Below, piece after piece: positions 1 to 64,000 of a DNA stretch of 64,000 nucleotides. A program made the position numbers and the translations under genes. This DNA is from Persephonella sp. IF05-L8. GTDB lineage: Bacteria; Aquificota; Aquificia; Aquificales; Hydrogenothermaceae. The notes below the pieces were generated by a model, which was not told where the DNA came from, did no database searches, and was given only the letters and a program-made list of their open reading frames with translations. The stretch's first letter is position 1; every line of letters starts with the position of its first letter. The stretch is from the NCBI RefSeq assembly GCF_000703045.1, contig NZ_JNLJ01000001.1, positions 897,501-961,500 of the forward strand, read 5' to 3'.

Positions 1-257
1 AGCTTAGATTTTTCTATTTTGTTTAAAATCTGTTTTGTTTTTAGATTGAAGCAATAAATTTCCTGCCATTTCTGGTCTTTATGAAAGAACTGGAGAATTT
101 TCAGCTTATCATTCTCAATTTCTATGGTTATTTTGTAGAAGGATATAAAATCCTGTATCTTTTCATACTCTTTATCTCCAAGTATTTCTTTATATATCTG
201 TAAAACCTTTGTATCCAAATCTTCTCCTATAAAGGAGAGACTTTTAGCAGCCATCAT
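1..257 (-). CDS. Hypothetical protein, 3' part beyond window
   Basis: An open frame runs off the left edge from an ATG at 257-255, giving at least 85 residues beginning MMAAKSLSFIGEDLDTK. The ATG shares the bases ATGA with the stop codon of polX, so the two are translationally coupled in one minus-strand operon. The second ATG at 254-252 is an equally possible start. The visible part is rich in Lys, Ile and Glu with no signal peptide, membrane segment or motif I recognise. No function is proposed. Confidence 0.6.
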   Translation of the reverse strand, partial: MMAAKSLSFIGEDLDTKVLQIYKEILGDKEYEKIQDFISFYKITIEIENDKLKILQFFHKDQKWQEIYCFNLKTKQILNKIEKSK

Positions 258-2020
258 TTACTTACCAATTTTGCTCCAAATTTTTTTCTTTTTGCATTAA
301 CAAATTTTTGAATTTGTTTCCAGCTTTTTGTATTGAGGATATCCTTTTTAGTTGCCCAGCCTCTTCTGGCAACAGCAACACCTATCTCCATGTATGCAAA
401 ATTTCCAAAATTATGGGCGTCTGTTGATATTACCAGTTTTACACCCTCCTCAACAGCCTTTCTAACCCATATATCATCTATATCCATTCTTCTTGGTTGG
501 GCATTGATTTCCAGTGCTGTTCCCGTTTCTTTTGCAGCTTTTATAACTGCATCCATATCAACAGGATATGGGTCTCTAAGTCCTATTAGTCTACCTGTGG
601 GGTGTCCAATTACATTTACATAAGGATTTTCCATAGCTTTTATAATTCTATCTGTATTGTCTCTGTTAAAATGGCTGTGGACAGATGCAACAACCCAGTC
701 AAGCTGGGATAAAACCTCGTCTGACAGGTCTAAGCTACCATCAAGTAAAATATCAACTTCTATTCCTTTTTTAACAAAATCCAGACCTGCCATTTTATTA
801 ATCAGTTCTATTTCTTTTATTTCTTCAAGAAGTCTTTCTTCATCAAGACCATGGGCTACTCTCTGTGATTTTGAGTGGTCTGTTATTACTATATACTCGT
901 ATTTATAGTTATTTCTTACAAACTCTACTATATCTTTTATTGATGCAACGCCATCAGACCATGTGGAGTGAACATGTAAATCTCCTTTTATGTCCTTAAG
1001 TTCCACTAATTTGGGAAGTTTATGTGCCATGGCAGCTTCTATTTCGCCTCTGTCTTCCCGTAGCTCTGGAGGTATCCAGTCCATTCCTACAGCTTTATAA
1101 ACGCTTTCTTCTGTTTCTCCGGCTATTTTTTCTTCTGTATCTACTTTAAAAACTCCATATTCATTGATTTTTAAACCTTTTTCTTTTGCTATTTCTCTCA
1201 AGTGGATATTATGCTGTTTTGAACCTGTAAAATACTGAAGGGCTGCTCCCCATTCCTCATCCTTAAATATTCTTAAATCAACCTGTCTTTCTTTATCTTC
1301 AAATTTCATGATTACAGATGATTTTTTGGGACCTTTTACTAAAACTTCTGAAACTTCTTCCAGAGACGTGAAAAAATCCATTATTTTAAGTCTGTCTTTA
1401 TCATCTGCTGTTACAAGGATATCCAGGTCTCCTATGGTTTCTTTTCTTCTTCGTGTGCTACCTACAACTTCTATTTTGTGTATTTCTTTTAAATTGGATT
1501 TTAGTTTTTCAATAAGGTATTTTGATATCTGGAGGGCTTCCCACAGGAGTATTCTCCTTTTGGATATCTCATACATCTGAAGGCCTTTTAGCATATTTTC
1601 TACTTTTTTGGGTCCAAATCCTTCAAGCTGTTCAATTCTGCCGTCTTTAAGGGCTTTAATCAGTTCTTCTTTTGTGGTTATCCCCAATTCTTCATAAATT
1701 CTTTTTAATGTTTTAGGGCCAAATCCGGGCAAATCTATAAGCTCAATAAAATCCTCTGGAACCTGCTTTTTTAACTCTTCGTATTTCTGTATCTTACCTG
1801 TCTGGACATATTCTTCTATTTTTGAGGCGATAGACGGACCTATTCCCCTGATAGTGTATAGTTTACCTGTGGCTATGTAGTTTCTGACATCATCTGGAAG
1901 GTCTTCTATTATGTGGGCTGCCCTCTGATATGCCATAGCCCTAAATCTATCATCTAAAAACTCATAAATCGCTGCCATTTTTTTGAAAATATTTGCAAGG
2001 TCTTTGTTGATGTTATACAT
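254..2020 (-). CDS. polX: DNA polymerase X family protein with PHP domain
   Basis: Bacterial/archaeal PolX, a gap-filling repair polymerase joined to a PHP domain that carries 3'-5' exonuclease and AP-endonuclease activity in studied homologues. At 588 residues it has the usual family length. Three helix-hairpin-helix elements are visible near residues 58-66, 97-105 and 132-140. The nucleotidyltransferase signature GSTRRRKETIGDLDILV spans 187-203, with Asp198 and Asp200 as metal ligands and the third Asp in RQVDLRIF near 250. The C-terminal PHP domain from about 346 shows GDLHVHSTWSDG, ITDHS, GIEVDIL, SVHSHF, GHPTGR and STDAHN, so the nuclease site looks intact. It is divergent from ribD across 52 bases and precedes the partial ORF at the left edge. 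Base-excision or break repair in the cytoplasm is the likely role. Confidence 0.95.
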   Translation of the reverse strand: MYNINKDLANIFKKMAAIYEFLDDRFRAMAYQRAAHIIEDLPDDVRNYIATGKLYTIRGIGPSIASKIEEYVQTGKIQKYEELKKQVPEDFIELIDLPGFGPKTLKRIYEELGITTKEELIKALKDGRIEQLEGFGPKKVENMLKGLQMYEISKRRILLWEALQISKYLIEKLKSNLKEIHKIEVVGSTRRRKETIGDLDILVTADDKDRLKIMDFFTSLEEVSEVLVKGPKKSSVIMKFEDKERQVDLRIFKDEEWGAALQYFTGSKQHNIHLREIAKEKGLKINEYGVFKVDTEEKIAGETEESVYKAVGMDWIPPELREDRGEIEAAMAHKLPKLVELKDIKGDLHVHSTWSDGVASIKDIVEFVRNNYKYEYIVITDHSKSQRVAHGLDEERLLEEIKEIELINKMAGLDFVKKGIEVDILLDGSLDLSDEVLSQLDWVVASVHSHFNRDNTDRIIKAMENPYVNVIGHPTGRLIGLRDPYPVDMDAVIKAAKETGTALEINAQPRRMDIDDIWVRKAVEEGVKLVISTDAHNFGNFAYMEIGVAVARRGWATKKDILNTKSWKQIQKFVNAKRKKFGAKLVSK

Positions 2021-2072
2021 TTTTTCTCCCTGTTTATTTTTTAGATAAAATTAAGATAGCTCTAATAAAAAT

Positions 2073-3203
2073 ATGGTGCAAATGATGAAAAATATAGATA
2101 AAAAATTTATGAGGATAGCTCTACAGGAAGCAAAAAAGGGCAAAGGATATACCCATCCAAATCCTGCAGTTGGAGCCGTTATAGTTAAAGATGGAAAAAT
2201 TATAGGAAAAGGCTATCATAAAAAGGCTGGAATGCCCCATGCAGAAAGAGAAGCTATAAAGGACGCCCTCTCAAAAGGCTTTGATATAATCGGTTCTACA
2301 ATGTATGTAACCCTTGAACCATGCTGTCATTATGGAAGAACTCCACCATGCACAGAAGCAATAATTGATAATCGTATAGAAAGGGTTGTAGTTGCCACTT
2401 TAGACCCTAATCCTCAGGTAGCAGGTAAAGGGATAGAAATTTTAAGAAAACAGGGTATTCAGGTAGAAACCGGTATTCTGGAAAAGGAAGCCAGAAAGCT
2501 TAATGAGGATTTTTTTGTTTATATAAGGGAAAAAAGACCTTTTGTTCATCTAAAAATAGCCCAGACTTTAGATGGAAAAATAGCGACAAAAACAGGTTCA
2601 TCTAAATGGATTACAGGGGAAAAAGCCCGAAAGTTTGCCCACAGGTTAAGGAAAGAAGCTACAGCAGTTTTAGTTGGTGCTGGAACAGCCTTGTCAGATA
2701 ATCCTCAACTAACTGTGCGAAACTATCCATCAAAAAAACAGCCTTTAAGGGTGCTTGTTGATAAGTATCTACAAACCCCTCCTGATTATAAAATATTTGA
2801 CAGTAGTGCAAAAACTATCCTTTTCGTGGCAGAGGATATTCCTGAGAAACAATTAAAACCTTTTGAAAGAAGAGAAAATATACAGATAATTAAACTTCCT
2901 CTAAAAGAAGGTAGATTTGATATTAATGATATTTTGAAAAAGTTATATGAACTTGAAGTTATGCATCTGCTTGTTGAAGGGGGAAAATCAATAATCACAG
3001 AGTTTATAACTTCAGGAGTTTATGACAAAATTTCTCTGTTTGTTGCCCCTAAACTTATAGGAGAAGACGGTATATCTGCAGTTGGAAAATTAGGAGTAGA
3101 AGATATACAGGATGCCTTAAAATTAAGGGTAGAAGGAATAAAAAGGCTTCCACCGGATATCTATTTTGAGTTATCTCCTGTTAAAACGGAGGATTTGGTT
3201 TAA
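2073..3203 (+). CDS. ribD: Bifunctional riboflavin biosynthesis deaminase/reductase RibD
   Basis: Catalyses two successive steps of riboflavin synthesis: deamination of the pyrimidine ring of the GTP-derived intermediate, then NADPH-dependent reduction of its ribosyl side chain. The N-terminal cytidine-deaminase-like domain has the zinc motif HAE at residues 56-58 and PCCHYGRTPPC at 83-93 (Cys84, Cys93). The C-terminal reductase domain begins near 150 (HLKIAQTLDGKIAT) and includes GAGTALSDNPQLTVR and LLVEGGKSI. The length of about 376 residues is normal. The start is uncertain: ATG 2073 has no Shine-Dalgarno sequence, and tandem ATGs at 2082 and 2085 are equally possible. The 3' end overlaps the opposing gene at 3181 by 23 bases. 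No other rib gene is next to it. Confidence 0.95.
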   Translation: MVQMMKNIDKKFMRIALQEAKKGKGYTHPNPAVGAVIVKDGKIIGKGYHKKAGMPHAEREAIKDALSKGFDIIGSTMYVTLEPCCHYGRTPPCTEAIIDNRIERVVVATLDPNPQVAGKGIEILRKQGIQVETGILEKEARKLNEDFFVYIREKRPFVHLKIAQTLDGKIATKTGSSKWITGEKARKFAHRLRKEATAVLVGAGTALSDNPQLTVRNYPSKKQPLRVLVDKYLQTPPDYKIFDSSAKTILFVAEDIPEKQLKPFERRENIQIIKLPLKEGRFDINDILKKLYELEVMHLLVEGGKSIITEFITSGVYDKISLFVAPKLIGEDGISAVGKLGVEDIQDALKLRVEGIKRLPPDIYFELSPVKTEDLV

Positions 3204-3630
3204 CATCTTTATAAATATCAACTTCTTTTTTCATATTTTCAAGAAACTGTTTTAAGGCATTAGCTTTTTTGACCCACTGGGAAGTGAGTTTTTGGGTTTT
3301 GGGAAACTGGTCTGAGATTTCATTATACTGGGAAATTCTGTAATCTATAAAATCAATGATAATATCAAGAAAATCCTTTAGTTTATCCATCTGCTTTGCA
3401 TAGATAAACAGGTCTTTAAGCATCTCTTTTCTTTCTCTGATTGGGAGATTAACACCAAGTAGTGCCCCCATTTTTCTCAGGTCGTATCTTGATATATAGA
3501 TACCGCTTTTAGAGGGAACTGTTAGGATTTTTAGAATTCTCTGGAATTCTGTTTCTTCCTCGGCTTGCTGGAGAAATTTCATATTTGTCATAAAAGGATT
3601 TTTCATAAGGTCTTTTTCATTCATATCCAT
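3181..3630 (-). CDS. Conserved-looking helical protein, function unknown
   Basis: A 149-residue soluble protein I do not recognise. I start it at ATG 3630 because AGGTGA lies five bases upstream; an upstream GTG at 3639 would add three residues but sits inside that ribosome-binding site. The sequence is highly charged and predicted helical, with an N-terminal stretch rich in Met/Asn, a segment ILTVPSKSGIYISRYDLRK near residue 40, and a long helical C-terminal half ending in PNPPF. There is no signal peptide, membrane segment or metal motif. The 3' end overlaps ribD by 23 bases tail to tail. It lies downstream of the superoxide reductase gene but is separated from it by a terminator, so it probably has its own promoter. 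Confidence 0.7.
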   Translation of the reverse strand: MDMNEKDLMKNPFMTNMKFLQQAEEETEFQRILKILTVPSKSGIYISRYDLRKMGALLGVNLPIRERKEMLKDLFIYAKQMDKLKDFLDIIIDFIDYRISQYNEISDQFPKTQKLTSQWVKKANALKQFLENMKKEVDIYKDVKPNPPF

Positions 3631-3670
3631 AATAATCACCTGCCTGCTGGATTTTTACTAATTGTATCAC

Positions 3671-3701
3671 AAAACAAAAAAGCCCCTACTTTGTAGGGGC
3701 T
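3671..3701 (-). terminator. Rho-independent terminator after superoxide reductase gene
   Basis: Read on the minus strand, a nine-base-pair stem AGCCCCTAC / GTAGGGGCT with a three-base loop is followed by TTTTTTGTTTTG. It lies 18 bases past the superoxide reductase stop codon and ends that transcript. Confidence 0.9.
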
Positions 3702-3719
3702 TGGGAGGGAGTTTATTGA

Positions 3720-4127
3720 TTAAACACCGGCAGGTGCTTCAGCTTCTTTAACTTCTACTTCTACTTCTGGGCCTTGCCAAAGACCGTGTTTTGTGCAGTA
3801 GCTCATAGCTTGGAGTTTGAGTTTGTTTTTAGTTGGAACAATGTAAAAGTCTACTTCTGCCTGTGAGCATTGGTTTCCTTGAACTCCTGGAACAAATGTA
3901 GCCTGTCCAAGGAAAGTGTCTCCGTCCCAGAGTTGAACCCATGCAATATAGTGGTCAAAGTCATCTGGGTGGCAGTATTCTTCACCAACCTTTACTTTAA
4001 CTTTGAGTTTTTGTCCTTTTACAGCTTCACCTTCTACATGAACAAATGGAGAGTGTCTGTCAATATAATCTCTCTTTGCCTCTTTCTCAACCTGAGAAAT
4101 GTCTACATAATTGTTTATTTTTGGCAT
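3720..4127 (-). CDS. Superoxide reductase (neelaredoxin type)
   Basis: A 135-residue one-iron superoxide reductase without the N-terminal desulforedoxin domain. It reduces superoxide to hydrogen peroxide in the cytoplasm, usually with electrons from rubredoxin. The iron ligands can be assigned by family alignment as His25, His53, His59, Cys111 and His114 (motifs RHSP, CHPDDFDHYIAWVQLW and SYCTKHGLW). The residues usually preceding the first His are Glu-Lys; here they are Asp23-Arg24, so the sixth ligand and catalytic Lys of the Pyrococcus enzyme are replaced. Cys52 next to His53 and Cys87 are extra. The gene has a good ribosome-binding site (CAGGAGG) and its own terminator. The type III PKS-like gene lies 78 bases upstream on the same strand, so co-transcription is possible. 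Confidence 0.9.
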   Translation of the reverse strand: MPKINNYVDISQVEKEAKRDYIDRHSPFVHVEGEAVKGQKLKVKVKVGEEYCHPDDFDHYIAWVQLWDGDTFLGQATFVPGVQGNQCSQAEVDFYIVPTKNKLKLQAMSYCTKHGLWQGPEVEVEVKEAEAPAGV

Positions 4128-4205
4128 CTTTGATACCTCCTGTTTTTTATTTTGGGATATATATTAAGCTTTGAAAACAAAATCTAAAATGAGAATTGTC
4201 ATATC

Positions 4206-5264
4206 TTATTCCCACTTATAAAGTGCAGATGCTATGTAATATCCTGCCCCAAAACCAACAATCATACCTCTGGTGCCTGATTTATTCTCTTTGTTTGAAA
4301 AATATTTATCCAACACAAGCAGACAGCTGGGAGCACTCATATTTCCGTATATGCTGAACATATCATAAGCGACAGAGAGTTGCTTTTCTGAAAGTCCAAG
4401 AACCTCTGGTTTTTTAAACTCTTCAAGAAGTGTAGGTCCTCCTTGATGTAGAGCCCATTCTTTAATATCTGATATAGATATGTTTCTTTCATTTAAAATA
4501 GGTTTTATAACTTTCTCAGAAACAATGGGAGGAATTTCTTTCTTTAAATTATTTTCCAGGACAAATACTCCTTTCTCCATTCTTATAGTGTTTCCAGGAA
4601 CATGGGCAATTTTAAAATCTATAAGTTCAATTAAAGGATAATCAAATCTGTCTTTCATACTTTCTGGAATTAATAAAATACCTACACCTCCATCTGAAAA
4701 GAGCAGGTTGGATTTTATTGCTTCTTTAAATAGAGGGTCTTTAGGGTCATATATAAAACTGGCTATATTTGAACACTGGTCAAAGGTAAATGATATAGCT
4801 GCTTTATTATATTTTTTACAAAAATCTACTGCATTTTTTAATGAAATTATACCAGCAGCACAACCATAATATGCTAATTCTTCAGGAGGAACATCTGTTT
4901 TTAGACCTGTTTCCATAACAATCTGACTTGCAAGATTTGGTAAAAAATCTTTGTTGTAAGTTACATTATAAGCAACAGATAAAAAGCCTATGTTTTCAAT
5001 TCCTATTTTTTCTGATAATTCTTTTACAACCTTTTTTCCCCATTCTTTTGGGTGGTCTTCTTTTCTCTTTAGTTTTACTTCGGGAATACTATTTAGGTCT
5101 ATTGCTGTTGGTTTTTGTTTAATATGCATATTCTTTGCAAATTTTTTTGCCAACTTTGTTATTTTTTCTCCCGTTAGTTCCTTTGGATAAATTTTTTCTG
5201 AGATATAATCAAGGTTGTAGGATGGTGGTAAAACTTTTGTAATTTTGGCGATATAAACTTTCAT
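4206..5264 (-). CDS. Type III polyketide synthase-like (chalcone synthase superfamily)
   Basis: A 352-residue thiolase-fold condensing enzyme. The catalytic triad of the chalcone/stilbene synthase family is visible: Cys135 in YYGCAAGI, His273 in WALHQGGP, and Asn308 in YGNMSAPSC, followed by a C-terminal GFGAGYYIAS glycine segment like the family's GFGPG loop. This arrangement fits type III polyketide synthases better than FabH, whose His-Asn spacing and motifs differ. Such enzymes extend an acyl-CoA starter with malonyl-CoA; bacterial members make alkylpyrones or alkylresorcinols. Substrate cannot be told from sequence. No methyltransferase or oxidase of the usual bcsA/bcsB type adjoins it; its neighbours are superoxide reductase downstream and divergent pepA. 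A hydroxymethylglutaryl-CoA-synthase-like role is an alternative. Confidence 0.75.
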   Translation of the reverse strand: MKVYIAKITKVLPPSYNLDYISEKIYPKELTGEKITKLAKKFAKNMHIKQKPTAIDLNSIPEVKLKRKEDHPKEWGKKVVKELSEKIGIENIGFLSVAYNVTYNKDFLPNLASQIVMETGLKTDVPPEELAYYGCAAGIISLKNAVDFCKKYNKAAISFTFDQCSNIASFIYDPKDPLFKEAIKSNLLFSDGGVGILLIPESMKDRFDYPLIELIDFKIAHVPGNTIRMEKGVFVLENNLKKEIPPIVSEKVIKPILNERNISISDIKEWALHQGGPTLLEEFKKPEVLGLSEKQLSVAYDMFSIYGNMSAPSCLLVLDKYFSNKENKSGTRGMIVGFGAGYYIASALYKWE

Positions 5265-5342
5265 GGAAAATCTTGCCCTCCATTCCTATCTGTTCTTTTG
5301 TTAAAATAAATTTCAACTACACCAAAAGCAAGGAGAAGAAGG

Positions 5343-6836
5343 ATGAGATTTAAAATAACAAGTGGGCATCTTAAAAATGCCAGAACAAAAGCAGTAATTT
5401 CCTTTATTTTCAAGGAACAGAAAAAACTTCCTGAGGAAATAGCACAGCTTGATGAGATTTTAGAAGGGGCTATATCAGCACTAAAAAAGGAAACAAAATT
5501 CAGTGGAGATTTTGGAAAAATTCTGACTGTTCCATCTCTTGGGAAAGGAAAAGCTGATTTCATAATTCTTATAGGTGCAGGTTCAAAAAGGGATTTTGAC
5601 CTTGACAAAGCAAGAAGACTTGGTGCTGCAGCCGTTAGAAAAATGAGAGGTATGAAAATAGACAAAGCAATGATTGATGCTGAAGCTCTTTCAATTAAGG
5701 ATGGAGACCCGGATGTAGCACAGGCAATTACAGAGGGAGTAATACTTGGTAATTATAGATTTGATAAATATATCTCTAAAAAAGATGAATTTGAGCCTAA
5801 AGAAATTCAAATCAGAGTAAAAAGAAAGTACAAAAATGCTGCAGAAGAAAAGGTAAGAATAGGAAAAATACTGGCTGAGGCTCAGAACTTTACCAGAGAC
5901 CTTGTAAATGAGCCAGGGAACGTAATAAACCCTCAAAAACTGGCAGAAATTGCAGAAGAACTCGCCAGAGAATATGGATTTGAGGTCAAGATATATGATG
6001 AAGATGAAATAGAAAAAATGGGTATGAATGCCTATCTGGCAGTTGCCAGAGGAAGTGCAAATCCTCCAAGATTTATTCACCTGACATACAGACCCAAAAA
6101 GGCTAAAAAGGAGATAGCCCTTGTTGGTAAAGGTTTAACATTTGATAGTGGTGGTCTTAATATAAAACCTGGAGATTATATGAGATGGATGAAATCAGAC
6201 AAGGCTGGAGCATGTGCTGTTCTGGGAATATTCAAAGCAATTGGTGAGCTTAAACCTGACGTAGCTGTTCATGGTGTTATTGCTGCAGCAGAAAATATGC
6301 CTGATGGTAAATCCTATAGACCGGATGATATTATTGTTGCAAAAAATGGTGTAAGTATAGAGATTGGAAATACCGATGCAGAAGGAAGATTAACCCTTGC
6401 AGATGCACTCTGTTATGTATCTGAACTTAAACCAGATGCAATTATAGATATGGCAACGCTTACAGGTGCATGTATAGTTGCCCTTGGTGAATACACTGCT
6501 GGTGTAATGGGTAATAACCAGCGATTAATAAATCAGGTTCTTGAAACATCTGAAAAAACTGGAGAATGGATGTGGCAACTGCCATTTAACGATATGCTTA
6601 GAGAGCATATCAAAGCTCCAAATGCAGATATTTACAACATTGGAACAACAAGGTATGGTGGTGCTATAACAGCAGGATTATTCCTTGAGAAATTTGTTGA
6701 TAAAAATATTCCATGGGTTCATATAGATATTGCAGGACCTGCCCATAACACAAAAGGCTGGTATTATCATCCAAAAGGAGCGACAGGATTTCCTGTTAGA
6801 ACAATAACAACATTTTTAATGGAAAATTCCAAATAA
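5343..6836 (+). CDS. pepA: Leucyl aminopeptidase (M17)
   Basis: Cytosolic M17 aminopeptidase of 497 residues that removes N-terminal residues, preferring Leu, using two metal ions. The C-terminal catalytic domain contains GLTFDSGGLNIKPG with the metal- and substrate-binding Lys just before it, KSDKAGA, and the signature NTDAEGRLTLADAL. The N-terminal half is the variable macro-like domain. The start ATG is preceded by AAGGAGAAGAAGG. It is a single-gene unit, divergent from the PKS-like gene and followed by a hairpin terminator. Some PepA proteins also bind DNA, but nothing here shows that. Confidence 0.95.
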   Translation: MRFKITSGHLKNARTKAVISFIFKEQKKLPEEIAQLDEILEGAISALKKETKFSGDFGKILTVPSLGKGKADFIILIGAGSKRDFDLDKARRLGAAAVRKMRGMKIDKAMIDAEALSIKDGDPDVAQAITEGVILGNYRFDKYISKKDEFEPKEIQIRVKRKYKNAAEEKVRIGKILAEAQNFTRDLVNEPGNVINPQKLAEIAEELAREYGFEVKIYDEDEIEKMGMNAYLAVARGSANPPRFIHLTYRPKKAKKEIALVGKGLTFDSGGLNIKPGDYMRWMKSDKAGACAVLGIFKAIGELKPDVAVHGVIAAAENMPDGKSYRPDDIIVAKNGVSIEIGNTDAEGRLTLADALCYVSELKPDAIIDMATLTGACIVALGEYTAGVMGNNQRLINQVLETSEKTGEWMWQLPFNDMLREHIKAPNADIYNIGTTRYGGAITAGLFLEKFVDKNIPWVHIDIAGPAHNTKGWYYHPKGATGFPVRTITTFLMENSK

Positions 6837-6841
6837 AATAT

Positions 6842-6861
6842 AAGGGGCTTTAACGCCCCTT
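6842..6861 (+). terminator. Terminator after pepA
   Basis: Stem AAGGGGC / GCCCCTT (7 bp) with a six-base loop, followed by GTTTATTCTT, six bases after the pepA stop codon. Confidence 0.8.
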
Positions 6862-6955
6862 GTTTATTCTTATATGGATATTGTCCAATTTAAAATTTCC
6901 ATAGAATACCGTATTTATTGCACATGAGGAGAAAATCATTGCTATCAAAGCTATA

Positions 6956-7558
6956 CTAATCACTTTCAGGAACGTCATGAACCACAACTGTTTTACCTGC
7001 CCATTCTGATAAGATATCACATGCTACCTCTGCACCTGAACCTGAAGCTGAGGCAAACATTGTAGGTGCACCAGCAACCAGACCAGCCACAAATAAACCT
7101 TCTTTTACCTTTCCATCATCATTCTTAATCATTATTTTCCCAGGTCTTGGTGATTTCCTGTGTGGAACAACTTCAAGATTAAGACCTTCTATCTCAAATT
7201 TATGAAATCCTGTAGCAATAACAAGATAATCCCCTGAATATTTGTTTCCTTTTTCAGTTTCAACAACAAAATTTCCTTTTTCTCCATAGGCTTTTATGAC
7301 TTTCTCCTGGGATTGGATTACATTATAGTATTGTTTGAGCTGCTCCCTGATTTTTTGTAGAAATTTTTTTCCTTCTATAGCTTCAACCCCTGGAACATTT
7401 CTGAGAAACGCTTTATCCAAATCAGAATATTCATCATATAAAACAAGGTATTTTTTCCCTTCAACAAAAGGAAATTTACCATTTGCAGATGCCAGCGTCA
7501 AAGCACATGTTAAGCCTGCCGGACCTCCACCTATTATAATTACATCGTGTTTTTCCAT
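6956..7558 (-). CDS. Short FAD-dependent oxidoreductase, thioredoxin reductase-like
   Basis: A 200-residue flavoprotein. The N-terminus has the dinucleotide-binding motif VIIIGGGPAGLTCAL (residues 6-20), the middle has YLVIATGFH, and the C-terminal part has GLFVAGLVAG with a following Ala-Ser-Gly-rich helix, which is the FAD-binding end of the thioredoxin-reductase family. It lacks the separate NADPH-binding domain and the redox CxxC, so it is about two-thirds the length of a true TrxB. The one Cys in the FAD helix is not a disulfide partner. Electron donor and acceptor are unknown. It stands alone between pepA (convergent) and the divergent DUF433 gene, with a TACCTCC-type ribosome-binding site before the ATG. 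Confidence 0.75.
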   Translation of the reverse strand: MEKHDVIIIGGGPAGLTCALTLASANGKFPFVEGKKYLVLYDEYSDLDKAFLRNVPGVEAIEGKKFLQKIREQLKQYYNVIQSQEKVIKAYGEKGNFVVETEKGNKYSGDYLVIATGFHKFEIEGLNLEVVPHRKSPRPGKIMIKNDDGKVKEGLFVAGLVAGAPTMFASASGSGAEVACDILSEWAGKTVVVHDVPESD

Positions 7559-7659
7559 CTGCTACCTCCAAACTTTTTTAGATTTTAAAAATAATTCCTT
7601 GCAATGTTAAATAAAAATTATAAAATTAAATCTAAAATTTGGTTAATCAGGGACTTAAT

Positions 7660-7890
7660 ATGAAATTTAAATACATTGAGAGAAATCCCGAAATTTTAGG
7701 TGGAAAACCCATTTTCAAGGGAACGAGAATTCCAGTTTATCTAATATTAGATTTTCTTTCTGCTGGTGAAACCATAGACAATATTTTAGAAAATTATCCC
7801 CAACTCTCCAAAGAAGCAGTATTAGAAGCTATAAAATATGCCTCGGAATACACAAGATTAGAAGAGGAACTAATTGAAGTTTCTAATTGA
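7660..7890 (+). CDS. DUF433 family protein, probable antitoxin
   Basis: A 76-residue DUF433 protein with the family core NPEILGGKPIFKGTRIPVY and a C-terminal helical pair typical of the small DNA-binding partners of PIN-like toxins. I start at ATG 7660, with AGGGAC upstream; a TTG at 7639 would add seven residues with no ribosome-binding support. It overlaps the downstream PIN-like gene by 17 bases, the usual coupling of antitoxin and toxin. Probably binds its own promoter and the partner protein. Antitoxin activity is inferred from family pairing only. Confidence 0.8.
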   Translation: MKFKYIERNPEILGGKPIFKGTRIPVYLILDFLSAGETIDNILENYPQLSKEAVLEAIKYASEYTRLEEELIEVSN

Positions 7891-8230
7891 CGAGAATATT
7901 CCCCTCAAGTTGGCAAAAGAAATACTCAAACAATACCCTAACTCTAAATATGTATTAGACAGTGATTTACGAGGAAAATCTGATAAATCATTATTTGAAT
8001 TTGCCAAGAAAGAAGGATTTATCATAATTACTTTTGATACAGATTTTTTAGATATACTATCTTATCCTTTGGAAAATGGTTCTGGACGAATAATTCTAAG
8101 ATACAAAAGTTTAAAAATTAATGAAATAGAAGAAAAAACGTTAAAAATCTTAAAAATTTTGGAAAACAAAAATATAAAAAATTCTATTGTGATTGTTTCC
8201 AATAACAAAATTAGAATAAAACGCTTTTAA
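7874..8230 (+). CDS. DUF5615 PIN-like protein, probable toxin
   Basis: A 118-residue DUF5615 (Mut7-C-like, PIN-fold) protein. It starts MKFLIDENIPLKLAK with the conserved early Asp, has the middle motif DSDLRGKSDKSLFEFAKKEG, and then IITFDTDFLD, the acidic residues expected of a PIN-type ribonuclease site. The start is TTG inside the upstream DUF433 frame. Base composition is more AT-rich than the flanking housekeeping genes, as is common for mobile toxin-antitoxin pairs. RNase activity is a family inference. Confidence 0.8.
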   Translation: MKFLIDENIPLKLAKEILKQYPNSKYVLDSDLRGKSDKSLFEFAKKEGFIIITFDTDFLDILSYPLENGSGRIILRYKSLKINEIEEKTLKILKILENKNIKNSIVIVSNNKIRIKRF

Positions 8231-8368
8231 ATTAAAAGAAATAATGAGCATAATTCTATGTATCAGGTTATGTAGGAATTTGCAAGCAAAACTTATCTAA
8301 CTGATAACATTTGAAGATGATTTATTTAATACTTATCTTAATATTAAGATTTGTTTATGGAGGGGATT

Positions 8369-10117
8369 ATGGAATATTTAAGGCTGGCTAAATTTTATGA
8401 CTTTCTGGAGAAAACAACAAGTAGAATAGAGATGACCAATGCCCTTGTAGAGCTTTTTAAGGAAACACCTAAAAATCTGATAGATAAAGTTGTTTACCTT
8501 TCTATAGGAAAGGTGGCACCTGAATACACAGGGCTTGATTATAATTTCAGTGAGAAATCTGCCATAAAAGCACTTTCACAGGTTCTGGGGATATCTGAGC
8601 ATGATATACAGCACAAAATTATAGAAACAGGAGACTTAGGGGATGCAGGAAAAATCTTATATGAAGAAAAAGGAATAAAACCACAGAAAAAGCTAACAGT
8701 TGAAGAAGTATATGACACCCTCAGAAAAATTGCTGAAACAACAGGTTACGGCTCTTCTAAAAAAAAGATGGAACTTTTTATTTCTCTGCTAAAAAATGCA
8801 TCTCCCCTTGAAGTTAAATTTCTTCTCAGAACTATAACTGAAAGGCTCAGGCTTGGTATAGGCGATAACACAATAATGGATGCCCTTGCTATTGCATTTA
8901 CAGGAAGCAAAGAAAACAGAGCAATAATAGAGAGAGCTTATAACATAACTTCAGATTTAGGTTATGTTGCTTCAATTCTGGTTAAAGAGGGATTAGAAGG
9001 AGTTAAAAATATCAAAATACAGATAGGAAGACCTATAAGACCAATGCTTGCCGAGAGGATGGCAATTCCATCCTTTATTTTGAAAAAATTAGGTGGAAAG
9101 GCAGGGGCAGAGTATAAATATGATGGGGAAAGAATACAGGTTCATAGGAAGGGGGATGAGTTTCATCTGTTCTCCAGAAGACTTGAAAATATAACCCATC
9201 AATTTCCTGACCTTATTGAGTTTTTGAAAGAGGCAACCCCTGAGGAGTATATACTTGAGCTGGAAGCTGTAGTTATAGACCCATCTTCAGGTGCTATCAG
9301 GCCGTTTCAGGATTTGATGAATAGAAGGGTTAAATATGTAACCCGCTTTCATATAATGATGTACCCGATAGCAGGATTTTTATTTGATATTATGTATCTA
9401 AACGGAGAAGACCTTACCCTTAAGCCCTATCCTGAAAGGAGAAAAATACTTGAAGAGGTGGTCAAAACAACAGACCGTATAAATCTGGCTACAAGAAAGA
9501 TTGTTGATAATGTAGATGAGCTGGAAAGTTTTTTCCTTGAAGCTATTGAGAACGGATGTGAAGGCCTTGTATGTAAATCCTTGCAGCCAGGTTCCATCTA
9601 TCAGGCAGGTAAAAGAGGTTTCCTCTGGATAAAATATAAAAGAGATTATAAATCCCATCTTGCAGATACATTAGACCTTGTTGTTGTAGGGGCATTTTAT
9701 GGAAAAGGCCAAAGGGCAGGAAAATTTGGCTCATTACTTATGGCCTGTTATGACCCTGAGACTGACCAGTTTAAAACAGTGTGTAAAGTTGGAACAGGTT
9801 TTACGGAAGATGATTTTAATAAGCTTGAGGAAATCCTGTCTAAACACCAGATAGACCACAAGCACCCGAGGGTCAATTCAATCCTCACAGCAGATATATG
9901 GTATGAACCTTACCTTGTTCTTGAGATAACAGGGGCTGAACTGACTTTATCTCCTGTCCATACTTGTGGCTGGGATAAAATAAAACTTAATAGGGGACTG
10001 GGTCTTAGATTTCCAAGGTTCACAGGAAGATATAGATTTGATAAAAGACCTGAAGACGCAACAACAGAAGCAGAAATCATTGAGATGTATAAAAATCAAA
10101 TTCAGATAAGGGTTTAA
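8369..10117 (+). CDS. lig: ATP-dependent DNA ligase, archaeal type
   Basis: A 582-residue ATP-dependent ligase sealing nicks in DNA. The N-terminal DNA-binding domain spans roughly 1-215, the adenylation domain follows with the active-site motif EYKYDGERIQVHRKG (nucleophile Lys250), LELEAVV, EGLVCKS and WIKYKRDY, and the C-terminal OB domain ends near FPRFTGRYRFDKRPEDATT. Layout and length match the archaeal/eukaryotic LigI-like type. ATG 8369 is chosen because GGAGG ends five bases upstream; an in-frame TTG and ATG before it lie in the ribosome-binding region. Bacterial replication normally uses NAD-dependent LigA; Aquificales carry this extra type. It stands alone, tail to tail with tatD. 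Confidence 0.93.
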   Translation: MEYLRLAKFYDFLEKTTSRIEMTNALVELFKETPKNLIDKVVYLSIGKVAPEYTGLDYNFSEKSAIKALSQVLGISEHDIQHKIIETGDLGDAGKILYEEKGIKPQKKLTVEEVYDTLRKIAETTGYGSSKKKMELFISLLKNASPLEVKFLLRTITERLRLGIGDNTIMDALAIAFTGSKENRAIIERAYNITSDLGYVASILVKEGLEGVKNIKIQIGRPIRPMLAERMAIPSFILKKLGGKAGAEYKYDGERIQVHRKGDEFHLFSRRLENITHQFPDLIEFLKEATPEEYILELEAVVIDPSSGAIRPFQDLMNRRVKYVTRFHIMMYPIAGFLFDIMYLNGEDLTLKPYPERRKILEEVVKTTDRINLATRKIVDNVDELESFFLEAIENGCEGLVCKSLQPGSIYQAGKRGFLWIKYKRDYKSHLADTLDLVVVGAFYGKGQRAGKFGSLLMACYDPETDQFKTVCKVGTGFTEDDFNKLEEILSKHQIDHKHPRVNSILTADIWYEPYLVLEITGAELTLSPVHTCGWDKIKLNRGLGLRFPRFTGRYRFDKRPEDATTEAEIIEMYKNQIQIRV

Positions 10118-10143
10118 CTCTTACAATAAATATAATAGGTGAA

Positions 10144-10911
10144 TTAATGAATAGGTAGTTTTATATTTTTAAACAAAGCCTGGGCGTTCTGGTCTGTGAT
10201 TTTCTCAAGTTCCTCTTTTTCAATCTTCAGAAAATCAGCCACAAATTCCAGAGTATGAAAGATATTTGAAGGTTTATTGGGTTTTCCCCTTTTTTTCTGA
10301 GGAGACAAGAACGGGCTATCTGTTTCAAGTAGTAATCTATCAAGGGGTGTTCTCTTTAAAACTTCCCTAAGATTATCAGCTTTTGGATATGTTATGTTTC
10401 CAGCAAAGGAAATATAAAAGCCCATATCCACGCATTTTTCCATCATTGGAATATCTCCACCAAAACAGTGGATTATTCCGGAAGCAGGATATGGGGCGTT
10501 TTCCTGCAGAATTTTTACTGTGTCTTCGTTAGCACTTCTGGAATGGACTATTAAAGGTAGATTTAACTCTTTTGCCAGTGCTATCTGTTTTTCAAAAAAT
10601 TCCCATTGTAAATTCTTGGGAGTTATATCCCTGTAGTAATCAAGTCCTGCTTCGCCAATAGCAACTACTTTTTCATTTTCCAATGCCAGTCTTTTCAGTT
10701 GTATTATGTCCTCTTCAGTAAGGCCTTTTATATCATACGGATGATATCCAATAGATGCGTAAACATTTTCATATTTGTTGGCTATATCAATAGCTTTGTA
10801 TATCTCTTCTTTATCACAACCGATTGTGATAATACAATCAAGGCTGTTTATACTTTCAATCAAGTCTTCTTCTGTTTTCAGCATATCCAGATGGGCATGG
10901 GTATCTATCAT
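10144..10911 (-). CDS. tatD: TatD family metal-dependent deoxyribonuclease
   Basis: A 255-residue TIM-barrel metallo-hydrolase of the TatD/YcfH family, likely a 3'-5' exonuclease or proofreading/repair nuclease in the cytoplasm. Visible metal-site motifs are [10 protein letters not shown] at the start, [25 protein letters not shown] and LLETDSPFL. The length is normal. It is the last gene of a minus-strand run rpsT, tRNA, tilS, ftsH, tatD, and its ATG overlaps the ftsH stop by four bases, so translation is coupled. Confidence 0.92.
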
Positions 10912-12800
10912 TCTATTGCTCCTGCAGGTGCTTCAGGTGCTGAGCTATCGGATATAACTTCAACTATGGATTTTCTGCATTTGTTTACTACAGGAACTCC
11001 ATATTCTTCCAGGATTGCTACCATTTCTTCACAGGATATGGTTTCTTTATCAAGTAGAAGCTCAACAACTGCTGTTATAGCATCCTTGTAACTTTCCACT
11101 ATCTCTTTTGTTCTCTGGTATGTTTCTCTTAAAAGTTTGTTTACCTCTTCATCTATCTTTTTTGCAGTGGCTTCACTTATTTCAGGTCCCTGTTGTGGCA
11201 TGAACGGATTGTTTCTTGCTGTGCTTACATGAATTGGTCCCAGTTCATCTGTCATACCCCATGAAGCAACAATTCTGTATGCAAGTTCTGTTGCTCTCAT
11301 AAGGTCGTTTTCTGCTCCAGTGGTGATACCATCTTTTCCGTAGAATACCTCTTCAGCAGCTCTGCCACCAAATAGCTGGTGAAGTCTTGCCATCAAATCT
11401 TTTTTAGAGTAGATATGTCTATCTTCTTCAGGTAGGTTTACAGTCACCCCAAGTGCCATTCCCCTTGGGATAATAGAAACTTTATGTAATGGGTCAGCTT
11501 CTTTGAACATTAAGCTGACTATAGCGTGGCCAACCTCGTGGTATGCTATTTTCTCTTTCTCGTCAGGGGTTATTGCCATTCCTTTTCTTTCAAGACCCAT
11601 CATTATTCTGTCCATAGCTTCTTCAAACTCTTTCATGCCAACTTTTTCTTTTCTTTTTCTGGCAGCAAGCAATGCAGCTTCGTTAACTATGTTTGCAAGG
11701 TCAGCTCCAGAGAACCCTGGGGTTCCTCTTGCAATAACCATTAAATCTACATCATCATCAAGAGGAATATTTTTCTTTTTGACATGAACTTTTAATATTT
11801 CATATCTACCTTTAACATCAGGTTTTGGAACAGATATCTGTCTGTCAAATCTACCTGGTCTTAAAAGAGCAGGGTCAAGAATATCAGGTCTGTTTGTTGC
11901 AGCAATTACAATAATTCCTTCTCCAGAGTCAAATCCATCAAGTTCAACAAGAAGCTGGTTAAGTGTTTGTTCTCTTTCATCATGTCCACCACCAAAACCA
12001 ACACCACTTCTTGCTCTACCTACAGCATCAATCTCATCTATAAAAACAAGGCAGGGTGCATGTTTTTTTGCAGTTTCAAACAGGTCTCTTACCCTTGCAG
12101 CACCTACCCCGACGAACATCTCAACAAAGTCTGAACCTGATATGGAGATAAATGGTACGCTTGCTTCTCCTGCAATAGCTTTGGCTAATAGCGTTTTACC
12201 TACTCCTGGGTCTCCATACAGAAGAATACCTTTTGGTGCTCTACCTCCTAATTTTTGAAATCTTTGAGGGTCTTTCAGATAGTCTATAATTTCTTTTACT
12301 TCTTCTTTAACTTCATCCATTCCAGCAACATCATCAAGCTTAACATTTGGCTTTTCTTCCAGATATACTTTTGCCTTTGATTTTGCAAATGAGAATGCCC
12401 TGTTTGAACCTCCAGACATCTGCCTCATCATAAATATCCATAAACCAATAAACAGCAATATAGGAAGCCATGAAATCAGGAGTGTTGTAAGCCATCCGGA
12501 TTTTTCTGCAGGGACAACGTCAACTTTTACGCCATTTTCCTGAAGTATATCGTATATTTTGCTATATCCTTCTGGAATTACAGTTTCAACTTTTTTACCA
12601 TCCTTTGTGATGGCTACTATTTCTTCACCTCTTACAGTGGCTTTCTCTACTTTGCCATCATTTACCATTTCAACAAATTCGGTAAAAGAGACTTTATTAT
12701 CAATGATTTGCCTTGAGCCTATCAAATTAAATGCAAATATCATTAAAGCTCCTATAAGGAACCATATAAGTATGCTTCTTGAGAATTGCACCTTTTTCAA
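10908..12800 (-). CDS. ftsH: ATP-dependent zinc metalloprotease FtsH
   Basis: A 630-residue membrane-anchored AAA+ protease that degrades misfolded and regulatory membrane and cytosolic proteins. Two N-terminal membrane segments (about 8-25 and 108-126) flank a small periplasmic domain. The AAA domain has Walker A GDPGVGKT (the usual second residue Pro is Asp here), Walker [13 protein letters not shown] and the second region of homology [20 protein letters not shown]. The zinc site HEVGH lies near residue 420, with the third ligand Asp in TGAENDL. It is translationally coupled at both ends, overlapping tilS and tatD by four bases. The tilS-ftsH order is common in bacteria. Confidence 0.97.
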
Positions 12801-14155
12801 ACCTCCTCTATCTCAAAACAAATTTTTTTCCCTGTTTCTGTTTTTATTGGATAATAACCTGACCTTTTCAGGTTTACTATCCATAATATTTTATTCCTGA
12901 ATTCCAAAATTGGTATGCTATCTCTCATGTGCTTTGGCACTTTTAAATCTATCAAAATATCCTTCAGTTTCTTTTCAGTCTTTTTACCAAACGGTAAAAA
13001 TCTATCTCCTTCTCTTCTACTTCTAATTATAAAGTATTCTTCAGGATTAAAATCATCTATTTCAAAGCAGGCTATTTTTTTCTCATCTTTGAGTTTTTCT
13101 ATATCCACTTTATCTGTAAAATAACTTTTCAGTTTGATACCTGCTTCTTTGATAAATGCTTCTTCTCCAACCTTAATTCTATATTCAAAACTTATTTTTT
13201 TGCTTTTTTCTTTTATTAATAACCTGTCATAAGTTTTGATAAGGACAAATCCGTTTCCTATATCAAAGCTTTTTTCACCTTCTTTATGTAGCAGTTCCAT
13301 AATATCCAGCACCAGCGAGTATGACGGATATACTCCTGTGTTTTTATAAATCCAATTTATCAAAACCCTGTAAATAATAGCTTCAGGCAAGTTTAAAAGC
13401 TGAGATAATTGTATGCTTGTATTAGGAAATTTTTGTGAAATTTCTGTGGCATAGCCATCCAGAAAATCATCATCGTATTGCAAAAGGAAAGCCTCTGTCA
13501 GCATAGATTTTTCCAGAGAAGGATTTATCTGTTTCAGCAGAGGAATTATATGAATTCTAAGTTTATTCCTGAGATAATCTGTTTCAAAATTGCTCTCATC
13601 AATTCTGTATTCAATGGAGTTTTTATGGGCATACTGGAGTAGTTCATCCTTGGTTATAGTGAAAAGGGGTCTAATGATATCTTTTTCTCTGGGTTTAAAA
13701 CCTTTTATTCCTTTTCTGTTCCCCTGAATAAACCACAGTAGCATAGTTTCAATAAGGTCTGAAAGATGGTGTCCTGTTGCGATTTTGTTAAATTCTTTTT
13801 CTTGAAGAATTTCTCTAAAAAATTTGTATCTTTCATTTCTTGCTATCTCTTCTATTGATGCTTTTTCTTCTTTTGCCAGTTTTTTAATATCCACTCTTTT
13901 AACAAAAATCTCAAGCTTGTTTTTTTGTGCGAAATCAATGGCAAATTGCTCATCAAGGTCTGAACTTTCTCCACGGAGCATATGGTTGAGATGTGCAATA
14001 GCAATGGTTGAAATGTGGAGATATTCTTTGAACTTTAAGAGAAGGGTTGTAAGAATAACAGAGTCTACACCTGATGAAAAAGCAACAAGGATTTTGTCTT
14101 CTGGTTCAATAAGCCTGAATTTTTTGACAGTTTCTAAGAATTTTTTTTCAACCAC
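12797..14155 (-). CDS. tilS: tRNA(Ile)-lysidine synthase
   Basis: Converts the wobble C34 of tRNA-Ile(CAU) to lysidine so that it reads AUA and is charged with Ile. The PP-loop ATP-binding motif is SSGVDS at residues 27-32 (the usual form is SGGxDS), followed by [15 protein letters not shown] and [13 protein letters not shown]. The 452 residues comprise the N-terminal catalytic domain and the extended C-terminal tRNA-binding domains, the last beginning near residue 370 ([16 protein letters not shown]). It lies nine bases after a CAU tRNA gene and overlaps ftsH by four bases. Confidence 0.95.
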
Positions 14156-14164
14156 AGTTTTAAA

Positions 14165-14241
14165 TGGTGGCGGTGGCAGGACTCGAACCTGCGACTCCGC
14201 GGATATGAGCCGCGTGCTCTAACCAGCTGAGCTACACCGCC
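14165..14241 (-). tRNA. tRNA-Met (CAU anticodon, elongator-like)
   Basis: A 77-base cloverleaf read on the minus strand. The acceptor stem is GGCGGTG / CACCGCC with the CCA end encoded. The D arm is AGCTCAGCTGGTTAGAGC; the anticodon arm is CGCGG / CCGCG with loop CTCATAT (CAT at 14207-14205); the T arm is CAGGTTCGAGTCCTG. The G1-C72 pair and the lack of the initiator GGG/CCC stem argue against initiator tRNA. The acceptor stem has G4-C69 and G5-C68 rather than the C4-G69 and C5-G68 pairs important for TilS on E. coli tRNA-Ile2, so elongator Met is favoured over Ile(CAU). It sits between rpsT and tilS. Confidence 0.93.
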
Positions 14242-14253
14242 ACTGTTATATTA

Positions 14254-14532
14254 TCAGGCTGATAATGCCTGTTTTGCTGCGTTGATTTTTCTTGCTACTC
14301 TTGAAACTCTTCTTGCAGCTTCATTTTTGTGAATAGCACCTTTAGCAGCTGCTCTGTAAGCAAGTTTTTGTGCAAGTGGAAGCAGTTTTTCTGCAGTTTC
14401 TATATCCTTGTTTTTCAGAGCTTCATTAATTCTTTTAATAGCTGTTTTCATTCTGGATATGTGGTATCTGTTCAGCTGTCTTCTTTTTTCTGCCTGTCTT
14501 ATTCTCTTCCTTGCGGAGCGTGTATGAGCCAT
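14254..14532 (-). CDS. rpsT: 30S ribosomal protein S20
   Basis: A 92-residue basic three-helix protein that binds 16S rRNA early in 30S assembly. The N-terminus MAHTRSARKRIRQAEKRR and the central KTAIKRI are typical of S20. The ribosome-binding site AGGAGG precedes the ATG. It heads the minus-strand run with the tRNA gene 12 bases downstream. The 121-base divergent gap to the SAM synthetase gene presumably carries both promoters, though I could not fix either precisely. Confidence 0.95.
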   Translation of the reverse strand: MAHTRSARKRIRQAEKRRQLNRYHISRMKTAIKRINEALKNKDIETAEKLLPLAQKLAYRAAAKGAIHKNEAARRVSRVARKINAAKQALSA

Positions 14533-14683
14533 TTAAACCTCCTGTTAGTCTTTTAAGGATTTAATAATTTATAATAACCATACTGAAAAATCAAGATATG
14601 TATTATATATGATAATCTGCATATTGTAAACCTGCTGGAATTATATTATTCTAATGTTTTCAATAATTAATGGAGGTAAGAAA

Positions 14684-15886
14684 TTGGCAAATATTGCTAT
14701 TGGAACCCTTGATTTTCCAAAAGTATCTGAACAACCAGTAGAAATCGTAGAAAGAAAAGGAACTGGACACCCTGATACTATATGTGATGCCCTTGGTGAA
14801 GAGTTATCAATTGCTCTATCTGAGCTTTACAGGAAGGAATGTGGAGCCATAATGCACCATAATGTTGATAAGGCACTTCTTATTGGAGGAATTGCAGAGC
14901 CGAAATTTGGCGGTGGTTCAATGATTTCTCCTATTGAGATATACCTTACAGGTAGAGCAATAAATGAAATAAATGGAAAGAGACTTCCTGTTGAAGAGCT
15001 TGCTATAGAAACAGCACATAAATGGCTTAAAGAAAATATTCCAAACCTTGATGTTACAAAACATGTGATTATCCATCCAAAACTTAAACCAGGAAGTAAA
15101 GACCTTGTTGAGCTCTTTGAAAGATTTCAGCTTAAAGGTGAAATTCCTCTGGCAAATGATACATCTTTTGGTGTAGGACATGCACCCTTTGATGATATAG
15201 AAACAATTGTTTATGAAGTGGAAAGGGCTTTAAACAGCAAAGAATTCAAAAAAGACAATCCATACCTTGGAGAAGATATTAAGGTAATGGGTGTTAGAAA
15301 TGGTGATAATATCAGAATTACAATTGCGGCAGCTTTTGTTGATAAGTATGTAAAAGATGTAAAAGATTACCTTGAGAAAAAAGAGATAGTCTCAAACTAT
15401 GCTTATTCTATTGCTCAAAATCTGACTGACAGACATGTGGATGTTTTTGTAAACACAGCAGACGACCCTGAAAATAAATCAGTTTATATCACAGTAACAG
15501 GGACATCAGCTGAGGCTGGAGATGATGGACAGATAGGAAGAGGTAATAGGGTAAATGGTCTTATTACCCCTTATAGACCTATGAGCCTTGAGGCTGCTGC
15601 AGGTAAGAACCCTGTTTCCCATATAGGTAAAATCTATAATACAGCTGCAACAGATATGGCTGAGAGAATAGTTTCTGAAATAGAGGAAGTTGAAGAGGTT
15701 TATGTATATCTGGTGAGCCAGATTGGAAAGCCTATTACTGAGCCACAGGTATGTGATGTTAAATTAAGGGTAAACGGAGATATCAACAAAATAAAAGACA
15801 AAGTTTACCAGATAGCTGAAGAAGAAATAAATAACCTGCCAAACACATGGCAAAAATTCCTTGAAAGGAAATTCAGACTTTATTAA
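14684..15886 (+). CDS. mat: S-adenosylmethionine synthetase, archaeal type
   Basis: Makes S-adenosylmethionine from Met and ATP. It belongs to the archaeal MAT family (about 400 residues), not the bacterial MetK family: motifs include RKGTGHPDTICDALGEELS, HHNVDKALLIGG, VMGVRNGDNIRITIA, and GRGNRVNGLITPYRPMSLEAAAGKNP in the C-terminal half. I place the start at TTG 14684, six bases after GGAGGT (14672-14677); an upstream in-frame ATG at 14654 would put that ribosome-binding site inside the gene. Archaeal-type MAT is known in Aquificales and a few other bacteria and suggests ancient transfer. A terminator follows. Confidence 0.93.
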   Translation: MANIAIGTLDFPKVSEQPVEIVERKGTGHPDTICDALGEELSIALSELYRKECGAIMHHNVDKALLIGGIAEPKFGGGSMISPIEIYLTGRAINEINGKRLPVEELAIETAHKWLKENIPNLDVTKHVIIHPKLKPGSKDLVELFERFQLKGEIPLANDTSFGVGHAPFDDIETIVYEVERALNSKEFKKDNPYLGEDIKVMGVRNGDNIRITIAAAFVDKYVKDVKDYLEKKEIVSNYAYSIAQNLTDRHVDVFVNTADDPENKSVYITVTGTSAEAGDDGQIGRGNRVNGLITPYRPMSLEAAAGKNPVSHIGKIYNTAATDMAERIVSEIEEVEEVYVYLVSQIGKPITEPQVCDVKLRVNGDINKIKDKVYQIAEEEINNLPNTWQKFLERKFRLY

Positions 15887-15892
15887 TAACAT

Positions 15893-15914
15893 GGGGAGTT
15901 ATTCTCCCCTTTTT
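15893..15914 (+). terminator. Terminator after SAM synthetase gene
   Basis: Stem GGGGAG / CTCCCC, loop TTATT, then TTTTT. The next start codon (coaE, 15924) comes only ten bases after the T run. Confidence 0.88.
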
Positions 15915-15923
15915 GTGTAAATC

Positions 15924-16526
15924 ATGCTAAAAGTAGGACTAACAGGCTCAATCGGAACAGGAAAATCTACCGTTGCCTCTATATTTAAAGAACTGGGGGC
16001 TTATGTGATAGATGCAGATGAAGTTGTCCACAAACTCCTAAAAAGAAAAGATATCAAGGAAAAAATCAGAAAAGAGTTCGGAGATGTTTTTACACCAGAA
16101 GGTGAGATAGATAGAAAAAAACTTGCCTCAATAGTTTTTAATAATCCGGAAAAAAAGAAAAAATTAGAGCAGATACTCCATCCTGAAGTTTTCAAAGAGA
16201 TAGAAAAATTTTTCAAACAGGTTGAAGAAAAAGACCCTAACGCAGTTGCCATCGCAGATGTTCCTCTCATGATAGAAACAGGCAGCTATAAAAATTATTA
16301 TCCTGTGATTGTTGTTTATGCTCCCCGGGAAGTCCAGCTGGAAAGACTTATCAAACGGGGTATGGATAAAGAAGATGCCCTTAGAAGAATAAAATCCCAG
16401 ATGCCTATTGAAGAAAAGGTAAAATATGCTGATATTGTGATAGACAACACAGGAAGTTTACAGGATTTAAGAAAAAAGGTAGAGGAAGTTTATGAAAAAC
16501 TTAAAAAGATGGCTACTGATAATTAA
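15924..16526 (+). CDS. coaE: Dephospho-CoA kinase
   Basis: Phosphorylates the 3'-OH of dephospho-CoA, the last step of coenzyme A synthesis. The 200-residue P-loop kinase has GSIGTGKST at residues 8-16, then VIDADEVVHKL, the hydrophobic segment before DVPLMIETG, and ERLIKRG in the lid region. No Shine-Dalgarno sequence is visible, because the terminator of the previous gene ends ten bases before the ATG; translation may be weak or the message leaderless. The 3' end overlaps the next small gene by 35 bases. Confidence 0.93.
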   Translation: MLKVGLTGSIGTGKSTVASIFKELGAYVIDADEVVHKLLKRKDIKEKIRKEFGDVFTPEGEIDRKKLASIVFNNPEKKKKLEQILHPEVFKEIEKFFKQVEEKDPNAVAIADVPLMIETGSYKNYYPVIVVYAPREVQLERLIKRGMDKEDALRRIKSQMPIEEKVKYADIVIDNTGSLQDLRKKVEEVYEKLKKMATDN

Positions 16527-16770
16527 TTTTTTATTTTTTGCCGGTGCTGGAGCCCAGCCTACAATAAACTCAGATGTCAGGCTGGAAATATTTTCCCAGA
16601 TAAAGATATATAAGGCTAAGCTAAAAAATTTGAAAGATATGTATAAACAGGCAAAGGATGAAGATGAGAAAAAACTAATAAAACAGCATATAAAACTAAT
16701 TCAAGAAAAAATAAAAAAATTAGAGGAAAAGCTGAAGCACTATGAAAAAGCTACTTCTATTACTGGTTAG
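16492..16770 (+). CDS. Small exported coiled-coil protein, unknown function
   Basis: A 92-residue protein with an N-terminal signal peptide (MKNLKRWLLIINFLFFAGAG, cleavage expected before or after AQP) and a remainder that is one long Lys/Glu-rich helix predicted to be a coiled coil. A strong GAGGAAG site precedes the ATG inside the end of coaE, and the 3' end overlaps the cupredoxin lipoprotein gene by 29 bases. These tight overlaps make it a real gene and suggest it acts with the lipoprotein in the periplasm. I recognise no family. Confidence 0.75.
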   Translation: MKNLKRWLLIINFLFFAGAGAQPTINSDVRLEIFSQIKIYKAKLKNLKDMYKQAKDEDEKKLIKQHIKLIQEKIKKLEEKLKHYEKATSITG

Positions 16771-17116
16771 TTTATTTTTTGTTTTTTCCTGCACAAAAAC
16801 AGAAGAAAAACCTGAGGTGGTTGTTGATATAAAAGTTTCCAAGGATGGTTATTCCCCTTCTGAAATCACTATTCCCAGAGGAAAAGTGGTATTGTTTCGT
16901 ATTACAGCCCTTGATGATGGTATTCCTGCAGGATATGGTCAAAGTTCTGGGCATTGTTTTTATATTTTGCCTCCTTACGATGTAATGGTAAAAAATATTC
17001 ATAAAGGGCAGACAAAAGAGATAAAAGTAAAGATGATTTATCCAGGGGATTTTATATTTACATGTCCTTACTGTTCAGGTATTTTCCCAACCAATGGTGA
17101 ACTCCACGTGAAGTAA
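16742..17116 (+). CDS. Cupredoxin-like periplasmic lipoprotein
   Basis: A 124-residue lipoprotein: the lipobox VFSC puts the lipidated Cys at residue 17. The rest is a cupredoxin-type beta barrel, with GYSPSEITIPRGKVVLF as the first strands. Possible copper ligands are His71 (SSGHCF), Cys108 and Cys111 (FTCPYCSG) and His122 (GELHV). The CPYC pair differs from the single Cys plus His/Met of ordinary blue copper proteins and from the CxxxC of CuA, so the metal site is unusual or redox-disulfide in nature. It may carry electrons or copper to a periplasmic enzyme. It forms an overlapping unit with the exported coiled-coil protein. Confidence 0.75.
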   Translation: MKKLLLLLVSLFFVFSCTKTEEKPEVVVDIKVSKDGYSPSEITIPRGKVVLFRITALDDGIPAGYGQSSGHCFYILPPYDVMVKNIHKGQTKEIKVKMIYPGDFIFTCPYCSGIFPTNGELHVK

Positions 17117-17122
17117 TATAGT

Positions 17123-18289
17123 TCACAAAGTAGAGTATCTCCTCATAAATTGTATGTAAAATACCAGACCAATCAACGGAAATATCCCTATTATTCCAGC
17201 AGCTATTTTGTAAGAAAAAACTGTTTCACCAAGTATATAGGTTATAACTCCCCATGTTAAAGGGGACAAAACACTTGCCATTCTCTCAGAAATTGACATA
17301 AAAGCAAATCTTGTTGTAAGTTCCTCCTCAGGAGAAATCCTGATAAGAACAACCCTTAAAGTCGTCCATAAAGCAGAAATCATAACTCCAAACCATGCAG
17401 CAGTTATATAAATAAACCAGCTATTAGAAAAATAAAGCATTGCAATTCCCAATATCCAGCCTGAAAAAACAAAAATTAAAAATTTCTCAGGTTTAATCTT
17501 TTTCATAACATATCCGGAAACAGGAGCAGAAATTACAGCAAAAACAGCAGCAAAAGCAATTGTATAAATAACCTTATCCTGTGCAAAACCAAAAACCTTT
17601 TTTAAATAAATTGACATAAATACAATCAAACCGTGGGCTGCATCAGTTAAAAGTAAAATAGAAATCAGAAATAACAAAAACCCTTTTTCTGTAAAAATAC
17701 CTTTTAGATGAATTTTCTGAGGCTTATTCCTTTTTGTTCTCAAAAAAATAACAGAAGGCAGAGCAAACAACGCGAAAATAACAGCAGTAATTAAGAAACT
17801 CTGCTGGGGATTTTCAGATAAAAAATTTGTTATAAGCAGACCTACAATAGCCCCAATATAACCAATACCTACTCCAATTCCAGAAACAACACTGATTAAA
17901 GAGTTATTAGACACATCAAATAATAGGGAATTATAAAACACCAGACTTTGCTGGTATATCATATTCAAAAAGAAAAAAAGTATTAAAGCACTCCACAGGG
18001 AATTAGTAAAATAAAAAGCTGGGAGTAGAAAGATTATCAAGATTACAAAAATTTTAAACAGCTTATCTTTTATACTCTTTTCATCTGCTATTTTTCCCAG
18101 AAAAATTCCGACAATTATTGAAGCAAATATGGAAATTGCATAGGTAAATGAGTAATGATATGAACTTCCCCCAAGGGAAGAAACTATCCATAAAGGAAAG
18201 AAAACTGAAATAATATTAGCTGAAAAAATTGTTTCTGCAAAATCAAAAAGAGCCCAGGACAAAACTCTAATCTTCCTCAAGATTAACAA
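17123..18289 (-). CDS. MFS transporter (UMF1/Atg22-like)
   Basis: A 388-residue inner-membrane protein with about 12 hydrophobic segments. It begins RVLSWALFDFAETIFSANI, the family signature 'WxLYDxANxxF' of UMF1/Atg22-like transporters, and has the loop GKIADEKSIKDKL after the third segment in the place of the MFS motif A. Substrate is unknown. The start is TTG 18289 or TTG 18280, both within the 3' end of the pseudouridine synthase gene, with which it overlaps by up to 23 bases and is surely co-transcribed. It meets the cupredoxin gene tail to tail. Confidence 0.8.
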   Translation of the reverse strand: MLILRKIRVLSWALFDFAETIFSANIISVFFPLWIVSSLGGSSYHYSFTYAISIFASIIVGIFLGKIADEKSIKDKLFKIFVILIIFLLPAFYFTNSLWSALILFFFLNMIYQQSLVFYNSLLFDVSNNSLISVVSGIGVGIGYIGAIVGLLITNFLSENPQQSFLITAVIFALFALPSVIFLRTKRNKPQKIHLKGIFTEKGFLLFLISILLLTDAAHGLIVFMSIYLKKVFGFAQDKVIYTIAFAAVFAVISAPVSGYVMKKIKPEKFLIFVFSGWILGIAMLYFSNSWFIYITAAWFGVMISALWTTLRVVLIRISPEEELTTRFAFMSISERMASVLSPLTWGVITYILGETVFSYKIAAGIIGIFPLIGLVFYIQFMRRYSTL

Positions 18290-18998
18290 GCCTTTTTAGA
18301 TTTTTTATTTCTTCAGAGGTGAGTTCCCTAAATTCTCCTTCTTTTAATTGGGGGTCAAGCTTTAGATTTCCTATTCTAACTCTTTTCAAATACAAAACAG
18401 GATGACCGAGGGCTTCCATTATCCTTTTTACTATATGGTATTTACCTTCTTTTACTGTAATGAGTATCTCGGATTTTTCAGGGCTTGTAGAAATAACTTT
18501 TACCTTAAATGGTTTTGTCTGATAGTCCTTGAGTTTTATCCCTGATTTTTTATATTTTGAAAAATCAATGTCTGATACATCACCTTTGACAATGGCATAG
18601 TATTCCTTTTCAATTTCCCATTTGGGATGGGCAAGCCTGTGCCCAAGCTGGCCATCATCAGTTATTATAAGCAAACCTTCTGTGTCTATATCAAGCCTAC
18701 CTATAGGAAATAATCTTTTATAAACAGGAATTTCCTGAAAGAATTCCATTACTGTAGGATAGTCTTTGTCTTCAGTGGCAGTAATATATCCGGAAGGTTT
18801 ATTAAACATAAAGTAATAATGCTTTTGATAGATTACAGGTTCTTCATCTACGTAAACGATATCTTTTTCAGGATTAATATGGAAAGATGGGTTATTGATG
18901 ATATTATTGTTAACTCTGACCCGTTTTTGCTTGATTAATTTTTTGACCTCTTTACGACTGCTAAAGCCTAAGTTTGAAAGAAATTTGTCTAATCTAAT
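18267..18998 (-). CDS. RsuA/RluB-family rRNA pseudouridine synthase, ATT start
   Basis: Isomerises a specific uridine of rRNA to pseudouridine. The catalytic domain contains FPIGRLDIDTEGLLIITDDG with the nucleophilic Asp in RLDIDTEG, and ends KRIMEALGHPVLYLKRVRIG. The first in-frame ATG, at 18809, would remove the S4 RNA-binding domain, yet the frame upstream clearly encodes that domain: IRLDKFLSNLGFSSRKEVKK, then VRVNN. Between the in-frame stop at 19013-19011 and 18809 there is no ATG, GTG or TTG. The only sensible start is ATT 18998, with AAAAGG eight bases upstream, giving 243 residues, the family's normal length. It follows the HU terminator and overlaps the transporter gene. Confidence 0.85.
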   Translation of the reverse strand: MRLDKFLSNLGFSSRKEVKKLIKQKRVRVNNNIINNPSFHINPEKDIVYVDEEPVIYQKHYYFMFNKPSGYITATEDKDYPTVMEFFQEIPVYKRLFPIGRLDIDTEGLLIITDDGQLGHRLAHPKWEIEKEYYAIVKGDVSDIDFSKYKKSGIKLKDYQTKPFKVKVISTSPEKSEILITVKEGKYHIVKRIMEALGHPVLYLKRVRIGNLKLDPQLKEGEFRELTSEEIKNLKRLVNLEED

Positions 18999-19010
18999 CT
19001 TCCTTACCTT

Positions 19011-19036
19011 TTAAAACAGGGGGAATTGCTCCCCCT
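19011..19036 (-). terminator. Terminator after HU gene
   Basis: On the minus strand, stem AGGGGGA / TCCCCCT with a five-base loop, then GTTTTAA. It lies 13 bases past the HU stop codon; its tail contains the stop codon in frame with the downstream pseudouridine synthase. Confidence 0.85.
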
Positions 19037-19049
19037 ATTTATTAAAGTC

Positions 19050-19322
19050 TTACTTTACTCTTTCTTTGAGAGATTTAGCTGGGTGGAAAGTAACAACTTT
19101 TCTTGCAGGAATTTTGATAACTTCACCAGTTCTTGGGTTTCTTCCTTTTCTTGCTTTTCTTTCTTTTACGTTGAATACACCAAGCCCTGGAAGAGCAACT
19201 CTCTCACCCTTTTCAAGAGCTTCTGTAAGAGCTGCAACGAATGCGTTAACACATCTTTCAGCAGCAGCTTTTGTTGTTCCTGCCTGAGCTGCTACCTTTG
19301 CTACTAATTCAGCTTTTGTCAT
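19050..19322 (-). CDS. hup: HU family nucleoid DNA-binding protein
   Basis: A 90-residue histone-like protein that dimerises, bends and compacts DNA. The sequence [15 protein letters not shown], the beta-arm motif [15 protein letters not shown] and [12 protein letters not shown] are typical of HU. Monocistronic: a strong promoter, a leader hairpin, an AAGGAGG ribosome-binding site and a terminator are all visible around it, fitting an abundant protein. A single Cys in the first helical region is unusual but outside the DNA-binding arm. Confidence 0.95.
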
Positions 19323-19353
19323 ATCTGACCCTCCTTAAAAAAGATTTTTCTTT

Positions 19354-19382
19354 CCCCAAAATTCACCTTAAATTTTTCGGGG
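19354..19382 (-). promoter_or_regulatory. Leader hairpin of the HU mRNA
   Basis: Read on the minus strand, CCCC-G-AAAA and downstream TTTT-GGGG pair, with further A-T pairs inside and a bulge, in the 5' leader between the promoter and the ribosome-binding site. It may stabilise the mRNA or modulate translation. A terminator role is unlikely because no T run follows. Confidence 0.45.
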
Positions 19383-19402
19383 CAAATATTTAACACTTTA
19401 AA

Positions 19403-19430
19403 TTTATATTAAGCATTTTCAGGCTGTCAA
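19403..19430 (-). promoter_or_regulatory. Sigma-70-type promoter of hup
   Basis: Minus strand: -35 TTGACA (19430-19425), 16-base spacer, -10 TATAAA (19408-19403). This is the best housekeeping promoter in the window and predicts transcription from about 19396, a leader of about 75 bases. Confidence 0.8.
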
Positions 19431-19471
19431 GTATTTTGTTGTTTATTTTCAATATTTAGATACGATTTCGT

Positions 19472-22153
19472 TTATCCAACTGGTTTTACAACTCCCCGCT
19501 CAACATAGTAAATACTATCTGCAGCGTCTTCCACTTCTGTATCATGGGTTACGATAATAAGCTGTCTTACGAATTTCCTTTCTTTTAAGTTAATCAGAAT
19601 ATTTATAAGCTCATTTCTCCTTTGCTGGTCTAAATGGACTGTAGGCTCATCTAAGATTAAAAATTCTGCTTTGTTTGATAAAAACTTTCCTATTGCAAGT
19701 CTGAGAGCAAGCCCAAGGGCTACCCTTTGCCCTCCACTGATTGCTGAAGCTGAGACATATCTGTCTGTTTTTTCAACTGTTGGTGCAAGCAGGGATATAT
19801 CAAAATTTTCAGAAAATTTAACCTGCTGGAATGGAAAATCAAAGGCAGAAAAGATTATATTTGTTATTCTTGGTAGTTCATATAAAGCATTATCTCTGAT
19901 TATCTTCTGTATTCCTCTGGGTCCCAGAGCTTCTTCAACCTTTTTGTATTTTTTGATTTTTTCTTCTATTTTTTGTGCAGTTTCAATGGCTTCTTTTGTT
20001 TTTGTGATTTCTTTTTGGAGGGTTTCATACTGACCGGTTGTTTTTCCTAATTCCTGCTGTATCTGGCTTAGTTGCTCATTTTTTTCTTTTAGTTGTTGTT
20101 GTATCTGGTTGTTTTTTTCTTTTAACTCTTTAAGCTGCTGGTCTATTTTTTCTTCGTCAACAAGCAGTGGTTTTAATTCTTCTATTTTTTGGGTATTTTC
20201 CTTAATGGTTCTTTGGAGATTTTCTATCTCCTGTGATATTTTTTCTTTTTCTTCTATAAGGGAGAGTATCTGGATATATTCTTTTTCTGCTTTTTTTAGT
20301 TTTTCTATTTCCTGTTTTATTTGGTTTTGGTCTGTGATTTTTATTTTCTGGGTAAGTTTTTGTATCTCATTTTTTATAGTTTCAAGTTGTTTTTTTAGGC
20401 TATCCATATCTGTATTTTTTAGATATCTGGAGAGTTCTACAAAGGTGTGATATGTATTTTTATTTTCTGTGAGGAATTTTTCTAATTCCTGTTTTTCTTT
20501 TTCTATATCTGCTACTGCTTTTATCTGGGAGTTTAAAACAGATATTCTTGCTTTCAGGTCTGTTTTTTCTTTTTCCAGTTCAGAGTATCTGTCAAATAGC
20601 TCCTTGAATTTTTGTAAAAATGGTTCAACTTCCTTTTCTATTTTTAGCTGCTGGCTGATTTCTTTATCTTTTTTGTTTAGCTCTTTATATTCTGCCCTTA
20701 GCTTTTTCAGTTGTTCTTCCAATTCCTGAATAAGTTCTTGCTGAGTATGTTTTTCCAGTGGTCTATCGCAGGTTGGGCATTTTCCTTCTATTGAGGATAT
20801 ATTTTTTAGTTTTTTCTTTAGCTCTTCTCCTGTTGCCTGTATTTTTGCTTTTTTTTCTGTGAGCTCTTCCTTTATTTTTGAAAGTTCTTCAAGTTTTTCC
20901 TGATTATTTTTTAGAAACTGCTCAATTGTTAGGGGATTGTCTTTCAAAATTAGATAGCTTTTTTTAAGTTTTAGTAATGATTGTAAAATCTCCGATAGTT
21001 TGTCCAATGTTTGCTGTTGTTTTTTCTGTATATTTGTAAGCTGTTTTTCAAGGGTCTGTTTTTCTGCCTGTATTTTTTGAAGTTTTGTAAATTCTTCCTG
21101 TAGCTGTTTCAGGTTTTTTTCTGTTTGCTCGTATCTTTCGCCGATTTCTTTTATCTGGCTTAATTTCTGGGATTTCTGGTTATACTCTTCTATTTTTTCC
21201 TGAATATTTTTCTCTTTTTCCTGTAATAACTTAAGTTCCTGAAGTTTTGATAATTCTTCTTCCAGTTGCTTAAGTTTTTCCACCTGTTTTTTTAGCTGTG
21301 GAAGTTTTTCATTTTCTTTGTTTATATGCTGGATTTTTTCTTCAAGGGATTTCAGATTTTTGTGGCTGATATTTATTACTTCCTGTAGCTTTTCTATATG
21401 GGCTTTTGTTTTGAGTAGTTTTTCTTTTTCTGATTGGAGAAGGTCTATCTGTTTCTGGAGTTTTGTTTGTTCTTCGTTTAGCTGCTGCAACTCTTTTTGT
21501 TTTTCTTCCTGCTGGGTTCTTAAGCTCTCAAGTTGTTTTTGTAATTCTTCTGTCTGTTTTTCCAGTTCTTTAAGCTGCTCTGTTTCCTTTTCAAGCCATT
21601 TTACCTGTTCCTGAAGAACTCTTCTTTTTGTGGCTATGTTTTCGGCTATTAGCTGGTAAAGGGACATATCCAGAAGGTCTTCAAATATTTTTGCCCTATC
21701 TTTTGGGGATAGTTCTATCAGACCTTCTATATCCCCCTGTTTTACCAGAACAGAGGATAAGAATGTTTTGTAGCTTATACCTGTTATTTTTGGGATTTCT
21801 CTGGATATATGCTTTTGATAGTAGGGTCTGTATTTTCCTTTTTCCTTTTTATAAATAATTCCTGTTGAACTTCCTTTGTTGCCCCGAATGTTTATTGTTC
21901 TTTCAACTTTGTATTCTGAATTTCCTTTCTGGAATTCAACCTCTACGGTGGCTTCCCTTTTTCCCCATTTTACAAGGTCTTCTAATTTCCCCCTGTCTGT
22001 TTTTCCAAATATTCCGTAAACTATTCCTTCTATTATTGAACTTTTTCCAGCTCCATTCTCCCCAATAAATACGGTTATACCTGAAGGGGAAAATTCTATT
22101 TCTGTATCATCATGGGCAAGGAAATTCTTGAGACAAACTCTTTTTAAAATCAT
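19472..22153 (-). CDS. Rad50/SbcC-like SMC-family ATPase
   Basis: An 893-residue DNA-end-processing ATPase. The N-terminus carries Walker A GENGAGKSS with NFLAHDDTEIEF before it; two long coiled-coil arms (about 170-440 and 480-720) flank the zinc hook GKCPTCDRP near residue 460; the C-terminal lobe has the signature SGGQRVALGLALRLAIG, Walker B FLILDEPTVHLD and the D loop. Partners normally include Mre11/SbcD, which is not adjacent here. The gene overlaps the upstream UPF0045 gene by four bases. Its role would be double-strand-break and hairpin processing in the cytoplasm. Confidence 0.9.
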   Translation of the reverse strand: MILKRVCLKNFLAHDDTEIEFSPSGITVFIGENGAGKSSIIEGIVYGIFGKTDRGKLEDLVKWGKREATVEVEFQKGNSEYKVERTINIRGNKGSSTGIIYKKEKGKYRPYYQKHISREIPKITGISYKTFLSSVLVKQGDIEGLIELSPKDRAKIFEDLLDMSLYQLIAENIATKRRVLQEQVKWLEKETEQLKELEKQTEELQKQLESLRTQQEEKQKELQQLNEEQTKLQKQIDLLQSEKEKLLKTKAHIEKLQEVINISHKNLKSLEEKIQHINKENEKLPQLKKQVEKLKQLEEELSKLQELKLLQEKEKNIQEKIEEYNQKSQKLSQIKEIGERYEQTEKNLKQLQEEFTKLQKIQAEKQTLEKQLTNIQKKQQQTLDKLSEILQSLLKLKKSYLILKDNPLTIEQFLKNNQEKLEELSKIKEELTEKKAKIQATGEELKKKLKNISSIEGKCPTCDRPLEKHTQQELIQELEEQLKKLRAEYKELNKKDKEISQQLKIEKEVEPFLQKFKELFDRYSELEKEKTDLKARISVLNSQIKAVADIEKEKQELEKFLTENKNTYHTFVELSRYLKNTDMDSLKKQLETIKNEIQKLTQKIKITDQNQIKQEIEKLKKAEKEYIQILSLIEEKEKISQEIENLQRTIKENTQKIEELKPLLVDEEKIDQQLKELKEKNNQIQQQLKEKNEQLSQIQQELGKTTGQYETLQKEITKTKEAIETAQKIEEKIKKYKKVEEALGPRGIQKIIRDNALYELPRITNIIFSAFDFPFQQVKFSENFDISLLAPTVEKTDRYVSASAISGGQRVALGLALRLAIGKFLSNKAEFLILDEPTVHLDQQRRNELINILINLKERKFVRQLIIVTHDTEVEDAADSIYYVERGVVKPVG

Positions 22154-22464
22154 TTACTAACCTGCTTACCTAATTTCTTTTCTACAGACTGGATTTTCTG
22201 GACAAGCCTGTTTGATTTGCCCTTTCTGATATCAAACTTAACAACAGAATAGACCCTGTTGCAGTCCTTTTCCAGTTGTTTATATGCTTTGTTTATTATA
22301 TCAAGGGCTTCTTCCATTGTTTCTGTTTCAAATACTGTTCCCATAGGGGTGAGTTTATAAGGAACTTCGGATTTATCTATCATTTTTATAATACGGGAAA
22401 CATAAGCACTGACGCTTTCTCCTTTATCAGTTGGAAACATTGCAAACTCTACTAATACTGACAT
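22150..22464 (-). CDS. UPF0045/MTH1187-family thiamine-binding-like protein
   Basis: A 104-residue ferredoxin-fold protein of the MTH1187/YkoF-like family: VLVEFAMFPTDKGESVSAYVSRI, YKLTPMGTVFETETMEEALDII and the C-terminal helix are diagnostic. Family members bind thiamine or small ligands as tetramers; physiological function is unclear. Its stop overlaps the start of the Rad50-like gene by four bases, so the two are co-translated. The ribosome-binding site AAGGAGA is good. Confidence 0.85.
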   Translation of the reverse strand: MSVLVEFAMFPTDKGESVSAYVSRIIKMIDKSEVPYKLTPMGTVFETETMEEALDIINKAYKQLEKDCNRVYSVVKFDIRKGKSNRLVQKIQSVEKKLGKQVSK

Positions 22465-22602
22465 GGCATATCTCCTTTTTTTATAAACATTTTATCCAAT
22501 TTTAATTTGAAATCTATAGGAAAAGGTTTAATTTAGTGTTTTCACGGAATTTTCATATATGAGGAATAAGATTTTGTCTTACATTAAAGGAGGTTTGAGT
22601 GA

Positions 22603-25600
22603 TTGAGTATCATTAAAAAGGTTTGGAATGGGATAATTTCCATAGAGTTTATGATTTTTTTAACCCTCATATTTGCTATATCCATTGGATTTGCCACCTT
22701 TGTAGAAAATGATTTCGGTAGTGAGACAGCATGGGCACTGGTTTATGGTGCCAGATGGTTTGAAATCCTGTGGATACTGCTGGCTATAAATCTAATTGGA
22801 AATATTTTCAAATATCGTATGTGGCAGCTTAAAAAACTACCTGCCCTTATATTTCATCTTTCTTTTTTAGTGATATTTCTGGGTGCTGCTTTAACCAGAT
22901 ATTTTGGATATGAAGGATTAATGCATATTAGAGAAGGACATCAGAGCAATGAGATTTTATCAGCTGATGCATTTTTGAGTATAACAGCTGAGAAGGGAAA
23001 AGAAATAATCAAAAAAGAAAGAAAAGTTTTGTTTTCTGCTATTACAGACTGGACTAATAAATTTACAGAAAAACTTAACATTGATGGGAAACCTCTCATT
23101 ATCAGATATGTTGCCTATTATCCACATGCGGAAAAGGATATTATTCCTGCAAAAGATGGTATCCCAATGTTAAAGGTTGTTTTTATGCTGGATGGACAAC
23201 CAACCCAGAAAATATTGAAATATGGAGATTACTTTGATATTGGAGATTTTATCCTTTCCTTTGGCAAAGAAATTCCTGCTAACACTAAAAAATCCTACCT
23301 TTATATCTATGTTAAAGATGGAAAATTTTATATCAAATCCAATGAAAAAATAAGATATTTTGAAATGACAACCCAGCAATCAGGGGAAATAGACAGAGAA
23401 GGGGAGCTTATTCCTAAGCGTATGTATGTTGTTCATGGAATTCAGTTTGTAGTCCGTCAAGCATTACCTTCTGCAAAAGTTGATGTTGTTCCAAAAACAA
23501 ATTCCTCTCTAAAAGTTGGTCAGGGGGAAGCAGGACTTGTTGTTGAAGTTGAATATGACGGTCAGAAAAAAATTGTAAAGCTGCTTGGTGGGGGAATGAG
23601 GTCAAATATAGTTGGAGAACCTGAAACTATCCATATAGGTGATATCAAGGTTACTCTTCAATGGGGTTCCAAAGAGATACATTTACCATTTTACATATAT
23701 CTAAAGGATTTCATTTTAGAAAGATATCCAGGTTCAATGAACCCTTCTTCTTATGAAAGTCTCGTTGTAGTTAAAGACCCTCAACATAATAGGGAGTTTG
23801 AATACAGAATATATATGAACCATACATTAGAGTATGGAGGGTACAAATTCTTCCAGTCTTCTTATGACCCTGATGAAAAGGGAACAATTTTATCTGTCAA
23901 TCATGACCCAGGAAAAATACCAACTTATATAGGATATGCTATGCTTGCACTGGGGCTATTTTTAAATCTGTTTAATCCTTATTCCAGATTTGGAAGACTT
24001 GCAAGATTAAAGGTTGAAAATCTGTTGAAAGTTGCCCTTGTATTTGCATTTTTAGGCTTTTGGGGAAGTGCAGTTGCTGCGGAAAATTCCCATAAAATAG
24101 ACCTGAAGGAAGCAATTCAAGAAGTTAAAAAAATAAATAAAGAACATGCAGATAATTTTGGAACATTACTTACCCAGTCTTCAGATGGAAGATTAGAGCC
24201 TATAGATACACTGGCTATTGATGTTTTAAATAAAGTTTCAAAAAGAAGGTCATTTTTTGGTCTTGACCATAACCAGATAATTCTGGGAATGCTTGTTCTG
24301 CCTTCTTATTGGCAGCAAATTCCTATAATTAAAGTTTCTCATCCAGCTATCAAAAAAATGCTGGGTATTTCTCAGGACGCGAGGTATTTTGCATTTATAG
24401 ATGCTTTTGATAAAGATGGAAACTACAAACTTGCAGATGCAGTTGATTATGCAAGAAGGAAAAGACCTGCTGAAAGAAACCAGTTTGATAAGGAGCTTTT
24501 AAAAATAGATGAAAGAATGAATATCTTATATATGGTATTCACAGGAGAGTTATTTAGAATATTCCCTAAAAAAGATGACCCTAACCATACATGGTATAGT
24601 CCCAAAGCTGCTGTTGAACATTTCCCTAAAGAAGAAGCTGAAAAGGTAAGAATGCTTTTAATTGCTTATTTTGCCGCCGTTGAAAGAGGAATAAAAGAAA
24701 ATAAATGGGATTTAGCAGACAAAGTTCTTGCTGAGATAAAGAATTACCAGAAGATAAATGGGAAGGATATCTACCCATCAGAAACAAAAATAAAGGCAGA
24801 GATTTTATATAACAGGTTAAATATCTTTGAAAGATTAATATTTGTGTATTTATTTTCTGGGTTGGCTTTATTACTTCTTATATTTGCAAAACTTATTAAA
24901 CCTTCTCTAAGGTTGGAACTACCAACCAGAGTTGTTTTGGGGATAATGATACTTGGGTTTATAGCCCATACATTTAATCTGGGGCTTAGATGGTATATAG
25001 CCGAACATGCCCCATGGAGTAATGGTTATGAATCAATGATTTATATAGCATGGACTATAGCCCTTGCAGGTATTGTTTTTGCAAGGCAGTCTCCTTTTGC
25101 TGTTGCCTCAACTGGAATTCTTGCTGGATTAACATTATTTGTTGCACACCTTAGCTGGATGGACCCTCAGATAACTAATATTGTGCCTGTTCTAAAATCT
25201 TACTGGCTTACAATACACGTTTCTGTAATCACAGCCAGCTATGGATTTTTAGGCTTGTCGGCTTTACTTGGATTTATAACATTAATTCTATTTATTATCA
25301 GAAATCCAAAAGTTCAGGACGAAAAACAAAGACAGATTGAGCTGTCTATCCTTGAGGCTACACGGATAAATGAGATGTCAATGATAATAGGACTTTCCCT
25401 TATTACCGTAGGAAACTTCCTTGGTGGTGTCTGGGCAAATGAAAGCTGGGGAAGATACTGGGGTTGGGACCCTAAGGAAACATGGGCACTGGTTACCATA
25501 CTGGTTTATACAGCTGTTTTACATACAAGACTTGTTCCATGGATGCGTTCAACTTATGCCTTTGCTGTGATGTCTGTTTTGGCATTTTCTTCAGTTCTGA

Positions 25601-25755
25601 TGACATATTTTGGTGTTAACTTCTATCTGTCTGGGCTCCATTCTTATGCATCAGGAGACCCTGTTCCCATACCAACCTGGGTTTACTGGGCAGTTGTAAT
25701 TATAGGCATAGTTATAATTCTTGCTTTTAGGAACAGAAAAATAAGAAGCCTTTAA
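22603..25755 (+). CDS. ccsBA: Fused cytochrome c synthase CcsB-CcsA (ResB-ResC)
   Basis: System II cytochrome c assembly factor that exports heme and ligates it to CXXCH motifs in the periplasm. The 1050-residue protein fuses a ResB/CcsB half (membrane segments near 15-40, 65-85 and about 440-480 around a large periplasmic domain) to a CcsA half with about eight membrane segments. The heme-binding tryptophan-rich motif WANESWGRYWGWDPKETW lies near 945-962. The start is TTG 22603 with AAAGGAGG nine bases upstream. It stands next to the denitrification region, whose NapB, NirS and NirN-like proteins all need c-type heme. The 3' end overlaps the opposing regulator gene by four bases. Confidence 0.93.
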   Translation: MSIIKKVWNGIISIEFMIFLTLIFAISIGFATFVENDFGSETAWALVYGARWFEILWILLAINLIGNIFKYRMWQLKKLPALIFHLSFLVIFLGAALTRYFGYEGLMHIREGHQSNEILSADAFLSITAEKGKEIIKKERKVLFSAITDWTNKFTEKLNIDGKPLIIRYVAYYPHAEKDIIPAKDGIPMLKVVFMLDGQPTQKILKYGDYFDIGDFILSFGKEIPANTKKSYLYIYVKDGKFYIKSNEKIRYFEMTTQQSGEIDREGELIPKRMYVVHGIQFVVRQALPSAKVDVVPKTNSSLKVGQGEAGLVVEVEYDGQKKIVKLLGGGMRSNIVGEPETIHIGDIKVTLQWGSKEIHLPFYIYLKDFILERYPGSMNPSSYESLVVVKDPQHNREFEYRIYMNHTLEYGGYKFFQSSYDPDEKGTILSVNHDPGKIPTYIGYAMLALGLFLNLFNPYSRFGRLARLKVENLLKVALVFAFLGFWGSAVAAENSHKIDLKEAIQEVKKINKEHADNFGTLLTQSSDGRLEPIDTLAIDVLNKVSKRRSFFGLDHNQIILGMLVLPSYWQQIPIIKVSHPAIKKMLGISQDARYFAFIDAFDKDGNYKLADAVDYARRKRPAERNQFDKELLKIDERMNILYMVFTGELFRIFPKKDDPNHTWYSPKAAVEHFPKEEAEKVRMLLIAYFAAVERGIKENKWDLADKVLAEIKNYQKINGKDIYPSETKIKAEILYNRLNIFERLIFVYLFSGLALLLLIFAKLIKPSLRLELPTRVVLGIMILGFIAHTFNLGLRWYIAEHAPWSNGYESMIYIAWTIALAGIVFARQSPFAVASTGILAGLTLFVAHLSWMDPQITNIVPVLKSYWLTIHVSVITASYGFLGLSALLGFITLILFIIRNPKVQDEKQRQIELSILEATRINEMSMIIGLSLITVGNFLGGVWANESWGRYWGWDPKETWALVTILVYTAVLHTRLVPWMRSTYAFAVMSVLAFSSVLMTYFGVNFYLSGLHSYASGDPVPIPTWVYWAVVIIGIVIILAFRNRKIRSL

Positions 25756-26384
25756 ATATAATTTCTGAGCTTATCTTTATGGATGATAAGCTCTTTCCCT
25801 TTTTTTTCTATTATTCCCTGTTGTTTAAATTTTTTCAAAATTCTGGAAAATGTTTCTGGGGTTATATTTAATAGAGAAGCAATTTTGTTATGCTTCAGTT
25901 GATAAAATAAGTCCTCATGCTCATACATGAACTTTGCAACTCTGGTAATAGCATCCATCATCATATTTTGAACAATGAAATCATTCAGAATTCTTATTTT
26001 GTCAGAAAGGGATTTTATTATATTGAAAGATATATCAGGGTCTGTTAGTAATTCTTGTTTAAATTTGTCAAAATCTATTGCCAGTACAACACTATTTGTT
26101 TCAGCTTCAGCAGAAGCAGGATATGGGATATTTTCAAAGTTGGCAACTTCAGCAATCATATTTATAGGATAAAAGTAGTGTAGTGTAATCTCATTACCTT
26201 TGTTATCTGTCTTAAAAACTCTAATAGTTCCATCCAGCAAGATATAAAGATAATTAGGGTGTTCCCCTTCCCAGAAAAGAGTATCTCCTCTACTTAGTTC
26301 TTTTAAAAAGGATATTTGCTGAATTTTTTCAAGTTGCTGGTCATTTAGATGTTTGAATAAAAATATATCCCGAGCCCTAAACAT
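25752..26384 (-). CDS. Crp/Fnr-family regulator without cysteines, Dnr-like
   Basis: A 210-residue transcription factor with an N-terminal cyclic-nucleotide-binding fold (about 10-125), a long dimer helix (about 125-155) and a C-terminal helix-turn-helix. The recognition helix TPETFSRILKKF has Glu177, Ser180 and Arg181, the E-x-x-S-R set used by Fnr and Dnr proteins to read TTGA-type half sites. The protein contains no Cys at all, so it cannot bind an Fnr iron-sulfur cluster; a heme-based NO sensor of the Dnr/NnrR kind is the likeliest alternative. A TATAAT sequence on the minus strand at 26418-26413 may be its -10. It is divergent from the DUF2249 operon and shares that intergenic region. 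Confidence 0.85.
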   Translation of the reverse strand: MFRARDIFLFKHLNDQQLEKIQQISFLKELSRGDTLFWEGEHPNYLYILLDGTIRVFKTDNKGNEITLHYFYPINMIAEVANFENIPYPASAEAETNSVVLAIDFDKFKQELLTDPDISFNIIKSLSDKIRILNDFIVQNMMMDAITRVAKFMYEHEDLFYQLKHNKIASLLNITPETFSRILKKFKQQGIIEKKGKELIIHKDKLRNYI

Positions 26385-26498
26385 CGCGTCCCCTCTTTCT
26401 GTATTAGAGGAAATTATAACATAATATACGGAAATATAAGTTATTAAACAAAGTTAAGTATTATTTATTTCAGGTTGGGTTAGTAAAAGCTAACTTTT

Positions 26499-26512
26499 TG
26501 ACCTTAGTCAAT
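26499..26512. promoter_or_regulatory. Fnr/Dnr-type binding site before DUF2249 operon
   Basis: TTGACCTTAGTCAA, perfect 5-base half sites with a 4-base spacer. A possible -10 TATAAC at 26532-26537 places the site centre about 38-41 bases upstream of the start, the class II activator position. It lies between the regulator gene and the operon it probably controls. Confidence 0.8.
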
Positions 26513-26568
26513 GTCTTTTATCTTTTAGATGTATAACAATAAACTCAAAAGAATATCGGGAGGAAAAG

Positions 26569-26859
26569 ATGGCAGAAAAAAAAGAAATTCAAGTGGAAGG
26601 AGCGACAGTACCTGTTTATCAGTATGAAGAAAATGGAATTATTTATTATGAGTTTGATACTTCAAAACTGGGACCACCAGAACCAATGGTTAACGCCCTT
26701 GCAGTTCTATCTCTTATAGATAGCCCAAACAAAAGGGCTGTAATGATTAATCACAAAAAACCCATGGGATTATTTGAAAAAATTGAAGGCAAGTTTGATT
26801 ATGAAGTGGAAGAGTTAGAAGATGGTAGATATAAAATAATATTTAAACTAAAAGAATAA
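26569..26859 (+). CDS. DUF2249 domain protein
   Basis: A 96-residue cytoplasmic protein matching DUF2249: YEFDTSKLGPPEPMVNALAVL, INHKKPMGLFEKI and a final beta pair (GRYKIIFKL). DUF2249 proteins recur beside denitrification and NO-response genes; their biochemical role is not established. First gene of a three-gene operon behind the Fnr/Dnr box, with GGGAGG before the ATG; its stop and the next ATG share one base. Confidence 0.8.
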   Translation: MAEKKEIQVEGATVPVYQYEENGIIYYEFDTSKLGPPEPMVNALAVLSLIDSPNKRAVMINHKKPMGLFEKIEGKFDYEVEELEDGRYKIIFKLKE

Positions 26860-28118
26860 TGAGAATAGTAGGAAGTCTGGCTACTAAATTTGCTCCTCCA
26901 TTTTCTCTTGTTTTACATTACTTTATTGGAGGAGCTGCTTTAAATCTAATTGCCATTCTGGTTTTGCTGTCATTCAGTTCTCAGTTTGCTCAACCTTTTT
27001 ATAATCTTCAAAACGCAGCTATTGTTCATATCCAGCTTCTTGGTTTCGTTATGATGATTATATTTGGAGCACTATATCAGTTAATTCCCGTTGCTCTGGA
27101 AGTTCCTGTTTTTTCGTTCAAACTGGGATACTTACAATTTTATATCTATTTAACGGGAATAATTATATTTGTGATTTCTCTAATTTATGGAAACTTATTC
27201 TTTCTATTACCTGTAGGAGCCACATTTCTTTATTTATCTATGTCAATTTTTATTTTTAACTTTTTTATGAGTTTAAAAAATTTGGAAAAATTTGATATCA
27301 CTTCAAAGTTTCTCATTACAGCAAATATATCTCTATTAATAGGAATTTCTTTAGGTATTTTTCTTTCTTTAAATTTTTTTACAGGATGGGTATCTGATAT
27401 TTTCAGGTTGGTAGTTACCCATATTATTTTTACACTGCTTGGATTTATTCCAATGGTTGTCATGGGTGTGTCTATGGTTTTACTTCCTATGTTTAGCCTT
27501 GCCCATAAGTTTAATGATAAATACATAAATATTGCTTTTTATCTTATGGTGATTGCTGTCTTTGGATTTGGATTAGGTTTTCTTTTTACAGGTAGCAATT
27601 ACATTTTGGTATCTGGCATTTATCTCATTTTGCTTGGAATGGTTTTTTATCTTCTTCAGGTTTATGAAATTTATTCTAAAAGACCCCGACGAACCAAAGA
27701 TATCGGAATGGATACTATGTTTTACAGTCATTTTATATTGATATTATCTATTATCACAGGATTGTTCATTCCGTTTATGGAAAAGGCTATATACCTATTT
27801 GGTATATCCCTTATTTTTGGTTTTTTCCCTGTTTTGATATATGGCAGTATGTTTAAAATTGTTCCTTTCTTAACGTGGTTCCACAGATTTTCAAGCCTTG
27901 TTGGAAAGAAAAAAGTTCCAATGCTTGCAGATATGTTGCCACAAAAAATACCTGATGTTCAGGTGGTTATATATTCTTTGGGATTTGTTGTTCTATTTAT
28001 AGGAACATTTCTGCATATTTCTGTTATTTCCATTCTGGGAACAGTATTACTGCTAATAGCTGTTCTTATTTTTATCTATTTGATTTATTACATTCTAAAT
28101 TTTAGAGTGGAGGACTAA
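26859..28118 (+). CDS. Twelve-helix membrane protein, heme-copper oxidase I/NnrS-like
   Basis: A 419-residue polytopic inner-membrane protein with about 12 hydrophobic segments. It contains the motif GF-x6-G-x6-P three times with identical spacing: Gly62-Pro77, Gly195-Pro210 and Gly321-Pro336. The first two follow membrane His residues (His57 in VHIQLLGF, His188 in THIIFTLLGF); His20, His216, His291 and His342 are further candidates for heme or copper. This repeats the pseudo-threefold plan of heme-copper oxidase subunit I, and the first copy resembles the CcoN/NorB helix-II motif, but most of the catalytic His set is not evident. NnrS-type NO-tolerance protein is another reading. Co-transcribed with DUF2249 and MIP18 genes. 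Confidence 0.65.
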   Translation: MRIVGSLATKFAPPFSLVLHYFIGGAALNLIAILVLLSFSSQFAQPFYNLQNAAIVHIQLLGFVMMIIFGALYQLIPVALEVPVFSFKLGYLQFYIYLTGIIIFVISLIYGNLFFLLPVGATFLYLSMSIFIFNFFMSLKNLEKFDITSKFLITANISLLIGISLGIFLSLNFFTGWVSDIFRLVVTHIIFTLLGFIPMVVMGVSMVLLPMFSLAHKFNDKYINIAFYLMVIAVFGFGLGFLFTGSNYILVSGIYLILLGMVFYLLQVYEIYSKRPRRTKDIGMDTMFYSHFILILSIITGLFIPFMEKAIYLFGISLIFGFFPVLIYGSMFKIVPFLTWFHRFSSLVGKKKVPMLADMLPQKIPDVQVVIYSLGFVVLFIGTFLHISVISILGTVLLLIAVLIFIYLIYYILNFRVED

Positions 28119-28120
28119 AA

Positions 28121-28423
28121 ATGGCAGTCACAAAGGAAGAGGTTTATAAAGCCCTCAAAAATGTTATAGACCCTGAAATTGGATTTAATATTGTTGATTT
28201 GGGGCTTGTTTATGATGTTGATATTCAGGATGGAAATGTAAAAATTAAAATGACATTATCATCTCCTTCATGCCCTTTATCTGGAACTATTCTTAGCTGG
28301 GTAGAAAGTGCAGTTCGGAATATAGAAGGGGTAGAGAATGTGGATATTGAGCTTGTCTGGGAACCACCATGGACTATAGAAAGAGCCAGTGATGAGGTTA
28401 AAAAAGCACTTGGTATGGGTTAA
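28121..28423 (+). CDS. MIP18 family (DUF59) Fe-S assembly factor
   Basis: A 100-residue protein of the DUF59/PaaD/SufT group: VIDPEIGFNIVDLGLVYDV, then LSSPSCPLSGTI with the conserved reactive Cys, and the end VWEPPWTIERAS. These proteins assist iron-sulfur cluster maturation. As the last gene of the Fnr/Dnr-controlled operon and close to nap, it may repair or load clusters under NO stress or for NapA/G/H/F; that is inference. AGGAGG-like GTGGAGGA precedes the ATG. Confidence 0.9.
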   Translation: MAVTKEEVYKALKNVIDPEIGFNIVDLGLVYDVDIQDGNVKIKMTLSSPSCPLSGTILSWVESAVRNIEGVENVDIELVWEPPWTIERASDEVKKALGMG

Positions 28424-28437
28424 ATTATTTAAAATAT

Positions 28438-28451
28438 AAATAGGCCTATTT
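28438..28451. promoter_or_regulatory. Perfect 14-base palindrome before nap
   Basis: AAATAGGCCTATTT is fully self-complementary and ends two bases before the Fnr/Dnr box. It is too tight to make a good hairpin and has no T run, so an operator for a dimeric regulator is more likely than a terminator. The binding protein is unknown. Confidence 0.45.
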
Positions 28452-28453
28452 AA

Positions 28454-28484
28454 TTGACCTATGTCAATGCTTTACCTTAATCAA
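28454..28484. promoter_or_regulatory. Tandem Fnr/Dnr-type sites before nap
   Basis: TTGACCTATGTCAA at 28454-28467 has perfect half sites; TTTACCTTAATCAA at 28471-28484 is a one-mismatch second site 17 bases on. A perfect TATAAT at 28536-28541 predicts a start near 28548, putting the sites near -88 and -71, positions allowed for class I activation. An alternative CATAAA at 28509-28514 would put the second site near -42. Confidence 0.7.
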
Positions 28485-28609
28485 GTTTTTAATTTAAAGT
28501 GTACAAAGCATAAATAATGGATATGGGATGAAAACTATAATACAAACAAAGGCACCAGACAGAAGAGTTCTTCTAATTTCACGTAGAAATCAATCTCTTT
28601 TTTTATTCC

Positions 28610-28715
28610 ACAGGATAGACAAAATTACCGCCTGCTGGGTCGGTCTATCCTGTTTAAATGGCGGAATAGAAATAGCCCAGCCCTGTGAGGTTCTGAAAGA
28701 ATAGAACCTTACAGG
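28610..28715 (+). promoter_or_regulatory. Structured mRNA leader of napA with pseudoknot potential
   Basis: Four helices can be read. Helix A: 28610-28620 with 28643-28653, 11 perfect pairs. Helix B: CCGCC 28628-28632 with GGCGG 28660-28664. Helix C: GCTGGGT 28634-28640 with GCCCAGC 28675-28681, six Watson-Crick pairs plus a T-G pair. Helix D: 28682-28694 with 28703-28715, 13 pairs including one G-T. B and C start inside the loop of A and end beyond it, in H-type pseudoknot order, with an A-rich loop between GGCGG and GCCCAG. Helix D ends at the ribosome-binding site AGGAG (28718-28722), six bases before the napA ATG. No terminator follows, so control would be translational. It does not match a riboswitch class I can name. 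Confidence 0.5.
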
Positions 28716-28728
28716 AGAGGAGTAGAAG

Positions 28729-31614
28729 ATGGAGGTTAAGGAAGAGAAAAAGCAAACCTCGGGATTTGAAATGTCCCGTAGGGACTTCCTGAAGACTACG
28801 GCTGCTGTAGCAGCGGCAGCTGCTGTGGGGGTGGAGGTCCCAGAAGATGCTCTGGCTGCAGCTTCACAGGCTGAAGCAGGTTGGAGATGGGATAAGGCAG
28901 TCTGCCGTTTCTGTGGAACAGGCTGTGGAATTATGATTGCGGTTAAGGACGACCGTATCGTTGCAGTAAAAGGTGACCCAAAAGCTCCAGTTAACAAAGG
29001 TCTGAACTGTATCAAGGGGTATTTCACAGCCAAAATTATGTATGGTGCTGACCGTTTAACAAAACCACTTCTTAGAATGAATGATAAAGGCGAATTTGAC
29101 AAGAAAGGAAAATTCAGACCTGTAAGCTGGAAAAAAGCTTATGAAGTAATGGTGGAACAGTTCAAGAAAGCATACAACGAACTGGGACCAGAAGGGGTAG
29201 CTATCTTTGGTTCTGGACAGTACACAATTATGGAAGGTTATGCAGCTGCAAAGCTTATGAAAGCTGGTTTCCGCTCCAACAACATAGACCCTAACGCAAG
29301 ACACTGTATGGCATCAGCTGTTGTTGGATTTATCCAGACCTACGGAATAGACGAACCACCAGGATGTTATGATGACATTGAGCTTACAGACACAATATTT
29401 GTCTGGGGCTCAAATATGGCAGAAATGCACCCAATTCTCTGGGCAAGGGTTACAGACAGAAAACTATCAGACCCAGACAATGTTAAAGTTGTTGTGCTAT
29501 CCACATTCAGACACAGAACTATGGATTTAGCAGATATTGATATCGTATTTAGACCAAATACAGACCTTGCAATAATGAACTATATTGCGAGGGAAATCGT
29601 TTACAACCATCCAGAAGCAATTGACTGGGACTTTGTAAACAAATACTGCGTATTCACAACAGGTTATATTGATACTGGATACGGAATGAGAAATCCAGAG
29701 CATGCTAAGAAACTGGGATACAGTGATAAGGAACTGCAAATTATTAAGAAACAGGTTGCTAAAAAAGTATCAGCTCTGGAAGCTCCAGCCTTAAGTATCT
29801 ATGGATATAAAGAAGGCGATATTATTGAAATGAAACATGCAAAACAGGCTGGTAAACACTGGATTATTTCCTTTGAGGACTTCAAAAAGGCTCTTGCACC
29901 ATACACCCTTGACTATGTAGCCAGAATTGCAAAAGGTGACCCAGACGAGCCATTAGAACAGTTCAAGGAAAAACTGAAAAAAATGGCAGAACTTTATATA
30001 GACAAAAACAGAAAAGCCGTTACGTTCTGGACTATGGGATTTAACCAGCACACAAGAGGTTCATGGGTAAACGAGCAAGCTTATATGCTTCACCACTTAC
30101 TTGGAAAACAGGCTCAGCCTGGTAATGGTGCATTCTCTATTACAGGTCAGCCTTCAGCTTGTGGAACAGCAAGAGAAGTTGGAACATTTGCACACAGATT
30201 ACCTGCTGATATGGTCGTAACAAATCCTAAACATAGAAAAGTATCAGAAAAAATCTGGAATGTTCCTCACGGAACAATTAATCCAAAAGTAGGTTCTCAT
30301 ATCGTTAAGATAATGAGAGACCTTGAAGATGGAAAAATTAAATTTGCATGGGTACAGGTATGTAACCCATGGCAGGATACAGCTAACGCAAACCACTGGA
30401 TTAAAGCTGCAAGAAAAATGGATAACTTCATTGTTGTTTCCGACTCATATCCAGGTATATCTGCAAAAGTTGCAGACCTTATCCTCCCTGCAGCTATGAT
30501 TTATGAAAAATGGGGAGCTTATGGAAACGCAGAAAGAAGAACACAACACTGGAGACAGCAGGTAACACCTCCAGGAGAAGCAATGCCTGACATTTACCAT
30601 ATTGTTGAGTTCTCCAAATTCTTCAAACTCAAAGAAGTATGGAAAGAATGGAAACTCTCAGATGGAACAGTCCTTCCAAATGTATTAGATAAAGCTAAGG
30701 AAATGGGTTATAGCCCAGATGATACTCTTTTTGATGTGCTGTTCTCAGAAAAAGCATTTAGAAGGTCAATACCTGACGTAGACCTTAGATATCCACAACC
30801 TGTTGCTAAGAACCCTAATACAGGAGAAATCCATCCAAACACATGTGCAGTTGGAGATAAAAGAACTGTTATTGGTGTAGATGGAAAACCATGGAAAGGA
30901 TATGGTTTCTTCATAGAAAAAGCACTCTGGGAAGAGTATAGACTATTTGGTCTCGGACATGGACATGACCTTGCAGACTTTGACACATATCACAGAGTAA
31001 GAGGTCTCAGATGGCCTGTAGTTGACGGAAAAGAAACCCCATGGAGATTTAACGCAGACTACGACCCATATGCAAGAAAAGAAATTGAAGCTGGAAGAGC
31101 TCCAAGAGACGGAAAATTTGCATTCTATGGTCCTGCCTTCAAAAAACTACCAAAAGGTAATCTCTTTGATGTAACTGACCCTAAAAAAGTTGACCTTACA
31201 AATAAAACCAAAATCTTCTTCAGACCATATATGGACCCACCAGAGCCACCAGATAACGAATATCCATTCTGGCTGGCAACAGGTAGGGTTCTTGAACACT
31301 GGCACTCTGGAACAATGACAATGAGAGTTCCAGAACTTTACAGAGCTGTTCCTGAAGCTTACTGTTACATGAACCCTAAAGATGCAGAAAAACTTGGAGT
31401 TAAAGAAAACGACCTTGTATGGATTGAGTCCAGACGTGGAAAAGTCAAAGCCCGTGTTAAAACCAGAGGAAGAAACAGACCACCAAGAGGTCTTGTATTC
31501 GTTCCATGGTTTGATGAGAGGGTTTATATCAACAAGGTTACTCTTGATGCTACATGTCCAATATCTAAACAGACAGACTATAAAAAGTGTGCAGTTAAGA
31601 TTTACAAAGCATAA
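28729..31614 (+). CDS. napA: Periplasmic nitrate reductase catalytic subunit
   Basis: Reduces nitrate to nitrite at a bis-MGD molybdenum centre in the periplasm, taking electrons from NapB. The 961-residue precursor begins with a Tat signal (SRRDFLKT at 16-23 and an Ala-rich core), followed by the [4Fe-4S] ligands Cys59, Cys62, Cys66 and Cys94, and the likely Mo-ligand Cys193 in ARHCMASAV. The C-terminal domain ends [15 protein letters not shown], typical of NapA. The first 60 codons are clearly richer in G and C (Ala runs with GCG, GTG, GAG, GTC) than the rest. It is preceded by the Fnr/Dnr sites and a structured leader, and heads napAGHBFLD. Confidence 0.97.
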
Positions 31615-31626
31615 AGGTGAGTTAAA

Positions 31627-32514
31627 TTGGCTGAAGGAAAAAAGGTGGACAAAGGAAGACGTAAATTCTTTATCCAGATGCTCCAGGGGCTGGGTCTTGC
31701 AGCCCTTGGAGGTTCTATCTGGGGCGGATATGTTGCAGAAGCAAAATATGATGAACTGGTGCTAAGACCTCCTGGTGCACTTCCTGAGGAGGAATTTATC
31801 AAGAAATGTATAAGATGTGGTTTATGTGTAGAAGCCTGTAAGAATAGAGAAAATAACCCAGATACTACCAAACAGACAGCCACTCTTAGACTGGCAGCTC
31901 CAGGAGACCACAGACCCATAGAAAAAGGCAAGTATAATTATCCGAAGGAAGTTCCTGTAGGAACTCCTTACTTTGTCCCACGGGAAATTCCATGCTATAT
32001 GTGTGAGGATATACCTTGTGTTCCACCTTGTCCAACAGGAGCATTAGACCCTGACCTTGTTTCCTCAGTCAAAAATGGAAAAAAAGTTCTGGATATTAAT
32101 AAGGCACGTATGGGAGTTGCTGTAGTTGATGAAGAGAACTGTATTGCATACTGGGGGCTCCAATGTGATGCCTGTTATAGAGCATGTCCCCTTATAGATG
32201 AAGCTATAAAACTTGAACTTAGAAGAAATCCCAGAACAGGAAGACATGCCTTCCTGCTTCCTGTTGTTTATCCAGATGTATGTACAGGATGTGGATTATG
32301 TGAAAGGGCATGTGTTACAGAAAAACCAGCGATATATGTGCTTCCAAGAGATATAGCCTTAGGTAGAGTTGGTAAGCACTATGTAAAAGGTTGGGAGAAA
32401 AAAGATGAACAGAGACTAAAAGGCTCCAAGGGTGTCGAGAAGACAATAACACCAAGAAGCGAGAAGAAACCGGAAGAATACCTGAACATAGAGGATTTGC
32501 TCGATGAAGAATAA
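31627..32514 (+). CDS. napG: Nap ferredoxin-type protein NapG
   Basis: A 295-residue periplasmic iron-sulfur protein that with NapH passes quinol electrons towards NapB/NapA. An N-terminal export signal (GRRKFFIQMLQGLGLAALGG) is followed by four [4Fe-4S] motifs, including CIRCGLCVEACKN, CYMCEDIPCVPPCP, CDACYRACP and CTGCGLCERACV. The start is TTG 31627 with AAAGGTGAG upstream. Overlaps napH by 11 bases. Confidence 0.95.
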   Translation: MAEGKKVDKGRRKFFIQMLQGLGLAALGGSIWGGYVAEAKYDELVLRPPGALPEEEFIKKCIRCGLCVEACKNRENNPDTTKQTATLRLAAPGDHRPIEKGKYNYPKEVPVGTPYFVPREIPCYMCEDIPCVPPCPTGALDPDLVSSVKNGKKVLDINKARMGVAVVDEENCIAYWGLQCDACYRACPLIDEAIKLELRRNPRTGRHAFLLPVVYPDVCTGCGLCERACVTEKPAIYVLPRDIALGRVGKHYVKGWEKKDEQRLKGSKGVEKTITPRSEKKPEEYLNIEDLLDEE

Positions 32515-33337
32515 TCTAATCTACAAACACAGATTTCTGATAGCAAGAAGAATAGTCCAGATATCAATTCTCTTGCTTTATATAGGAGGAAATCTATACG
32601 GTTGGAAAATTCTACAGGGAAATCTGAGCTCTTCCAAACTATTTGATGTTATACCTCTTGCCGACCCCTATGCTACACTGCAGTTGTTCGCCACAGGAGC
32701 ACTACTGGCAACAGACGTAATAATTGGAGCCTTAATAGTTTTATTCTTTTATATGTTTATTGGAGGAAGGGCTTTCTGTAGTTGGGTATGCCCTATTAAC
32801 ATGGTCACTGACCTTGCCAACTGGATAAGGGTCAAAACAGGGATACATAGAGAGGAATGGCAACTGAGATTATCCAGGAAAGTAAGATATTGGGTTCTTG
32901 GCTTAAGTCTCGTTGTTTCTTTTATTGTTGCTGCACCTGCGTTTGAACTTATAAGTCCAATATCTATGCTTCACAGGGGACTAATCTTTGGAATGGGATT
33001 TGGATGGGTTGCTGTCTTAGGGGTATTCCTGTTTGACCTGTTTGTAACAAAAAACGGTTGGTGCGGTCATGTGTGTCCTTTAGGTGGATTTTTCTCACTG
33101 GTAACAAAACCTTCCGCAGTTAGAGTTAAGCATGATGCTGATAAGTGTACCCTTTGTATGAACTGCAAAAATGTATGTCCGGAGAAGCAGGTTTTGTGGA
33201 TGGTAGGAAAAGAAAGTGTGTTTGTATCTTCAGGAGAATGTATTAACTGCGGAAGATGTATTGAAGTTTGTAATGATGATGCACTTAACTTTGGTTTTAG
33301 ATACAAACCAAATAAGGAGGAGAAGAACAATGCTTAG
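32504..33337 (+). CDS. napH: Nap quinol-oxidising membrane ferredoxin NapH
   Basis: A 277-residue inner-membrane protein with four predicted membrane segments, cytoplasmic CSWVCP and CGHVCP motifs like those of the NosR/CcoG group, and two C-terminal [4Fe-4S] motifs, CTLCMNCKNVCP and CINCGRCIEVC. With NapG it forms the quinol dehydrogenase of Nap systems that lack NapC, which is absent here. It overlaps napG by 11 bases and napB by 8 bases. Confidence 0.95.
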   Translation: MKNNLIYKHRFLIARRIVQISILLLYIGGNLYGWKILQGNLSSSKLFDVIPLADPYATLQLFATGALLATDVIIGALIVLFFYMFIGGRAFCSWVCPINMVTDLANWIRVKTGIHREEWQLRLSRKVRYWVLGLSLVVSFIVAAPAFELISPISMLHRGLIFGMGFGWVAVLGVFLFDLFVTKNGWCGHVCPLGGFFSLVTKPSAVRVKHDADKCTLCMNCKNVCPEKQVLWMVGKESVFVSSGECINCGRCIEVCNDDALNFGFRYKPNKEEKNNA

Positions 33338-33899
33338 GAAAAAAATAGGATTATTGATGGCTATCCCAGCAATGGGAATATCCATAGCTCTTGTAGGATG
33401 TAATAAGGCTACAGGAACAACATCTGCAAGCTCAGGAAAAGCAATATCATCAGAAGAATTATCATATAGAAATCTTCCACTTGATGTTAATGCAACACCA
33501 CCACCGGTAGAATTTCCAAAAACACCACCAGGAAAATCCCAAAGATTTCAGAGAGCTTATGAAAATGCTCCTCCAATGATACCTCATAGTGTAGAGGGAC
33601 TATTACCTATTACTAAAAACAATAATGCCTGTCTTGGATGTCATGACCCTAAAGTAGCAAAATCGGTTGGAGCTACACCAGTTTCTCCAACACACTATAT
33701 TGATTTCTTCCAGCTAATAAAAGGAAAGGTTGTAAAATTAAACAAACTTGACCCAGCAAGATGGAACTGTGTTCAGTGCCACGCACCACAGGCAAATGCA
33801 AAACCACTTGTTAAGAATACATTTAAACCAGATTATAGAAATCCAGAAACCAAGAAGAAAACAATACTTAACAAAAACGTATTTGAAGGGGTTTATTAA
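33330..33899 (+). CDS. napB: Diheme cytochrome c subunit NapB
   Basis: Small electron-transfer subunit of periplasmic nitrate reductase. Two c-heme motifs, CLGCH and CVQCH, are present, with further His residues as axial ligands. The start is ATG 33330 with AAGGAGG upstream, giving 189 residues; longer upstream frames only read through napH. The N-terminus ends with a lipobox (ALVGC), so the protein is probably a lipoprotein, unusual for NapB. Its stop and the napF ATG share one base. Confidence 0.93.
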   Translation: MLRKKIGLLMAIPAMGISIALVGCNKATGTTSASSGKAISSEELSYRNLPLDVNATPPPVEFPKTPPGKSQRFQRAYENAPPMIPHSVEGLLPITKNNNACLGCHDPKVAKSVGATPVSPTHYIDFFQLIKGKVVKLNKLDPARWNCVQCHAPQANAKPLVKNTFKPDYRNPETKKKTILNKNVFEGVY

Positions 33900-34450
33900 T
33901 GTCCAAAAATATGGACAGGAGGGGCTTTTTAAAAGCCCTTCCTTTTATTCCTAAAGCAACGGTAGAAGAAATAAAAAGTCCATCTACAGACGAAAAAAAA
34001 GATATTATAAGACCTCCTTATACTCTACCTGATACAGATTTCTCAGTATGTTCCCAGTGTGATGGAAAGTGTGTTCTGGCCTGTGAAGAAAAAATCCTAT
34101 ACAGATTACAGGATGGTTCTCCCCATATAGTTTTTTCAACCACAGGTTGTACATTTTGCAAAAAATGTGCAGGAAGTTGTGAATATGATGTTTTATCCTT
34201 AGAAAATCCTGAAAAAGTTCATGCATTTTTTAGTATAGAGAAGAATGCCTGCCTTGCATGGAATGGAACAATGTGTTTTTCCTGCAAAGAACCCTGCCTT
34301 GATAATGCAATAGTATTCCATGGACTATTTAATCCCGAAATTAATTTAAATCAATGCTCTGGATGTGGTTTTTGCTTAAATTCATGTCCAGTAGGAGCAA
34401 TAAAGGTTTATCCTCTGGAAATAGAAAATGATGAAAAAAATATTTCTTAG
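33899..34450 (+). CDS. napF: Ferredoxin-type maturation protein NapF
   Basis: A 183-residue cytoplasmic iron-sulfur protein thought to help mature or load NapA before Tat export. It opens MDRRGFLKALPF and has [4Fe-4S] motifs CSQCDGKCVLAC, CTFCKKCAGSC and CSGCGFCLNSCP, plus a CLAWNGTMCFSCKEPC segment. Coupled to napB by a one-base stop/start overlap; overlaps napL by 23 bases. Confidence 0.9.
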   Translation: MSKNMDRRGFLKALPFIPKATVEEIKSPSTDEKKDIIRPPYTLPDTDFSVCSQCDGKCVLACEEKILYRLQDGSPHIVFSTTGCTFCKKCAGSCEYDVLSLENPEKVHAFFSIEKNACLAWNGTMCFSCKEPCLDNAIVFHGLFNPEINLNQCSGCGFCLNSCPVGAIKVYPLEIENDEKNIS

Positions 34451-35393
34451 CTTGCTTTTAGTTATAGGAACTACTCTTGCCACCACTGCAGAATTAGAAG
34501 ATATACTTCAGTTAGATGGTGCCATCAGCGATATCTCTATTTCTGGTGAAAAAGCCTATGTGGCTACAGAAAGGGGTAAAGTTCAAATCATAGATTTAAA
34601 AACCCATAAGATAATAAATGAGATTTCTTATCCTAAATTTGAAGATTTTATGGGGGAACTACAACTACCGAAAGTTTTTTCTGTAGATGTATCTCCAGAC
34701 CAAAAACTTATAGCTGCAGCAGTGCAGGCAACAAGAGGAGGTAGAGAAGTATATATATATCACGATGGAAAACTTACAAAGATAATTGATAGAAAAAAAC
34801 ATTTTCCTATTGCAAAACTTAGATTTGTTGATAATCAACATCTAATATTTGGTCTTACAGGAGATGAAATTATCCTTTTTGATTTAAAGAATAATAAAGT
34901 GATTTATAGAAATCCTGTAGGAATGTCCTTTTTCTCCGATATGGAAATAAACGAAAGTAAAACAAAAATTGCATTAACAGATGAAAGTGGAGATACACGT
35001 ATTATTGATATCAAATCAGGTAAAGTTGTAAAAGTGATTGAAGAGCTCAATAAAGATAAAGCCTTTGATGTTGACTTTAAAAATAATAGGACTTTCACCG
35101 GAGGTAGAGATAAGAAAGCTGTTTATTACAATCTTAACACTAACCAGTACCAAATATTTGACGCCGATGATTTTATGGTATTTTCTGTTGGGCTTAGTCC
35201 GTCAGGAAAAAGAGGTGCTTATGTTTATAATGACAAATTTAATGTAAAGGTGGTTAATACCGAGGAAGGAACAACTATCACATATTTAAAAGGACATAAA
35301 TCAACACCCAGCAATATCAGATTTTTATCAGAAGAAAAACTCATCATCGGTTGCGATGATGGAAAAATATTTTTTTGGAGGTTAAAACAATGA
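34428..35393 (+). CDS. napL: WD40-like periplasmic protein NapL
   Basis: A 321-residue beta-propeller protein with a signal peptide (MMKKIFLSLLLVIGTTLATTA) and repeated strands such as VQIIDLKTHKII and VYYNLNT. Its position between napF and napD matches NapL of epsilonproteobacterial nap clusters, where it supports nitrate reduction by an unclear mechanism. The start is one of two ATGs at 34428 and 34431; no strong ribosome-binding site is seen, so translation probably depends on napF. Overlaps napD by four bases. Confidence 0.8.
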   Translation: MMKKIFLSLLLVIGTTLATTAELEDILQLDGAISDISISGEKAYVATERGKVQIIDLKTHKIINEISYPKFEDFMGELQLPKVFSVDVSPDQKLIAAAVQATRGGREVYIYHDGKLTKIIDRKKHFPIAKLRFVDNQHLIFGLTGDEIILFDLKNNKVIYRNPVGMSFFSDMEINESKTKIALTDESGDTRIIDIKSGKVVKVIEELNKDKAFDVDFKNNRTFTGGRDKKAVYYNLNTNQYQIFDADDFMVFSVGLSPSGKRGAYVYNDKFNVKVVNTEEGTTITYLKGHKSTPSNIRFLSEEKLIIGCDDGKIFFWRLKQ

Positions 35394-35746
35394 ATATTTC
35401 AAGTGCAGTAGTAGTAACTGAACCAGAACATGTAGAGGAAGTTATTAAAGAGTTAGAAGAGAGTGGTCTTTGTGAAGTTTACTTTCATGATAAAGAAAAA
35501 GGCAAAATCATCATTATTATAGAAGGTGAAGATGTTAATGAAGAGACTTTCAAATTAAGACAGATACAGATGATACCTAACGTTCTTTCTGCCAGCATGG
35601 TTTATTCCTACTCTGAAGAAGAATGGGAAAGTGCTGCAGAATATCTCCAAAAACTAAGTAATGATGTTCCAGAAATTCTTAACGATGAAAATGTTAGAGC
35701 AGAGGATATTGTTTATAAAGGTCATATAAAAGGATATATTAGTTAG
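35390..35746 (+). CDS. napD: NapA maturation chaperone NapD
   Basis: A 118-residue cytoplasmic chaperone that binds the Tat signal of NapA until cofactor loading is complete. Motifs typical of the family are MNISSAVVVTEPEHVEEV at the start and IPNVLSASMVYSY. I start at ATG 35390, eight bases after GGAGG (35377-35381), rather than the upstream TTG. The C-terminal extension after about residue 80 is longer than in enteric NapD. Last nap gene; 81 bases separate it from the PAS protein gene. Confidence 0.9.
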   Translation: MNISSAVVVTEPEHVEEVIKELEESGLCEVYFHDKEKGKIIIIIEGEDVNEETFKLRQIQMIPNVLSASMVYSYSEEEWESAAEYLQKLSNDVPEILNDENVRAEDIVYKGHIKGYIS

Positions 35747-35752
35747 TAAATA

Positions 35753-35766
35753 TTGACTTAGAGCAA
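35753..35766. promoter_or_regulatory. Weak Fnr/Dnr-like site before PAS gene
   Basis: TTGACTTAGAGCAA has one perfect and one one-mismatch half site. It lies 62 bases before the PAS-protein ATG. Supported only by resemblance to the stronger sites nearby. Confidence 0.35.
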
Positions 35767-35827
35767 TGAAAAATAAAATTAAAAAATTTATTAATTAATT
35801 ATGATTAGGAGGCTCTGAGAGGGAGTT

Positions 35828-36364
35828 ATGGATAAAACTTTTGATATGTTCTGGGAAACGGAAGTTCCCGAGAACCAACTGATAATTTCCAGAACAGACC
35901 TGAGGGGAATTATCACCTATGTTAATGAGACCTTTGCTGAAATTTCTGGATATAAACCTGAAGAACTTATAGGAAAACCCCATAACATAATAAGACATCC
36001 TGATATGCCTAAGTCCGTTTTCAAAGAACTGTGGGAAACTATAAAACAAGGTAAAACCTGGCAAGGTTATGTTAAAAATCTCCGTAAAGATAGGGGATAT
36101 TACTGGGTTCATGCAACTATTTCTGGAGTTTACAAAAATGGCGAACTTGTAGAATTCAAATCAATGAGGGCACCTGTTCCAAGGGAAAAGAAAAAAGAGA
36201 TGCAGGACTTATATGACAGAATGAGAGAAGAGGAAGGAGGGCCAGTTAGAGTAGTTATGTACCTGCCTAAAAAAGTTTATGACCGTCTTGAAAATTTATC
36301 TAAAGAAATGGGCATATCAGGGGAAGAAGTTATAGAAAAACTTTTAGAAAACTGGCAAACATAA
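35828..36364 (+). CDS. Aer-type PAS protein with ribbon-helix-helix-like tail
   Basis: A 178-residue soluble protein. Residues 15-118 form a PAS domain of the Aer type: GIITYVNETFAEISGY, then IIRHPDMPKSVF, in which RHPDMP (56-61) matches the FAD-binding motif of Aer. After a charged helix (119-136), residues 139-177 (VRVVMYLPKKVYDRLENLSK, then a second helix GEEVIEKLLENW) look like a ribbon-helix-helix DNA-binding unit. There is no kinase, cyclase or methyl-accepting domain. This suggests a one-component redox- or electron-flow-sensing regulator between nap and nir. GAGAGGGAG precedes the ATG; a weak Fnr-like site lies upstream. The DNA-binding role is inferred from the fold pattern only. Confidence 0.75.
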   Translation: MDKTFDMFWETEVPENQLIISRTDLRGIITYVNETFAEISGYKPEELIGKPHNIIRHPDMPKSVFKELWETIKQGKTWQGYVKNLRKDRGYYWVHATISGVYKNGELVEFKSMRAPVPREKKKEMQDLYDRMREEEGGPVRVVMYLPKKVYDRLENLSKEMGISGEEVIEKLLENWQT

Positions 36365-36381
36365 GAAGGAGGTTTTTGGTT

Positions 36382-37659
36382 ATGAAGGGAAAAGTGCTTA
36401 ACTTAGGAGCAGCAGCCCTGTTAGCAGGTGGAGCATTCCTGCTTTCGGGTCAAACAGCAACAACAAATGCTCAGGATTTACTTGGAGCTTCATTTATTGA
36501 AAATGTCAAACCTTATCTTGAGTTCAGACCCAGATATGAGTATGTTGACCAGGAAAATACAGGAAAGAAAGATGCTAACGCTCTAACAGTCAGAACAAAA
36601 ATCGGTGTAAAAATCGGAACAGTTCTTGGAGTTCAAGGATTATCAGCAGTTTTAGAAGCTATTGATGTTTCTGCACTGGTGGATAATTACTCTCCTCAAA
36701 GGGACAAATATGAAACAGTTTTAGACCCACACAAAGCACGTCTAACACAGGCATACATTGCATATTCCCTTGGAAATTACACTCTTGTTGCAGGTAGAAA
36801 ATATGTAGCGATTGACGACCACAGATTTATAGGAACAGTTAACTGGAGACAAATGCCTCAAACTTTTGGAGTATTAGCTGTTGCAGGTAAACCTGTACAG
36901 GGACTTGATTTCTTACTGGCAGGAATTTATGAAAGAAAAGGTATCATTGACAGCTTAAACGCAGACTGGAAACTGGATAAAATGCCAATTGTTTTAGATG
37001 TAAATTATAAAGTTATTCCACAATTAAGGATTAAAGGCTTTGCGTATCTTATAACAGATGTTCACAACACTTACGGGATTAAAGCATCAGGAAAAGTTGA
37101 CCTGAACGGAATAAAAGTTTTCTATCTTGGAGAGTATGCAAAACAAACAGACCCTTATGAAAACGATAACCTTGACACAAAACCAAACATAGATACAAGT
37201 TATTACAGATTAAAAGTTGGTGCTGCTGCAATGGGATTTTTTGCTAAGGTAATGTACACATACTTTGGAGATAGAAATGGTAAAGATGCAGGTTTCTCAA
37301 CACCACTTGCTACACTCCACAAATTTGATGGTTGGTCAGATGTTTTACTAACAGGTGCAGCAAAAGGATTTGATTATGGTATGAAAGAATGGTGTTTAGC
37401 GGCAGGATATAAAAATCCAGAAATTGGAAAATTTATGATTGCATATCTCACCTTTGACTCAGATAAAGACCCTGGCACAATAGGAAAAAGTATAGGTTCA
37501 GAGATAGATGTTCTTTATACCAAAAAATTAACAAAAAGACTTTCATTCCTTGCTAAAGCAGCATGGTATAACGGAGATAACGGATACTATACACGAGGAG
37601 ATTTAAAAGGGAAAGATGATGTAACAAAATACTGGTTACAACTTGATTACAAATATTAA
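36382..37659 (+). CDS. Outer-membrane beta-barrel porin
   Basis: A 425-residue outer-membrane protein with a signal peptide (VLNLGAAALLAGGAFLLSG, cleavage near NAQD) and a chain of alternating amphipathic strands ending in an aromatic residue (WLQLDYKY), the usual porin signature. It starts like alginate-export/phosphate-selective porins (VKPYLEFRPRYEYVDQEN). The start is ATG 36382, nine bases after AAGGAGG. Its place between the PAS regulator and nirS suggests it lets nitrate or nitrite through the outer membrane during denitrification; the substrate is an inference. Confidence 0.8.
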   Translation: MKGKVLNLGAAALLAGGAFLLSGQTATTNAQDLLGASFIENVKPYLEFRPRYEYVDQENTGKKDANALTVRTKIGVKIGTVLGVQGLSAVLEAIDVSALVDNYSPQRDKYETVLDPHKARLTQAYIAYSLGNYTLVAGRKYVAIDDHRFIGTVNWRQMPQTFGVLAVAGKPVQGLDFLLAGIYERKGIIDSLNADWKLDKMPIVLDVNYKVIPQLRIKGFAYLITDVHNTYGIKASGKVDLNGIKVFYLGEYAKQTDPYENDNLDTKPNIDTSYYRLKVGAAAMGFFAKVMYTYFGDRNGKDAGFSTPLATLHKFDGWSDVLLTGAAKGFDYGMKEWCLAAGYKNPEIGKFMIAYLTFDSDKDPGTIGKSIGSEIDVLYTKKLTKRLSFLAKAAWYNGDNGYYTRGDLKGKDDVTKYWLQLDYKY

Positions 37660-37691
37660 TTTTTCAATCAAATCCTGAAAGGAGGGATACT

Positions 37692-39335
37692 ATGAGGGCA
37701 AGAAAACTTGCAGGCGGGCTTATAAGTGCTGCTCTCCTTACTGGAACAGTAGCATTAACAGTTAACACCGCCTTAGCAGAAGAAGGAGCACCTCCTCTTA
37801 CAAAAGAGGAGATGAAAAAAGCATCCAAGATTTATTTTGACCGATGTGCTGGTTGTCACGGAATGCTCAGAAAAGGAGCTACAGGACCTGCCTTAACACC
37901 AGAAAGGCTTAAAAAACGTGGTTTAAACATTGAGGCAATTAAGGCATTCATCTACAACGGAACTCCAGGTGGAATGCCTGACTGGGGTAAACAGGGAGTT
38001 CTTACAAAAGATGAAATTGACCTTATGGCAAGATTTCTACTTAATCCACCACCTAATCCACCATTACTTTCATGGGAACAGATTAAAGAATCCTGGAAAG
38101 TGTATGTCCCTGTAGAAAAAAGACCAAAAAAGGCTGCAAATCCAAACTGGCAAAACTTCTTTGGTGTAATCCTTAGAGATGTTGGTAAAGTTGCTATTAT
38201 TGACGGAACAACCAAAAAACTTCTCAATATAGTTGATACTGGATTTGCTGTTCATATTCTCAGAACATCTGCTTCAGGAAGATACATGTACTCTATCGGT
38301 AGGGATGGTAAAGCTACTGTTATTGATATGTGGATGAAAAAACCTGACAAAGTGGCAGAAATCAAAGTATGTTATGACGCACGTTCCATAGATACAAGTA
38401 AGTATCATGGATACGAAGACAAATATGCAGTTGTAGGTTGCTACTGGCCACCATCATTTGTAATTCTTGACGGTAAAAATCTGAAACCGATTACAAGACA
38501 TGCAACAAGCGATTACTACTATGACACAAAAGACTTCGTTAGAGAGGCACGTGTTGCATCAATTGTTGCATCTCACTATGACCCATTATGGATACTGAAC
38601 ATCAAAGAAGCTGGGCAGGTATGGCTCGTTGATTATGAAAATGTTGATAAAGGAACAGTTAGCGTTGATATGATTGATGCAGAAAGATATCTCCATGACG
38701 GTGGCTGGGACTTATCTAAGAGATACTTCTTAGTTGCTGCTAACATGAGAAATAAAATAGTAGTTGTTGATACCAAAGAGAAAAAATTGGCAGCTATTGT
38801 TGAAGTTGGAACAAAACCACACCCAGGAAGAGGAGCTAATATTGACCATCCAAAATATGGACCAATATGGTGTACAGGTCATATAGGTGAAAAGAGAATT
38901 GCATGTATTGGAACAGACCCTAAGAAACACAAAAAGTACGCATGGAAAGTTGCTAAGTGGATAGAAATGCCAGGAGAAGGTGGAGGTAACTTATTTATCA
39001 AAACACATCCTAACTCCAAGTACCTTATTGCAGATAGACCTCTGAACCCAGATAAGAACCTCCAAAGAAGCATATTTGTATTTGACAAGTACTCATTCAA
39101 ACTTGTTAAAACTCTGAAAGTGCCTGATGACATTCCAGGAAGAGCTGTTCATCCAGAATTTAACAAAGGTGGTTCAGAATTCTGGATTTCTGTATGGGCA
39201 AGAAAAGACCAGCCATCAGCTATACTGGTTTATGATGCCAATACACTTAAGTTGAAGAAAGTTATCAAAGGTGATTGGGTGAGAACACCTACAGGTAAGT
39301 TTAATGTATACAATACAATGAAGGATATCTATTAA
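37692..39335 (+). CDS. nirS: Cytochrome cd1 nitrite reductase
   Basis: Periplasmic homodimer reducing nitrite to nitric oxide. The 547-residue precursor has a signal peptide (to about ALA29), a cytochrome c domain with CAGCH at 52-56 and the likely Met ligand in GGMPDW, and an eight-bladed propeller that holds heme d1. Heme d1-pocket His residues are visible in GTKPHPGRGANIDHP and VHPEFNKGG. AAAGGAGG precedes the ATG. The stop codon and the ATG of the next gene share one base. The gene follows the porin by 32 bases, so it probably belongs to the same transcript. Confidence 0.97.
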   Translation: MRARKLAGGLISAALLTGTVALTVNTALAEEGAPPLTKEEMKKASKIYFDRCAGCHGMLRKGATGPALTPERLKKRGLNIEAIKAFIYNGTPGGMPDWGKQGVLTKDEIDLMARFLLNPPPNPPLLSWEQIKESWKVYVPVEKRPKKAANPNWQNFFGVILRDVGKVAIIDGTTKKLLNIVDTGFAVHILRTSASGRYMYSIGRDGKATVIDMWMKKPDKVAEIKVCYDARSIDTSKYHGYEDKYAVVGCYWPPSFVILDGKNLKPITRHATSDYYYDTKDFVREARVASIVASHYDPLWILNIKEAGQVWLVDYENVDKGTVSVDMIDAERYLHDGGWDLSKRYFLVAANMRNKIVVVDTKEKKLAAIVEVGTKPHPGRGANIDHPKYGPIWCTGHIGEKRIACIGTDPKKHKKYAWKVAKWIEMPGEGGGNLFIKTHPNSKYLIADRPLNPDKNLQRSIFVFDKYSFKLVKTLKVPDDIPGRAVHPEFNKGGSEFWISVWARKDQPSAILVYDANTLKLKKVIKGDWVRTPTGKFNVYNTMKDIY

Positions 39336-41011
39336 TGAAAAGAATAATCCTGCTGCCGCTAACCCTCCTGATAGTGTTTGGTGCCTTTGCAGGGGAGTTG
39401 GCTAAAGGGAGCCAGCTGTACCAGAAATATTGTGCCTCTTGTCATGGGGTGGACAGAGCCGGTACAGTGGCTCCCCCTCTTTTACCTTTATTTTTAAAAA
39501 AAATTCCTGAAAAAAAACTGATTAAAATCATCAAAAATGGGTTGCCTGCAACCCAGATGCCTGCTTTTCCACAGCTTACAGACCAGCAAATTAAAGAAAT
39601 AATAGCATATATCAAATCTCCAGCCAAGATTAACTGGTCAGAAGATAGAATTGTAAAATCCATACAGATTAATAAAAATCCCAAAACCAAAAAACTTCCT
39701 GTAAAAAATATAAAAAATATTGTAGCTGTTGTTGAAAGAGGTCATCAAAAAGTATGGATAATGGAAGATTTAAATATTCTGGATAAATTTGACTTCAAAA
39801 ATGTCCACGGAGGCTTAAAGTTTTCCCCATCAGGATGGAAAATCTATATTCCTTCAAGGGACGGCTGGGTAGGAAGATACGATATAGATAAAGGTTCTTT
39901 TTATGGAAAAGCAAGAGCCTGTATCTATCTAAGAAATGTATCCCTTGACAGAACAGGAAAATATCTTCTTGTTTCCTGCTGGCTGCCAAAATCCATAGTT
40001 ATTCTTGATGCGGAAAGCTTTAAGCCTGTGAAATATATAAAACAGGATGGCTTGATATCTGCTATTTATGAGCTTTATTCAAAAGATAAAGCAATTTTTA
40101 CTTACAGAGATAAAGCCAAAATAGGATTTTTAGATACCAAAACATTTGAGATAACCTACAAAAATATTCCTGAACCTTATGAAGATTTCTTTATAGACCC
40201 ATTTGAAGAGTATGTAATAGGAAGCTCACGAAAAGGCACAAGATTATCTGTTTACAGTCTTTCTGAGAACAAAGAAGTATTCTCCTCAAAAATGGAAGGG
40301 ATGCCCCATCTGGCTTCAGCATCAATATGGTATAAAAAAGGTAAATTCTACTTTGCAACCCCCCATATAACAAAACCTTTTATTACCGTCTGGAACCTTT
40401 ATAACTGGAAATTTGTTAAAAAGGTAGATATTGGAGGAAACGGATTTTTTGTCAGAACCCATCCAACAACCCCTTATCTGTGGACAGACAACGGAAAAGA
40501 CAAAATAGTTCTTATAAACAGGGATGATTTTTCAGTTAAAACAATAGAAACCAGAAAGGGAAAAAGGGTTATACATACAGAATTTAACGGGGATGGAAAT
40601 CTGGCTTATGTTAGCCTTTACAACAAAGATGGAGACCTTCTTATCTACGACAGCATAACCCTTAAACTTTTAAAGGATATACCTGCAAGTATTCCTATTG
40701 GAAAATACAATATTGTAAACAAATCAAGAAAATACCAGCCTGTATTATTGGGTAAACAGGTTTTTATGGAAAAATGCTGGGGCTGTCATCATCAAACCCA
40801 GGAGGCATTTGCCCCCTCATTTAAATGGATAGTAAACCACAGAAAACCTGAAGAAATCGCAGCCCAGATAGCAAATCCTGAAGTTATGTATAAGAAACTT
40901 GGCTACGAAAGAAATGCAATGCCGAAGTTAAATCTTTCTTCTTATGAATTAAGGGCTATAATGTCTTATATGATGCAATTTAAGGATAAAAAAGATGCTA
41001 AGAATAACTGA
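39335..41011 (+). CDS. nirN: NirN-like d1-type protein with two cytochrome c domains
   Basis: A 558-residue periplasmic protein related to NirN, the dihydro-heme d1 dehydrogenase. After a signal peptide (to about AFA19) comes a cytochrome c domain (CASCH at 33-37, Met in TQMPAF) and a d1-type propeller. Unlike ordinary NirN, a second cytochrome c domain is attached at the C-terminus, with CWGCH at 481-485 and Met529 in NAMPKL. That domain looks like a fused NirC-type cytochrome. It probably finishes heme d1 and may pass electrons to NirS. Overlaps nirS by one base and nirJ by 17 bases. Confidence 0.85.
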   Translation: MKRIILLPLTLLIVFGAFAGELAKGSQLYQKYCASCHGVDRAGTVAPPLLPLFLKKIPEKKLIKIIKNGLPATQMPAFPQLTDQQIKEIIAYIKSPAKINWSEDRIVKSIQINKNPKTKKLPVKNIKNIVAVVERGHQKVWIMEDLNILDKFDFKNVHGGLKFSPSGWKIYIPSRDGWVGRYDIDKGSFYGKARACIYLRNVSLDRTGKYLLVSCWLPKSIVILDAESFKPVKYIKQDGLISAIYELYSKDKAIFTYRDKAKIGFLDTKTFEITYKNIPEPYEDFFIDPFEEYVIGSSRKGTRLSVYSLSENKEVFSSKMEGMPHLASASIWYKKGKFYFATPHITKPFITVWNLYNWKFVKKVDIGGNGFFVRTHPTTPYLWTDNGKDKIVLINRDDFSVKTIETRKGKRVIHTEFNGDGNLAYVSLYNKDGDLLIYDSITLKLLKDIPASIPIGKYNIVNKSRKYQPVLLGKQVFMEKCWGCHHQTQEAFAPSFKWIVNHRKPEEIAAQIANPEVMYKKLGYERNAMPKLNLSSYELRAIMSYMMQFKDKKDAKNN

Positions 41012-42137
41012 GTATATTAAAAAGACTTTAGATGGAAAGGAAATCAGACCCTTTAATGGAAAAATCCTAATCTGGAACCTTACAAATGCCTGCAACCTTT
41101 TCTGTCAACACTGCTATTCAGCAGCAAACACCTCAAGAAATGGCGAGATTTCAATTGATGAAATAAAAAAACAAATCCCATATCTTAAAGAAGCTGGTGT
41201 AAAGGTTCTCATTCTTTCAGGTGGAGAACCCCTTATCAGAGAAGATATATTTGATATTGCCCAGCTCTTTAATGAAAATGGTTTTGTAACAACACTTTCA
41301 ACAAATGGCCTTTTAATAAATGAAAAAAATATAGACCAGATAAAAAAGCAGTTTTCCTATGTGGGAATAAGCATAGACGGAGATGAAGAAACCCACGACA
41401 GATTTAGGGGAATGAAAGGAGCCTTTAAACGCTCCATGGAAGCTGTAAGGCTTGTTAGAGACAGGGACATAAAAGTAGGTATAAGATTTACCCTGTCTTC
41501 AATGACAGAAAAAGCTCTGCCCTTTATCTTCTCACTTGCAGAAAAAGAAAATATCCCAAAGGTCTATATATCCCATCTTGTTTATTCAGGGAGAGGAAAA
41601 CATTTATCACAGGCAGAAAAAGAAAGATACAGAAAGCATGTTGAATTCATAATAGACAAATCCTTTGAGTATGTGGAAAAAGGTATTTCTATAGATGTGG
41701 TAACAGGAAATAATGAAGCAGATGCAGTTGTTTTATATCACAAATTTAATGAAAAATATCCAGAAAAAGCTGAGCTTTTATACCAAAATCTTAAAAGATG
41801 GGGCGGAAATCAGGCAGGTGTCAGGATTTTTGATATTGATTACCGGGGATATGTAAAGCCAGATACCTATTTCCCCTACAAAATTGGAAATATCTATGAA
41901 AAAAACTTTTATGATATAGTGAATTCAAATGGACTTATGACTAAACTCCGTCAGCATCCACGTCCAGTTAAAGGAAGATGTGCAAATTGCAGATATCTTG
42001 AGATATGTAATGGTAATTCCCGTTCACGAGCTTATGCAGTTTACGGGGATATATTCGCTGAAGACCCAGACTGCTATATATCAGAAGAAGGAGAGGGTAA
42101 TGAGAAAAGCACTACTTCTACTGCTTATACTGGTTAA
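40995..42137 (+). CDS. nirJ: Heme d1 biosynthesis radical SAM protein NirJ
   Basis: A 380-residue radical SAM enzyme that removes propionate side chains and forms the keto groups of heme d1. The SAM cluster motif NACNLFCQHC gives Cys33, Cys37 and Cys40; ILSGGEPLIREDIF follows. The C-terminal auxiliary-cluster region has CANCRYLEICNGNSRSRAYA and a final Cys in EDPDCYI. It overlaps nirF by 38 bases, the frame reading on past the nirF start with a low-complexity Ser/Thr tail. Confidence 0.95.
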   Translation: MLRITEYIKKTLDGKEIRPFNGKILIWNLTNACNLFCQHCYSAANTSRNGEISIDEIKKQIPYLKEAGVKVLILSGGEPLIREDIFDIAQLFNENGFVTTLSTNGLLINEKNIDQIKKQFSYVGISIDGDEETHDRFRGMKGAFKRSMEAVRLVRDRDIKVGIRFTLSSMTEKALPFIFSLAEKENIPKVYISHLVYSGRGKHLSQAEKERYRKHVEFIIDKSFEYVEKGISIDVVTGNNEADAVVLYHKFNEKYPEKAELLYQNLKRWGGNQAGVRIFDIDYRGYVKPDTYFPYKIGNIYEKNFYDIVNSNGLMTKLRQHPRPVKGRCANCRYLEICNGNSRSRAYAVYGDIFAEDPDCYISEEGEGNEKSTTSTAYTG

Positions 42138-43158
42138 TATTTCTCTTGCTGAAAAACTTTATGTTGTGGAAAGGGAAAGAGGTTCCCTTGCAGTGATTGA
42201 GAATGACAAACTTGTTGGAGAAATCCACGACCTTGGAAATCTAAACCATGCAATAGTAAAAACCGACGGCGATTACAGCTATTGTATAGCCAGAAATGGA
42301 TATTTTTCAAAAATAGATAACAGAAACGACAAATTACTAAAAAAAATAAAACCTGGAAACAGCGGAATAGGATTTACATTTATTGATAAATATATAGCAA
42401 TTGCCCATTATGACCCAAAGAAAGTAACCATTCTCACAAAAGACCTTGATATCCACAAAGAAATCCAGACAAACTCAAGAAATGTAGGAATAAAACCGTA
42501 CAAGAACCTTCTCACATTTGCCCTTATGGATAAAGATGAGATATGGGTGCTTGATGCAAAAAAAGATTTTCAAAGGGTATACAAAGTTGAAAATGCAGGT
42601 AAAATGCCCTTTGATGCACTTATTGACAAAAACAGATATATAGTGGGATTTTTCAAAGAAAGAGGTGTTGGAATTCTGGATTTAGATAAATTTGTATACA
42701 AAAAAGCAAAATTCCTCTCTAAAAACAAACAGGAAATAGTTTTCAAAATTCCCCACTTTGGAATGTGGGGCGTTGCTGGCAATGTAGCACTTATTCCGGC
42801 AGTTGGAGAAAAAAGGGCTTATGTGGTTGATATAAACAAAATGGCGGTTATTGACCATATAGACCTTGCAGGTTTACCTGTTTTTATAACAGTATCCCCT
42901 GATAAGAAAATAGCAGTTGTTAATTACAGCGGAGATAAAGACAATTTATTATCTATTATAGACCTGAAAAAACTAAAAGTTATCAAAACCTTTCCAGCAG
43001 GTAAAAGGGTAATGCATGTTAGATTTTCAAAAGAGGGTAAAAAACTATATGTATCCTCATATTTTGATAACTCTGTAAAAATCTTTGATACAAAAAACTG
43101 GAAAAAGCTGAAGGAAATTACTGTTCCAAATCCATCAGGTATTTTTATTGTTAGATAA
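42100..43158 (+). CDS. nirF: Heme d1 biosynthesis protein NirF
   Basis: A 352-residue periplasmic d1-type propeller needed for a late step of heme d1 synthesis. The start is ATG 42100 with AAGGAGAGGGT upstream, giving a clean signal peptide (MRKALLLLLILVNISLA); longer upstream frames only shadow nirJ. Propeller motifs include VAGNVALIPAVGEKRAYVVD and KRVMHVRFSKEGKKLYVSSY. It lacks a cytochrome c domain, as expected for NirF as opposed to NirN or NirS. Confidence 0.92.
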   Translation: MRKALLLLLILVNISLAEKLYVVERERGSLAVIENDKLVGEIHDLGNLNHAIVKTDGDYSYCIARNGYFSKIDNRNDKLLKKIKPGNSGIGFTFIDKYIAIAHYDPKKVTILTKDLDIHKEIQTNSRNVGIKPYKNLLTFALMDKDEIWVLDAKKDFQRVYKVENAGKMPFDALIDKNRYIVGFFKERGVGILDLDKFVYKKAKFLSKNKQEIVFKIPHFGMWGVAGNVALIPAVGEKRAYVVDINKMAVIDHIDLAGLPVFITVSPDKKIAVVNYSGDKDNLLSIIDLKKLKVIKTFPAGKRVMHVRFSKEGKKLYVSSYFDNSVKIFDTKNWKKLKEITVPNPSGIFIVR

Positions 43159-43172
43159 AGGGGGATACTGTC

Positions 43173-43925
43173 ATGGGTAAGGTTTATATTGTTGGAGCAG
43201 GACCAGGAGACCCGGAGCTTTTAACGGTAAAGGCTGTAAGGGTTTTGAAAGAAGCAGATGTGATACTTTACGACAGACTTGTTAATCCAGAAATTCTGTT
43301 TTATGCAAAACCCGGTTGTGAGCTTATATATGTAGGCAAAGAAGATGGGAAGCATATCTTGGAACAGGATAAAATAAATTTTCTGATATACGACTTCGCC
43401 ACTAAAAATGATATTGTTGTTCGCCTTAAAGGTGGAGACCCTTTTGTTTTTGGTAGAGGTGGTGAAGAGGCTATTTTTCTAAAAGAAAAAGGAATTCCTT
43501 ATGAAATAGTTCCAGGAATAACCTCTGCCATTTCTGTCCCTGAATATGCAGGTGTTCCTGTTACCCATCGTGGAGTTGCTTCTTCTTTTGCAGTTGTGAC
43601 AGGACACGGCTCAAAAGGCCAGTTTCCTGATATTAACTGGGATGCTTTATCAAAAATTGATACTGTTATATTTCTGATGGGAGTTGCCAATAGAGAAAAA
43701 ATAGCCCAGTATCTAATAGAAGCAGGAAAGTCACCTGAAACACCTGTTATCTTTATAGAAAAAGGCACAACCAAGGAACAAAAAGAAATTACAGCAACAC
43801 TGAAAGAAGTAGCCGAAGGAAAAGTAAAAGTTTATCCACCTGCTATTTTTCTTGTTGGTGAAGTGGTTAATCTAAAAGACAAAATAAGCTGGTTTGAAGA
43901 AAACTTAAAAAAGGTGGAGATATGA
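43173..43925 (+). CDS. nirE: Uroporphyrinogen-III C-methyltransferase (NirE/CobA)
   Basis: SAM-dependent methylation of uroporphyrinogen III at C2 and C7 to precorrin-2, the branch point to heme d1, siroheme and cobalamin. The 250-residue protein has VYIVGAGPGDPELLTVKAV at the start, VRLKGGDPFVFGRGGEEA, and VPGITSAISVPEYAGVPVTHRG, all typical of SUMT. In the nir operon it serves heme d1 synthesis and may supply the cell's other needs too. The 3' end overlaps nirDL by four bases. Confidence 0.93.
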   Translation: MGKVYIVGAGPGDPELLTVKAVRVLKEADVILYDRLVNPEILFYAKPGCELIYVGKEDGKHILEQDKINFLIYDFATKNDIVVRLKGGDPFVFGRGGEEAIFLKEKGIPYEIVPGITSAISVPEYAGVPVTHRGVASSFAVVTGHGSKGQFPDINWDALSKIDTVIFLMGVANREKIAQYLIEAGKSPETPVIFIEKGTTKEQKEITATLKEVAEGKVKVYPPAIFLVGEVVNLKDKISWFEENLKKVEI

Positions 43926-44938
43926 TAGCCACACTGTCAGAGATTGAAAAAAAGGTAATTTCTCAATTACAGGAAGGAATTCCAATAGTAGAAAGACCTT
44001 TTGAAAAATTAGCATCTGAGATTGGTATTTCACAATCAGAATATCTGGATATAGTCAGAAATTTAAAAGAAGAAAAAATTATAAGGCAGATTTCTCCCAT
44101 TTATGATACAAAATCCCTTGGATATGATAGTTCACTTGTGGCTTTCAAGGTGGAAGATGATATTGAAAAAGTTGCCCAGTTTGTTAACTCCCATCCGGGA
44201 GTAAGCCACAACTACGAAAGAACCCATGAATTTAACCTGTGGTTTACCATAGCAGTTCCACCAGACAGTAGTCTTGGACTTGAAAAAACTGTTCAATTAA
44301 TTGCTGAAAAAAATAATATTAAACAGTATGCAATCTTAAGGACTGAAAAACTGTATAAAATAGGAGTTAAACTGGACACAGAGGGAACAAAGAAAAAAGA
44401 AAAAATAAAGAAAACCAGAACAAAAATTGATTATCAACTCCAAGAAGAAGATAAAGAAATTATAAAGATATCTCAGGAAGATATCCCCCTTGTAGAAAAT
44501 CCATTTGGAGAATATGCCAGACAATTGGGGATAACCCAGGATTATCTACTGGAAAAACTAAATTTATATCTGAAAGCAGGACTTATGAGAAGATTTGCAG
44601 CAATCCTTTATCACAGAAAAGTAGGTTTTAAAGCTAATGGAATGACTGTATGGAATATCCCAGAGGAAAAAATTGATGAACTTGGGTATAAACTGGCATC
44701 TTACAAAGCTGTAACCCATTGCTATAAGAGAACAACCAATGAACACTGGAAATATCCTCTTTTTTCCATGATACATGCCCAGACAAAAGAAGAACTGGAG
44801 AAATTTGTTAAAGATATTGCCCAGGAAGAAGGAATACAGGACTATCTAATCCTCTACTCAACTACAGAATTCAAGAAAAAAAGAATTAAGTATTTTTCAG
44901 ATGAGTTTTACAGGTGGGAAAATAACCATTTCACTTAA
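43922..44938 (+). CDS. nirDL: Siroheme decarboxylase, fused NirD-NirL type
   Basis: Converts siroheme to 12,18-didecarboxysiroheme on the heme d1 path. The 338-residue protein is two Lrp/AsnC-like halves in one chain. The N-terminal half (about 1-150) has the helix-turn-helix and HNYERTHEFNLWFTI; the C-terminal half (about 175-335) has a second helix-turn-helix-like region and HCYKRTTNEHWKYPLFSMIH. Each half matches one partner of the NirD/NirL or AhbA/AhbB pair. A fused form is known from Hydrogenobacter thermophilus. Last gene of the nir operon, followed by a strong terminator. Confidence 0.9.
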   Translation: MIATLSEIEKKVISQLQEGIPIVERPFEKLASEIGISQSEYLDIVRNLKEEKIIRQISPIYDTKSLGYDSSLVAFKVEDDIEKVAQFVNSHPGVSHNYERTHEFNLWFTIAVPPDSSLGLEKTVQLIAEKNNIKQYAILRTEKLYKIGVKLDTEGTKKKEKIKKTRTKIDYQLQEEDKEIIKISQEDIPLVENPFGEYARQLGITQDYLLEKLNLYLKAGLMRRFAAILYHRKVGFKANGMTVWNIPEEKIDELGYKLASYKAVTHCYKRTTNEHWKYPLFSMIHAQTKEELEKFVKDIAQEEGIQDYLILYSTTEFKKKRIKYFSDEFYRWENNHFT

Positions 44939-44991
44939 GTCAAAGAGGTAAAGAATTTTTAATTTATCTTTTGTCTTTGAATTGGTTTTAA

Positions 44992-45024
44992 ATAAAAAAA
45001 GCCCCCGAAAGGGGGCTTTTTTTT
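44992..45024. terminator. Bidirectional terminator between nirDL and norB
   Basis: Stem GCCCCC / GGGGGC with loop GAAA (45001-45016), flanked by a run of A on the left and eight T on the right, so it can end both the nir transcript and the opposing norB transcript. Confidence 0.93.
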
Positions 45025-47326
45025 ATGCTGTTGCAGTAGCAGGAGCCTCTTTTCTTGACAGATATAGTTTATAAATCAGGTCTACCAGGATTAAAACAGC
45101 ACCAGCTATGATTAGAAGGTCAGGTATCAGTCTTATCCATAACCAGAAGCCCATTCCTTCAAGAACTTCTCTTGTTCTTGCTACCCAGTATCCATAGTTA
45201 TATGCCCACTCCATTTGTTTTTCACCAATTACAAGAACAGGGAATGCAAAGATGAATATTCCAGCTGTTGTAAGCCAGAACGCCAGATTTGAAACTTTTT
45301 CATCCCAGTGGAGACCTTTAGCCAGTGCATTTGCTCTGGCAATAAGATACAGGAATGCTATTGAGATATATCCAAATGCACCAAGGAGTGCCACGTGACC
45401 ATGAGCCATTCCAAAGTATGTTCCGTGTTCATAGTAGTTAACAATTGGCAGGTTGATTAACATTCCGTAGAAACCAGCACCAAGCCAGTTAAGGAATGCT
45501 GAACCTGCAAGCCAGAGGAATGCCATTCTAAATGGGAATGCTTCTCCTTTTTTCTTGATATGGAGATACTCTTTTGTAGCTTCAATCATCAGGATAACCA
45601 GTGGTAATGGTTCAAGAGATGATAGAACACCACCCCATGCAATCCAGTATTCATTTTCACCCATCCAGAAGTAGTGGTGACCAGTTCCTATTGTTCCTGC
45701 AGCAACAATCAGGAATGCTTCGAAGAACATCATAATTGTTGCAAATCTTGCACTTACAAGTCCCAGTGCAACTGTCAGGAATGCCAGAGTTCCAGCTGCA
45801 AATAACTCAAATGTATTTTCAACCCAGAGGTGAACAACCCACCATCTAAAGTAATCATCAATTGTAAAGTTTGGCATTATTTTGTGAAGAGGTGCCATTC
45901 CAGCCATATACAGAACAGCAATGGCAAATGCAGACCATATCATCATTTGAAGTGGTGGAGTGACTTTTTCAGCCTGTCTTACGGTAAAGAAGACTATGGT
46001 AAACCATAGAACCAGACCTACAACAAGACCAATATCCCATACTCTACCCAATTCAATATACTCTCTACCTTCAGAACCGAGCCAGAACCATAATTCACCT
46101 GGAAGTTTTCCAAGGGCACCAAGCCAAAGACCTATCAGACCACCGCCACCAACAATAAGCAGAGCTACCCAGAGAATATCTACTGCTATAGGGAATTTGA
46201 AATCCTTTCCTCCAGATGCAAGAGGTGCTACAAATAATCCACCAGCGAGCCATCCAATTGCAATCCATAGGACAGCAAGGTTAAGGTGGAACTCCCTTGC
46301 TACGTTAAATGGGAAGAGAGATTGAGGTATAATCCAGTTATGGCTTGGGTCTGCAAATAGGTGAGCCATATAACCACCCATTAATGTTTGAAGCACAAAG
46401 AATAATGGAACAAGAGGAACGTATTTGATAACTTTTTGTTGCATTGGGGTGAGTTTTGTTATTTTGAGAGCTTCAGAGTATTCTTTTTCTGTATCAAACT
46501 TCAGGAAGTAATCGTAGAAAGCCCACATTACAACGATTGTTAATGCCCAACACGCCATGAATGCTACTAAAGACCAGAATAAAGAAGAGTATCCAACATC
46601 AAGTCCTATTGCAGGTTCAGGAGGCCAGTTATTAGTATAAGTAGGGTGCATATTCAGTGCTTTGTAAACATTTAGAGAATCTCCCAGGGATTTAATCACA
46701 GATACATCTTCCTTTGGCTCCATTCCGGGTCTTGGTGTTACAGCCACAAGTGTAGTCCAGTCTACGAAATCAGCAATTTTATCAGCCTCTTCAGGTTTGA
46801 TAATTCCTCCAACCCATGCATAATTTGGGTTTCCTTTTACCAGAAACTCTACCAGTTTTTTCTTTGCAGCCTGATATGCTTTTTCGTGTTGGGGAGTGAT
46901 TTGAGTAACACCCTCTTTTAATATTGATTTCTGACGTACATCTTCTGTCACCAGGTAATCAATCTGTGCTTTTTCCTCTTTGGAAAGACTGTTATAGTCC
47001 TTTCCAAACTTTTCCTGTGCGTAGATGTTTTGAAGATGGACTATCTTTTCGTGAAGTATCCATGCTGTGTAATCGGGACCCATGTATGCACCGTTACCAA
47101 GAAGAGTTCCATGGTTCATAATAACGTATTTCTGGAAGTATGCCTTACCCTGAACAATGTCATCGTAAGTATAGAGTGTCTGGGTACCCTTCACCTCTTT
47201 AGGAATAGGTGGAACATTTTTAATCTGGTCAACTGTGAGATACAGAAAAATACCCACAGCAGCTATAGTGGATAGAACGAAAATCAGGAACCACTTCTTA
47301 GAAGCTGCATCTGTTAGGTTGCTCAT
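45023..47326 (-). CDS. norB: Quinol-dependent nitric oxide reductase (qNOR)
   Basis: Reduces two NO to N2O in the inner membrane using quinol. The 767-residue length and the N-terminal extension (a periplasmic domain after the first membrane segment, residues about 40-215, including VIMNHGTLLGNG) mark the single-subunit qNOR (NorZ) type rather than cNOR. The catalytic domain has about 12 further membrane segments with the His ligands of heme b, heme b3 and FeB seen in AREFHLNLAVLW, VVHLWVENTFELF and GTGHHYFW. It is third in a minus-strand operon behind a 136-residue and a 40-residue membrane protein, 13 bases after the former. Confidence 0.95.
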   Translation of the reverse strand: MSNLTDAASKKWFLIFVLSTIAAVGIFLYLTVDQIKNVPPIPKEVKGTQTLYTYDDIVQGKAYFQKYVIMNHGTLLGNGAYMGPDYTAWILHEKIVHLQNIYAQEKFGKDYNSLSKEEKAQIDYLVTEDVRQKSILKEGVTQITPQHEKAYQAAKKKLVEFLVKGNPNYAWVGGIIKPEEADKIADFVDWTTLVAVTPRPGMEPKEDVSVIKSLGDSLNVYKALNMHPTYTNNWPPEPAIGLDVGYSSLFWSLVAFMACWALTIVVMWAFYDYFLKFDTEKEYSEALKITKLTPMQQKVIKYVPLVPLFFVLQTLMGGYMAHLFADPSHNWIIPQSLFPFNVAREFHLNLAVLWIAIGWLAGGLFVAPLASGGKDFKFPIAVDILWVALLIVGGGGLIGLWLGALGKLPGELWFWLGSEGREYIELGRVWDIGLVVGLVLWFTIVFFTVRQAEKVTPPLQMMIWSAFAIAVLYMAGMAPLHKIMPNFTIDDYFRWWVVHLWVENTFELFAAGTLAFLTVALGLVSARFATIMMFFEAFLIVAAGTIGTGHHYFWMGENEYWIAWGGVLSSLEPLPLVILMIEATKEYLHIKKKGEAFPFRMAFLWLAGSAFLNWLGAGFYGMLINLPIVNYYEHGTYFGMAHGHVALLGAFGYISIAFLYLIARANALAKGLHWDEKVSNLAFWLTTAGIFIFAFPVLVIGEKQMEWAYNYGYWVARTREVLEGMGFWLWIRLIPDLLIIAGAVLILVDLIYKLYLSRKEAPATATA

Positions 47327-47339
47327 CTCCTAAACCCTC

Positions 47340-47750
47340 CTATGTAGTTAAATAAACTCTTATTAAATACACAACTAAATAACTAAAAAACATAATTCCA
47401 AAAAGTTTTTTATATACTCGGGCTTCACCTCCTTTGTATATCAATGCTAATGAGATAATAAACAAAACGACTACATATCCTAAAATCATTACAAGAGCAC
47501 TCTGACCCATTGGATTTGAAGTTAGGTCATCCATTCCGGTCATTGTCAGTATAGATAGAAGCAATATTCCTGTTGTTCCTGTGAGTAAAACGAAGATAAA
47601 GGCAATTTTAAGATATCTTTTAACAATATTTTCTTTAAGTATTTCTTCATCTCCTATCATGAATACCAAAGCCATACCGAAGAAACCTGCATTGGAAACT
47701 ACGTGTATCATATATGACAATTTCCACAGCCATGAACCAACTTCCATCAT
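47340..47750 (-). CDS. Four-helix membrane protein of the qNOR operon
   Basis: A 136-residue protein with four predicted membrane segments. His16 in KLSYMIHVVSNAGFFGMAL lies inside the first segment and could ligate heme. I do not recognise a named family. Tandem ATGs at 47750 and 47747 are possible starts; GGAGG lies about 14 bases upstream, inside the end of the preceding 40-residue gene. Its position directly before norB suggests a role in assembling, anchoring or feeding electrons to qNOR. Loops carry mixed charges without further motifs. Confidence 0.75.
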   Translation of the reverse strand: MMEVGSWLWKLSYMIHVVSNAGFFGMALVFMIGDEEILKENIVKRYLKIAFIFVLLTGTTGILLLSILTMTGMDDLTSNPMGQSALVMILGYVVVLFIISLALIYKGGEARVYKKLFGIMFFSYLVVYLIRVYLTT

Positions 47751-47760
47751 GATTAGAAAT

Positions 47761-47883
47761 TTATCCTCCTATCATCCTGATAATCGCAATTACACAAGGC
47801 CCTGCCAGTGCGAGAAAAGAAACTGCAAGGAAAATAACCAGCGATATTACTATAGCCCATTGTTTTGAAGTCCATTCTTTCAA
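47761..47883 (-). CDS. Small single-span membrane protein (40 aa)
   Basis: A short frame starting at TTG 47883 with GAGG seven bases upstream. It has a charged, Trp-rich head (KEWTSKQWAIV), one hydrophobic span of about 24 residues (ISLVIFLAVSFLALAGPCVI) and a short tail ending RMIGG. A competing 66-residue frame over the same bases lacks such a pattern. It is the first gene after the Fnr/Dnr box and lies ten bases from the next gene, so it fits as a small accessory subunit of qNOR or its assembly. No family recognised. Confidence 0.6.
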   Translation of the reverse strand: MKEWTSKQWAIVISLVIFLAVSFLALAGPCVIAIIRMIGG

Positions 47884-47952
47884 TCAATTTCCTCATTCTA
47901 AGATATTTCATACTTTTTTGTCTTAAATTAAAAGGGATAAATAAAGATTGCA

Positions 47953-47966
47953 TTGACCTGAATCAA
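47953..47966. promoter_or_regulatory. Fnr/Dnr-type site before the qNOR operon
   Basis: TTGACCTGAATCAA. Read for the minus strand, an AT-rich -10-like TTTAAT around 47930-47925 places the site centre near -41, class II activation of the norB transcript. For the plus strand, a TATAAT abuts the site at 47968-47973, so binding could also block transcription in that direction. Confidence 0.75.
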
Positions 47967-47984
47967 GTATAATATTTTATTGAG

Positions 47985-48042
47985 AGTATAGAAAATATAC
48001 TATCTACCTGAAAATTAGATTATAGAAGATATACAAAATATC
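47985..48042. repeat. Two small inverted repeats in the norB/DUF2231 gap
   Basis: AGTATA-GAAAA-TATACT at 47985-48001 and GATAT-ACAAA-ATATC at 48028-48042. Both have five-base centres and lie just upstream of the DUF2231 promoter. They could be operators; AT-rich chance is a real alternative. Confidence 0.35.
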
Positions 48043-48043
48043 A

Positions 48044-48070
48044 TTGACATAATAGATATTAAATTATAGT
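48044..48070 (+). promoter_or_regulatory. Possible promoter of the DUF2231 gene
   Basis: -35 TTGACA (48044-48049), 15-base spacer, -10 TATAGT (48065-48070). The spacer is shorter than ideal. Predicted start near 48077, giving a 24-base leader that includes AAGGGG. Confidence 0.5.
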
Positions 48071-48100
48071 CTTTATTAAATTTTAATCAAGGGGACTAAA

Positions 48101-48583
48101 ATGGCTGAATTGCATGCTCCTATAGTACATTTTGCAATAGCATTAACTATTGTTGGTGTATTGTTTGATTTAGTGGGATTTGCTTTGAAAAAGGAAACTT
48201 TAAGACATGCCGGTTTCTGGACTTTTATAGTTGGAGTACTGGCTGTATGGGGAGCTATGTTTTCTGGAGAAGCTGCCGAGGAAGTAGTGGAACATTTTGT
48301 GGAAGGAACAAGTATAGAAGATATTTTTGAAACCCATGAAGAGCTGGGAAAGTTCCTTCCCTGGATATTTACAGCCCTTGGAGTATTTAGGGTCTTTCTC
48401 TATCTAAAGGAAAATATGAAACTATTTGTTGTTTATCTAATTTTAGCCCTTATTGGAATTGGATTAGTAGGGTATCAAGGCAGAATAGGTGGAAAACTGG
48501 TTTACGAATACGGAGTTGGTGTTAAACCTTTAATGGAAAAAATGCCTGTAAATCCAGAAAAACATCATGAGGAAGATGATTAA
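48101..48583 (+). CDS. DUF2231 membrane protein
   Basis: A 160-residue inner-membrane protein with four predicted spans, beginning MAELHAPIVHFAIALTIVG, the typical DUF2231 opening with two His residues at the first membrane helix that could bind heme. A periplasmic or cytoplasmic acidic loop (GEAAEEVVEHFVEGTSIEDI) separates spans two and three, and the C-terminus is acidic with paired His (KHHEEDD). The family's function is unknown. It is divergent from the qNOR operon across a gap holding an Fnr/Dnr site and two inverted repeats, so NO- or oxygen-dependent control is possible. Confidence 0.8.
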   Translation: MAELHAPIVHFAIALTIVGVLFDLVGFALKKETLRHAGFWTFIVGVLAVWGAMFSGEAAEEVVEHFVEGTSIEDIFETHEELGKFLPWIFTALGVFRVFLYLKENMKLFVVYLILALIGIGLVGYQGRIGGKLVYEYGVGVKPLMEKMPVNPEKHHEEDD

Positions 48584-48613
48584 ATATATAAATATGTTCC
48601 AGCAAAAATTATA

Positions 48614-48781
48614 TTAAGCGTATATATCTATACGATGGTTGCCTTCATTGGAAGGCTTTTCCTTTTTTTGTTTGTTTCTTTTCTTTTTAGACTTTTTGTA
48701 TACAGTCCATAATCTTTTCTGGGATTTTTCATCTGTTACAGGCTTTATTTTTAAAACATTTGTAATGTTTGGCCAATCCAT
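48614..48781 (-). CDS. Small basic protein (55 aa), unknown
   Basis: A short frame from ATG 48781 with GGAGG eight bases upstream, part of a long purine-rich GGGGGAGGTGG. The product MDWPNITNVLKIKPVTDEKS continues into a strongly basic middle (KKSKKKRNKQKKEK) and a polar end (EGNHRIDIYA). It lies 52 bases downstream of the MFS gene on the same strand. The excellent ribosome-binding site argues for expression. Its 3' part contains, on the other strand, the terminator hairpin of the DUF2231 gene. No family recognised. Confidence 0.5.
   Translation of the reverse strand: MDWPNITNVLKIKPVTDEKSQKRLWTVYKKSKKKRNKQKKEKPSNEGNHRIDIYA
48641..48669 (+). terminator. Terminator after DUF2231 gene
   Basis: Stem GCCTTC / GAAGGC, loop ATTG, then TTTTCCTTTTTTT. 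It lies 58 bases past the DUF2231 stop codon. Confidence 0.85.
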
Positions 48782-48833
48782 ACCAACCACCTCCCCCTTA
48801 TTAATATAAGATTAAGTTATAAAAAAGCAACTT

Positions 48834-50042
48834 TTACTTCTTTACTCTTTTTTCCTTTACACTTTCAGGCATTTCAAGGGTCAACACAGCCACCAGCCAT
48901 AGGAAAGTGATTATTCCAAGGAATATAAAAACTGCTTTATGTCCATACTGGAGTAGATAACCAGCTGCAGCACCACCTACAAAAGCACCAAGAAACTGGG
49001 CAGTATTAAAAACACCGGAGGCAGTTCCTTTCACCTGTGGCTTTGCATATCTGCTCATAAGGGAAGGCATTATCGGTTCCAGCATCATAAATCCTGTAAA
49101 GTAAACAATAATAGCTATTATTGCAGGGACAAACTGGTTTTCAAACTCCATAAAAAGACCAAAAGAGAAAATAAGGATGAGGATGGCAACTATTTTCACC
49201 TCTTTTATTAGACCTTTTTTTTCAGCAATGATAGTTGAGGGAACCATTAAGGTTAGACCAACAAGAAACATAACAAGATAAACTTTCCATAAATCTCCTA
49301 CATCCATGAATTGTTTTAGTATCAGTGGGGCAGATGTGAAAACAGCTGTAAGACCCATATGGAGAACAAACATCCCAAAATCCATTTTAAGCAGGTTTTT
49401 ATCTTTTAAAACAGTTCCCAGATACGAACCTGTAAACTCTGCATCTTCATGGTGAACTATTACTTTTGGTTTTGGTAATCCCCAGACTATATAAGGAATA
49501 GAAATCAAAGCTAAAAGTGCTGTAAAACCAAATACACCGGCAAGTCCAAAATGAGCAGCTATCCAGGGCCCCAGAACCATACCAAAGGCAAAAGCCATTC
49601 CTATGGAAGCCCCTATTGTCGCCATTGCCCGTGTTCTGATTTCTTCACGGGTAAGGTCAGCAATAAGGGCTATAACAACTGAAGAAACAGCTCCCATACC
49701 CTGTAAAAATCTACCTGCTATAAGAAGGTAGATATTCTCTTGCAGTGAAGCATAAGCTGATAGAAGGCTACCAAAAACAAATATTATTGTAGAGAATAAA
49801 AGAATAGGAATTCTTCCAATTTTATCACTTAAAAGTCCATAGGGTATCTGGAAAAAAGCCTGAGTTAATCCATAGGCACCAATGGCAAGTCCTACAAGAA
49901 ATGATGTTGCTCCTGGAAAATCATGGGCATATATACTTAAAACAGGCAAAACCAGAAATAGTCCAAGCATTCTCAGAGAAAATATTGCAGAAAGACCAAG
50001 GGTTGCTTTTTTTTCTACAGGTGTAAAATCTTTGTCTATCAA
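48834..50042 (-). CDS. MFS transporter (YajR-like drug/proton antiporter)
   Basis: A 402-residue inner-membrane protein with 12 predicted spans. Motif A is visible as GLLSDKIGRIPILL after the second span and motif C-like GMVLGPWIAAHFG in the fifth, both typical of efflux-type MFS carriers. The start LGLSAIFSLRMLGLFLVLPVLSIYA resembles the YajR/YfcJ group. Substrate unknown. It is 84 bases downstream of the kinase gene on the same strand and may share its transcript. Confidence 0.85.
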   Translation of the reverse strand: MIDKDFTPVEKKATLGLSAIFSLRMLGLFLVLPVLSIYAHDFPGATSFLVGLAIGAYGLTQAFFQIPYGLLSDKIGRIPILLFSTIIFVFGSLLSAYASLQENIYLLIAGRFLQGMGAVSSVVIALIADLTREEIRTRAMATIGASIGMAFAFGMVLGPWIAAHFGLAGVFGFTALLALISIPYIVWGLPKPKVIVHHEDAEFTGSYLGTVLKDKNLLKMDFGMFVLHMGLTAVFTSAPLILKQFMDVGDLWKVYLVMFLVGLTLMVPSTIIAEKKGLIKEVKIVAILILIFSFGLFMEFENQFVPAIIAIIVYFTGFMMLEPIMPSLMSRYAKPQVKGTASGVFNTAQFLGAFVGGAAAGYLLQYGHKAVFIFLGIITFLWLVAVLTLEMPESVKEKRVKK

Positions 50043-50126
50043 TTATCTTACCTCTGGTTAGTATTTATTAACCTAATTATACCCCTCAAAAAAGGTGGGT
50101 TTAATATTATCTATATCATAAAAGTT

Positions 50127-50729
50127 CTAATCTCTTATATGAAGAATATCCAGTATTTTTTGAAAGTTTTCTTCTGTTTTATTTTTTTTGTAAACTTTTG
50201 CTGCTTCTATCAGCTTTTCTTTATCAAATTCTGGAAGATACTTGCTCCCTTCTCCTATTATAAATTGAATTAGCTGGGTTACATTCTGAAGATTTTTAGA
50301 AAATTTGCTTCTTTCAAAATCAATTAGATAAACCTTCAAGTTGTCATCAATCAGAACGTTTGTGTATGGTCTATGCATTTCCTCTTTGTTTATACCAAGT
50401 TTATCCAGAACTCTTGCCTGTTTTAGAAGCTGGGAAATAAGAGTTTTTGCGTTTTCTTTGTTGATTACCTTTTTTAATGGCTGTCCGTGGATAAACTCAT
50501 ACGCTATAAAGTCTTCACCAGCAAGAACAAGTTTTCCACCTATGCCATACTTATTAATAATTTGAAGTATCTGGGCTTCTTTTTGGATATTTGGAATAAA
50601 TTGTTCCTCAGAAGCCACTTTAAATGCCAGCTCTTGATTGTCTAAATAACCTCTGTAGACCTCCCCTCTCCATCCTTCCCCTATTAACTGTAAATTTTTT
50701 ATTTTGCTTTTTATGTCTTCAAATTTCAT
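50127..50729 (-). CDS. Small atypical protein kinase-like protein (COG2112-like)
   Basis: A 200-residue kinase-fold protein. The glycine loop GEGWRGEVYRG (17-27), Lys37 in LAFKVAS and Glu51 in QKEAQIL are present. The catalytic loop reads EMHRPYTNVLID (117-128): the usual catalytic Asp position is not Asp, while Asn124 and the metal-binding DFE at 137-139 remain. This resembles predicted archaeal/thermophile Ser/Thr kinases of COG2112. Activity and substrate are unknown. It overlaps the LOG-family gene by 11 bases as the last member of a five-gene minus-strand run. Confidence 0.7.
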   Translation of the reverse strand: MKFEDIKSKIKNLQLIGEGWRGEVYRGYLDNQELAFKVASEEQFIPNIQKEAQILQIINKYGIGGKLVLAGEDFIAYEFIHGQPLKKVINKENAKTLISQLLKQARVLDKLGINKEEMHRPYTNVLIDDNLKVYLIDFERSKFSKNLQNVTQLIQFIIGEGSKYLPEFDKEKLIEAAKVYKKNKTEENFQKILDILHIRD

Positions 50730-51387
50730 ATTCGTAGTGTTGTGAATAGAAATTCACTATTATATCCACTATCTCATCAAGGTCATCAACTATCTGGAAC
50801 AGCTCAAAATCTTCAGGAGATATGTATCCATCTGCAAGAACTTTATTTTTTATCCATTCCACAAGCCCATTCCAGTATTCGCTACCATACATGATAACTG
50901 GAAAAGGTTTTAGCTTTTTGGTCTGAATTAACACCAGTGTTTCTGTAAGCTCATCAAGGGTTCCGTATCCACCGGGGAATAAAACATAAGCTGTTGCATA
51001 TTTGTTAAACATAACTTTTCTGGCAAAAAAATAGCGGAAATTAAGTGTTACTGTTGCATAAGGATTAGGAACCTGCTCCATAGGAAGTGTTATATTCAAC
51101 CCTACAGAACGACCTCCTGCCTCCTTGGCACCTCTGTTTCCGGCTTCCATTATTCCAGGACCACCACCGGTGATTATAGAAAAGCCTTTTGCTACCAGTT
51201 TCTTTGCAAGTTCTCTGGCAGCTTCGTAATATTTGTTTCCTTCTTTTACCCTTGCAGAACCATAAAAGGTTACTGCAGGTATAAACTCAGGTAAAACTTC
51301 AAATCCATCAACAAAATCACCTATGATTTTGAATAATCGCCACGCATCTTCCTTTTTTAGCTCGTTAATGAAATATTTCTCTTCCAT
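50719..51387 (-). CDS. LOG family protein (TIGR00730 Rossmann)
   Basis: A 222-residue Rossmann-fold protein with GGGPGIMEAGNRGAKEAGG and PGGYGTLDELTETL, the two diagnostic motifs of the 'lysine decarboxylase'/LOG family. Studied members are nucleotide 5'-monophosphate phosphoribohydrolases (cytokinin-activating in plants and some bacteria). In this organism a nucleotide-cleaving role is plausible but unproven. It starts two bases after the TPR gene ends and overlaps the kinase gene by 11 bases. Confidence 0.85.
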   Translation of the reverse strand: MEEKYFINELKKEDAWRLFKIIGDFVDGFEVLPEFIPAVTFYGSARVKEGNKYYEAARELAKKLVAKGFSIITGGGPGIMEAGNRGAKEAGGRSVGLNITLPMEQVPNPYATVTLNFRYFFARKVMFNKYATAYVLFPGGYGTLDELTETLVLIQTKKLKPFPVIMYGSEYWNGLVEWIKNKVLADGYISPEDFELFQIVDDLDEIVDIIVNFYSQHYEYEI

Positions 51388-51389
51388 CT

Positions 51390-54008
51390 TTACTCTCCTG
51401 ATTTTCTTCTTGCTTTATTTAATACCCTTTCTGCCTCTCTTATGCCCATGGCTGCAGCTTTTTCAAGGTCTGAGATGGCTTTTCTATACTCACCTTTTAC
51501 GTAATTACCATGTTCATAATAAAGTTTACCCCTTAAATAATAAGCATAAGCATTGTTAGGATTATATTTCAATACCATTGATAAGTCATTTATAGCCTTC
51601 CTGTAGTCTTTCAGTTTTAGATAAGAAAGAGCTCTTGTATGGTAAACATCCTCATTTTTATAACCTTTGTTTATTGCTTGGGTTAAATATGTTATTGCTC
51701 TTAAATATTTTCCCTTGTAGTAATAAATTTTTCCAATATAGTAGTAAACTTCTGGATTTGTATGACCAGAAGTTTCGGCTTTTAGAAAATACTTAAGTGC
51801 CTGGTCATAATTTTTTAGAGAATAATAGTATTTACCTTTTATATAATAAGCAAATGATAAGTTCTTACCTTGTTGTATTAAAATGTCTGCATAATGATTG
51901 GCTTTTGATAGATTATTTGTTTTTGAATATATGATAGCCAGCTTATTTACTATTTCTGCGTCATTATTATCTTCTGCGTATTTTTCAAGATATTCACGGG
52001 CTTTTTGATAATTACCTAATTTAAAATAAATCTGTCCTAAATAATATGTAATTTCTTGGTTGTCCGGATATTTTTGTTTTGCTTTTTGCAAATATTTAAG
52101 AGACAGTTTGTATGAGCCCTGTTTGTAGTATTTTTTACCCAGTAAAAAGTAGAGTTTATATATTTTGGGTTCTATATCTTCGGAAATAAGAGGATTTATT
52201 TCTATTGCTTTTTTATAAAATTTAAGAGCTTCCGAATATTTACCTTCTTGATAATAATGGTTGGCTATTTGGGTGTATATTTGGGAAAATCTTTTTCTCA
52301 GGGTTTTCTTTAAAGAAGGCTCTATGGAAATTGCTTTTTGGTAATGTTTTAAAGCTAAAAAGTAATTTCCTTTTTTATACTCTTCATCTGCAAGTTTTAA
52401 ATAAAGACTTACTTTTTTTGTTTTTGTTTCTGGTGACTTAGTTCTCTGGTAGTATATAAGAGCTGATTTTGTATCACCTAATTTTTCATAGATTTTGGCT
52501 ATTTGAAGGTATATTTTTGAGGGGTTATTAGTGTAGGAGAGAGCTTTTTTATAATATATTAGAGCCTGTTTTGGTTTTTTCTCATCCAGAGATTTTTTAG
52601 CTTTTTCTAAATAAATTTTTGCTACTTTAGGGTTTATATCTTCTTTTAATTCTGGATTTAATTTTAGAGCTTCTAAATAAAGTTCTAAGGCTTTATCGTA
52701 ATCTTTCTGTATAAAGAGAATATAGGCAATATTTTTCAGTATTTCTGGGTTTTTTTTGATTTGTTGGGCTTTTTCCAGATATTTCAATGCTGTATTATAG
52801 TCTCCAGCAGTAAGATGATAAAATCCCAGGTTTTTATAAGCTTCAAATAGTTTTTCCTGAGCTTCAGGTAAGCTTTTGACTTCCTCAAGATAAGAAATAG
52901 CTTTTTCTACCTGATTTTTTTTGAGATATATATCTCCAATTAGAAGCAATGCTATTTGATTATCAGGCTGAAGTTTCAATACTTTGTTTGCTATATTAAG
53001 AGCTTCATCGGTTTTACCCGTTTCGTAAAGGATTTTCCCATATAGAAGCAAAGATTGTATATGATTGGGATTTAACTGAAGTGCTTTCTTTAAAAATGAT
53101 ACTGCTTCAGGGATATCAATTCTTTTATAGGCTTTTTTTGCAAGGATATAGTACACATTAGGGTCGGTAATATTTTTTTTCTGAATTTCATCAATATCTA
53201 CACGGGAAAGAATAAAATCTAATTTATCATCAAGATTTTGTTGTTGAACATTTAGGCTTTTTGCTTTTAGAAGGACATCAAGAGCTTTAGAATATTCCTC
53301 TACAGAGACATATTCATTGTATATTTTCATATATGTATCAAAGAGCTCTTTTTTCAGGTTAGGGCTGGGAAAATCCTCTAATTTAAGTAGTTTTTCATAG
53401 TAATAGGCTACCTTTTTCAAATTTCCCTTTTCTTTGTATTTTTCAGCAGCTTTTTTGGAAAGTTCTTTTATTTTGGTGATTAGCTGGGATTTAAGCTGTT
53501 GTATATCTTTATCATCTTTGAAAGGACTATCGTTTATAGCTTTTATGGCATCTTCATATATGGAAATATTATTTTCTATATCTGAAATGGAGCTAAAGAA
53601 TTGGGCTGTTTTAAGATATATTTCTATTTTCTGTTTTAATCTCTTTTTTTCTTTTAAAAGTTGTTCAAGTTTTTTTTCATTAATCCATTTTCCTTGATAG
53701 TATATGTATCCTCTGGCAACTTTCTGTAAAATTGGGTCAGTGGAAATCTTTTTTTTAAGGTTTTCTATTTCATCTTTTTTTAGGAATTTTAGGACTATAA
53801 GCTGGTTATATCTTTTTAATGCTCTATCAAATAATGATTTTGCTTTTCTGTAATCTTTTTGTTGGTAGGCAATTTCTCCTTGTTTTTCCAGGTCTTTTGC
53901 CAGTTCGTAGACTTCTTTTTCCTGAAATATATACATGATTGCGGAGATTAAAATTGCAGAGCTTATTAAAATTAAAAGTAATCTTATATTCCCCCTTATG
54001 AAACTCAC
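51390..54008 (-). CDS. Membrane-anchored TPR repeat protein
   Basis: An 872-residue protein with a single N-terminal membrane span (LLLILISSAILISAIMYIF, residues about 10-28) and then many tetratricopeptide repeats covering most of the chain; typical units read AEEYKKGNYFLALKHYQKAI and AYYLRGKLYYEHGNYVKG. The repeats probably face the periplasm and form a long protein-binding solenoid. It may organise an envelope complex with the lipoprotein encoded just upstream, with which it overlaps by four bases, and the PilZ protein. Specific partners cannot be told. Confidence 0.85.
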   Translation of the reverse strand: MSFIRGNIRLLLILISSAILISAIMYIFQEKEVYELAKDLEKQGEIAYQQKDYRKAKSLFDRALKRYNQLIVLKFLKKDEIENLKKKISTDPILQKVARGYIYYQGKWINEKKLEQLLKEKKRLKQKIEIYLKTAQFFSSISDIENNISIYEDAIKAINDSPFKDDKDIQQLKSQLITKIKELSKKAAEKYKEKGNLKKVAYYYEKLLKLEDFPSPNLKKELFDTYMKIYNEYVSVEEYSKALDVLLKAKSLNVQQQNLDDKLDFILSRVDIDEIQKKNITDPNVYYILAKKAYKRIDIPEAVSFLKKALQLNPNHIQSLLLYGKILYETGKTDEALNIANKVLKLQPDNQIALLLIGDIYLKKNQVEKAISYLEEVKSLPEAQEKLFEAYKNLGFYHLTAGDYNTALKYLEKAQQIKKNPEILKNIAYILFIQKDYDKALELYLEALKLNPELKEDINPKVAKIYLEKAKKSLDEKKPKQALIYYKKALSYTNNPSKIYLQIAKIYEKLGDTKSALIYYQRTKSPETKTKKVSLYLKLADEEYKKGNYFLALKHYQKAISIEPSLKKTLRKRFSQIYTQIANHYYQEGKYSEALKFYKKAIEINPLISEDIEPKIYKLYFLLGKKYYKQGSYKLSLKYLQKAKQKYPDNQEITYYLGQIYFKLGNYQKAREYLEKYAEDNNDAEIVNKLAIIYSKTNNLSKANHYADILIQQGKNLSFAYYIKGKYYYSLKNYDQALKYFLKAETSGHTNPEVYYYIGKIYYYKGKYLRAITYLTQAINKGYKNEDVYHTRALSYLKLKDYRKAINDLSMVLKYNPNNAYAYYLRGKLYYEHGNYVKGEYRKAISDLEKAAAMGIREAERVLNKARRKSGE

Positions 54009-54961
54009 TGCTTAACCTCTTCAAACTTTTTTTGATATATTTTTAGATATTTGTTTTTTTGTTCTATAAATCTTTTTATTACTGGGGAAAGCTCTGATAA
54101 TATTTTTTTGTCTTCTTCTTTTATTTCCATAGCTGTTGATATTTCTTTGCTTAGAATGGCTTTTTTACCTAAGAAACTGTAAAAATCATCAATATTAATT
54201 CTGATTAAAGCCTTTAAATTTTCTATAATCCTTAAATATGTATATGCTCTTCTGTTATGTCCTCTTTCATAATAGCTAAAATTTTCCCGAACTTCTTTTA
54301 TAACGTATTTATTTTTTTTCATGTCATTAATGAGCTGTCCAAAGGCATTTTCAAGTTGTTGAAAATAGTCCAGGATATAATCTTTATTGGTAAAAAATAA
54401 CCATGAATTTTTAATGCTTTTTAAGGTTTTTATGTATTCCTGTAGCATTTTCTTACTTACTTCAAAACGATGAATAACTTCTTCGTCAAGGAGATTTTTC
54501 ATATCTTTTGTTAAATAATCAAGTAGTTGGTCGGTATGTTCAAGTAAGGCAAATATTTTTGCGTCGTTATTAATGAATATATCTATTACGTCTGTATCTC
54601 CAGCTTTTAAAGCCCAATAAAGAAAATATAAAAAATCTTTATGAAAATTTACGTAGTTGGAGAGATAAAATCTTTCTAAGATTTTAGCTGACTTTATATC
54701 TTTTGTTTTATCATAAGATAGGGTACAGTATTTAATTGTTTTTAATCTGTATTCATTCTGGAAATTTCTTATATAATTTTCTTTTAGGTATTCTTCTTGA
54801 TATTTTTTGTAATATTTTTCGCATAAAATAGGGAGGATTTTTGGGTCTTTTTTCTTTTTATAAAGGATTTCTAACTCATCAGTATCAAGCTTTTTATAAT
54901 CAATGCAAGAAGTTAAAAAAATAAACAAACTTATAAAGAAGAGAGTAATAAATTTCTTCAC
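54005..54961 (-). CDS. Lipoprotein of unknown function
   Basis: A 318-residue lipoprotein: MKKFITLFFISLFIFLTSC gives a lipobox with Cys19. The rest is Lys/Tyr/Asp-rich and predicted helical, with no repeat or domain I recognise; segments such as YCTLSYDKTKDIKSAKILE vaguely resemble helical solenoids. It overlaps the TPR gene by four bases and follows the PilZ gene by 63 bases, which points to a common envelope function. Confidence 0.75.
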   Translation of the reverse strand: MKKFITLFFISLFIFLTSCIDYKKLDTDELEILYKKKKDPKILPILCEKYYKKYQEEYLKENYIRNFQNEYRLKTIKYCTLSYDKTKDIKSAKILERFYLSNYVNFHKDFLYFLYWALKAGDTDVIDIFINNDAKIFALLEHTDQLLDYLTKDMKNLLDEEVIHRFEVSKKMLQEYIKTLKSIKNSWLFFTNKDYILDYFQQLENAFGQLINDMKKNKYVIKEVRENFSYYERGHNRRAYTYLRIIENLKALIRINIDDFYSFLGKKAILSKEISTAMEIKEEDKKILSELSPVIKRFIEQKNKYLKIYQKKFEEVKQ

Positions 54962-55024
54962 TTCCCTACCCCGTATTTAACTAAAATATAAATATAGTAT
55001 TCTATTACTTATTTTGTAAATGTT

Positions 55025-56062
55025 TTATCCAATTCTGTTTTTCATTAATTCCCTTAGTTTTTGCTGTTTTTTCTTTACAAATTTTAATATATAAGCTTCA
55101 TCTGCAGGTTTGATATTTTTAAATTTTATACCATAGCATATTATATTTTTCCTTTCTACTATGTTTACAACCTGTCCATTTAACTGAAGTTTTTTTCCTT
55201 CTATCTCAAACTCCATTTCTAACTCTGTTCCAATCTCAATTCCTACAGAATTTCTTTTGTTCTGGGGAATACATATTCTTATTCCACCTGCACTTATATC
55301 TTTACCTTCTGCTGTTATTATCTGAGGTTTTATGTCAGATAGTATTCTGGTTTTAATAGGAATGTCAATTTCTACTCTGGCATACTGTCTACGCTGTGTT
55401 CTTTTCATATCAACATGATGGGGAATTTGAAGTATTACTTTTCCACTGTCATATATGATATCTGTGACCTCTCCTTCAAGGGTATATATGGCATCATCTC
55501 TTCTCAGAAAGATTATTTTTATCTTTTTGCCTTTTAAGTCTGGGGGGGAAACTACATCAATCATAAGCCAGTACATATATTTTTCATCTTTGTCATACAG
55601 AGAAACGGGAAATGTCTGGTTTTGATAATTAAGTCTTCCTCCCTGAAATAGTTCAATATCTTTGGTTGATGTAAGAGGAACAAATGGTGGAACAAAATCA
55701 AAACCTAATTTTTTGCGGCTTTCTTTTATTAGTTCTTCATCATAGTCTGGATTTTCATTTACGTACTGGTCTATTACCTTTTCAAAGGAAGCCTTTACTT
55801 CCAGTGATAAAAAAGGGTCTCTGTCTATTTTTTTGGAGTATTTCCACAATATATCAATTATTTTGTCGGATAGACCTTTTTCTTTTGCGTTTTTGTAGAA
55901 TAGTTTCTTTAAAAATCTGGCTTTTATTGTTTTTCTGAAATATAGGATGGCTATGAAAATTATAACTAAAAATAGAATTATAAAAATTAAGAGAAGGATT
56001 TCTGTTATTTGCGTATCTGTTGCTGACTTAAAAGATTCAAGTGCTTTTAGTCTTTCGTCCAA
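55025..56062 (-). CDS. Membrane PilZ-domain c-di-GMP receptor, YcgR-like
   Basis: A 345-residue protein with one N-terminal membrane span (ITEILLLIFIILFLVIIFIA), a helical linker, a YcgR/PilZN-like beta domain (about 140-215), and a C-terminal PilZ domain. The c-di-GMP contacts are visible as RRQYAR near 222-227 and DISAGGIRI near 258. Such proteins slow flagellar motors or control envelope and type IV pilus processes in response to c-di-GMP. It heads the PilZ, lipoprotein, TPR, LOG, kinase run. No flagellar gene is in the window. Confidence 0.85.
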   Translation of the reverse strand: MDERLKALESFKSATDTQITEILLLIFIILFLVIIFIAILYFRKTIKARFLKKLFYKNAKEKGLSDKIIDILWKYSKKIDRDPFLSLEVKASFEKVIDQYVNENPDYDEELIKESRKKLGFDFVPPFVPLTSTKDIELFQGGRLNYQNQTFPVSLYDKDEKYMYWLMIDVVSPPDLKGKKIKIIFLRRDDAIYTLEGEVTDIIYDSGKVILQIPHHVDMKRTQRRQYARVEIDIPIKTRILSDIKPQIITAEGKDISAGGIRICIPQNKRNSVGIEIGTELEMEFEIEGKKLQLNGQVVNIVERKNIICYGIKFKNIKPADEAYILKFVKKKQQKLRELMKNRIG

Positions 56063-56079
56063 TTATTAACCTAATTAAA

Positions 56080-56095
56080 GGGGGCTGAAGCCCCC
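56080..56095 (-). terminator. Hairpin terminator after glnA
   Basis: Stem GGGGGC / GCCCCC with a four-base loop, eight bases past the glnA stop. The minus-strand tail is only TTTAATT, so termination may be partial and read into the PilZ gene. Confidence 0.7.
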
Positions 56096-56103
56096 TTTTT
56101 TGA

Positions 56104-57531
56104 TTAAATATCGTAATATAGCTCAAATTCTTTAGGGTGTGGAACAAGTCTAATCGCATCAACTTCTTCTTGTTTTGTCTCAATCCACATGTTAATGAAG
56201 TCTTCGTCCATAACTCCACCTTTTGTGAGGAAATCCATATCTTCTTTGAGGGCATCAATTGCTTCCTGGAGAGAAGCTGGAGTTGATGGGACATTTGCAA
56301 GTTCTTCTGGTGGAAGAGAGTAAATATCTTTGTCTAATGGTTCACCTGGGTGGATTTGGTTTTCAATACCATCAATTGCAGCCATTAAAAGTGCAACAAA
56401 TGCAAGGTATGGGTTTGAAGATGCATCTGGAAATCTTACTTCAATTCTCTTAGCTTTTGGAGAGGCTGAACCCATAGGTATTCTTATAGCAGCAGACCTG
56501 TTTCTTGCAGAGTAAGCAAGTCTTACTGGAGCTTCAAATCCTGGAACAAGTCTGTGGTAAGAGTTAGTTGTTGGGTTTGTAAATGCTGCAATAGCTTTTC
56601 CGTGTTTGATAATACCACCAATTGCATAAAGTGCTATTTCAGAAAGACCTGCATACTGGTCTCCTGCAAACTGGTTTTCACCATCTTTCCAGATAGAGAA
56701 GTGTGTATGCATACCAGAACCATTATCACCTGCAATTGGCTTTGGAAGGAATGTTACATATTTTCCATGTCTGTATCCTACATTTCTGAGAACATATTTG
56801 TATTTGAGAACGTTGTCACCAGTTGTTACAAGGTCAGAAAATCTAAAGTTAATTTCACCCTGTCCAGCTGTTCCAACTTCGTGGTGTTCTCTTTCTACTG
56901 TGATACCAACTTCTTCAAGTGTTTTTACCATATCTCTTCTGATGTCAAACATCTTATCTAATGGTGGAACAGGGAAGTATCCTCTTTTGTAAGGTGTTTT
57001 ATATCCAAGGTTAGGCATTTCTTCTCTACCTGTGTTCCACCAACCCTCAATAGAGTCTACTTCATAGTAAGAGTGGTTTGGACCATTGCTGAATTTGATG
57101 TCATCAAAGATAAAGAATTCTGCTTCAGGTCCAAAGTAAGCAATATCTCCAATACCTGTTGATTTGAGGAATTCAATAGCTTTTTTAGCTATCTGTCTTG
57201 GGTCTCTGTTGTATGGTTCTCTTGTAATAGGGTCAACTACATCACAGATTAATGATACTGTTGGGTCGGAGATAAATGGGTCAATAAATGCAGATTTTGG
57301 GTCAGGTATCAGGAGCATGTCTGATTCCTGAATGCCTTTCCAACCTCTAATTGAAGAACCATCAAATGGAATTCCATTTTCAAAACTTTCAGCTGAAAAC
57401 TCATGTGCTGGGATTGTCAGGTGTTGCCACTGACCAAATGGGTCTGAAAATTTCAGGTCAATAAAAGCAATCCCTTTTTCTGAGATAACTCTTAAAACAT
57501 CGTCCGGTGTCTGACACTGTATCATTGCCAT
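56104..57531 (-). CDS. glnA: Glutamine synthetase type I
   Basis: Forms glutamine from glutamate, ammonia and ATP; the main ammonium assimilation enzyme. The 475-residue chain has DGSSIRGWKGIQESDM, the metal and substrate motifs EAEFFIFD, GQGEINFRFSDL, NGSGMHTHFS (NDNGSGMH region) and the ATP loop KPIAGD. IYSLPPEE near the C-terminus keeps the Tyr that is adenylylated in the GSI-beta group. The start ATG 57531 lies eight bases after GGAGG; a TTG at 57546 is inside that site. It is 30 bases downstream of glnB and shares its sigma-54 promoter. Confidence 0.96.
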   Translation of the reverse strand: MAMIQCQTPDDVLRVISEKGIAFIDLKFSDPFGQWQHLTIPAHEFSAESFENGIPFDGSSIRGWKGIQESDMLLIPDPKSAFIDPFISDPTVSLICDVVDPITREPYNRDPRQIAKKAIEFLKSTGIGDIAYFGPEAEFFIFDDIKFSNGPNHSYYEVDSIEGWWNTGREEMPNLGYKTPYKRGYFPVPPLDKMFDIRRDMVKTLEEVGITVEREHHEVGTAGQGEINFRFSDLVTTGDNVLKYKYVLRNVGYRHGKYVTFLPKPIAGDNGSGMHTHFSIWKDGENQFAGDQYAGLSEIALYAIGGIIKHGKAIAAFTNPTTNSYHRLVPGFEAPVRLAYSARNRSAAIRIPMGSASPKAKRIEVRFPDASSNPYLAFVALLMAAIDGIENQIHPGEPLDKDIYSLPPEELANVPSTPASLQEAIDALKEDMDFLTKGGVMDEDFINMWIETKQEEVDAIRLVPHPKEFELYYDI

Positions 57532-57561
57532 GAAAAATACCTCCAAAAAGTTTTTTATCTT

Positions 57562-57912
<351 letters not shown>

Positions 57913-57922
57913 TTATGTTTTA

Positions 57923-57940
57923 AAGCAAAATCTTTGCCAA
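57923..57940 (-). promoter_or_regulatory. Sigma-54 promoter of glnB-glnA
   Basis: Minus strand TTGGCAAAGATTTTGCTT: the -24 GG and -12 GC are separated by ten bases, as in the consensus TGGCAC-N5-TTGC. The predicted start near 57913 leaves a short leader with the ribosome-binding site. Confidence 0.8.
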
Positions 57941-57979
57941 TTTAAAAGGGTTTATTTTTAATCAAATTCTACGCCTTCA

Positions 57980-58005
57980 GCATAATTTTTATGCATACGA
58001 ATGCA
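57980..58005. promoter_or_regulatory. Inverted repeats upstream of the sigma-54 promoter
   Basis: TGCATACGAATGCA (57992-58005) and the overlapping GCATAA-TTT-TTATGC (57980-57994). Their place about 80-90 bases upstream of the predicted start suits an NtrC-like enhancer site, although the match to the enteric NtrC consensus is partial. They also directly follow the aldehyde dehydrogenase gene, so a weak hairpin terminator is an alternative. Confidence 0.45.
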
Positions 58006-58011
58006 CATTGT

Positions 58012-59436
58012 TTAGGCATTCAGGTCAAAAACCACAACTTTTATTTCTGTATAATCCTCTATCGCAAATTTAGGACCTTCTCTTCCTATTCCACTTCCCT
58101 TTACTCCTCCATAAGGCATATTGTCTGCCCTGAATGTAGGTATGTCATTTATGATTACACCGCCTACTTCTGCATTTTCAATAAATTTCCATGCATTTTT
58201 TATATTGTTTGTGAAGACCCCTACCTGAAGACCATAATTGGATTTGTTTACCAGTGCCAGTGCTTCGTCTATATCCTTGAATTTTTTCACGGTTACGACA
58301 GGGGCAAATGCTTCCTCATAGAATAATTTGGTTTCTTCTGGTACATCTACTACCACCGTAGGTTTAAATATAGTTTTTTCTGCTTCGCCACCTGTGGCAA
58401 CCTTCGCTCCCTTCTCCACAGCTTCCTGTATCCAGGATTGAATTCTGTTTACCTCATCCACGGTTATTATAGGACCCACATCTGTTTCTTCATCCATAGG
58501 GTCTCCAAATTTAAGTTTGGAAACTTCCTGCTTTAAAAGTTCATAAAATCTATCTGCAACTTTTTCATGAACCAGTATTCTTTGAACTGATATACAGACC
58601 TGTCCTGCAACTGCAAATCCACCTGCAACAGCTTTTTTAGCTGCAAGCTCAAGGTTGGCATCTTCATCAACCACAACAGCGGAGTTAGAACCAAGCTCCA
58701 TAACGATTTTTTTAAGTCCTGCCTGTTTTGCTATTATTTCACCTACTTTAAGGGAGCCTGTAAAAGAAACCACTCTAACATCTGGATGGGTTGTCATTGC
58801 CTGTCCAACATCTGCAAAACCAGGGATAATTGATACTGCTTCTTCTGGAACGCCTGCTTCCAGAAATAGTTCACAAAGCATTGTTGGGGAAAGTGGTGTT
58901 CTTTCGCTGGGTTTCAGAACAAACGGACAACCTGCTGCAATTGAAGGAGCTATTTTATGGGCTGTAAGATTAAGTGGAAAATTAAAAGGTGTTATAGCCG
59001 CAACAATGCCGGCCGGTTCCCTGAAATAAAAACCCTTTTTACCTTTTCCATTGGGAGAAGCATCTATATGAACATACTCACCTTCTATTCTTTTGGCTTC
59101 CTCGGCTGATAAGGTGATAGTGTTGATTGCCCTTTCAACTTCTGTTCTGGCTTCTCTTATTGTTTTTCCTACTTCATAAACAATTGTTCTGGCAAACTCT
59201 TCTTTTCTTTCTTCAAGAAGATTTGCTACTTTCAGGAGAATTTTGTATTTTTCGTAGGAGGATAGCTCCTTTAGTTTTTGAAGTCCAATTTTTGCTTTTA
59301 CTATGGCCTTTTGGACATCTTCAGGGGAGCCTTTTGGAACTTCTCCGATTTTTTCCTGGGTGTAGGGATAAATAACATCTATTTTTTCTTCTTTATCTAC
59401 CCTCTGCCCACCAATTATCATCGGAAGTTTTATCAT
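58012..59436 (-). CDS. Aldehyde dehydrogenase family protein
   Basis: A 474-residue NAD(P)-dependent dehydrogenase. The catalytic Cys is in AGQVCISVQR near 284, the general-base Glu in VMELGSNSA near 250, and the cofactor region has ITPFNFPLNL and VSFTGSLKVGEIIA. It resembles the lactaldehyde/glyceraldehyde-3-phosphate (non-phosphorylating) group found in thermophiles and methanogens (such as MJ1411). Substrate cannot be fixed from sequence. It stands upstream of glnB on the same strand but with its own region, and is divergent from ruvA across 64 bases. Confidence 0.85.
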   Translation of the reverse strand: MIKLPMIIGGQRVDKEEKIDVIYPYTQEKIGEVPKGSPEDVQKAIVKAKIGLQKLKELSSYEKYKILLKVANLLEERKEEFARTIVYEVGKTIREARTEVERAINTITLSAEEAKRIEGEYVHIDASPNGKGKKGFYFREPAGIVAAITPFNFPLNLTAHKIAPSIAAGCPFVLKPSERTPLSPTMLCELFLEAGVPEEAVSIIPGFADVGQAMTTHPDVRVVSFTGSLKVGEIIAKQAGLKKIVMELGSNSAVVVDEDANLELAAKKAVAGGFAVAGQVCISVQRILVHEKVADRFYELLKQEVSKLKFGDPMDEETDVGPIITVDEVNRIQSWIQEAVEKGAKVATGGEAEKTIFKPTVVVDVPEETKLFYEEAFAPVVTVKKFKDIDEALALVNKSNYGLQVGVFTNNIKNAWKFIENAEVGGVIINDIPTFRADNMPYGGVKGSGIGREGPKFAIEDYTEIKVVVFDLNA

Positions 59437-59500
59437 GGTTGTATGCCCTCCTGACTTTATATTATTTTAATACAAAATTGTTAAATTTTGGGGAGATTTA

Positions 59501-60037
59501 ATGATTGAGTTTATTCAGGGGAATATTGTTGAAAAAAATGAGGATTACATTGTTATTGAAAAAGGGGGAGTTGGATTTAAGATTTATGTGCCTTATGAAA
59601 TTGAGGATGGAAAGGTCTATACAAAATTGGTGGTTAAAGATGATGGTTTTTTCTTATATGGGTTTAAAAACAGAGAAGACAGGGATTTGTTTGAACAGCT
59701 TACTGGTATAACAGGAATTGGGGTAAAGCATGCTTTTTCTATTTTAAAAAGATTTACCGGTGGAGAGGTTATCCAGATTATAGATGAAGGGGATGTTCAG
59801 GCTTTAATGGATGTGCCAGGAATAGGCAAAAAAACTGCCCAGAGAATTATTTTTGAGCTTAAAGGAAAATTACAGTTTTTTGAAAATGAGTTACTGGAAG
59901 ATATTGTAAATGCTCTGTTATCCCTTGGTTTTGAAAAAAAAGATGCAGTATGGGCTGCCAGAGAAGCCCTGAAAGAAACCAAAGAGCTTGAAATTGCAAT
60001 AAAAAAAGCCCTTCAAAAACTGTCTGAAAAAGGATAG
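59501..60037 (+). CDS. ruvA: Holliday junction DNA helicase subunit RuvA
   Basis: A 178-residue junction-binding protein that loads RuvB for branch migration. N-terminal OB fold (MIEFIQGNIVEKNEDYIVIE), two helix-hairpin-helix motifs (LTGITGIGVKHAFSIL and LMDVPGIGKKTAQRIIFELK) and the C-terminal RuvB-binding domain (about 130-178). GGGGAG precedes the ATG. ruvB is not adjacent. Confidence 0.94.
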   Translation: MIEFIQGNIVEKNEDYIVIEKGGVGFKIYVPYEIEDGKVYTKLVVKDDGFFLYGFKNREDRDLFEQLTGITGIGVKHAFSILKRFTGGEVIQIIDEGDVQALMDVPGIGKKTAQRIIFELKGKLQFFENELLEDIVNALLSLGFEKKDAVWAAREALKETKELEIAIKKALQKLSEKG

Positions 60038-60078
60038 AATTTTATAGCTTTATATAAAAATTATAAAGGTGTAGGAAG

Positions 60079-61026
60079 GTGTGGATTTTAGGCGAACATG
60101 ATGAACCTGTAAGAAAGACCCGTAAATCTATACTGGAGCTGGTTGGAAATACTCCTTTAATAAAATTAGAAAAGTCCCTTCCAGATGATATAAAGGAAAA
60201 ACCTGTTGAGATTTACGCAAAATTAGAAGGATACAATCCTGGTGGTTCTGTTAAAGATAGACCTGCCACCAGAATGATTGTTGAGGCTATCCAGTCTGGC
60301 AAATTAACAAAGGATAAAATTATTCTGGATGCCACCTCAGGTAATACAGGAATTGCACTTGCTATGGTTGGAACTGCTCTGGGTTATAAAGTAGAATTGG
60401 CAATGCCCTCCAATGTAAGTGAAGAGAGAAAAAGAATTATTCAGGCATATGGAGCCAAAATACATTATACAGACCCTTTACAAAGCACAGATGGAGCGAT
60501 TTTGTATGTAAGAGAGCTTATAGAAAAATATCCAGATAAATACTACTACATTGACCAGTATAACAATGATGCCAACTGGCGTTCCCACTTTTATTCAACT
60601 GCCGTTGAGATATGGAACCAGACCAACCAGAGAATAACCCATTTTATAGCCGGTATTGGAACTGGTGGAACAATAATGGGGACAGGAAGAAGATTAAAAA
60701 TTTTTAACCCTGATATCCAGATAATAGGAGTTCAGCCAGATAGTCCATTTCACGGAATAGAGGGGCTCAAATATATAGAGACATCTATCAAACCTGGAAT
60801 ATTTGATGAAAACAGGCTGGACAGGACAATGTTTATTGGGACTGATATTGCTTATGAAAGGGCAAGAAGTCTTGCCAGAAAAGAAGGGGTGTTTGTAGGA
60901 CAGTCATCAGGGGCGGCTTTTGAGGCTGCCATCCAGATTGCGAGGGAAATAGATGAAGGTGTTATTGTCTTTATATGTCCTGACGGAGGCGAAAAATACC
61001 TGACAACTGCCCTGTGGGAGATTTAA
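60079..61026 (+). CDS. cysM: Cysteine synthase family PLP enzyme (CysM-like)
   Basis: A 315-residue PLP-dependent beta-replacement enzyme making cysteine from O-acetylserine (or O-phosphoserine) and sulfide or thiosulfate. SILELVGNTPLIKLEK, PLP-Lys motif NPGGSVKDRPA, the phosphate loop/substrate loop TSGNTGIALAMVG, and the cofactor-binding GTGGTIMGTGR are all present; SSGAAFEAA near the end binds the pyridine nitrogen. The start is GTG 60079. Its stop codon overlaps that of gpgS on the other strand. CysK versus CysM assignment is not certain. Confidence 0.85.
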   Translation: MWILGEHDEPVRKTRKSILELVGNTPLIKLEKSLPDDIKEKPVEIYAKLEGYNPGGSVKDRPATRMIVEAIQSGKLTKDKIILDATSGNTGIALAMVGTALGYKVELAMPSNVSEERKRIIQAYGAKIHYTDPLQSTDGAILYVRELIEKYPDKYYYIDQYNNDANWRSHFYSTAVEIWNQTNQRITHFIAGIGTGGTIMGTGRRLKIFNPDIQIIGVQPDSPFHGIEGLKYIETSIKPGIFDENRLDRTMFIGTDIAYERARSLARKEGVFVGQSSGAAFEAAIQIAREIDEGVIVFICPDGGEKYLTTALWEI

Positions 61027-62237
61027 GGGTCGTTATTATCTGCTTCAACTGCTGCAATAAGTTTTTCTGATATATCAGGTAAAGCTGCCCTTACACGAAC
61101 CCATGCAGACATCAATGGAACGCCTATAGGGTCATTTCTAAAATCATCTTCTGCCAGTTTAAGAGCTTCCACAAAGGCTTCTATGGCTTCAATCTCCGCA
61201 TGTCTGTCATACTCAAGTCCATTTATAAGAGAGAGGGCATTATATTTCTCTATTGCATATCTGGCTTCCTGTAGGTAGGTGGTCAGTAATGTTCTGAAAA
61301 ATCCTCCTGAAAAAACAAATCCATCATGTGCAAGAACTCTAAATAGTGTTTTTGCTATATCAGACGCCATTTTAACAAGCCCCACAGATGTTTCTCCTTT
61401 TTTTATTTTTTGATGTTTATGTTCATAAGTTTCCATTACCTCAACCTGACATACACGGTTGAAAGATGTATTGTTATAAACTTCACTGAGCATTGAAACC
61501 TCTAAACCCCATGTTGGGGAAATTCTAATTCCCCTTGCCAAACTTCTGATAAATGCAAACTCTCCAGAAAGGGCATATCTAAAACTATCCAGATATATGA
61601 GAAATTGCTTGTATCCCAGGATTTTCATTAATGCCCTGATAAGAGGGGTATAAAAAAGTCTTGTTACTCTACCATACAGTTTATTGGTTACCCGTGCGTA
61701 ATACCCTTTTGCAAACTCAAAGTCCAGTGCGGGAGAAACAACAGGATAAAGTAATCTTGCAGGAAGCTCACGGGAATAGTTGACAATATCACAGTCATGT
61801 AATGCTATTGCATAGGCATTAACATCAGAAAGAATATATCCAAGGCTCATCCAGACAGACCTGCCTTTACCGGGAATATCAACGGTAAATCCTGCTTCCC
61901 TGAGGAGTTTATACAGCTCTTGCATTCTGGGGCCATCATGCCAGATAACATCAACCTGTGTAGGAATTTCTGACATTATTTTTTTAACTTTTTTAAATTC
62001 TTCTTCTGAGGCTCTGTCAAGGGATAAAACTATTTTGTATAAATATCTTATTTTTTTAAGTTCCTCAACTATTTTAGGCATTGCTGGACCTTCAAATTCT
62101 GAATACAGAGCAGGCAGGAGTAATACCATATTTCTTCTTTTTGCAAAAAGCTCCAGCTCGTATTCCAGTTCCTCTAAACTTCTTGTATTAAATCTTTGAA
62201 GAGTTGTTATAACACCATTCTGAAAAAAGTCCGCCAT
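61023..62237 (-). CDS. gpgS: Glucosyl-3-phosphoglycerate synthase (GT81)
   Basis: A 404-residue retaining glycosyltransferase that joins glucose from an NDP-glucose donor to 3-phosphoglycerate, the first step of glucosylglycerate synthesis. GKGRSVW at 123-129 and the metal-binding HDCDIV (Asp148, Asp150) match GT81 enzymes, and the extended family resemblance is to the cyanobacterial/Persephonella form. Glucosylglycerate is a compatible solute. The matching phosphatase GpgP is not in the window. It lies 12 bases downstream of the Ggs-like gene on the same strand. Confidence 0.82.
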   Translation of the reverse strand: MADFFQNGVITTLQRFNTRSLEELEYELELFAKRRNMVLLLPALYSEFEGPAMPKIVEELKKIRYLYKIVLSLDRASEEEFKKVKKIMSEIPTQVDVIWHDGPRMQELYKLLREAGFTVDIPGKGRSVWMSLGYILSDVNAYAIALHDCDIVNYSRELPARLLYPVVSPALDFEFAKGYYARVTNKLYGRVTRLFYTPLIRALMKILGYKQFLIYLDSFRYALSGEFAFIRSLARGIRISPTWGLEVSMLSEVYNNTSFNRVCQVEVMETYEHKHQKIKKGETSVGLVKMASDIAKTLFRVLAHDGFVFSGGFFRTLLTTYLQEARYAIEKYNALSLINGLEYDRHAEIEAIEAFVEALKLAEDDFRNDPIGVPLMSAWVRVRAALPDISEKLIAAVEADNNDP

Positions 62238-62249
62238 AAAACCCTCCTT

Positions 62250-63497
62250 TCACCATATTTTTATTAAGTAATCCTTCATATTTTCAAAGATTTCAGCCTG
62301 TTTGTTGTAGTATTCCTCGGCTTCGTCATCTGTTTTATCCCTGAGTTCATTTACCAGAGAGGCAACCCTTGCATTGTAAAGGGGTATCATTGTATCAAGG
62401 AGTTTAAATTTCTGTCTTGGCGTTGCATGGAAATAAGATGCATATCTATACACAACACGAACCCAGTTTTCAACTGGAAATATAAAATTTTCTAAATTTT
62501 CTTCCATATATAACCTTTTTATTAATCTAAAATCTTCTTCTTCTAAGATAGATTTCCATACACCACCAAAGTTGTTATAACCGATTTTGAAATACTCAAT
62601 AAGTCCCTGCTGGTCTATTTCAAAAGGCTCTGGTTCCTGTCCAACATAATTTCCAAGTATAGGAACATCTTTTGAACCTTTAACATTTTTCCAGAAACTT
62701 TCATACTTTTCCATAAGTCTAAATATTGTTCCTACAACTTCCCTGTACATATGGGATAAATCTTTTCCCGGGTCTTTCTCCTGATGGATTTTTGCTCCAA
62801 GTCTTGCCTGACAGATTTTATAACCATCTACAATTGCAGTTGTTGTCATCCATATATCTATTCCAAATTTAGCAACCTCTGTTTCCCAGACATCTTTATC
62901 AAGATAGTCCTTTACCAGTTTGTAGGACATACCAAAATCTCCACCTATAGGCTGACGAATTCTGTATCCATAAAGGGCACGGGTAAGGTTATAGGCAATA
63001 GTGTTTGTTATTGTTCCATCAAATTTATATCTTTTGTAGTAGGGACATACATAATCATATCCGTGATATATAGGCTCAATTACATTTTTTACCCATTCTG
63101 GAGTAATAGATTTAAGGTCTGAGTCAAATGTGGCAACTGCTTCAGCTTTTAAAAACTCTGCTGCTTCAAAAACAGCCCTGAGGGCTGAGCCTTTACCTGG
63201 AATTCCTCTGTATATTGTTACTATTTTTTCTATGTTATATCTGGAAATATCTGTTTCTTCAGCTATTTCCCTGGTATCATCTGTTGACCCTCCATCTGAA
63301 ACAAATATTAAACATTTTTTATCCTTAAAGTATCTATCCAATCCTTCTGCCACCTGCTCAATAACATGGGATATTGTTGTCTGACTGTGATAAGCAGGGA
63401 TACCTACCACTATATCGGCGTAACCAAGGCGTTCTATCTTTTTCCTGGCATCTTCCCGTAGAGCTGTTGAAAACCTTATTGTTGGTAATATAATCAT
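62250..63497 (-). CDS. ggs: Glucosylglycerate/mannosylglycerate synthase-like (GT78)
   Basis: A 415-residue GT-A glycosyltransferase similar in layout to the mannosylglycerate synthase of Rhodothermus: IPGKGSALRAVFEAA, DSDLKSITPEWV with Asp125 and Asp127 as the DxD site, QPIGGDFGMS, and a following FGIDIWMTTTAI. A close relative, Ggs of Persephonella marina, is reported to make glucosylglycerate in one step from NDP-glucose and D-glycerate. The adjoining glycerate kinase and gpgS support a shared glycerate-based solute pathway. Mannosyl instead of glucosyl donor use cannot be excluded. Confidence 0.8.
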   Translation of the reverse strand: MIILPTIRFSTALREDARKKIERLGYADIVVGIPAYHSQTTISHVIEQVAEGLDRYFKDKKCLIFVSDGGSTDDTREIAEETDISRYNIEKIVTIYRGIPGKGSALRAVFEAAEFLKAEAVATFDSDLKSITPEWVKNVIEPIYHGYDYVCPYYKRYKFDGTITNTIAYNLTRALYGYRIRQPIGGDFGMSYKLVKDYLDKDVWETEVAKFGIDIWMTTTAIVDGYKICQARLGAKIHQEKDPGKDLSHMYREVVGTIFRLMEKYESFWKNVKGSKDVPILGNYVGQEPEPFEIDQQGLIEYFKIGYNNFGGVWKSILEEEDFRLIKRLYMEENLENFIFPVENWVRVVYRYASYFHATPRQKFKLLDTMIPLYNARVASLVNELRDKTDDEAEEYYNKQAEIFENMKDYLIKIW

Positions 63498-63499
63498 AA

Positions 63500-64000
63500 T
63501 TAACCCCCTACAATGAGTATAGAAATATCCATTACATTTGTTCCTGTAGCACCTGTTATGATTAAATCTCCTGTTTGTTTGAAAAAGTTATAGGAATTGT
63601 TGTTATTTAGATATTCATCAATATTTAAATTAAGTTGTTTAGCTTTCTCATAACTGTTTTTATCTATTACTGCTCCTGCTGCATCTGAATTACCGTCTAT
63701 TCCGTCTGTTCCCCCTGATAATAAAACTATATTGTCTATATTTTTTATTTCCTGCAGAGCAGAAAGGCAGAACTCCTGATTTCTACCTCCTTTGCCATTC
63801 CCCCGGACTGTTACCGTTGTTTCTCCTCCACTAAGAATACATACAGGTGGTCTGAATGGATTTCCGGATTTTTTGATTTCTTTTCCTATTGCTGTAACTG
63901 CCTTTGCCACTTCCCGTGCTTCACCTTTTAACTGTGAAGTAAGGATGTAGGCAGGTATTTTTTCTTCTGCTTTTTGTTTTGCTTTTTGTAAAGCGATGAG
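63500..64000 (-). CDS. Glycerate 2-kinase, C-terminal part
   Basis: The frame is open to the right edge; the start lies outside. The visible 166 residues form the MOFRL/GckA C-terminal domain: ILSGGETTVTVRGNGKGGRNQEF, GGTDGIDGNSDAAGA and ATGTNVMD. It phosphorylates D-glycerate to 2-phosphoglycerate. An in-frame ATG at 63910 is internal. Its stop lies two bases before the ggs start, so the three genes form one operon linking free glycerate, 3-phosphoglycerate and glucosylglycerate. Confidence 0.9.
   Translation of the reverse strand, partial: LIALQKAKQKAEEKIPAYILTSQLKGEAREVAKAVTAIGKEIKKSGNPFRPPVCILSGGETTVTVRGNGKGGRNQEFCLSALQEIKNIDNIVLLSGGTDGIDGNSDAAGAVIDKNSYEKAKQLNLNIDEYLNNNNSYNFFKQTGDLIITGATGTNVMDISILIVGG

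Follow-up and report, generated by a model that had tools for sequence, protein, structure and literature searches.

The gene considered here lies on the minus strand of the window, by which we mean the whole 64,000-nucleotide stretch of DNA that was analysed (Table 1). Its reading frame runs uninterrupted from 19010, just after a TAA at 19013-19011, as far as the stop codon at 18269-18267, and this one frame encodes both an S4 domain (PF01479) and a pseudouridine synthase domain (PF00849). The S4 and PseudoU_synth_2 domains span the full length of RsuA; indeed, the same two domains run from end to end in the E. coli enzyme (1KSK), the 16S rRNA pseudouridine-516 synthase, with which the protein also shares the GRLD motif. 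The closest solved structures are two RsuA proteins, and the top curated equivalog match is likewise RsuA (NF008097; 198.6 bits); because this score does not reach the equivalog cut-off of 275 bits, the protein is referred to as RsuA-like. Judged by its S4 and catalytic domains, the gene product is predicted to be a full-length RsuA-like 16S rRNA pseudouridine synthase. The start codon differs from that in E. coli: rsuA starts with ATG there, whereas the gene in the window appears to start with ATT.

Upstream lies an open reading frame for an HU-like DNA-binding protein, separated from the Shine–Dalgarno (SD) site of the RsuA-like gene by a terminator-like hairpin, a predicted extension of whose stem overlaps the SD site. 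Since the only promoter-like site found on the minus strand is upstream of the HU-like gene, the RsuA-like gene may be transcribed by read-through from that site. Downstream, the frame of an MFS-like transporter follows; between 18330 and 18230 on the minus strand, a GAGGAAGATTAGA stretch preceding a TTG, which may or may not be its start, has GGAAGATTAGA in common with the start region of the RsuA-like gene.

Table 1. Features of the RsuA-like locus (window coordinates) and positions of further genes discussed in the text (genome and contig coordinates)
Feature	Position	Strand	Remarks
RsuA-like pseudouridine synthase gene	18267..18998	minus	243 aa counted from ATT; coordinates include stop
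S4 domain PF01479	18864..18995	minus	E 7e-15; converted from protein residues 6-49
Pseudouridine synthase domain PF00849	18411..18818	minus	E 2e-21; converted from protein residues 65-200
ATT start codon (predicted)	18996..18998	minus	Nearby NTG absent; matches E. coli RsuA Met1; conserved
SD region AAAAGGTAAGGA	19001..19012	minus	AAAAGG 19012-19007 and TAAGGA 19006-19001; duplex energy -5.5 with anti-SD
First canonical in-frame start, ATG	18807..18809	minus	63 codons in, within catalytic domain; unlikely start
Terminator-like hairpin	19020..19035	minus	Between HU-like gene and SD; ends about 20 nt before ATT
HU-like DNA-binding protein gene, upstream	19050..19322	minus	90 aa ORF; named from sequence, no family search
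MFS-like transporter ORF, downstream	17123..18289	minus	Overlaps 3' end of RsuA-like gene if listed TTG start is right; named from sequence, no family search
phoH/ybeZ-like gene	G000:C1 ~448709	minus	L264; relatives L265-L293
tgt, tRNA-guanine transglycosylase	G000:C1 ~795136	minus	L234; relatives L235-L263
rsfS, ribosome silencing factor	G000:C5:31084	plus	L204; relatives L205-L233
alr, alanine racemase	G000:C1 ~857980	minus	L294
Nucleotide-sugar dehydrogenase	G000:C1:736133	plus	Candidate CTG start
ORF without known family	G000, about C5:222284-222293	plus	Candidate ATT start
Glutamate-cysteine-ligase-like ORF	G000:C1:194296	plus	Candidate ATT start
ylxR/RnpM-like gene	G000:C1 ~602909	minus	Candidate slippage or frameshift
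ylxR/RnpM-like gene	G014:C2 ~208561	plus	L334; candidate slippage or frameshift

The ATT codon ahead of the S4 domain

The codons leading into the S4 domain read AAG GTA AGG AAG ATT AGA TTA GAC. Between 19060 and 18960 on the minus strand, a stretch that includes some 60 bases ahead of the ATT, there is no ATG, GTG or TTG in any frame, and the sole CTG, at 19019, is directly followed by TTT TAA. Canonical initiation therefore does not explain the S4 domain, either directly or by way of a frameshift after such a start nearby, and the frameshift was ruled out as a candidate. The initial annotation had stated that no ATG, GTG or TTG occurs in frame before 18809, and that the S4 domain is encoded without interruption from an ATT preceded by AAAAGG. 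Both statements were borne out: the first in-frame NTG is the ATG at 18809, and PF01479 falls in the same open frame as the ATT, with the AAAAGG ahead of it.

The AAAAGG is spaced 8 nt from the ATT, which places the SD at a suitable distance, and the 16S tail has the standard sequence, ACCTCCTTT (also given as ACCUCCUUU). The strength of this SD is modest, its -5.5 kcal/mol being equalled or surpassed by 68% of long ORFs. In a phmmer alignment, the residue encoded by the ATT is matched exactly to Met1 of E. coli RsuA (1KSK). Since position, SD site, homology and conservation agree, initiation at the ATT is well supported, and we put at roughly 0.85 the probability that translation of the RsuA-like gene begins at 18998-18996.

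The conservation is seen in the near genomes G062, G001 and G006, whose proteins are 94-98% identical to that of the window. The initial annotation had proposed checking whether close relatives keep the ATT, and they do: it is present in 4/4 genomes, counting the window's own. Within the S4 part, codon differences are mostly synonymous, with ratios of synonymous to other changes of 13:6 for G001, 11:4 for G006 and 4:3 for G062, the closest of the three; unlike the S4 part, the upstream bases lack this pattern of divergence. These observations bear on the possibility that translation starts at the ATG at 18809, leaving a catalytic domain devoid of S4 and the upstream frame as a relic. That ATG is the first canonical start in the frame, and E. 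coli RluE matches the catalytic part only; nevertheless, we consider such a start highly improbable, as the S4 part shows conservation of its protein sequence, the codon changes being mostly synonymous, and occurs in every one of the 33 family homologues, and the ATG falls within the PF00849 match.

That the base call is wrong and the codon is really ATG has nothing but the rarity of ATT starts in its favour, and its likelihood is negligible: the three near genomes were assembled separately and all read ATT, and ATT, ATA or ATC stands at the same codon in other genera. An error of sequencing or assembly was accordingly ruled out. An unusual initiator tRNA was also considered and ruled out, as ARAGORN, run on 96% of the genome, returned ordinary anticodons only, including two CAT tRNAs.

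Start layouts and Shine–Dalgarno strength across the Hydrogenothermaceae

At the DNA level, 33 members of the family were compared, and three start layouts were distinguished. In layout (a), found in 14/33, the homologous codon is ATT (10), ATA (3) or ATC (1), and no NTG occurs in the six codons upstream; its members are the window's genome, G062, G001 and G006, together with representatives of genera g2, g3, g7, g8 and g10. The start is less certain in one of these, G014, where the codon is ATA and an in-frame CTG also lies two codons upstream. In layout (b), also 14/33, an ATG or TTG is situated three codons upstream, giving proteins of the MKKIRLDKF type, and in layout (c), 5/33, ATG or TTG occupies the codon itself. 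When the upstream start is present, the homologous codon drifts among ATC, GTA, CTC, TTA, GTT and ATA, and is ATT in 0/14; among the 19 lacking an NTG three codons upstream, it is ATT in 10, ATA in 3, ATC in 1 and NTG in 5. The association of ATT with the presence or absence of the upstream NTG has a Fisher p value of 0.0014, a figure that is uncorrected for kinship. Outside the Hydrogenothermaceae, ATG stands at this codon in the eight relatives compared (L193-L200).

In the window gene, the place of the sister species' ATG or TTG (M-K-K-I-R-L-D type) is occupied by the GTA at 19007-19005. A start at this GTA must be weighed: the position is homologous to the ATG/TTG of 14 relatives, and the GTA is kept in all four near genomes. 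Against this, the GTA departs from AUG at two positions and has no SD upstream (+1.0 kcal/mol), the AAAAGG itself overlapping it, and in g2, g7, g8 and g10 a start at ATT, ATA or ATC is the only reading that has a well-placed SD. We consider initiation at the GTA improbable, and retain the ATT as the preferred start.

The SD sites of the near-cognate RsuA-like genes in other genera are strong, at -8 to -9, and across the family SD strength follows the class of start codon: an energy of -4 kcal/mol or lower is found for 14/14 near-cognate and 0/19 canonical versions, with medians of -8.4 and +0.8, respectively. In rsuA alone, this association amounts to few independent events, because the near-cognate class needs only three changes on the tree, two of them forced by well-supported branches; a phylogeny-aware pair test on rsuA has only two to three independent pairs. 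The same direction is seen for rsfS, with SD medians of -12.7 (near-cognate) and -6.7 (canonical), and for tgt, with -10.5 and -6.4; these medians are insensitive to three sequences entered under the aligned codon, namely, L226 (rsfS; the actual ATG is three codons upstream) and L252 and L253 (tgt; the actual ATT/ATA is one codon later). What the sequence itself shows for the RsuA-like gene is where the start lies, that this position is conserved, and that SD and start codon are associated.

Weak starts in other genes of the family

Coding sequence that starts before any NTG was sought in C1+C5, which make up 96% of the genome. The resulting list comprises infC, phoH, rsfS, tgt, alr and a nucleotide-sugar dehydrogenase, together with a small number of weaker cases; strong SDs accompany most of them. 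The start codons of infC, phoH, tgt and rsfS were then compared in about 30 family genomes each. The first two are nearly uniform: infC has ATT in 28/30 Hydrogenothermaceae genomes and ATC in the other two, and phoH/ybeZ-like has ATT in 28/30 and ATA in 2/30, with a GGAGG SD before the start in all of the genomes compared. For tgt, the codon is CTG in 22/29, and in several genomes this CTG is immediately preceded by a TAA; two further genomes have ATT/ATA at the next codon. In both phoH and tgt, the identity of the start codon exceeds what codon usage would give, since ATT accounts for only 21% of invariant Ile columns in phoH, and CTG for only 10% of invariant Leu columns in tgt. The start of rsfS is near-cognate in 19/30 (ATA 15, ATC 3, ATT 1) and ATG in 10. 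In many genomes a stop codon lies two codons upstream of the rsfS start; in g7, g8 and g10 an ATG is accompanied by a weaker SD. By contrast with these conserved cases, the CTG of alr is confined to the four closest genomes and is not counted as conserved. Candidate non-canonical starts were also noted for the nucleotide-sugar dehydrogenase and for two further ORFs (Table 1).

When 348 orthologue pairs were compared, using 0.4 Mb of G014, no near-cognate start conserved in both genomes emerged beyond those already listed; given this, and the shortness of the scan list, such starts are rare rather than general. The initial annotation had described ATT starts as rare, with infC as the classic case; the rarity stands, but the case at hand is not an isolated one, as infC, phoH, tgt and rsfS of the Hydrogenothermaceae use ATT, CTG or ATA.

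Separately, the N-terminal RTCIICKK of a ylxR/RnpM-like gene and its remainder, KKRPKYQLIRFV, lie in different frames, and in the G000 and G014 genomes alike the two meet at a run of nine A; this is a candidate for conserved transcript slippage or frameshifting.

From family names and what is known of the families, we take infC, the RsuA-like gene, phoH, rsfS and tgt all to act on ribosomes or tRNA, PhoH being the least certain. The coherence of these five conserved weak-start genes is suggestive rather than a formal enrichment, candidates having been picked once the list was known.

Proposed low-yield initiation and a possible role for IF3

In the mechanism we propose, the 30S subunit would find the AUU at 18998-18996 through pairing of the SD with AAAAGGTAAGG, and fMet would initiate there. 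The fMet-tRNA would pair imperfectly with AUU, for which SD pairing would compensate, giving a low but sufficient yield; in its simplest form, this would be constant down-tuning through poor pairing in the P-site. IF3 is the factor that rejects AUU-type start codons. It could be expected to reject such complexes here and so set the level, such that output should go up if IF3 becomes scarce in relation to 30S subunits. Both the low yield and the dependence on IF3 are inferred. Selection appears to hold initiation low, since a weak codon with an SD replaces the SD-less ATG/TTG of sister species. The family conserves this arrangement in infC, phoH, rsfS and tgt as well, and the pattern across these genes suggests that selection keeps the starts weak so that expression is limited or regulated.

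The classic precedent, infC, likewise combines an AUU start, an SD and a conserved codon. It differs in that its product, IF3, itself rejects AUU, and hence the feedback is direct; we know of no effect of an rRNA pseudouridine synthase on start-codon choice. IF3-responsive control of the RsuA-like gene, as in infC, is a reasonable, albeit unproven, idea by analogy. Feedback control, raised in the initial annotation, is only plausible: the presence of infC among these genes and the maintenance of the weak starts hint at it, and plain down-tuning fits equally well; no feedback element was identified, and the sequence gives no support for autoregulation by the enzyme.

The absence of an identified feedback element, together with the variation of start type within rsuA among relatives, also favours the view that the ATT is the true start but is unregulated, being a weak start tolerated under weak selection in a gene needed only at a low level. 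Its chances fall just short of even. Against it, ATG is just one base change away, but ATT/ATA persists in phoH in 30/30 genomes and CTG in tgt in 22/29; the weak codons are accompanied by strong SDs; and rsfS and ybeZ of E. coli have weak TTG starts as well. In E. coli K-12, infC (ATT), rsfS (TTG; L345:4720-5037) and the PhoH-like ybeZ (TTG; L345:28339-29379) are the sole non-ATG/GTG starts in 147 CDS, from sampled regions chosen to include these genes, and rsuA and tgt have ATG.

To our knowledge, E. coli pcnB is a single gene in one species, whereas in the Hydrogenothermaceae several ribosome- and tRNA-related genes are involved family-wide. The AUU start of pcnB, a gene other than infC, has been proposed to keep its expression low (Binns and Masters 2002, as referred to in PMC13009471). 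In S. aureus, infC (AUA), cvfC1 (AUU) and ccpN (AUA) have conserved near-cognate starts with extended SDs, and ribosome profiling and reporters show that these AUU/AUA starts lower initiation, with IF3 being discussed (PMC13009471). The pairing of conserved near-cognate starts with long SDs is common to both sets; the S. aureus set differs in its genes and phylum and has ribosome profiling behind it, whereas that of the Hydrogenothermaceae is known from sequence alone and includes CUG starts. A literature search, in which few subscription journals were covered, turned up no work on the start codons of this lineage. Near-cognate initiation of the AUU type is already known as a kind (infC, pcnB, cvfC1 and ccpN); within the literature covered, what appears new is the gene, the lineage and the set of ribosome-related genes.

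A bolder proposal, which we regard as speculative and rather unlikely, is that infC, the RsuA-like gene, phoH/ybeZ-like, rsfS and tgt form an IF3-responsive regulon, with selectively maintained weak AUU/AUA/CUG starts and strong SDs, that would raise ribosome maturation, silencing and modification factors as the ratio of IF3 to 30S declines. On this proposal, E. coli would have the same control in another phylum, through its own weak starts in infC, rsfS and ybeZ.

With gene finders restricted to ATG, GTG and TTG, these conserved proteins would come out truncated or misplaced. Selected weak starts in ribosome- and tRNA-related genes beyond infC would point to the choice of start codon as a layer of control, and it becomes possible to test directly whether IF3 governs genes besides its own.
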